Virus record (IMG/VR): IMGVR_UViG_3300017727_000180
Span: 1-22,584 of that record
Direction: 5' to 3' (one strand)
From: a virus
Length of the DNA: 22,584 nucleotides
Shown here: positions 1 through 22,584 of the stretch, in pieces
Layout of the letters: each line of letters opens with the position of its first letter
How positions within the stretch are numbered: the stretch's first letter is position 1
Notes under the pieces: model-generated
Told to the model about the DNA's origin: nothing
The model's input: the letters and a program-made list of their open reading frames with translations, nothing else
Database searches by the model: none
Program-made: the position numbers and the translations under genes

Positions 1-61
1 TGTTAGTATTAGGATCTCTGACTAAATCAGGATGATCTTTTACAGGTATATAATCAGCCAT
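1..61 (-). CDS. Small hypothetical T4-like phage protein, N-terminus only (partial)
   Basis: Only the first 20 codons are inside the window; the gene continues beyond base 1. The ATG (bases 61 to 59) overlaps the TAA stop of the 559-aa gene by one base (TAATG), as at several other junctions in this operon, which supports it as a real, translationally coupled start. The visible N-terminus reads MADYIPVKDHPDLVRDPNTN. From memory, small proteins with a similar start follow the fibre/baseplate block in marine T4-like phages, but I cannot assign a function and the rest of the protein is not visible. Confidence 0.6.
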   Translation of the reverse strand, partial: MADYIPVKDHPDLVRDPNTN

Positions 62-1740
62 TAAGATGTTGCTATTGTTCTCAAGTTTTTGAATCTTGGA
101 AATCTAGTAGACTTCTCAGCATTCATTGTTATTTTTATTTGATACTCATCAAAATCAGCAAGATCAAAGACGTTAAACTCGTATTCAACAAACCTAAGTA
201 GATTATCATTAGGTGGAATATCGTTATAACTATTGCCTTTAGTGACTTTAATATCTTTTGTGAAAGCTGTCCAATCTTGATCGATCAATCTGTCTCCTGA
301 AGAACTTAAGCTTGTTCTAAACCACACATCAAAGTCAGCCCCTATAGGTCTAACCGCATCAACTAAAGCCACAATAGAAGTAGATGAGTTTGATAGTGTG
401 TAAGGAATACTAATGTGCTTACTTGCGTTTGTGCCACCATTAGCTGCAGTTTCAGGAACATACGGAACAGTTGTAATATAGTTTCTATCTGTTCTAGTGC
501 CACCCGCCAATGCACTATCTTGTTGATGATCAATAAAATAAGAAAGTGTTTCTAGTCTAGTATTATTAACATTAAAGTAAGGTGCTACGTTAGCATCATT
601 GGTATTCATATTAATGGTCATTAGTGTTGAGGCATTTCCACTAAGTTTTCCAACCTCTTGTGCTCTTGCAGCAATAACAGCAGGTTCAGTAAGCAATGTA
701 GGATTTTGTAAACTAGCTCTTTGATTTGTAAGAGCATCATATCCTGTGTCTGCATCTTGCCAATCGCCTATTGTTGTAAAGTTGCCAGTAGCATTAATGG
801 CAGTACCGACAGGTGATGAATATTGTACGTTAAGCATAAACTCATCTATTTCATTTTGCTCTGTAGCATATAATCCTGTGCCACCCGCTCTAATAGAGGA
901 TGTTGCATTACCTGAATCCATTTTGAATGTATATCCAAAAGGATCTGCTGCAGTAATAGTTCTTTGTCCAAGAATACTACTACCCTTAACTCCATTTACT
1001 GTTGAAGATGAATCAAACCCTGTAGCATCTGTACTCAGAGTAACAACATCACCTACTCTAAATCCATGTGCAGGATGAAGAACTGAAAGATCAGAATCTC
1101 CTGCTGTAAACCTCAGGGGATCATAAACATAATCAGCAAGTTGATTTTGAATTAAACTTTCTGTAAGTTTTTTCTTACCAGGAACATTCACTTGAAGTTT
1201 TGCTGTAGCAGTTGTTGTCGTATCGAACTGTGCTTTATAAACTTTAAATGTTAAATCCTTTGAGTTATCGCCTTCCCACGTGGTTCCGTTAGATGATGCA
1301 TACAAAGAGCCTCTTGAAACATTAACACCTGAGTTATATCTAGCAGTTGTGGTTCCAAATAAGAACTCTCCATTTTCACCGAAATATACTTTATAAGAAT
1401 CTCCTGTGGCAGAACTGTATATACAGACTGCTAATAAAGTATTTCTAGGAACATATATTGGAGAGGTAAACTGAAACTTATATTCTGTTGCAGCCGAAAA
1501 TGCAGTTGCTGCCTTGGCCCCAATCTGTGCAGCAGTTGCTACTACTCTACTTCCCGGGACATATCTCTTAGCTGAAGGTTGTCCACCTTCAGTTGTTGGT
1601 CTAAGCTCTAAGGTTATAGGAAGATTGGGATCTGCAGAATGAAAGAATATTCCGATACCCGTCAACACGCTTGCTTCGTCAACGACAAAGGTTTGTGCTG
1701 TGGGAGATTTTTGCTCTGTTAGTTGTAAAATACCTGTCAT
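61..1740 (-). CDS. Fibre/baseplate structural protein, C-terminal module of a DUF4815-type protein (559 aa)
   Basis: A 559-residue virion protein rich in Ser, Thr, Asn and Gly. Residues about 15 to 170 form the module that usually lies in the C-terminal half of large DUF4815-type proteins of marine T4-like phages: a 'QTFVVDE..LTGIGIFF' strand, then 'P.TLELRP...GQPSAKRYVPGS', then a 'F.SPIYVP' strand and 'GSLYASSNGTTW'. The rest is beta-rich with no motif I recognise and no visible enzyme residues. A strong ribosome site (GGGGAG) lies inside the end of the upstream 255-aa gene, about 8 bases before the ATG; the stop-to-start gap is 3 bases. I infer a peripheral baseplate or fibre component that works with the 255- and 985-aa products. 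Exact placement in the particle is unknown. Confidence 0.72.
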   Translation of the reverse strand: MTGILQLTEQKSPTAQTFVVDEASVLTGIGIFFHSADPNLPITLELRPTTEGGQPSAKRYVPGSRVVATAAQIGAKAATAFSAATEYKFQFTSPIYVPRNTLLAVCIYSSATGDSYKVYFGENGEFLFGTTTARYNSGVNVSRGSLYASSNGTTWEGDNSKDLTFKVYKAQFDTTTTATAKLQVNVPGKKKLTESLIQNQLADYVYDPLRFTAGDSDLSVLHPAHGFRVGDVVTLSTDATGFDSSSTVNGVKGSSILGQRTITAADPFGYTFKMDSGNATSSIRAGGTGLYATEQNEIDEFMLNVQYSSPVGTAINATGNFTTIGDWQDADTGYDALTNQRASLQNPTLLTEPAVIAARAQEVGKLSGNASTLMTINMNTNDANVAPYFNVNNTRLETLSYFIDHQQDSALAGGTRTDRNYITTVPYVPETAANGGTNASKHISIPYTLSNSSTSIVALVDAVRPIGADFDVWFRTSLSSSGDRLIDQDWTAFTKDIKVTKGNSYNDIPPNDNLLRFVEYEFNVFDLADFDEYQIKITMNAEKSTRFPRFKNLRTIATS

Positions 1741-1743
1741 AAT

Positions 1744-2511
1744 CTATTCTCCCCAACCATCTGCATCAAAACTGCCTTTGAAACTGTTTGAAGTAGTCAT
1801 GGCAGATACTGTAGCCGCAAGTGTTGATGCTTTTGGCTTCCATACAGTTCTAGAGGCAACTTGTAAAGATGTCCAACTACTACTATTGTCATTGGATGAA
1901 CTCCCACCACCATCATTATCAGCGTAGTAAACACTTTCAAAATACGAATAATTTTCACTCACCTGAACTTCTTCAGTTGTAGTATACTCGTACCAATCCT
2001 CATACTGACCTTGAGAATAAAACTTTGCTGCAGCATATGATAGTGCTTCATTCCTGTTTAGCACAGAAACATCTAATGCCGAAAAGTTTGTACCGTCAGT
2101 GTTAATAGGCCAGTTTAAATCTGCATTAGATTGAAGATAAAAGAATCCTTTTATGGAACCATCTGCAGAGCTAGTTAAAGCATTATCTCCACCACCATTC
2201 GTTGCACCACCTAAATCAGCAGGGAACCCTGTTGCGGTAACATAGGAGTCTCCTGGTTCTTTGATTGAAGAAGTTCTAGCAGCATCAGTATAATCAGATA
2301 GACTGTACGAAGTGTTGCAATATCTAGTCACTTGTTTGTTGCCATAAAATATCCAATGAGGTATATTTGGACGCATGCCTTGAAACTCAAAAAAGAATAT
2401 TTTGGGTCTATGTATCTCTATTTCAGTATATCCAAGCCTATCCTGTTTTACAATATCTCTCGATTTTGTAACGTTTCTAGTACCTGATCTTTTTACCTGT
2501 CTATATGGCAT
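1744..2511 (-). CDS. Fibre/baseplate structural protein, middle module of a DUF4815-type protein (255 aa)
   Basis: The N-terminal half has a recognisable pattern: 'IEIHRPKIFFFEFQGMRPN', followed by 'YGNKQVTRYC'. This corresponds to the segment '..IR...V.F...GLRPNT..Y.FFDG.DV..YC' found inside long DUF4815-type proteins of marine T4-like phages. Later come an acidic/Ser-rich stretch and 'ALSYAAAKFYSQGQYE', matching the 'SYA...Y.SQG' element of the same proteins. No catalytic motif is seen. The start has its own Shine-Dalgarno (AAGGT) 16 bases after the 985-aa gene. It is therefore a true separate gene, not a frameshifted fragment. Role inferred: structural linker or adaptor in a fibre-like complex with its two neighbours. 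Confidence 0.7.
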   Translation of the reverse strand: MPYRQVKRSGTRNVTKSRDIVKQDRLGYTEIEIHRPKIFFFEFQGMRPNIPHWIFYGNKQVTRYCNTSYSLSDYTDAARTSSIKEPGDSYVTATGFPADLGGATNGGGDNALTSSADGSIKGFFYLQSNADLNWPINTDGTNFSALDVSVLNRNEALSYAAAKFYSQGQYEDWYEYTTTEEVQVSENYSYFESVYYADNDGGGSSSNDNSSSWTSLQVASRTVWKPKASTLAATVSAMTTSNSFKGSFDADGWGE

Positions 2512-2527
2512 TTCTTTACCTTATTTT

Positions 2528-5485
2528 CTAATATGCTGCGCCAGTACTTATTGTAATAGTACCTTGAGAACTTATTTCGGTTGTACCATCAGGCAACAAC
2601 GATGAGTTAGATTGTGATGAATATGATTTATCAACAACACGTTTATTAGTCCAATAATCTCCATCAGGTGTTAGTTCTGCAGAACCAATACTTTGAGGAA
2701 TATCGAACTGATTAACTGGTACTACTCCTGTAGCCTCTTCTTGTCCAAAGTCTGCAACAACTTCAGTATATGTAGGCCAAATATTATTACCTTTTATCAC
2801 ACAAGTGTTTAGAGATAAATCAGAATCATACGTTAATCCGATAGATTTATTAAAATATAATGGAAGAAGTTGTTGTGCATCGTTTTGTAATGTTGCTCTA
2901 TAATCATCATTAGACCAATCTGATTGTAACACAGCGTCAAAATTATCTCCTGTGATACCTTCAGTCTGTCTAATGAATGTGGCGTCATTAGGATCATACA
3001 CTTCTAAACTAGCAAGCTGTGCTTCTAATAAAGTAAGTGTTGATATTCTTTCAACATTAGAAATTCTGTTCTCTAGATCACGTAAGTCTTCCATCTTAAA
3101 TCCACGATTGTCATATCGTGTTACATTTAAATCTTCTTCATTGAACGTAAATGGATTTAACGAAATATTATAAAGAGCCATGTCTTTTCTAGGTATTCCT
3201 GTAGGCATTTCCATTTCATATGAAGAAGCACCCTGATGATAACCTAACGTTCCCGAAGAAGTTAATGTCAGTACGTCATTTCGTGGCAACCAGTACTTCG
3301 CAGTTCCTACTGAAAGCGTTGATTGATTTTTAGGAAGATCCTCAATACGTGCGATACCACCAGAGAAGGTTTCATTTGCAGGATTTTGCAAAGGTCTCAT
3401 ATCAATCACATCTGCTAAGTGAATAGTTTCATTCAATGTTGTAGTATATTTTGGAATTTCGCTAAAGGTAACATCACCATACGATGCAGCACCTGCAAAA
3501 TATCCTGTTCCTGAAGGTGTGCTATGCTCAAAATATTTGTATTGTACTGTTACATTACCTGCAGGTACAGCAACTCCTGATTTTAAAGTTCCTTTTCCTG
3601 GGCCATAAAAGTTATCTCTCTGACCATTATCTAAAACAAACTTGTAAGTAATATCCTCATTTGTTGTTGCATCAGTGATTTTATAAAATCTAAAAATGTC
3701 AGCTTTGGCAAGAGTAAACACGCCACTACTTAAGGCAATAGTTTCAGATTCCCAATCATTTGCAGCCGTACTAGGCTTCAGAGATTTATTCTTACGAACA
3801 AGAGTTTTATTCTGATATGCAATCACATGCCCTGTACCATTATCAGGTCCAGAGATTGTTGCTTGTGTATTGCCTCCACTTAATACCACAGTTGGAGTAG
3901 TCAACTCTCCATCACCGTCTACCTGATAAATCCAATCATCAGTTTCTGTGAAAGTATCAGAACCTGCGTTGATTACCACAGTTGATGCTGTTTTGTTTGT
4001 TGTATATACAGTACCAATAACTGCTGTCACAGATGATACTTCTTGAACTCTGGAATTAGGAAGTCTAAATAAAAGATTATTTTCTTCTTTATTATAAACA
4101 TCATATCTATTCTGAATAGCTTTTAAGTTAGCATAGTTAGTAGCATTAACACCAATACTTCTAATATCACCAATACCGTTAGCAGAAGGATTTGTCAACT
4201 GTATATCAAATAAATGAATACGATAATCAGACTGTGCTGTATATAAGCCTCTTACACGTGCAGTACCAATATTACTACCACCTCTATCTACAGCAGTATA
4301 AAGGTTTACTTCAGTGACATCTTCAATATATCCAACCAATCCATAAGCACTATCTGCAACAACATAGTTACCAATATTAGCGCCAACCTTTTCGGTAGTC
4401 TTTACTTTAAGATCTGAAGTAAGACTTCTAGGTTTTGCTACACGAATGGGTAAATTGAAATCTCTTTCAACACGTGATCCGTTAACAAATGCAGTACCGC
4501 CTGATACTTTAAAACTTAAGAAGTCATCGTCACTATCTTTTTCTATAGTTAAGTCAAACTCACCTGAAGAACTTTGTTCAATAAAGTTACCTGTTTGAGA
4601 AAAGGTTCTTGCGTCAATAAGATTTCCTATCTTAGATAGGATTTTATCAGGTGTTTTTACAAGAGAAACTTGTCCGTTACGAACTCTATAGACTTCATAA
4701 AATGTATCACTGGCAGCAATGGTATCTTTCGTTGTCAAAGTTAAAACAATTCTAAGACGATCTGCACCAGGAGATGTTAAGTTAGGAGTACTTCCTGAGT
4801 TATCAAAAAGTGCAATATTATCTGCAGTAGTGACAATATCTTCAGTCACTTTAAATCCTATAACTCCTGTGAAATCAGGAGAATATTTTGAAAGAACTAA
4901 TGTCTGAGACTCAACCATAACTAGGTGATTGGCGGCAAACGTGTCAAACTGAGGAACTTCAGCAATAGATGCTTTCCCAACAGCATCGTTGACAGACTGA
5001 ATAGTAATATTACCTAAACTTGTAGTAAGGGTTGTACCTGCAACAAAAGGTTTAGACACGGTAGTATTAGTTGCTGTAGAGGCTCCACCAGATTGACCTT
5101 TTGTCATTTTTACAAATATGGTATCAGGATCACTACCTTCAGCAGGAAGAACTTCCTTTACTATTGCAAATAGATCTCCATCATTTATCTCAGTGCCTTT
5201 TAGTTGAGCATAGCCAACAGGTAAAGAGTTAACCTTAAGATAAGTATATGAGAATGCATTAACACCAGAGGCTAAGTTACCACTATTATTGAAAATAGCA
5301 CCTTCATTAACAATGAACTTAGAAAGTCTACTCAGTTCTTGTTGGATAATAGACTGAGACTGTGTTAGTTCACGTGCCTGTAGTGCTCTTCCGTTATTAA
5401 ACAGAACACGATGATAATGATCACTATCTCTGAAATCATCATTGTATTCGCTTAAAAATGTTGTACTAGTGAGATTAGTAGCCAT
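2528..5485 (-). CDS. DUF4815-type baseplate/tail fibre structural protein (985 aa)
   Basis: The N-terminus, with 'YNDDFRDSDHYHRVLFNNGR' and then 'ALQARELTQSQSIIQQELSR', is the hallmark of the DUF4815 family of marine T4-like phage structural proteins: an acidic start, then a Gln-rich helix ending in '..FVNEGAIFNNSG'. The body is beta-rich with repeated 'GGSN/GG.A' turns. Around residues 860 to 960 there is the '..YRATLQND...LLPLYF' and '..YTEV...GQEEATGVVPVN' block typical of the family. The protein then stops, whereas many homologues continue into further modules; those modules follow here as two separate genes. SD AAGGG lies about 7 bases before the ATG. No enzymatic motif is visible. Probable role: trimeric or extended structural protein at the baseplate edge, possibly host contact (inference). 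Confidence 0.8.
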   Translation of the reverse strand: MATNLTSTTFLSEYNDDFRDSDHYHRVLFNNGRALQARELTQSQSIIQQELSRLSKFIVNEGAIFNNSGNLASGVNAFSYTYLKVNSLPVGYAQLKGTEINDGDLFAIVKEVLPAEGSDPDTIFVKMTKGQSGGASTATNTTVSKPFVAGTTLTTSLGNITIQSVNDAVGKASIAEVPQFDTFAANHLVMVESQTLVLSKYSPDFTGVIGFKVTEDIVTTADNIALFDNSGSTPNLTSPGADRLRIVLTLTTKDTIAASDTFYEVYRVRNGQVSLVKTPDKILSKIGNLIDARTFSQTGNFIEQSSSGEFDLTIEKDSDDDFLSFKVSGGTAFVNGSRVERDFNLPIRVAKPRSLTSDLKVKTTEKVGANIGNYVVADSAYGLVGYIEDVTEVNLYTAVDRGGSNIGTARVRGLYTAQSDYRIHLFDIQLTNPSANGIGDIRSIGVNATNYANLKAIQNRYDVYNKEENNLLFRLPNSRVQEVSSVTAVIGTVYTTNKTASTVVINAGSDTFTETDDWIYQVDGDGELTTPTVVLSGGNTQATISGPDNGTGHVIAYQNKTLVRKNKSLKPSTAANDWESETIALSSGVFTLAKADIFRFYKITDATTNEDITYKFVLDNGQRDNFYGPGKGTLKSGVAVPAGNVTVQYKYFEHSTPSGTGYFAGAASYGDVTFSEIPKYTTTLNETIHLADVIDMRPLQNPANETFSGGIARIEDLPKNQSTLSVGTAKYWLPRNDVLTLTSSGTLGYHQGASSYEMEMPTGIPRKDMALYNISLNPFTFNEEDLNVTRYDNRGFKMEDLRDLENRISNVERISTLTLLEAQLASLEVYDPNDATFIRQTEGITGDNFDAVLQSDWSNDDYRATLQNDAQQLLPLYFNKSIGLTYDSDLSLNTCVIKGNNIWPTYTEVVADFGQEEATGVVPVNQFDIPQSIGSAELTPDGDYWTNKRVVDKSYSSQSNSSLLPDGTTEISSQGTITISTGAAY

Positions 5486-5494
5486 GGTTTACCC

Positions 5495-6913
5495 TTAAAG
5501 TTTAATAACGATTTTAATATCTTCAGTTTGATCAGCGTCTCTGGCAATCTTTGCCTGATTATTTAGGAACAATAACTCACCTGAGAATACATCTATATCT
5601 GGTACAACTCTATCACCAATAGTAAATGATCCTGTTTTACCTGAGATTGTTATTGTCTCGCCAGTTCTAAACGGCGTGAAACCAGTTTCTTCATCCTGAT
5701 GATACCATATAGTTGCTGAGTCGTCAAAGAAATCAATCCACGCTTGAGCATTACTGTCGCCACTTACTGTAACATCATCTGCCCATGATAATCCACCTGT
5801 AATAGGTGCTGTCAATACAAGTTGCTTAAGAGCAAGACCTTCAGTAAGCTGAAACTTAGTTCCTGCTGCAGAGTCTAAAAGATTTTTTAGAAGACCTACT
5901 TGACGATATTCGTTATCTACAACCCACTTATCATTAACATTACCTTCAGGTTTGATATTGAACATCATGTTAGTAGATCTTAAATCCGTTCTTGCATCTG
6001 CTCCTAGTCCACCCTTTGGTGAGAATACAGGGTACACTTCTGCATTGATACCTGAAGTTAAGTTGGTCTGATCTACTCTAACGGAAGCTCTATTATAACT
6101 TGACCCCAAGACAGATCCAATGGAAACAAAAGCTCCTGGTCCTGCGCCTGTACCCACAGTATCACTATCCCCAACTTGAACTGCTGCTAGTTTACCTGTA
6201 GCATCAAGTACTCCATGTGCTTTAGCACCACTACCATCACCAACAACTGTAAGAGTAGGTGCAGCAGAGTATACACCCGTGTTTGGTTCTACTCTATATC
6301 CAATAATCTGACCATCGATTGCAGCATTCTGCACAGCAAGTTGAGGAGCTTCAGGATCTGTTGGTTCTGCTGAATCCACAAACTTAACTGGCATAAAGTT
6401 CGAAGTTAAAAATCTGTTTGCATCTGCAGTTGTGATAGTGTACAAATACTTCCAAATATATCCATCGGTTTCCACTGGCAGAGACGTGTTAGTATGATCA
6501 GGAACAAACTGTGATACAACAGCCGAACCAAAGCTATTTTTACCTTGACGAATACACACATATACGTTATTATCAGCAGTTCTTACATAGTATGCAGGAG
6601 TTGGTTGACCTACAATATTATCATTAAAAGCAGGATAAACTGTATTAGTGGTCCAATCAGTTAATGGAACAACAAATGAAAACGCTTCAACAGCTTTCAC
6701 TGATTGAAGATTATATCTAAACAAGCGCCGATCTCTTTCAGTGTTACTTGGATTTTCTGTAACATCAGTAGAAGCGTCTGTTTGCCAAATCTGAGAGTGT
6801 CCTACACCAATGTAGAAATAGTTGTCAGAATCACCAGGAGTTGTGCCTTGGTTCTCATCAAAGATTTGCTGTGCAAACTGTCTTTTTAATCTATCTGTAA
6901 TAATTGCTGGCAT
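5495..6913 (-). CDS. gp8: Baseplate wedge protein gp8 (472 aa)
   Basis: gp8 is a dimeric wedge component that bridges gp6/gp7/gp53 and the peripheral baseplate. Recognisable matches to T4 gp8 are the N-terminus 'IITDRLKRQFAQQIFDE' (T4: IVTSKFRTEKMLNF), 'YFYIGVGHSQIW' at residues 32 to 43 (T4: IFITFGRSEPW), 'DGYIWKYLYTI' at 150 to 160 (T4: DGYVWEYLFEI), 'YRQVGLL' at about 336, and the C-terminus 'GELLFLNN' then 'DQTEDIKIVIKL' (T4: GEMIYMENR then DQTEEINILFTF). It is longer than T4 gp8 (334 aa). The extra length lies at about residues 200 to 310, including a 'GVYSAAPTLTVVGDGSGAKA' beta module like that in gp53, and at about 350 to 430. It sits 10 bases from the gp10-like gene, so it is cotranscribed with it. 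Confidence 0.88.
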   Translation of the reverse strand: MPAIITDRLKRQFAQQIFDENQGTTPGDSDNYFYIGVGHSQIWQTDASTDVTENPSNTERDRRLFRYNLQSVKAVEAFSFVVPLTDWTTNTVYPAFNDNIVGQPTPAYYVRTADNNVYVCIRQGKNSFGSAVVSQFVPDHTNTSLPVETDGYIWKYLYTITTADANRFLTSNFMPVKFVDSAEPTDPEAPQLAVQNAAIDGQIIGYRVEPNTGVYSAAPTLTVVGDGSGAKAHGVLDATGKLAAVQVGDSDTVGTGAGPGAFVSIGSVLGSSYNRASVRVDQTNLTSGINAEVYPVFSPKGGLGADARTDLRSTNMMFNIKPEGNVNDKWVVDNEYRQVGLLKNLLDSAAGTKFQLTEGLALKQLVLTAPITGGLSWADDVTVSGDSNAQAWIDFFDDSATIWYHQDEETGFTPFRTGETITISGKTGSFTIGDRVVPDIDVFSGELLFLNNQAKIARDADQTEDIKIVIKL

Positions 6914-6923
6914 TGTCTATTTC

Positions 6924-7925
6924 CTATACGACTGCGTATCCATAACCACCGATAATATTCCAACCATTGGAACCATCCCAAATAAGTTGTACTGTATCTA
7001 GTGGATCAAATTCTATACTAGTTCCTTGTGCAAAGGTGGCAGGTGTTAATGTTACTGTTCCAGATCCACCGCCACGTCTTGCAAATATTTTTATTTCGCC
7101 GTTAACTGTACCATCTGCTAGTGTAACTGTACCTGAAGAAGATCCTGTCAACGATACGAACCCTACACTAGTATCCGCTGCAGCACTATTAGCTGCAGTT
7201 ATATAGCTCATAGCAGCTTTGCTTAGTCTTACAGATCCAGTTCCTTTTGAAACCAAGTCTAGATTTATATTTGTATCAGATCCTATTACTTCGATAATAG
7301 GTGCTGTACCTGCTGCCTGATCAGATACTTTAACATTGTTTCTGCTAGGACTAAAGGTATCTGTAAAAGATAGTACAGCATTTCCAAGAGAGTCTGCTAA
7401 ATATTCATGAACTCTAGGTCTTTGTACAACAGGTGAACTTATAGTTTTATTTGTAATAGTTGCTGAGTTGTTATTTAAAACAAGAGTATCGCTATCTGTT
7501 AAACTAGGTATATTAAGATTATGATTAGCAGTTAAAGAACCTGCAACAATAGAGTATTTATGACTTGAGTTATCATCAAACATACTCATGTTAAGTAGTG
7601 ATGGGTTGTTTAGTTGAGCACTATCCAGAGTTTTATTACTCATAGTCTGAATGGCAGTATCTACTAAAACTGTTCCTGATGAATCTGGCAAGTCGATATT
7701 AACTTCAACGTTACCACCAACAGCGCCCAATTTAGTACGTGCTGATGTGCCTAAAATATCTAATCCACTGTCTGTAAGTTGTGATGTGCCTACACCTATA
7801 TTAGATCCACCTAAAACATTGTATAGTTCTGTGAAGTTGGCATTGATCTTTATACCAGTAGTACGTAACGTATCTCCTGTTCTGTCATTCGCAGAAAGAC
7901 CTGTGTTGATTGTTTGTTTTGCCAT
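6924..7925 (-). CDS. gp10-type N-terminal domain tail protein (333 aa)
   Basis: The first 40 residues carry 'DRTGDTLRTTGIKINANF' followed by TELY, the same pattern as the start of T4 gp10 (DDGTGDYLRKGGIKINENF then DELY), a segment that attaches wedge-pin proteins to the baseplate. The rest is unlike gp10 and much shorter (333 versus about 600 aa). It is a Ser/Thr/Asn-rich beta-fibre-like region with phage fibre phrases such as 'TMSNKTLDSAQLNNP' and 'ATITNKTISSPV' (two copies of an N/S-K-T-hydrophobic motif), ending in a compact Gly-rich domain 'GYGYAVV'. I infer a small fibre or pin protein anchored through the gp10-type N-terminus. The gene has its own late promoter 27 bases upstream. Alternative: a generic tail fibre with a shared anchor. 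Confidence 0.72.
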   Translation of the reverse strand: MAKQTINTGLSANDRTGDTLRTTGIKINANFTELYNVLGGSNIGVGTSQLTDSGLDILGTSARTKLGAVGGNVEVNIDLPDSSGTVLVDTAIQTMSNKTLDSAQLNNPSLLNMSMFDDNSSHKYSIVAGSLTANHNLNIPSLTDSDTLVLNNNSATITNKTISSPVVQRPRVHEYLADSLGNAVLSFTDTFSPSRNNVKVSDQAAGTAPIIEVIGSDTNINLDLVSKGTGSVRLSKAAMSYITAANSAAADTSVGFVSLTGSSSGTVTLADGTVNGEIKIFARRGGGSGTVTLTPATFAQGTSIEFDPLDTVQLIWDGSNGWNIIGGYGYAVV

Positions 7926-7951
7926 AACTTACTCTCTAGCTTGATTTATAT

Positions 7952-7959
7952 TATTTATA
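7952..7959 (-). promoter_or_regulatory. T4-type late promoter before the gp10-like gene
   Basis: The minus strand reads TATAAATA, a perfect match to the T4 late promoter octamer, 27 bases before the ATG at 7925 and within the short gap after the gp7-like gene. A second, one-mismatch copy (TATAAATC) lies at 7943 to 7950. T4-like phages use such sites with a phage sigma-like factor (gp55) and the sliding clamp; neither gene is in this window, so the function is inferred. Confidence 0.7.
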
Positions 7960-7963
7960 CATG

Positions 7964-9016
7964 TTAGAATGGATAATGTGCCGAATCTGCAGCATTATCT
8001 GAGTCGAATAATGTTGAGAACTTACCACCATCCATAGTAGATTGTACTGTAATGACACCATCTGAATCTTGGTCCATAGTAAGAACCAAGCCATTTGCTG
8101 AGTCATCCATAAATGTACCTGAAAGACCTAAGATGTTATAAGCATTTCTATCAGCATCCAAGTCTTGGATTGGAATATCACCAAGGTCTCTGAACTCAGT
8201 TCCTGTTGCGAAACGTCTAATGCCTGTGGCACTGTCTGCTAAAAGAAGTGTCATAGAAGTTTCCGCTTGCATACTCATTGCAGCGATTTCTTCAGAAACA
8301 AATTGTTCTGTGATTGGATCACCGATCTCATCTTGATCAATAGAAAGACCTATATCGTTAACAAGTTCTAGTAATAGCTCTGAACCAAGATAGACCCCTG
8401 CAGGATGAACAAATAGTTTGTATGTGTCAACCCATTCTTTAAGAGGAAGACCAATCCTAATCAAAACAGACATAACTTGATATAGTTTATCGTCAGTAAT
8501 AAACTTACGTGACTCAGGACCAATAACAGAAGCAAACTCTTTTATTTGCTGTCCACCAGTATTAATGCTATCTTGTTCATAGTCGATTGCTGGCCCGACT
8601 TTGAATATACTTTCTTTAGGGTATAGTATCTGTGGATCTTCACCAAAAAATCCTCTAAAGAACTGCTCAATACTATACTTAGTACCTTTAGATCTGTAGA
8701 GAGTGTTAGAAAACTTAATAGCTTCTCTTTTATTTAAGAACCCACCAAAGTATGCTTGACCTAGAAGAAGTTCATCTTCAAGATATTGCAATAACTTATC
8801 AGGAACTTGTGTAGCATCTCTAGAAGAATATAATCTCTTTATTTGACCAGATGGGTTGTCTGCAGAATCCATAAACTCATAATACGCTTCAAATAAAGAT
8901 TTAATATTCGGAAAATCTTCTTTGAAATATTCTGGCAGTACGTTATCAATCTCATTCTTAAAGAGATTTAAGTCTGTGCGATTATTGTCTAGTAATGTTT
9001 TATCTTGCTTTGACAT
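7964..9016 (-). CDS. Short gp7-like baseplate wedge protein (350 aa)
   Basis: The position directly after gp6 is that of T4 gene 7. The sequence shows a pattern common to wedge/tail proteins of marine T4-like phages: 'LPEYFKEDFPN...FEAYYEFMD' at about residues 27 to 50, a charged helix with 'RDATQVPDKLLQYLEDEL', then 'LYRSKGTKYSIEQFFRGFFG' and 'ILYPKESIFK' at about 106 to 139, and 'KLFVHPAGVYLGSELL' at about 200 to 215. T4 gp7 has 1032 residues, so most of its peripheral domains are missing. The acidic C-terminal 100 residues are not recognisable. The ATG overlaps the gp6 stop by one base (TAATG). Role inferred: gp6-bound heterotrimer component of the wedge core. Orthology to gp7 rests on synteny and this motif pattern. 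Confidence 0.68.
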   Translation of the reverse strand: MSKQDKTLLDNNRTDLNLFKNEIDNVLPEYFKEDFPNIKSLFEAYYEFMDSADNPSGQIKRLYSSRDATQVPDKLLQYLEDELLLGQAYFGGFLNKREAIKFSNTLYRSKGTKYSIEQFFRGFFGEDPQILYPKESIFKVGPAIDYEQDSINTGGQQIKEFASVIGPESRKFITDDKLYQVMSVLIRIGLPLKEWVDTYKLFVHPAGVYLGSELLLELVNDIGLSIDQDEIGDPITEQFVSEEIAAMSMQAETSMTLLLADSATGIRRFATGTEFRDLGDIPIQDLDADRNAYNILGLSGTFMDDSANGLVLTMDQDSDGVITVQSTMDGGKFSTLFDSDNAADSAHYPF

Positions 9017-11022
9017 TAGTTTGTGGCACTTACAGTTACAGCAGTTGTGGTTGATCTATCAGTATCAAAGTTTAAAATCTCATTTCTTGTAGGAGCTAAT
9101 GCACTTTGATTAGCTGGCACAGCAGCTAGTTTGATAAATGTTAGTCCTGCAGATATACTTGTCGGGTTAAAATAGTTGACGGTAACTACTCCTGTTACAG
9201 GATTGAAGTTGCCAATGTTATCTATTATCACAGCATTACCTGCAACAGAAACAACTTGAATGACATTAGAACTTAGTTTATTTCTAAGAACACAGGTTTG
9301 TGCCTGAAAGGTAAACTCATTACTAGTAATAATATACTCATCGTCATCAGGCGCAGCAATAGCTACAGGATATTGCAACTGTTGACTAATAGAGACTTTT
9401 GTTGCAGAAAGGTTTGATCTAATGACGGTAGTATTCTCACCAGATAAACTATTCAACACCATGAAGTTTGCAGCGTCATTGTATCTTTGACTTACAACTA
9501 AATCGACAATCTTATTAATATCATCAACAGACGTAGAATCAACATCTAAAAGTAAACTGTTAATAACAGAAATCAAAGTAGGTGCTGTGGGAGTAAACCT
9601 CTGCTGCATTCTAATATTTGCTCTAGAAGACAGAATAGAAGTAGAAGATTCATCTACAAGAGATAAGACATTTGATTTTCTAAAGGCTTGTTTAAATCCA
9701 CCAGTGTTATTAGCAAAGTACGAAGATATTGTAGTATTAACTTGATCCTGAACAGCATTTAAAGTTAAGTCTGTAAGTTTAGGGTTGAACTGGAAGAAAG
9801 TATCTATTTCAATAAATGTTTCTATTGGATCGATAAATCTGATGTTGAATGATACTATAGAAAGTTGTGCTGCTAACTCTCGTATCGCTTGTTTAGTACT
9901 TGCAATTGTAGCCGCAGTTACATCATCTTCAAATAAGATTGATATGTATACTGCACCAAACTCAGGTTCCACCGCTTCTTCGCCGCCCCATGATGCAATG
10001 TCTTCAATAAGTGTGGAATAACTTTGTAGGATTAGAGATGAATAGTCTTCTGCAGTAACCATGCGGTTCTGAGTAGCATATTGGAAAGGAGCATTCTTAC
10101 GAATAGATTCGATAGTTTCCTTTTCATCGCCACCAATAGAGTTGACATATGTTATTACATTTATATCAGAGGTTATAACTCCTGATGTGAACTGAGAAAC
10201 AGGGGTGAATACAGTAGCATTATTGGCAGTTTTTCCCTTTACCGATAGATACTCAACCTCAATACGATTACCTGCTTGTGGTGCTATCCCAAATGTCTCA
10301 CCATCACCAAAGGATAGCTCAAAATATCCATTAGGAGATTCTTTTAGAATGTAAATAGTAGAGTTAGAACTAATAGATGTGGCGTTTACGATATTTTGAT
10401 ACGTGGTAAAATCTATTGAGGTAGCACTACTATAGACTTTTATGGTAACAGTATCAGCGTCTAGAGTTCCATCAGGAATAACATACACAGGATTATCTTC
10501 ATACTCACCAACTAAAAATGTTTTAGTTTTTAGTGTTCCTTCAAAAATAGAAATACGATTAGAACCCTCATTAGTTTTAAACTCATAAAATCCTGTTCCA
10601 TCATCAGTTGCCGTAAACGACTCTACGGTTTGAAACGTGTAGGACACATCGTCAACATTTGAGGTGAACTGGGTATATGCAGGTAAGGATACTGTTTGCT
10701 CACGTCCTGCTGCAGTAGTATTAAACGTAAGTCTAACTTTTGCCTGTGCTGCAGTATCTGTATCAGGAACATACCCAATACCTTCAGATAGTGATACAAC
10801 TGAACTTCTCAACTGTGCGGTTGGGAGATACGACTCGTTTAAAGCAAAGTTTGCAATCAAAGCATTTAAGTGCGTGTTATATGCCAACACATCAAGAATA
10901 TTTGACAATCCTGATGCCTCAAAGTTATAGTCTTTGAATTCGTCTTTATTAGCAAGATAGTCTTTTAGATTACTCTTGATATTATTAAAGTCTAAGGCTG
11001 ATGATTTAATCGTTGTTGCCAT
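9016..11022 (-). CDS. gp6: Baseplate wedge protein gp6 (668 aa)
   Basis: gp6 forms the continuous inner ring of the wedge and is the conserved J-like core protein of contractile tails. The N-terminus is close to T4: 'LKDYLANKDEFKDYNFEASG' then 'LSNILDVLAYNTHLNA' (T4: LKNFLKNQDEFKDYDFEGSG then LSVLLDVLAYNTHYN). 'NESYLPTAQLRSSVVSLSEG' then 'IGYVP' also matches 'NESFLDSAILRNSVV...LGY'. The length (668) nearly equals T4 (660). Around residues 300 to 330, 'IRKNAPFQYATQNRMVTAED' then Y is the family's 'R..AP......R.VT..DY' signature. It is placed between gp25 (one base gap) and the gp7-like gene, as expected for a wedge core operon. Confidence 0.93.
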   Translation of the reverse strand: MATTIKSSALDFNNIKSNLKDYLANKDEFKDYNFEASGLSNILDVLAYNTHLNALIANFALNESYLPTAQLRSSVVSLSEGIGYVPDTDTAAQAKVRLTFNTTAAGREQTVSLPAYTQFTSNVDDVSYTFQTVESFTATDDGTGFYEFKTNEGSNRISIFEGTLKTKTFLVGEYEDNPVYVIPDGTLDADTVTIKVYSSATSIDFTTYQNIVNATSISSNSTIYILKESPNGYFELSFGDGETFGIAPQAGNRIEVEYLSVKGKTANNATVFTPVSQFTSGVITSDINVITYVNSIGGDEKETIESIRKNAPFQYATQNRMVTAEDYSSLILQSYSTLIEDIASWGGEEAVEPEFGAVYISILFEDDVTAATIASTKQAIRELAAQLSIVSFNIRFIDPIETFIEIDTFFQFNPKLTDLTLNAVQDQVNTTISSYFANNTGGFKQAFRKSNVLSLVDESSTSILSSRANIRMQQRFTPTAPTLISVINSLLLDVDSTSVDDINKIVDLVVSQRYNDAANFMVLNSLSGENTTVIRSNLSATKVSISQQLQYPVAIAAPDDDEYIITSNEFTFQAQTCVLRNKLSSNVIQVVSVAGNAVIIDNIGNFNPVTGVVTVNYFNPTSISAGLTFIKLAAVPANQSALAPTRNEILNFDTDRSTTTAVTVSATN

Positions 11023-11023
11023 T

Positions 11024-11470
11024 TTATCTTAACCTTGATAATGAAGTTGTGAATGTTACAACTTCTTCTGTGTTTATAACCTGAAACTCTATGTAGATAC
11101 TTATAGAGTTTCTTTCCTCTTGATAGCTTACCGACACTTCTCTTACAATCGCTCTTGGTTCATAAGCATTGATAGCTCTTATTATATTTTCACGTGTTTC
11201 TTCTTCAACATCATCGTCAGCAAGTTCAAATAGAAGTGCTCTTATATTACCACCATAAAAAGGTTCAAACGGCTTTTCGAAATAGTCTGTCAAAATAAGA
11301 TTTTTTACGGCTTGCTTTACAGCAGCCGCTTCTTTTTTAACAAATATTTCTCCATTTGGTTTAGCAGTGAAAGACAGATCTATATCTCTGTATTCTTTAC
11401 GTCTACCACCGATTAAAGTAGATTGACTAAGATTACCATCTTCTTTTGCTAATACTCTAGTTGTTGCCAT
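11024..11470 (-). CDS. gp25: Baseplate wedge protein gp25 (148 aa)
   Basis: A GPW/gp25 family protein: the wedge component that with gp6 and gp53 links the baseplate to the first sheath ring. 'DIDLSFTAKPNGEIFVKKEA' then 'AAVKQAVKNLILTDYFEKPF' and 'GGNIRALLFE' follow the family pattern 'D.dl.f....G.i.......AV...l.n.l.T..GerP..P.fG..l...lFe'. The invariant EPR motif is at residues 104 to 106 ('AYEPRAIV'), followed by paired beta strands. Length 148 versus 132 in T4. It has its own late promoter 23 bases upstream and a purine-rich ribosome site (GAGAAG). It is followed one base later by gp6. Confidence 0.92.
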   Translation of the reverse strand: MATTRVLAKEDGNLSQSTLIGGRRKEYRDIDLSFTAKPNGEIFVKKEAAAVKQAVKNLILTDYFEKPFEPFYGGNIRALLFELADDDVEEETRENIIRAINAYEPRAIVREVSVSYQEERNSISIYIEFQVINTEEVVTFTTSLSRLR

Positions 11471-11492
11471 TAGGTCTTCTCTATTTTACTGT

Positions 11493-11500
11493 TATTTATA
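11493..11500 (-). promoter_or_regulatory. T4-type late promoter before gp25
   Basis: The minus strand reads TATAAATA, a perfect late octamer, 23 bases before the gp25 ATG. It overlaps the last five bases of the spike/peptidase gene (stop at 11496). With the usual T4 spacing, transcription would start near 11486, giving a leader of about 16 bases that still includes the GAGAAG ribosome site. It would let the wedge block gp25-gp6-gp7 be made independently of the hub genes. Confidence 0.7.
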
Positions 11501-13940
11501 ATGATTTTGCGAAGGAAACATCAAAACCTGCGTTCCAAGTTCCTGCAGATCCTGCACCACCCTGTCTCCATGTACTCTCATCATAATGAATAAACGAAGG
11601 ATAACCACCAATACCGGGACGTATTCCTTTCGCTTTGGCATTACGCACAAGAATGCGAATGTAACGTTGATACAATGAAGAGTTTTGTGATGGGTTGATT
11701 CTCTTTCCTGCCAACAATAAGAAGTGATCTGCAGCTTCTCCTTTTGGATGGTTTTGAGTTCCAGTATCTCTTTTAGCCCTACCACCATTTGAAGTTATCT
11801 GTGCAGTATATTCCTGACCAAGTTCACGAACAGCAGACGCAATAGCATCAACAATATTTTGATTAGGCCAATTTATTCGGTCTGGTCCTCTAGAGTGAGT
11901 TACAACACCATCACTTGGTGGAATGGCAGACTGTTCTATCGCACGTGCTTCTAATGTTTCATTATCTTCTAACAAACATTCTATTAGCTCACCTTTAGAT
12001 AACAACTGTCTATTATATTCAGTAGAAACTTTTCTGTTAAATCTTCCTGTCCAGTTGTCATCAATATCAGGCATTATTAAAATAAGTCTTGCCTTTAAAA
12101 CTGGTTGATCGTTCTTGCACTCTAAAGTATCGTATGACAAAATCATTTCGTCAAAGAAACTCACATCCTTTACATACTCTGCAATATCAAACAAATCTAA
12201 GTTGTTTTCTGCACCACTTTGATCCACCGCTTTGTATACAACAGCCTTGCCTTTAGCTTTTAAATCGTTTATACTTTTTGGTGTTATTACTTCAGATGGA
12301 CCAGGTTTATAAATGCCTTCTGATACAACTAGATTTATACCTTTAAACCTATCAGTATTAGTTTGCACCTTTTTTAAAATAAGACTGTGCAGGTATAGGT
12401 TTCTAGCAAGCTCTCTTTTCACAGACAATGATTTTATGAACTTAAGGTTTGTTGCATCTTCTGATCCCAAAAACTTTGCTATGGTAATATTGTCCGACAA
12501 CTTAGTTTTTATAGTGATATCATCTTGCTTCAGAGGATTGTACTTATCTTCAGGAACAATACTTACTACATTGTTTTTGGGTATATATGTTGCAGCAAGT
12601 CTAGGCGAGTAAATACTTACAGGCTTATTACCTAAGATAGGAGTAGACTCTTGCTTTACTGTTCTACCAATCCGTTTAGGGGTTGGATTATTATATTCAG
12701 AACAAATAAGATTTTCTTTAAGTAGTTGGCCCATAAACTGAGTGTTGCCTAAGTTAGCAGCATCTCGTAGCTTTGATCTAGCCTTGGCAGTAGTCATATC
12801 TCCTGTAGAAATACCGCCATAATCTTTTGACTTGTCGATAAAGTTCTTTAAGTAGTCGCCCTTGTCAATGATCACCTTACGAATACCACCTGCTGCCTTA
12901 AGCAAGTATGTAAGAACATTTGTCGAAGTTGGCGTAGTGATAGTAGGAGTCGCAGTATTAGTAATACTACCTGCAGTTCCTGTAGCTGCTTCTCCATAGT
13001 CTTGAGACTGAGTTACTGTTGAAGTAGTCGCAGTTCCATCTAGGTCTCCATGGAATGTCGGGGCAGTGATACCTTTATCAAACACAGCGCCGTTACCCAC
13101 AAAGTCAACAGCAGTGCCACCTATGACTCCACTACCACCTTGTACAGTCATATTTTGTGCTGAAGCAGTCACGTTATCTGAAGCAATATTAATATAGTCC
13201 TGTGAGGTGATGTTCATTTCACCACTAGAGAATAAACCAACATTACCATTAACGTTATAATCAAGATTACCTTTGACATTGTGTTGATGTCCACCCAAGA
13301 ACACATCAGTAACTAAACCAGTTGAGTAGGTTGTTATTGGACCTGTAACAGAAGTCTGTAATCCGTTGCCAACATTCTTTTCTTCTGATCCCTTTACAGT
13401 CTCTACTTTATTACCATTCACTGTAACATTGTAATCTAAACAATCAACATTAAACTCTCCTACAACCTTTATGTTTAGGTTGCCTTTATATACTAGTTGT
13501 GCATCGCCTTCAACAATAACATCATTAGTACCGCCGATTATCTCAACCTTACGCTTCTTAGAACTAATGATGATACTACCATCAGGAGATAGTTCTATAC
13601 CGCTACCCTCAAAGTGCTTGATAAGGATGCGTTCATTTCCATCAGTATCATCAACTTCCCACACATGACCCTTCTCAGATTTAGATACTTGGTTTTTGCC
13701 ATAGTCTGATGAGATCTTATCGCCTGAGGATATTTCCATCCCATCGTATTGTGCAAAAAACTCTAGATCGTTTCTAGCAACGCCTCTTGCTTCTTTTGCA
13801 ATATTACTTGAAAAGAAATATCCTGTCTCAGGATACTTACCTGTAGGATCTTCAGGAAGATTTGAAACCTTATCAGACGCTCTACGATCAATAGCTTCTT
13901 GCGTAAGTGATGATAGATTATTTGGGTATACAATAGCCAT
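11496..13940 (-). CDS. Beta-helical spike (gp5C-like) protein with C-terminal M15-type peptidase domain (814 aa)
   Basis: Residues about 105 to 300 are a run of short Val/Gly/Asn repeats ('VEIIGGTNDVIVEGDAQLV', 'NLNIKVVGEFNVD', 'GNLDYNVNGNVGL'), the triangular beta-helix type seen in T4 gp5 C-terminal spikes and VgrG. 'APTFHGDLDGTA' follows. Residues about 500 to 650 include 'GINLVVSEGIYKPGPSE' and 'SINDLKAKGKAVVYKA', a conserved segment without a known function. The C-terminus carries HPKGEAAD (731 to 738), matching the zinc motif HxxGxAxD of M15 peptidases, and 'GIGGYPSFIHYD' with H785, the likely third ligand. This predicts a Zn-dependent peptidase cutting peptidoglycan cross-bridges at entry. 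T4 gp5 instead has OB, lysozyme and spike in one chain; here OB and lysozyme are in a separate gene two positions upstream. Confidence 0.82.
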   Translation of the reverse strand: MAIVYPNNLSSLTQEAIDRRASDKVSNLPEDPTGKYPETGYFFSSNIAKEARGVARNDLEFFAQYDGMEISSGDKISSDYGKNQVSKSEKGHVWEVDDTDGNERILIKHFEGSGIELSPDGSIIISSKKRKVEIIGGTNDVIVEGDAQLVYKGNLNIKVVGEFNVDCLDYNVTVNGNKVETVKGSEEKNVGNGLQTSVTGPITTYSTGLVTDVFLGGHQHNVKGNLDYNVNGNVGLFSSGEMNITSQDYINIASDNVTASAQNMTVQGGSGVIGGTAVDFVGNGAVFDKGITAPTFHGDLDGTATTSTVTQSQDYGEAATGTAGSITNTATPTITTPTSTNVLTYLLKAAGGIRKVIIDKGDYLKNFIDKSKDYGGISTGDMTTAKARSKLRDAANLGNTQFMGQLLKENLICSEYNNPTPKRIGRTVKQESTPILGNKPVSIYSPRLAATYIPKNNVVSIVPEDKYNPLKQDDITIKTKLSDNITIAKFLGSEDATNLKFIKSLSVKRELARNLYLHSLILKKVQTNTDRFKGINLVVSEGIYKPGPSEVITPKSINDLKAKGKAVVYKAVDQSGAENNLDLFDIAEYVKDVSFFDEMILSYDTLECKNDQPVLKARLILIMPDIDDNWTGRFNRKVSTEYNRQLLSKGELIECLLEDNETLEARAIEQSAIPPSDGVVTHSRGPDRINWPNQNIVDAIASAVRELGQEYTAQITSNGGRAKRDTGTQNHPKGEAADHFLLLAGKRINPSQNSSLYQRYIRILVRNAKAKGIRPGIGGYPSFIHYDESTWRQGGAGSAGTWNAGFDVSFAKSL

Positions 13941-13941
13941 A

Positions 13942-15438
13942 CTAGTTTCCTAAACCATCTATTATTTGTTTTTGCGTTAAAGGTTCTGACTTTCTTGGAT
14001 CATAGCCCTTTATATTTTCTTTTCCAAACCAAATCCTTGCAGCATTTTGCACATCCCACCATGGGGATTCTGTTGTACTTAGAATATCATATAATCCTAG
14101 TGTCTGTATGCCCGGTTTTACATTGTAAATAGCTTCCATAAGTTTTTTTACTGTTTTTATTTGTGATGAGTTTACTTTCCATTCAAGTTCTTCAAGAGCA
14201 ATCAATATAGTTCTTTCAGAATGATCTGGGAGTTCGCCATAATACATCCCCGTACCTTTTATATCTAACGGTCTACCTCTATATGTAACACCTGCCTGAT
14301 CTATGAAAAAATGAGGTTCAAATCCTTGATTGTGATCACTAACAAATACTTGATGATACCCTTCAATAGTACCCTTTCCGTCAGAAGCAGATACATTCCA
14401 TGCTTCCCAAACCATTTGTGTAACATCTCTTTTTAGATTTGCGACTTCAGTTTCAACTTCTGATATGTCTTCAATAGAATCAAATATTTTTGTATTAATG
14501 TCTGTTGTACTTTCTCTCCAAACATTAATATAATCATCAGTTCTTTTTGTGGGTATGTCTACGCTAACTGCAGTTGGTTCTAATGCTTTAGACGCTCTGT
14601 TATCTATTTTAAGTATGACTTCCCGTAACTCTGCGTCTGGTTTGTCTGAATACTTTTTCAATATAGAAACAGCTTTATCTATATTACCCTTTTGTCTAAG
14701 CTCGACAATATCCTTTATATCATTAGATGGAATGGTTAATAAAACATCTCCCTTTTTAGCCACAGATCCTAAGAGATTTTCTGTTGACTGAAAAGTATTT
14801 TCAACAAGATTTTCAACCAAACCAGAAAATCCAGAAAAAGAGTTTTTTATTAATTTATCTAAAGACGATACTTGACTTAGAACTGTGCTTGATGCCAATG
14901 AAGATAATCCTTTAGTTGTATTTAAAACATCTCCTAGTACATTGTCAAGTATATTATCTCTTGCAAGTTCTGTCACAACATTACTACCAACAATATTTGT
15001 TATTTCGTCTGAGCTTGCTGTAGTAGTTGACTTAACAACCTCTGCCAAAGCTTCAGGAAATGGGGCAGAGATTGCAACATCTAAAAATCCGTTTGCCGAA
15101 AGTCTACTATCACCTGTAATGGTAGATAAATCTGTAGCATCAGACCCAACCTTTTTTACCAGTTCGTCTTTCTTGGCACTAGAGTCTAACTGTACCACAC
15201 CAACTTTCTTTTTTATCTGACTAGGAACTGATCCATCAACACCCGATATTATGTCTTTATCAGAGCTAGTGACACTTTTGAACCCCCCTGATGTAGAGTT
15301 ATCAGGTTTATACTTAAAGCTAAATGCCGTGTCAAAAACTTCATTTAATATATTAGTTTTTTTACTAGAGGATTCTAGATCTAATAATCTTTCTATAGCA
15401 TTGATACCGTCCTGCAACTTCTCCTTTGGTAATGACAT
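13942..15438 (-). CDS. Baseplate hub-associated protein with degenerate amidase-like (PGRP-fold) C-terminal domain (498 aa)
   Basis: Residues 1 to about 290 are Ser/Asp/Lys-rich and helical, with no motif I recognise. Residues about 340 to 465 align without difficulty to N-acetylmuramoyl-L-alanine amidases of the T7 lysozyme type: 'EPHFFIDQAGVTYRGRP' (T7: GYHFIIKRDGTVEAGRD), 'ILIALE', 'SSQIKTVKKLMEAIY', and 'LGLYDILSTTESPWWDV' (T7: LRAHHEVAPKACPSFDL). All three zinc ligand positions appear changed: His to Asn348, His to Tyr450 or Asp451, and Cys to Ser458; the catalytic Tyr before 'HF' is Pro375. The domain is therefore probably not an active amidase and may bind peptidoglycan or serve as a structural part of the hub. 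The ATG overlaps the stop of the lysozyme gene (TAATG), and it ends one base before the spike gene. Confidence 0.72.
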   Translation of the reverse strand: MSLPKEKLQDGINAIERLLDLESSSKKTNILNEVFDTAFSFKYKPDNSTSGGFKSVTSSDKDIISGVDGSVPSQIKKKVGVVQLDSSAKKDELVKKVGSDATDLSTITGDSRLSANGFLDVAISAPFPEALAEVVKSTTTASSDEITNIVGSNVVTELARDNILDNVLGDVLNTTKGLSSLASSTVLSQVSSLDKLIKNSFSGFSGLVENLVENTFQSTENLLGSVAKKGDVLLTIPSNDIKDIVELRQKGNIDKAVSILKKYSDKPDAELREVILKIDNRASKALEPTAVSVDIPTKRTDDYINVWRESTTDINTKIFDSIEDISEVETEVANLKRDVTQMVWEAWNVSASDGKGTIEGYHQVFVSDHNQGFEPHFFIDQAGVTYRGRPLDIKGTGMYYGELPDHSERTILIALEELEWKVNSSQIKTVKKLMEAIYNVKPGIQTLGLYDILSTTESPWWDVQNAARIWFGKENIKGYDPRKSEPLTQKQIIDGLGN

Positions 15439-16367
15439 TAACCTGCTCCTGACGATATTAAGTTGTTTTCTGCAGACGCCCTTAAAGAAGCTTGGTAACC
15501 ATCATATGCTTCTCTTGCTGCCAAAGGTCTTCTTGGATAACCTTCTTCTGCAGCCCTTTCATATCTACGAAAGAAATGATAGGTAGAGTTCAAATCATTT
15601 TTTGGTCCATCAAAGTTAGATATATTGGCAGGGTTACTTAAATGATCCCAACACCTATGAGTGCGATTTGTTTTCATATCAAATATAAGGAACTTTAACT
15701 GTAAGAACAAATCATATGGATCTTCATTTAGTTCTGAAGCATATGCTTCTACGCTTTGCCACCTTCCCCATTTAGAGTTCCACTGAGCTATACCTCTAGA
15801 ATCCTCTATTTCGTTTTGAAGTTTGGCATTCGGATCAAAGTTACTTTCAACCTCTAAGTTTCCACACACTCCTGCTGCAGCTTTTATCGGTAGACCATTG
15901 CTAACTAGAAAGTCCATAACAAGAACCCTCAACTCTGCAACTTCTGCATTCCCGTTCCTGTAGATTTGCTTTTGCTGTTCAGTGACAATAACACCTTCTT
16001 TACCAATGTTCTTTGTGTCTAGAAGATTAACTCTTCCACCTTCTGCAGCCGCCCTTACCTGTGGTGAAGATGGTTGTTCTATGTGGCTCATTGATCCAAG
16101 TATAATAGGACTTTGAGAGGTCATGCCATCTAAAAAGAAACCAAATACTAACGCACTATTTTTTAGTTGTGGTATTTTACCTACGCCCGACACGCCACCT
16201 TCTGTAGTTGGTAACATCGTTTCTGCCCAAGGTAAGTATTTGTTTTCAACTTCTTCAGAGTGAATACCATATATTCTAACTTGAAACCTTCCAGCCTCAT
16301 CAGGATCTTGACCACTAATAATCCTACCAACAAACCATCGGATATTGTCACCATAATATTCGTTCAT
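15438..16367 (-). CDS. gp5: gp5-like baseplate hub OB-fold with tail lysozyme domain (309 aa)
   Basis: Residues 8 to about 95 form the gp5/VgrG OB fold: 'WFVGRIISGQDPDEAGRFQV' then 'RIYGIHSEE', 'LPWAETMLPTTEGGVSGVGK', and 'ALVFGFFLDGMTSQSPIILG'. Residues about 145 to 290 are a tail lysozyme domain: 'GLPIKAAAGVCGNLEVESNF' with the likely catalytic Glu174 in the GNLxxES motif, and 'GIAQWN' at 192 to 197. This protein would sit on the gp27 ring and degrade peptidoglycan during tube entry. T4 gp5 has 575 residues and ends in the beta-helical spike; this protein stops after the lysozyme domain, and the beta helix is in the 814-aa gene. It overlaps the hub gene upstream by 4 bases (ATGA), so the two are probably coupled for stoichiometry. 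Confidence 0.87.
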   Translation of the reverse strand: MNEYYGDNIRWFVGRIISGQDPDEAGRFQVRIYGIHSEEVENKYLPWAETMLPTTEGGVSGVGKIPQLKNSALVFGFFLDGMTSQSPIILGSMSHIEQPSSPQVRAAAEGGRVNLLDTKNIGKEGVIVTEQQKQIYRNGNAEVAELRVLVMDFLVSNGLPIKAAAGVCGNLEVESNFDPNAKLQNEIEDSRGIAQWNSKWGRWQSVEAYASELNEDPYDLFLQLKFLIFDMKTNRTHRCWDHLSNPANISNFDGPKNDLNSTYHFFRRYERAAEEGYPRRPLAAREAYDGYQASLRASAENNLISSGAG

Positions 16368-17716
16368 TCTTGAATACTCCGACTTGCAAGTTTACTTAAA
16401 TTTAAAGCGACAGTATGTCTTTCCCCAACAATATCGAAGCAATGACGTTTTGATAATATCACAAAGTCACCAGATCTCTTTTCATCTATTGTAGTATTTG
16501 TGTTTATATCAGTGTTGTTTCGTTTTACATTCATACGAACTTGATGCCCAACACAAGTTTTTATACTGAAACCAAACAGTAATCCTGGCATGTTTATCGA
16601 ATATATATTTTTCATCAAATGGCTAATAACACTTTTTCTTATCATAGTATATATTTCTGCTGCAGGATACGCTTCTTGACTGAAACCATTAGTATCATTA
16701 TATGGCTGCGAAGTAACTCTGGTTACTATTTTAGTATTATAATCAGTAATAGACTTATTGTCAAACTGTAATGGATCTGCAATAAACTTTTTATCAAAGG
16801 CAATAAAGTTTTGTTCTTTTGGAAACAGTTCAGCTTCTGTTAGTCTAGCAAACCAATCTGCCATGTCTATATGAAACTTAAACGGAGATCCAGTGGTAGC
16901 ATTAACAGAGTTATATTGAGACCCCATACCACCATCTAGAGCTATTTCTAAAGTGTTTTCTAATAATCCCAAATCTAAATTAGTTATATTCACAGCCTGA
17001 GATTCAATATCACTTTTAACAGTATTGAACTGATCATATACAAAAGGCATAACTTCATTAAAGGATTTTTCTTGTATTATAGTTTGTAAGTCGGTGAGAT
17101 AAAACTTATTGTCAACAACAGAGGAGTAGAAAAAGAACGGTAATCCTGTCTCTGTAGTCATTTTACTTAAGACAGTATAAATGGCACTCAAAGGATCTTG
17201 AAAAGGCACGATATACCTAAATGCTTGTTGGAATGAAGAAACTTTGCTTTCTATAACAACTTCTCTACCAAGCTTGTCTTTTGCAATAGCAGATATGATT
17301 TCTTCACCAGTTCCTGTATACGCCTTGCTAAACCTAATAAGATCATTATAAAACTTTATATCTTCTATTAAAGCCATTGATAGAAAAGATGATTGATCGT
17401 TAGTCTTTATATTATCAGTGATTTCTTCGATTATAAAAGTTTTTGTTATTAGCCCTGATGATCTATCAGGAGTCTCAAACTCAACAACAATCCTTTCAGT
17501 ACCTACAAGGTCAGCCACCCTATAAATGTCTAGATCATCTTGAATGACTATACCACCTGTTAGGAATCCTTTAGACAAATCTTCATATATATTAACCTCA
17601 ACAACAACGCCAGACCTACCATTCCCCGCAAGGAATAGGGGTTGATTGTAACGATCTGCTTCCAATCGAATGCTAACAATCTTAAGCTGTTCTGCTGATA
17701 CTAGTGGAGTTGCCAT
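16364..17716 (-). CDS. gp27: gp27-like baseplate central hub protein (450 aa)
   Basis: The N-terminus 'GVVVEVNIYEDLSKGFLTGG' then 'IVIQDDLDIYRVADLVGTER' and 'IVVEFETP' follows the tube-like beta-barrel start of gp27/gpD-type hub proteins ('v.i.Edi..p...g.i.i.D...l....pi.G.E.v.v.f.tp'). The middle has 'VPFQDPLSAIYTVLSK' and 'LPFFFYSSVVDNKFYLTDLQ', like the hub protein insertion that recognises pre-set joint domains. Length 450 versus 391 in T4 gp27. Neighbours agree: gp53 upstream (no gap) and gp5-like downstream (4-base overlap), and gp27 and gp5 form the (gp27-gp5)3 hub complex in T4. Sequence identity to T4 gp27 is low by eye, so the call relies on fold-type pattern and synteny. Confidence 0.76.
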   Translation of the reverse strand: MATPLVSAEQLKIVSIRLEADRYNQPLFLAGNGRSGVVVEVNIYEDLSKGFLTGGIVIQDDLDIYRVADLVGTERIVVEFETPDRSSGLITKTFIIEEITDNIKTNDQSSFLSMALIEDIKFYNDLIRFSKAYTGTGEEIISAIAKDKLGREVVIESKVSSFQQAFRYIVPFQDPLSAIYTVLSKMTTETGLPFFFYSSVVDNKFYLTDLQTIIQEKSFNEVMPFVYDQFNTVKSDIESQAVNITNLDLGLLENTLEIALDGGMGSQYNSVNATTGSPFKFHIDMADWFARLTEAELFPKEQNFIAFDKKFIADPLQFDNKSITDYNTKIVTRVTSQPYNDTNGFSQEAYPAAEIYTMIRKSVISHLMKNIYSINMPGLLFGFSIKTCVGHQVRMNVKRNNTDINTNTTIDEKRSGDFVILSKRHCFDIVGERHTVALNLSKLASRSIQE

Positions 17717-18775
17717 TTAACTTCTCAATAGTTTTTGAAATTCACTGCTTACCTGTGCTGCAACACTTGGCGTAAATATATTAATGTTTCGTAGTTCATT
17801 GTTTGTGTCTATCAGTCTATCTAGATATGTGACAGGTATTTTATTAAGTTGTCCGACTTCGTTATCAACACCACCACTAATGTTAATATTTAAATCAACG
17901 ATATTTTGATTGGTGTCAGTATAATGTGCAGCAGCATTATATTGTAAAGTGCTATTAGAAGTAATAAGACTTCTGACCAGATCATCATCCCATAATAATA
18001 CATTGGGCTGATTCGGCTGTGAAAAAATAGTAGTACTATTAGGTAGTGTGAAAGATGATAGTTGTGCTGTTGCTGTTGCCTGTGTTCCATTTGCAATATT
18101 TGGTTCTGATATGGTTATTGTTGGAGCACTAGTAAACTCTTCGCCGCCAGTAGTAACTGCTATAGATTGAATGGTCTGCGAAGTCAAAACAGTACTCCCA
18201 TCAAGATAGGTCATAATTGCTTGCGCTTTTGCGCCCTTACCACCCCCCTTAGTTATGGTTACTGTGGGTGGAGATGTGTATCCACTACCTCCATTAGTCA
18301 GTGTTATTGACTTAACATCAACAATAGGTTTGACTGTAAGTTGACCAAGATCATAGTTCTTCTCTAGTATTCTAGCCTTAAATCCTGTTCCAAACTCATC
18401 AAGATCTGATCTATCAGCAATAACGTCACCAACATAAAACTCACCATGCATTCGTGCCGTGGTATTAATTACTCTATTAGGATAAAAAAGCTTTGCAGCA
18501 TCATAAACATCTAGACTACTCATAGGCCATCCCTGCTTACGAAGACTAGGGTTCAATAAGAAAAATGTCCAATAAAAGTCAGAGGTTCCATATAACTCAT
18601 ACGAAAGAACATCAGGTCTTTGACCATCCTGAATATAATACTTTTCATAGAAAGACGCATCATCAGCTATTTGATCGATGAGATCTATATAAGTGGTAAG
18701 GTTGTGAAACGTAGTGTCGAATGTTTCATTACCAAAATTATATGCTACTGTGGGAAAGTTTCTAAAAAATGACAT
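17717..18775 (-). CDS. gp53: Baseplate wedge protein gp53 with an internal beta-module insertion (352 aa)
   Basis: gp53 clamps neighbouring wedges together around gp6/gp25. 'YYIQDGQRPDVLSYELYGTS' then 'DFYWTFFLLN' (residues 46 to 75) matches T4 'YYIKGSPRPEELANAIYGNP' then 'QLYWVLLMCN'. The C-terminus 'YLDRLIDTNNELRNINIF' matches T4 'YEAAVLENEKLRQIKII'. T4 gp53 has 196 residues; the extra about 150 residues (about 150 to 300) sit between these two conserved ends and hold two GSGYTSPPTVTI-type repeats plus 'GAKAQA'. A nearly identical module type is found in gp8 of this window. It lies one base after the gp48-type gene. Confidence 0.87.
   Translation of the reverse strand: MSFFRNFPTVAYNFGNETFDTTFHNLTTYIDLIDQIADDASFYEKYYIQDGQRPDVLSYELYGTSDFYWTFFLLNPSLRKQGWPMSSLDVYDAAKLFYPNRVINTTARMHGEFYVGDVIADRSDLDEFGTGFKARILEKNYDLGQLTVKPIVDVKSITLTNGGSGYTSPPTVTITKGGGKGAKAQAIMTYLDGSTVLTSQTIQSIAVTTGGEEFTSAPTITISEPNIANGTQATATAQLSSFTLPNSTTIFSQPNQPNVLLWDDDLVRSLITSNSTLQYNAAAHYTDTNQNIVDLNINISGGVDNEVGQLNKIPVTYLDRLIDTNNELRNINIFTPSVAAQVSSEFQKLLRS
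18056..18316 (-). repeat. Two tandem GSGY-type beta repeats inside gp53
   Basis: Residues about 154 to 240 of gp53 contain two related units: 'ITLTNGGSGYTSPPTVTITK' followed by GA-rich turns, and 'IAVTTGGEEFTSAPTITISE' followed by 'GTQATATAQL'. The pattern is 'I.vt.GG..yTs.PTvTI...n...A.A.A'. The repeats lie between gp53 N- and C-terminal parts, so they are an insertion, probably a surface-exposed beta domain. The second copy has lost the SGY core (GEEF). A third copy of the type occurs in gp8. Confidence 0.75.
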
Positions 18776-18776
18776 A

Positions 18777-19775
18777 TTATCCTGCCCCTGCTGATATTAC
18801 ATAGTCTGGATTATCTATTGCAGTAACCTCACTTATAATATCTCTCTTAGTCAATGCTCTTTCTTCTACAAACGATAGTGAAATGTCTGTTTCTTGGAAG
18901 TTACCATCCTTGTGAAAAGCCATACCCGTTGCATTGTACACAACATCAACGTTAGCCAAGAAAGATGGTAATATCTTAGTTGCAACTCTTTTATTGTCAT
19001 AGAACATTTTTATATTGAACTTACTAGGAAATCTCAGTGCAGCATTCAATCCCTCATCAGAAGTATCAGGATACATTTCTTCTCTAAAGAACTGAACTAT
19101 CTGTTTGACTTCCTCTGCCTCTACTTGAGAAGTTGGAATCATTTTAAATGTAAATCTAAACTGCCTGACACCAATGCCTCTGAGAGTAGATCTTCTATTA
19201 GGGTTCAGTGCAATGCCTGTTGTAGTTTCAATAGCACCTTGAACTTCAGGACTAAGTTTACTAGATAAACGAAGTGCAGCAACCTGTGCGCCCTCACTCT
19301 TAAGTCCTACATTGAAAGCCTCTTGTATTGAGGCAAAGTCTGGCGTGATATTATTTTTTATTGCATTTAGGATCGTTTTACCACTAGCGTTTGGATCTCC
19401 CAAAGCTTTTGCTGCTGCAGAACCTATGATACCTAGATCAACATTAGTGTATTCAATGTTATCCTGAAACTGTAATGTTGAAGGTAAATACATTGTAGCT
19501 TTACGTCCACTACCGACACGTGCAGGTATACTTCCTCTGACTGTTTTTTGCTGTCCTTTGAACCCATCATCACCACTGTTTTGTAATGCACGTTCTCTAT
19601 TTGTTGTTCCAGAAGCCGCTTCAACCAATCCACTGAACACAGTTTCAGGCAAAGTCTTATAGTTCTCTTGAATAGCCTCAAAAGTTATCCTACCTTTGTA
19701 ACCGTCATCTTCTAGAGGAAACTTAAAGTTCTTTTTGATTTGATTTACTCCATTTACGGAAGTTCTAAAGACCAT
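18777..19775 (-). CDS. gp48: Baseplate tail tube cap protein, gp48/gp54 type (332 aa)
   Basis: gp48 and gp54 are related T4 proteins that cap the hub and start the tail tube. Here 'MYLPSTLQFQDNIEYTNVDL' then GIIG (residues 95 to 118) is the family's 'lYlPs.iq..d...Y.n.dLG..G' segment. The C-terminal tube domain shows 'RQFRFTFKMIPTSQVEAEEV' then 'KQIVQFFREEMYP', 'LRFPSKFNIKMF' and 'DISLSFVEERALTKRDI', the usual pattern of this group. Length 332 fits either gp48 (364) or gp54 (320); no second such gene is seen on this strand, so gp48 is preferred but gp54 remains possible. It is the first gene of the minus-strand operon, with a perfect late promoter 32 bases upstream and an AGGTAGG ribosome site 5 bases before the ATG. 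Confidence 0.82.
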   Translation of the reverse strand: MVFRTSVNGVNQIKKNFKFPLEDDGYKGRITFEAIQENYKTLPETVFSGLVEAASGTTNRERALQNSGDDGFKGQQKTVRGSIPARVGSGRKATMYLPSTLQFQDNIEYTNVDLGIIGSAAAKALGDPNASGKTILNAIKNNITPDFASIQEAFNVGLKSEGAQVAALRLSSKLSPEVQGAIETTTGIALNPNRRSTLRGIGVRQFRFTFKMIPTSQVEAEEVKQIVQFFREEMYPDTSDEGLNAALRFPSKFNIKMFYDNKRVATKILPSFLANVDVVYNATGMAFHKDGNFQETDISLSFVEERALTKRDIISEVTAIDNPDYVISAGAG

Positions 19776-19789
19776 ATTGCCTACCTAAA

Positions 19790-19797
19790 TATAAAAA
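19790..19797 (+). promoter_or_regulatory. Probable T4-type late promoter before gp4
   Basis: TATAAAAA on the plus strand matches the late octamer TATAAATA at 7 of 8 positions and lies 33 bases before the gp4 ATG, almost the same distance as the opposite-strand promoter to gp48. The 47-base gap between the two ATGs has no other candidate for the plus strand. One mismatch in an A/T-rich stretch makes this less certain than the perfect copies. Confidence 0.45.
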
Positions 19798-19806
19798 AGT
19801 TTCTAT

Positions 19807-19814
19807 TATTTATA
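19807..19814 (-). promoter_or_regulatory. T4-type late promoter before gp48
   Basis: The minus strand reads TATAAATA, a perfect late octamer, 32 bases before the gp48 ATG. Expected transcription start is near 19800, leaving a leader of about 25 bases with the AGGTAGG ribosome site. It is the natural head of the whole baseplate operon. Confidence 0.75.
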
Positions 19815-19822
19815 AGGTATCT

Positions 19823-20314
19823 ATGGCATATTCTGGCAAGTATAATGTTAAAAACCGTTCTAAGTACAAAGGAGATGCTGATAATGTAGTCTTTAGATCT
19901 CTTTGGGAAAGAAATGCGTTCAAGTGGTGTGATGATGCAAAGGATATTGTTGCATGGTCTAGTGAAGAAGTTGTGATACCTTACTTCTATGAGGTTGATA
20001 AAAAGTACCATAGATACTTCATGGATCTTAAGATTACTTATAAAACTGGTAAGACAGTTCTAGTTGAAATAAAACCTAATAAAGAAACTGCACCACCAAA
20101 GTTCAATGGCAGAAAGTCTAAGAGATACATCAGTGAAGGAATGACCTATGTAAAGAATATGAACAAGTGGGCTGCTGCACAGAACTATGCTGCAGATCGT
20201 GGTTGGGGATTTCAAATATGGACTGAGAATGAACTCAGCGCCATGGGCATTTTACCTAAACCTAAGAAAACTATAAAGCCCTTAAAACCATTACGTAAAC
20301 CTAAAAAGAAATAG
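19823..20314 (+). CDS. gp4: Head completion protein gp4, TnsA-like nuclease fold (163 aa)
   Basis: T4 gp4 (also called gp50) acts at the end of DNA packaging and is needed for heads to join tails. The sequence 'KNRSKYKGDADNVVFRSLWE' then RN, 'SSEEVVIPY', 'KKYHRYFMDLKI' and 'VLVEIKP' follows the gp4 family closely. Residues Glu29, Asp68 and the ExK pair Glu82/Lys84 fit the catalytic layout of the TnsA/PD-(D/E)xK nuclease fold, suggesting that it trims or processes DNA ends (known proposal for the family; activity inferred). Length 163 versus 150 in T4. The last 20 residues are strongly basic (KPKKT..KPLKPLRKPKKK), a likely DNA-binding tail. An AAGG ribosome site lies 6 bases before the ATG. 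Confidence 0.87.
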   Translation: MAYSGKYNVKNRSKYKGDADNVVFRSLWERNAFKWCDDAKDIVAWSSEEVVIPYFYEVDKKYHRYFMDLKITYKTGKTVLVEIKPNKETAPPKFNGRKSKRYISEGMTYVKNMNKWAAAQNYAADRGWGFQIWTENELSAMGILPKPKKTIKPLKPLRKPKKK

Positions 20315-20399
20315 TATACTCACCTACCTCAAAGACCACTCTTTAATTATATACATTTTTAATGATTCGTCAACCCCTAAAATAGATATAAATAACACT
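20315..20399. other. Short intergenic region between gp4 and the 194-aa gene
   Basis: This 85-base AT-rich spacer is the longest non-coding stretch in the window. It ends in a perfect late promoter octamer (annotated separately). A small inverted repeat AAAGA/TCTTT (20331 to 20344) has a 4-base loop but no T-run, and AGTATACT (20313 to 20320) is a palindrome; neither is convincing as a terminator or operator. I see no small gene in it. Confidence 0.5.
20387..20394 (+). promoter_or_regulatory. T4-type late promoter almost adjoining the start codon of the 194-aa gene
   Basis: TATAAATA on the plus strand is a perfect late octamer. Only 5 bases separate it from the ATG at 20400. With the usual T4 spacing, transcription would begin at or within a base or two of the A of the ATG, so the message would be leaderless; no Shine-Dalgarno sequence is present upstream of this ATG either. 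Confidence 0.65.
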
Positions 20400-20984
20400 A
20401 TGGCAGATTTATTTAAGAACTTAGAAATAGAAGCGTTTCGTGCAGGTATCACCCCTAGAACAAAAGAGTCTAGGGCTTGGTTCCGTAAACGTCTAGGCGG
20501 TATTCGTAAAATGAACCGTAACGATGTAATGAAAGATGATTCATTAAAGTTAGTCAACAGGCAACTAGTTGGATCAATGCAGATGTTTTTCTATGACCCA
20601 AAACATAAAGACACGTTACCCTACTATGATGCATTCCCTTTGACTATTGTGATTGGTCCTGCTAAAGGTGGCTTCCTTGGTTTGAACTTACATTACCTAC
20701 CAATGGCACTAAGAGCAAAGTTCTTGGATGCTCTGATGGATGTGACAACTAACGACAAGTTCAATGAAAGCACACGCTTTGATGTAACCTATGATATGCT
20801 AAAGTCTGCTGCAAAATACAAATACTTTAAACCTTGTGTAAAGCATTACTTGACAACTCATGTTAGAAGTCGGTTTGCTAGGATACCTGCACCTGAATGG
20901 GAAATCGCAACGTTCTTACCCACTGCTTCTTGGCAGAAGGGAACAGGTACGCAAGTGTACAGAGACTCTAAGAGGATGATTTAA
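20400..20984 (+). CDS. Conserved T4-like phage protein of unknown function (194 aa)
   Basis: I recognise the type from T4-like phages but cannot name its function with confidence. Features: a basic N-terminal 45 residues (RTKESRAWFRKRLGGIRKMN), the core 'MFFYDPKHKDTLPYYDAFPL' then 'TIVIGPAKGGFLGLNLHYLP', helices, 'FKPCVKHYLTTHVRSRFARI' and 'WEIATFLPTASWQ'. No enzymatic motif, membrane segment or signal peptide is visible. It lies between gp4 and a tail tube-type gene, so a role in head or tail completion is likely; in T4, genes 3 and 2 lie next to gene 4, so gp2 (DNA end protector) or gp3 (tail terminator) equivalents are possibilities suggested only by synteny. No ATG occurs upstream in frame, and the start lacks a Shine-Dalgarno site. 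Confidence 0.75.
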   Translation: MADLFKNLEIEAFRAGITPRTKESRAWFRKRLGGIRKMNRNDVMKDDSLKLVNRQLVGSMQMFFYDPKHKDTLPYYDAFPLTIVIGPAKGGFLGLNLHYLPMALRAKFLDALMDVTTNDKFNESTRFDVTYDMLKSAAKYKYFKPCVKHYLTTHVRSRFARIPAPEWEIATFLPTASWQKGTGTQVYRDSKRMI

Positions 20985-21703
20985 TGGCTAGTGTCGATCA
21001 ATTAAAAAGCTTAGTGTCTAGAAAAGATGGTATAGCACGTCCAAATGTATTCAGGGTTAAGCTACCAACAATCCCTGGTGCTACCTCCGAAGAAGTAAAC
21101 TTGCTCTGTAAGGACGTTATATTGCCCGGTAAGCAGGTTCTGACGAATGAACGCAGGATTGGTATGCAAATGCAGAAGGTTCCTTATGGGTATGCCGTTA
21201 CAGACATTTCCATGACCTTTCAAGTTCTAAATGATTATGGTATACGAAAGTACTTTGATACTTGGCAAAGTCTTGCTGTAGATCAGGATGGTCAGACAGC
21301 AGGATATCTCAGAGGCAAAGAAGGATACGGAAAACAGATTGTGATTGAACAGTTGAAGAAAGGTATTGGTCTTCCTGTCTACTCCACACCTCTTGGCATT
21401 CCTAAACTGCCATCAGAAATACAAAATAGATTACCTAAGTTTGGTCCTATTGATCTTGCACAAGGTCAGTTTGACTTGGACTTTGTTACAGGTGATGATG
21501 TAATATATTCGTGTACGTTGTTTGACGCATTCCCTACCACCATGAACGACATTCAGTTGAACAATGATATTGATGGTGTCGTGGAGTTGAATGTGCAAAT
21601 GTCGTATACAAAATGGATTCCAAATGAAGTTGAAGCTACAAGTAATATAGAAAAGTTTTTGACAACTCAAATAGGAACAGCAATAGGAAGAGTATTTAAT
21701 TAA
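20984..21703 (+). CDS. Tail tube-type protein, gp19/gp54 family (239 aa)
   Basis: The pattern 'ARPNVFRVKLP' then 'NLLCKDVILPGKQVLTNERR', 'YGYAVTDISMTFQVLNDYGI' and 'KYFDTWQSLAVDQ' is that of phage tail tube folds (T4 gp19: ARPNLFQVEI..., FQCKATALPAG, WTVTVMND, FVDWQSIA). The C-terminal 'SCTLFDAFPTTMNDIQLNND' then 'IDGVVELNVQMSYTKW' matches the tube 'a.P..i..i.l......i..f.V...Y..W' ending. At 239 aa it is longer than T4 gp19 (163) owing to a loop rich in Gly, Pro and Leu (about residues 105 to 160). It may be the major tube protein, a tube paralogue, or the gp54 tube initiator; the neighbourhood (gp4, gp26) does not decide. The start overlaps the previous stop (TAATG), with GAGG upstream. Confidence 0.75.
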   Translation: MASVDQLKSLVSRKDGIARPNVFRVKLPTIPGATSEEVNLLCKDVILPGKQVLTNERRIGMQMQKVPYGYAVTDISMTFQVLNDYGIRKYFDTWQSLAVDQDGQTAGYLRGKEGYGKQIVIEQLKKGIGLPVYSTPLGIPKLPSEIQNRLPKFGPIDLAQGQFDLDFVTGDDVIYSCTLFDAFPTTMNDIQLNNDIDGVVELNVQMSYTKWIPNEVEATSNIEKFLTTQIGTAIGRVFN

Positions 21704-21715
21704 AGGATGAAATGA

Positions 21716-22423
21716 ATGGCACTACCTAAACTAAATGATAAACCAAAATATGAACTTGTTATACCTTCGTCACAACAGGCAGTTAGATTTAGACCATATC
21801 TCGTAAAGGAAGAGAAGGTCTTGATGTTAGCAATGGAGAGTGAGGATCAAACACAGGTCTTCAATGCTATTGCAGATACTATTGAAGCTTGTGTCGAAGA
21901 ACCGATAAGCAAAAAAGCACTGACTAGTTTTGATGTTGAATATATGTTCGTCAAAATCAGATCTAAGTCGGTAGGAGAAAATATAGAACTCAAACCTAAG
22001 TGTGAACATTGTGAAGCAGAAAATGAAGTAAAGATTATTCTTGATGACATAACTTTGGATATGCCTGATGTTGATTATGTTATAAAGTTGAACAACGATA
22101 TTAGTATTAGGATGCAGTATCCGACATACCTTAGTATTATGGATTTGGCTAGTCTTGATGTGAAGTCTAATACAGAACAAACATTTGCTATGATTTTAAA
22201 ATGTATTGAATCTGTTATGACTGAAGATGAAAATATGCCATTTAAGGATGAAAGTTATAGTTCTCAGATGGAGTTTATAGAGTCTTTGAGTTCTGAACAG
22301 TTTGATATGATTAGGAAGTTTATTGAGACCATGCCACAAGTGACCTATGATGCGTCATATGAATGTGTTGGGTGTCAAAAGAAAAATGAGTTGGTTTTGA
22401 AAGGTATGAATGATTTTTTTTAG
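21716..22423 (+). CDS. gp26: Baseplate hub assembly protein gp26, likely frameshift donor (235 aa)
   Basis: T4 gp26 is needed for central hub assembly. 'YELVIPSSQQAVRFRPYLVK' then EEKVLMLAMES at the N-terminus and 'FDVEYMFVKIRSKSVGENIE' follow the gp26 family pattern. Two CxxC pairs (Cys96/Cys99 in CEHC and Cys217/Cys220 in CVGC), each followed by a '.NE..' strand, suggest a zinc ribbon. Length 235 versus 208 in T4. The start at 21716 is chosen because AAAGGATG lies 5 to 12 bases before it; an ATG at 21712 is in another frame and stops after five codons. The last codons before the stop form an 8-T run fitting -1 slippage (see the next entry). Confidence 0.85.
   Translation: MALPKLNDKPKYELVIPSSQQAVRFRPYLVKEEKVLMLAMESEDQTQVFNAIADTIEACVEEPISKKALTSFDVEYMFVKIRSKSVGENIELKPKCEHCEAENEVKIILDDITLDMPDVDYVIKLNNDISIRMQYPTYLSIMDLASLDVKSNTEQTFAMILKCIESVMTEDENMPFKDESYSSQMEFIESLSSEQFDMIRKFIETMPQVTYDASYECVGCQKKNELVLKGMNDFF
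22400..22404 (+). promoter_or_regulatory. Internal Shine-Dalgarno-like sequence before the slippery site
   Basis: AAAGG lies 9 bases before the T-run at the end of gp26. Shine-Dalgarno-like elements at about this distance are known to stimulate -1 frameshifting (the Escherichia coli dnaX case). No start codon in a useful frame follows it, so it is unlikely to be an ordinary ribosome binding site. Confidence 0.4.
22414..22420 (+). other. Probable -1 programmed ribosomal frameshift site (T-run)
   Basis: In the gp26 frame the codons are GAT TTT TTT TAG. Bases 22414 to 22420 form T TTT TTT, a valid X XXY YYZ slippery heptamer, directly followed by the stop codon. A -1 slip gives TTT TTT TTA and opens the downstream frame. 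A stem of 8 pairs (TAACTTGG at 22440 to 22447 with TCAAGTTA at 22458 to 22465, one G-T pair) starts 19 bases later, somewhat far for a stimulator. Confidence 0.65.
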
Positions 22424-22584
22424 TATCTCTTTCCCATGATAACTTGGTGAACTACTATCAAGTTAATTTTCAGTTGATACAGAATCATAACTACTCTTTA
22501 GATGATGTTGAAAATATGATGCCTTGGGAAAGAGAAATCTACTTAGCTATGTTGATCGATCAAATAGAAGAACAAAGAAGAGAA
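22414..22584 (+). CDS. Frameshift extension of gp26, tail assembly chaperone-like (partial)
   Basis: The -1 frame relative to gp26 is open from 22414 to the window end (57 codons) and clearly coding: 'LSHDNLVNYYQVNFQLIQNH' then 'NYSLDDVENMMPWEREIYLA' and 'MLIDQIEEQRRE'. The block 'S..D.E.M..WER..Y...L..QIEEE' is the type found in the T half of tail assembly chaperones (lambda GT-like pairs) and in related T4-like proteins. This frame has a TGA stop at 22411 to 22413 and no ATG before the conserved part; the only early alternative is GTG at 22447 without a ribosome site. I infer that the product is made as a minority gp26 fusion through the T-run. The C-terminus lies outside the window; it could correspond to gp51 of T4 by position. 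Confidence 0.68.

Follow-up and report, generated by a model that had tools for sequence, protein, structure and literature searches.

A very probable programmed -1 frameshift in the gp26 chaperone gene of T4-like phages, with a conserved long-range RNA stem as its candidate stimulator

The T4-like gene gp26 and the -1 frame that opens at its end very probably form one tail assembly chaperone gene, in which a programmed slip stimulated by RNA would give both gp26 (TAC-N) and a gp26-gp51 fusion (TAC-NC). We also favor, with distinctly less assurance, a model in which a conserved stem of ~110 nt, its arms coding for L-S-H and P-W-E-R-E, drives this frameshift and was lost when T2-type Straboviridae split the isoforms. 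These proposals arose from a 22,584-base stretch of a marine relative of phage T4 (IMG/VR record IMGVR_UViG_3300017727_000180 at its full length; here, the window), the last gene of which is gp26 (21716-22423, plus strand). The 235-residue product matched PF12322 (T4_baseplate; 200.1 bits, above the gathering cut-off of 24.5; E=4.9e-59) and phrog_150 (E=1.1e-63), and would be the short form of the chaperone.

In frame 0, gp26 ends in GAT TTT TTT TAG. Eight consecutive T occur nowhere else in the window on either strand; the T-run (22414-22421) contains a slippery heptamer, T TTT TTT (22414-22420, plus strand), that adjoins the TAG stop codon (22421-22423). The -1 frame is closed just 5' of the run by a TGA (22411-22413) and is open from 22414 for 57 codons to the end of the window, 55 of them after the slip. 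By profile search, this extension (22420-22584, plus strand), the part specific to TAC-NC, matched the gp51 family (phrog_634, described as "baseplate hub assembly catalyst"; E=1.1e-23), and tblastn with an E limit of 1 found matches to it in 1386 phage records. Its -1 frame translation includes the motif MMPWEREIY (22516-22542). No ATG precedes the motif block in the -1 frame of the window, but a TTG (22444) and a GTG (22447) are present. The first-pass annotation had reported an eight-T slippery site at the gp26 stop, a -1 frame opening after the TGA for at least 57 codons with no ATG ahead of its coding block, and a motif of the MPWERE.Y type, and the sequence agrees with it on each of these points. 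The extension is cut off because the whole virus record ends there; in L002, a locus with a gp26 protein 100% identical to that of the window, the -1 frame ends 65 residues past the slip.

The first-pass annotation proposed that conservation of the T-run and the -1 frame be checked in gp26 homologues, and a survey of 290 loci (L002-L291; 263 on IMG/VR contigs, 27 from named phages) was performed. Loci were gathered by similarity to the gp26 or gp51 protein and not by the T-run, with the best 80 of 599 matches taken in one scan and the best 80 of 88 in another; some contigs were counted twice, such as L011 and L104. In 267/290 loci, T TTT TTN stood 0 to 9 codons before the gp26 stop and was followed by a gp51 extension in the -1 frame, and this recurrence places the frameshift layout beyond chance. 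All X XXY YYZ heptamers in the 267 loci were T TTT TTN, the last base being T in 108, C in 148, A in 7, and G in 4. The layout was present in 16 of the 27 named-phage stretches: C48C1, P-SSM2, S-WAM1, S-CAM4, Mosig, PVA8, S-CAM8, S-MbCM6, D479, HTVC008M, Melnitz-3, phiM7, RL2RES, S13, YB07, and phiAS5.

Other arrangements were few. A -1 extension without an X XXY YYZ heptamer was seen in 4/290 loci, namely L186, in which the gp26 frame is interrupted within the contig, and three Ackermannviridae (L100, L101, and L102). The extension was kept and the heptamer absent in all three Ackermannviridae seen, where a gp51-like -1 extension follows gp26 across the junction ATT TTC ATY TAA. The extension was in frame 0 in only 3/290 loci (T2, 44RR, and Ac42), and there the protein matched was that of a separate full-length gp51 gene. 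In nine loci gp26 ran off the contig, and in two (L086 and L090) the strand read gave no match to gp26. The extension was not found in 5/290 loci: L011 and L104, whose contigs end early, Vibrio phage D533, Pseudomonas phage PAC2, and the gp26 locus of Melville. The -1 frame is open in both D533 and PAC2, but the gp51 profile gave no match. In D533 (L098) it runs for 58 codons and contains an MPWH motif, behind a junction, CTT TTC AAG TAA, that lacks T TTT TTN. In PAC2 (L103), AGT TTT TTC lies a few codons before the stop of the gp26-like gene and the -1 frame is open for 69 codons; its sequence is possibly a diverged case of the frameshift layout. A gp51-like open reading frame of 129 residues was noted in Klebsiella phage AM_K6 (L086, 1237-1626), where it is annotated as hypothetical and joins the start and end of a T4-type gp51 with the middle missing. 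In seven loci with a -1 frame (L080, L081, L087, L088, L095, L101, and L102), the public records carry no annotated gp51 gene.

Constraint on the slippery site was examined in 93 representatives (<90% gp26 identity) drawn from the 146 evaluable loci of 155. The codon before Phe-Phe (GAT, AGT, AAT, TCT, or GCT) ended in T in 93/93, compared with the ~62 that codon usage in these genes predicts. Of the two Phe codons, the first was TTT in 93/93, compared with a 78% share of TTT among all Phe codons of these genes. Because the representatives are related, nominal probabilities for the heptamer are too small; still, there were zero exceptions in 93. The first nine -1 codons behaved as coding sequence, since differences were split 30/18/52% among codon positions 1/2/3 (1,349 pairs differing at 1 to 9 of 27 sites, the pairs being non-independent). 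Collectively, comparison of the relatives shows, at the level of sequence, a heptamer under selection, a -1 frame that is coding, and a conserved frame layout.

Three explanations other than ribosomal slippage were weighed against these data. The gp51 segment is annotated as a gene of its own in the C48C1, P-SSM2, and Mosig records, and might be a separate small protein, its translation begun independently or coupled to termination of gp26, from TTG 22444 or GTG 22447 in the window and from an ATG in P-SSM2-like phages. An ATG was indeed found in 12/93 representatives, 11 of them at codon 4 past the slip, where the P-SSM2 record places the gp51 start, and a start codon preceded the slip in 3/93. 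However, in 45/93 representatives the -1 frame contained none of the codons ATG, GTG, and TTG between its opening and ~12 codons past the slip, although the window, with its TTG and GTG, is outside this group. In addition, two features 5' of the TTG and GTG, the heptamer and the residues L-S-H, are conserved, and T2-type gp51 carries the N-terminal domain attached. A separate gp51 was rejected as very improbable. Slippage of RNA polymerase on the T-run, resulting in a mixed mRNA population, was judged just as improbable and was likewise rejected. It would be favored by the eight consecutive T of the window, but 159/267 loci have T TTT TTC, TTA, or TTG, with six T in the heptamer; six T is short for transcriptional slippage, and a stem 5 nt downstream fits slippage by the ribosome. 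Finally, a run of eight T is prone to indel errors, and a sequencing error could have disrupted a gene that is truly fused in frame. Comparison refuted this possibility, to which we assign next to no probability: the same frame relation was present in 267 loci, including isolate genomes and six-T variants, and an in-frame fusion of gp26 and the extension at this site was seen in 0/267.

The RNA downstream of the proposed ribosomal slip site (22421-22545) folded at -31.2 kcal/mol (z -3.26 versus dinucleotide shuffles). The main helix of the MFE structure consists of 11 perfect pairs between a 5' arm at 22426-22436 (codons S-L-S and part of H) and a 3' arm at 22525-22535 (codons W-E-R and part of E), both read on the plus strand. 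It starts 5 nt past the heptamer, spans ~110 nt overall, and encloses an inner hairpin. Protein and RNA constraint would fall on the same bases here, and the two were separated by synonymous codon shuffles within each genome. The arm duplex had a mean energy of -15.2 kcal/mol, compared with -9.6 kcal/mol in the shuffles (mean z -1.74; 56% of the 93 representatives below -1.5). A sliding-arm scan was then applied to 164 representatives (<95% identity) of the 266 usable loci, with offsets represented by 1 to 3 rows set aside. Mean z was -1.06 to -1.33 for windows starting between codons -5 and +1 relative to the Pro of PWERE and approximately zero through most of the extension, with a lesser dip (-0.82 and -0.66) at the second arm of the inner hairpin. 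The signal was strongest near the window, since the share of representatives with z<-1.5 fell with distance: 78% of 9 at >=60% identity, 69% of 13 at 45 to 60%, 50% of 50 at 38 to 45%, and 32% of 92 below 38%. The two outermost pairs formed in only 31 and 34 of the 93 representatives, and the core of the stem is nine pairs (22428-22436 with 22525-22533). As a negative control, T4-type full-length gp51 (23 representatives from 33 loci, one of which was too short) gave mean z values of +0.17 to +0.46 at positions -5 to +1 around the same motif, a control that is imperfect because the protein differs at the arms. Thus, comparison shows a long-range stem with signs of selection beyond the protein in the relatives and absent from T4-type full-length gp51.

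In this helix, third codon positions lie opposite one another and would carry the covariation. When 56 third-position pairs were tested, the highest Watson-Crick excesses were those of c3.3-R.3 (z 6.5) and c4.3-E1.3 (z 5.7), both predicted partners; the best non-partner pair had a z of 4.4, and a further predicted partner, c6.3-P.3, showed little excess once the set was enlarged (z 1.1). In an alignment of 45 relatives, 44 of them distinct, with at least 40% gp26 identity to L002, 82.3% of the cells of the long stem were paired. Double-changed cells numbered 24, compared with 7.4 in shuffles (0/500 as high) and 0 to 15 in slid versions. The long stem was unexceptional in how many of its pairs carried a double change (40/500 shuffles), and one slid version outscored it in covariation. 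In a separate run, neither the pairs with a double change nor the further pair types rose above the shuffles. RNAalifold, given no structure, recovered part of the long helix as six pairs, two of them with double changes, at a small consensus energy of -1.74 kcal/mol. On a tree of 159 representatives, joint changes on one branch numbered 12 for c3.3-R.3 (3.9 expected) and 10 for c4.3-E1.3 (3.5 expected), and in 5 and 5 of these cases one Watson-Crick pair replaced another. Of the non-partners, c2.3-E2.3 reached about the same ratio, with pairing preserved in none of its changes, and c6.3-E2.3 had 5 changes that preserved it. Comparison of 75 disjoint sister pairs gave no discrimination (p=0.013 and 0.034 for the partners, with several non-partners lower). 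A search of Rfam produced one match, which was under its gathering score.

Inside the long stem, the MFE fold and covariation support a hairpin of 10 pairs, two of them G-U, between 22440-22449 and 22456-22465 (22440-22465, plus strand). This is the stem that the first-pass annotation had placed 19 bases downstream; the stem is real, but it has 10 pairs and not 8, and the long-range pairing that encloses it (22426-22436 with 22525-22535) went unmentioned. In the 44 distinct relatives, 65.5% of the cells of the hairpin were paired. It held 42 of the 66 double-changed cells in total, compared with 27.1 in shuffles, of which 3/500 were as high. Consistent with local structure, the first 60 nt past the site had a mean z of -1.35 versus dinucleotide shuffles, compared with -0.28 in a control segment within gp26, across 93 representatives. 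Comparative data support both structures, candidate stimulators of the presumed slip, the long stem more and the hairpin second; the shuffle control of the hairpin was weaker (3/500 with a mean of 27.1, against 0/500 with a mean of 7.4). The Shine-Dalgarno-like word AAAGG (22400-22404, plus strand) lies 9 nt before the heptamer, as the first-pass annotation had stated, and an SD-like word was present 8 to 10 nt ahead of the heptamer in 77/93 representatives. Pairing to the anti-SD sequence was -5.91, compared with -4.89 in synonymous shuffles, in 164 representatives; since these shuffles explain most of the signal (mean z -0.76), the signal is weak, and AAAGG is a possible stimulator with weak support.

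If the frameshift is real, the long stem could still be an inert by-product of protein and codon constraint, or the local hairpin alone could matter. We consider this unlikely, although it retains an appreciable share of the probability. Its arms code for well-conserved residues, several third-position pairs that do not pair in the stem co-change above expectation on the tree, and one of these non-partners equals the partners in kept double changes. The lack of discrimination among sister pairs, the unremarkable number of pairs carrying double changes, and the higher score of one slid version point the same way. A role for the hairpin alone is consistent with its own covariation and with the z of the first 60 nt. 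However, synonymous shuffles that preserve the protein pair less well than the natural arms, the two partner pairs score highest of the 56, the double-changed cells exceed those of the shuffles and of the slid versions in the range given above, and the pairing is absent from T4-type full-length gp51.

The properties of gp26 itself and of its neighborhood were consistent with a chaperone function for the gp26-gp51 gene. An AlphaFold2 model of gp26, built from an alignment of 32 relatives, had a mean pLDDT of 86.6 and a pTM of 0.80. Among viral models, it matched gp26-type baseplate hub proteins. A Foldseek search of the PDB gave no significant E-value, with the HK97 tail assembly chaperone (2ob9) at rank 7 (E 0.37, probability 0.87), and a sequence search of the PDB gave one weak match only, to a repeat protein. 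With VIA-align, the order was 3fgx (uncharacterized; 8.2), 2ob9 (7.5), 3klu (YqbN; 6.8), and 5ir0 (4.3), followed by a drop to 2.5; 2ob9_A was thus second of the 14 entries listed, with a Z of 7.5 over 85 residues, and a Z of <8 can reflect a common arrangement. YqbN belongs to an XkdN-type chaperone family. The N-terminal part of the predicted gp26 structure may resemble the HK97 tail assembly chaperone. In the window, the gene directly upstream of gp26 encodes the tail tube (20984-21703, plus strand; phrog_45, E=3.5e-33) and is preceded by one for a gp2-like DNA end protector (20400-20984, plus strand; phrog_429, E=2.4e-52). A tape measure gene lies directly 3' of the extension in L114 (phrog_167, E=1.3e-9) and one small gene after it in the annotation of HTVC008M. 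Since the tail tube gene precedes them in the window and the tape measure gene follows in L114 and HTVC008M, gp26 and the extension occupy the classic tail assembly chaperone slot between the two. The suggestion of the first-pass annotation that gp26 is a tail or baseplate assembly chaperone, in parallel with G/GT, is supported by comparison of the slippery site and the extension across loci, and the gp26 model may be HK97-like; the parallel does not extend to T2 and its nearer kin, which use two genes instead.

These comparisons lead to the following model, in which slipping itself and its frequency, the part played by the RNA structures, and the way the chaperone works are inferred. Most ribosomes would end at the TAG and release gp26 as TAC-N. 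A minority would shift into the -1 frame at T TTT TTT, where both Phe tRNAs could re-pair in tandem, and would read onward to produce a gp26-gp51 fusion of ~300 residues, TAC-NC. Slipping would be made more frequent by the long-range stem, its enclosed hairpin, and perhaps also AAAGG, the SD-like word. If lambda G/GT is a guide, gp26 sequences would coat the tape measure protein, and gp51 sequences would bring in tail tube subunits.

In T2, 44RR, Ac42, Pm5461, and Melville, homologous short and long chaperones occur as in the window, but gp26 and gp51 are separate and divergent genes with a full-length gp51, whereas the window has both on one strand and an extension without the N-terminal domain. 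No T-run was present at the end of gp26 in the four T2-type genes viewed, and the long-range pairing was lacking in the 23 T4-type gp51 representatives. The records place these phages in the Straboviridae (T2 and Melville in Tevenvirinae, Ac42 in Twarogvirinae, 44RR in Biquartavirus, and Pm5461 in Bragavirus). The boundary between two genes and frameshift runs inside this family, since its members PVA8, S13, and phiAS5 have the frameshift layout. T2 gp26 and T2 gp51 both matched PF12322 (E=8.8e-64 and 4.3e-55). Because T2 gp51 covers phrog_150 from 13 to 280 of 282, it represents the long form as a gene of its own, a gp26-like protein plus the extension. In an unrooted tree of 29 proteins, T2-type gp26 and gp51 were separated from the other 19 with support of 96/93, which fits an origin of the two from one duplication; T2-type gp26 as a group had support of only 72/46, and the "PRF" group of the tree takes in three Ackermannviridae without a heptamer. 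Since the frameshift layout is so widespread, the change probably ran from frameshift to two genes.

The slippery site of lambda differs from T TTT TTN. The system here resembles lambda gpG/gpGT, as described by Atkins et al. (2016, PMC5009743), in its two-part chaperone, single start, and proposed -1 slip late in the short-form frame; in lambda, the two chaperone forms act on the tape measure and the tube (PMC5009743). It is unlike lambda in its T TTT TTN heptamer, its PF12322 domain, a putative slip at or shortly before the stop, and the conserved downstream RNA pairing. The same source names T4 as the exception to an otherwise wide conservation of the G-T frameshift (Atkins et al. 2016, PMC5009743). 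Our survey would narrow this apparent exception to the rule that long-tailed phages use frameshifting to produce their tail chaperone: among the phages sampled, two genes were seen only in some Straboviridae, and the frameshift layout is retained by others of that family and by the marine relatives.

Sullivan et al. (2010, PMC3037559) describe a cyanophage gp51 of ~20% the length of other gp51 proteins, without the first ~200 residues, which marine vibriophages lack too, and report a missing gp51 in Aeh1. Judged from that description, the "reduced" gp51 is the same extension as that found here. It is read there as a size reduction (PMC3037559), whereas in the reading proposed here gp26 would supply the missing part via the frameshift. 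A frameshift would explain both the shortened look of cyanophage gp51 and the lack of gp51 annotation in several records. Work by Vladimirov in 2022 is cited in the PRFect paper (PMC10885494) for T4-like phages with short and long chaperone genes and in the Adele paper (PMC12846349) in connection with TAC-N genes of T4-like phages and their poly-T frameshift signals; as so cited, these are apparently the same proteins as here. The title of Vladimirov, Gautam and Davidson (2022) argues for a non-frameshift mechanism in T4-like TACs. To judge by these citations, the T4-like chaperone frameshift seems largely to have been anticipated in print (Vladimirov 2022). Among the open-access titles and abstracts in the results listed, none concerned an RNA stem at the gp26-gp51 site, a weak negative, and we treat the long-range RNA pairing as the new part of the finding. 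The relatives present a recoded gene and its two-gene form side by side, and the proposed long-range RNA element is open to experimental test.

Two further split matches were observed elsewhere in the window, both on the minus strand. Matches to a gp5-like tail lysozyme (phrog_430, 331-611 and 14-110) are spread over two open reading frames at 11496-13940 and 15438-16367, and between them lies one of 498 residues (13942-15438) with no phrog match at E 0.001. Similarly, matches to phrog_358/877 (unknown function) within 61-5485 are split over open reading frames at 2528-5485 and 61-1740, which flank one of 255 residues (1744-2511) with no match at E 0.001.
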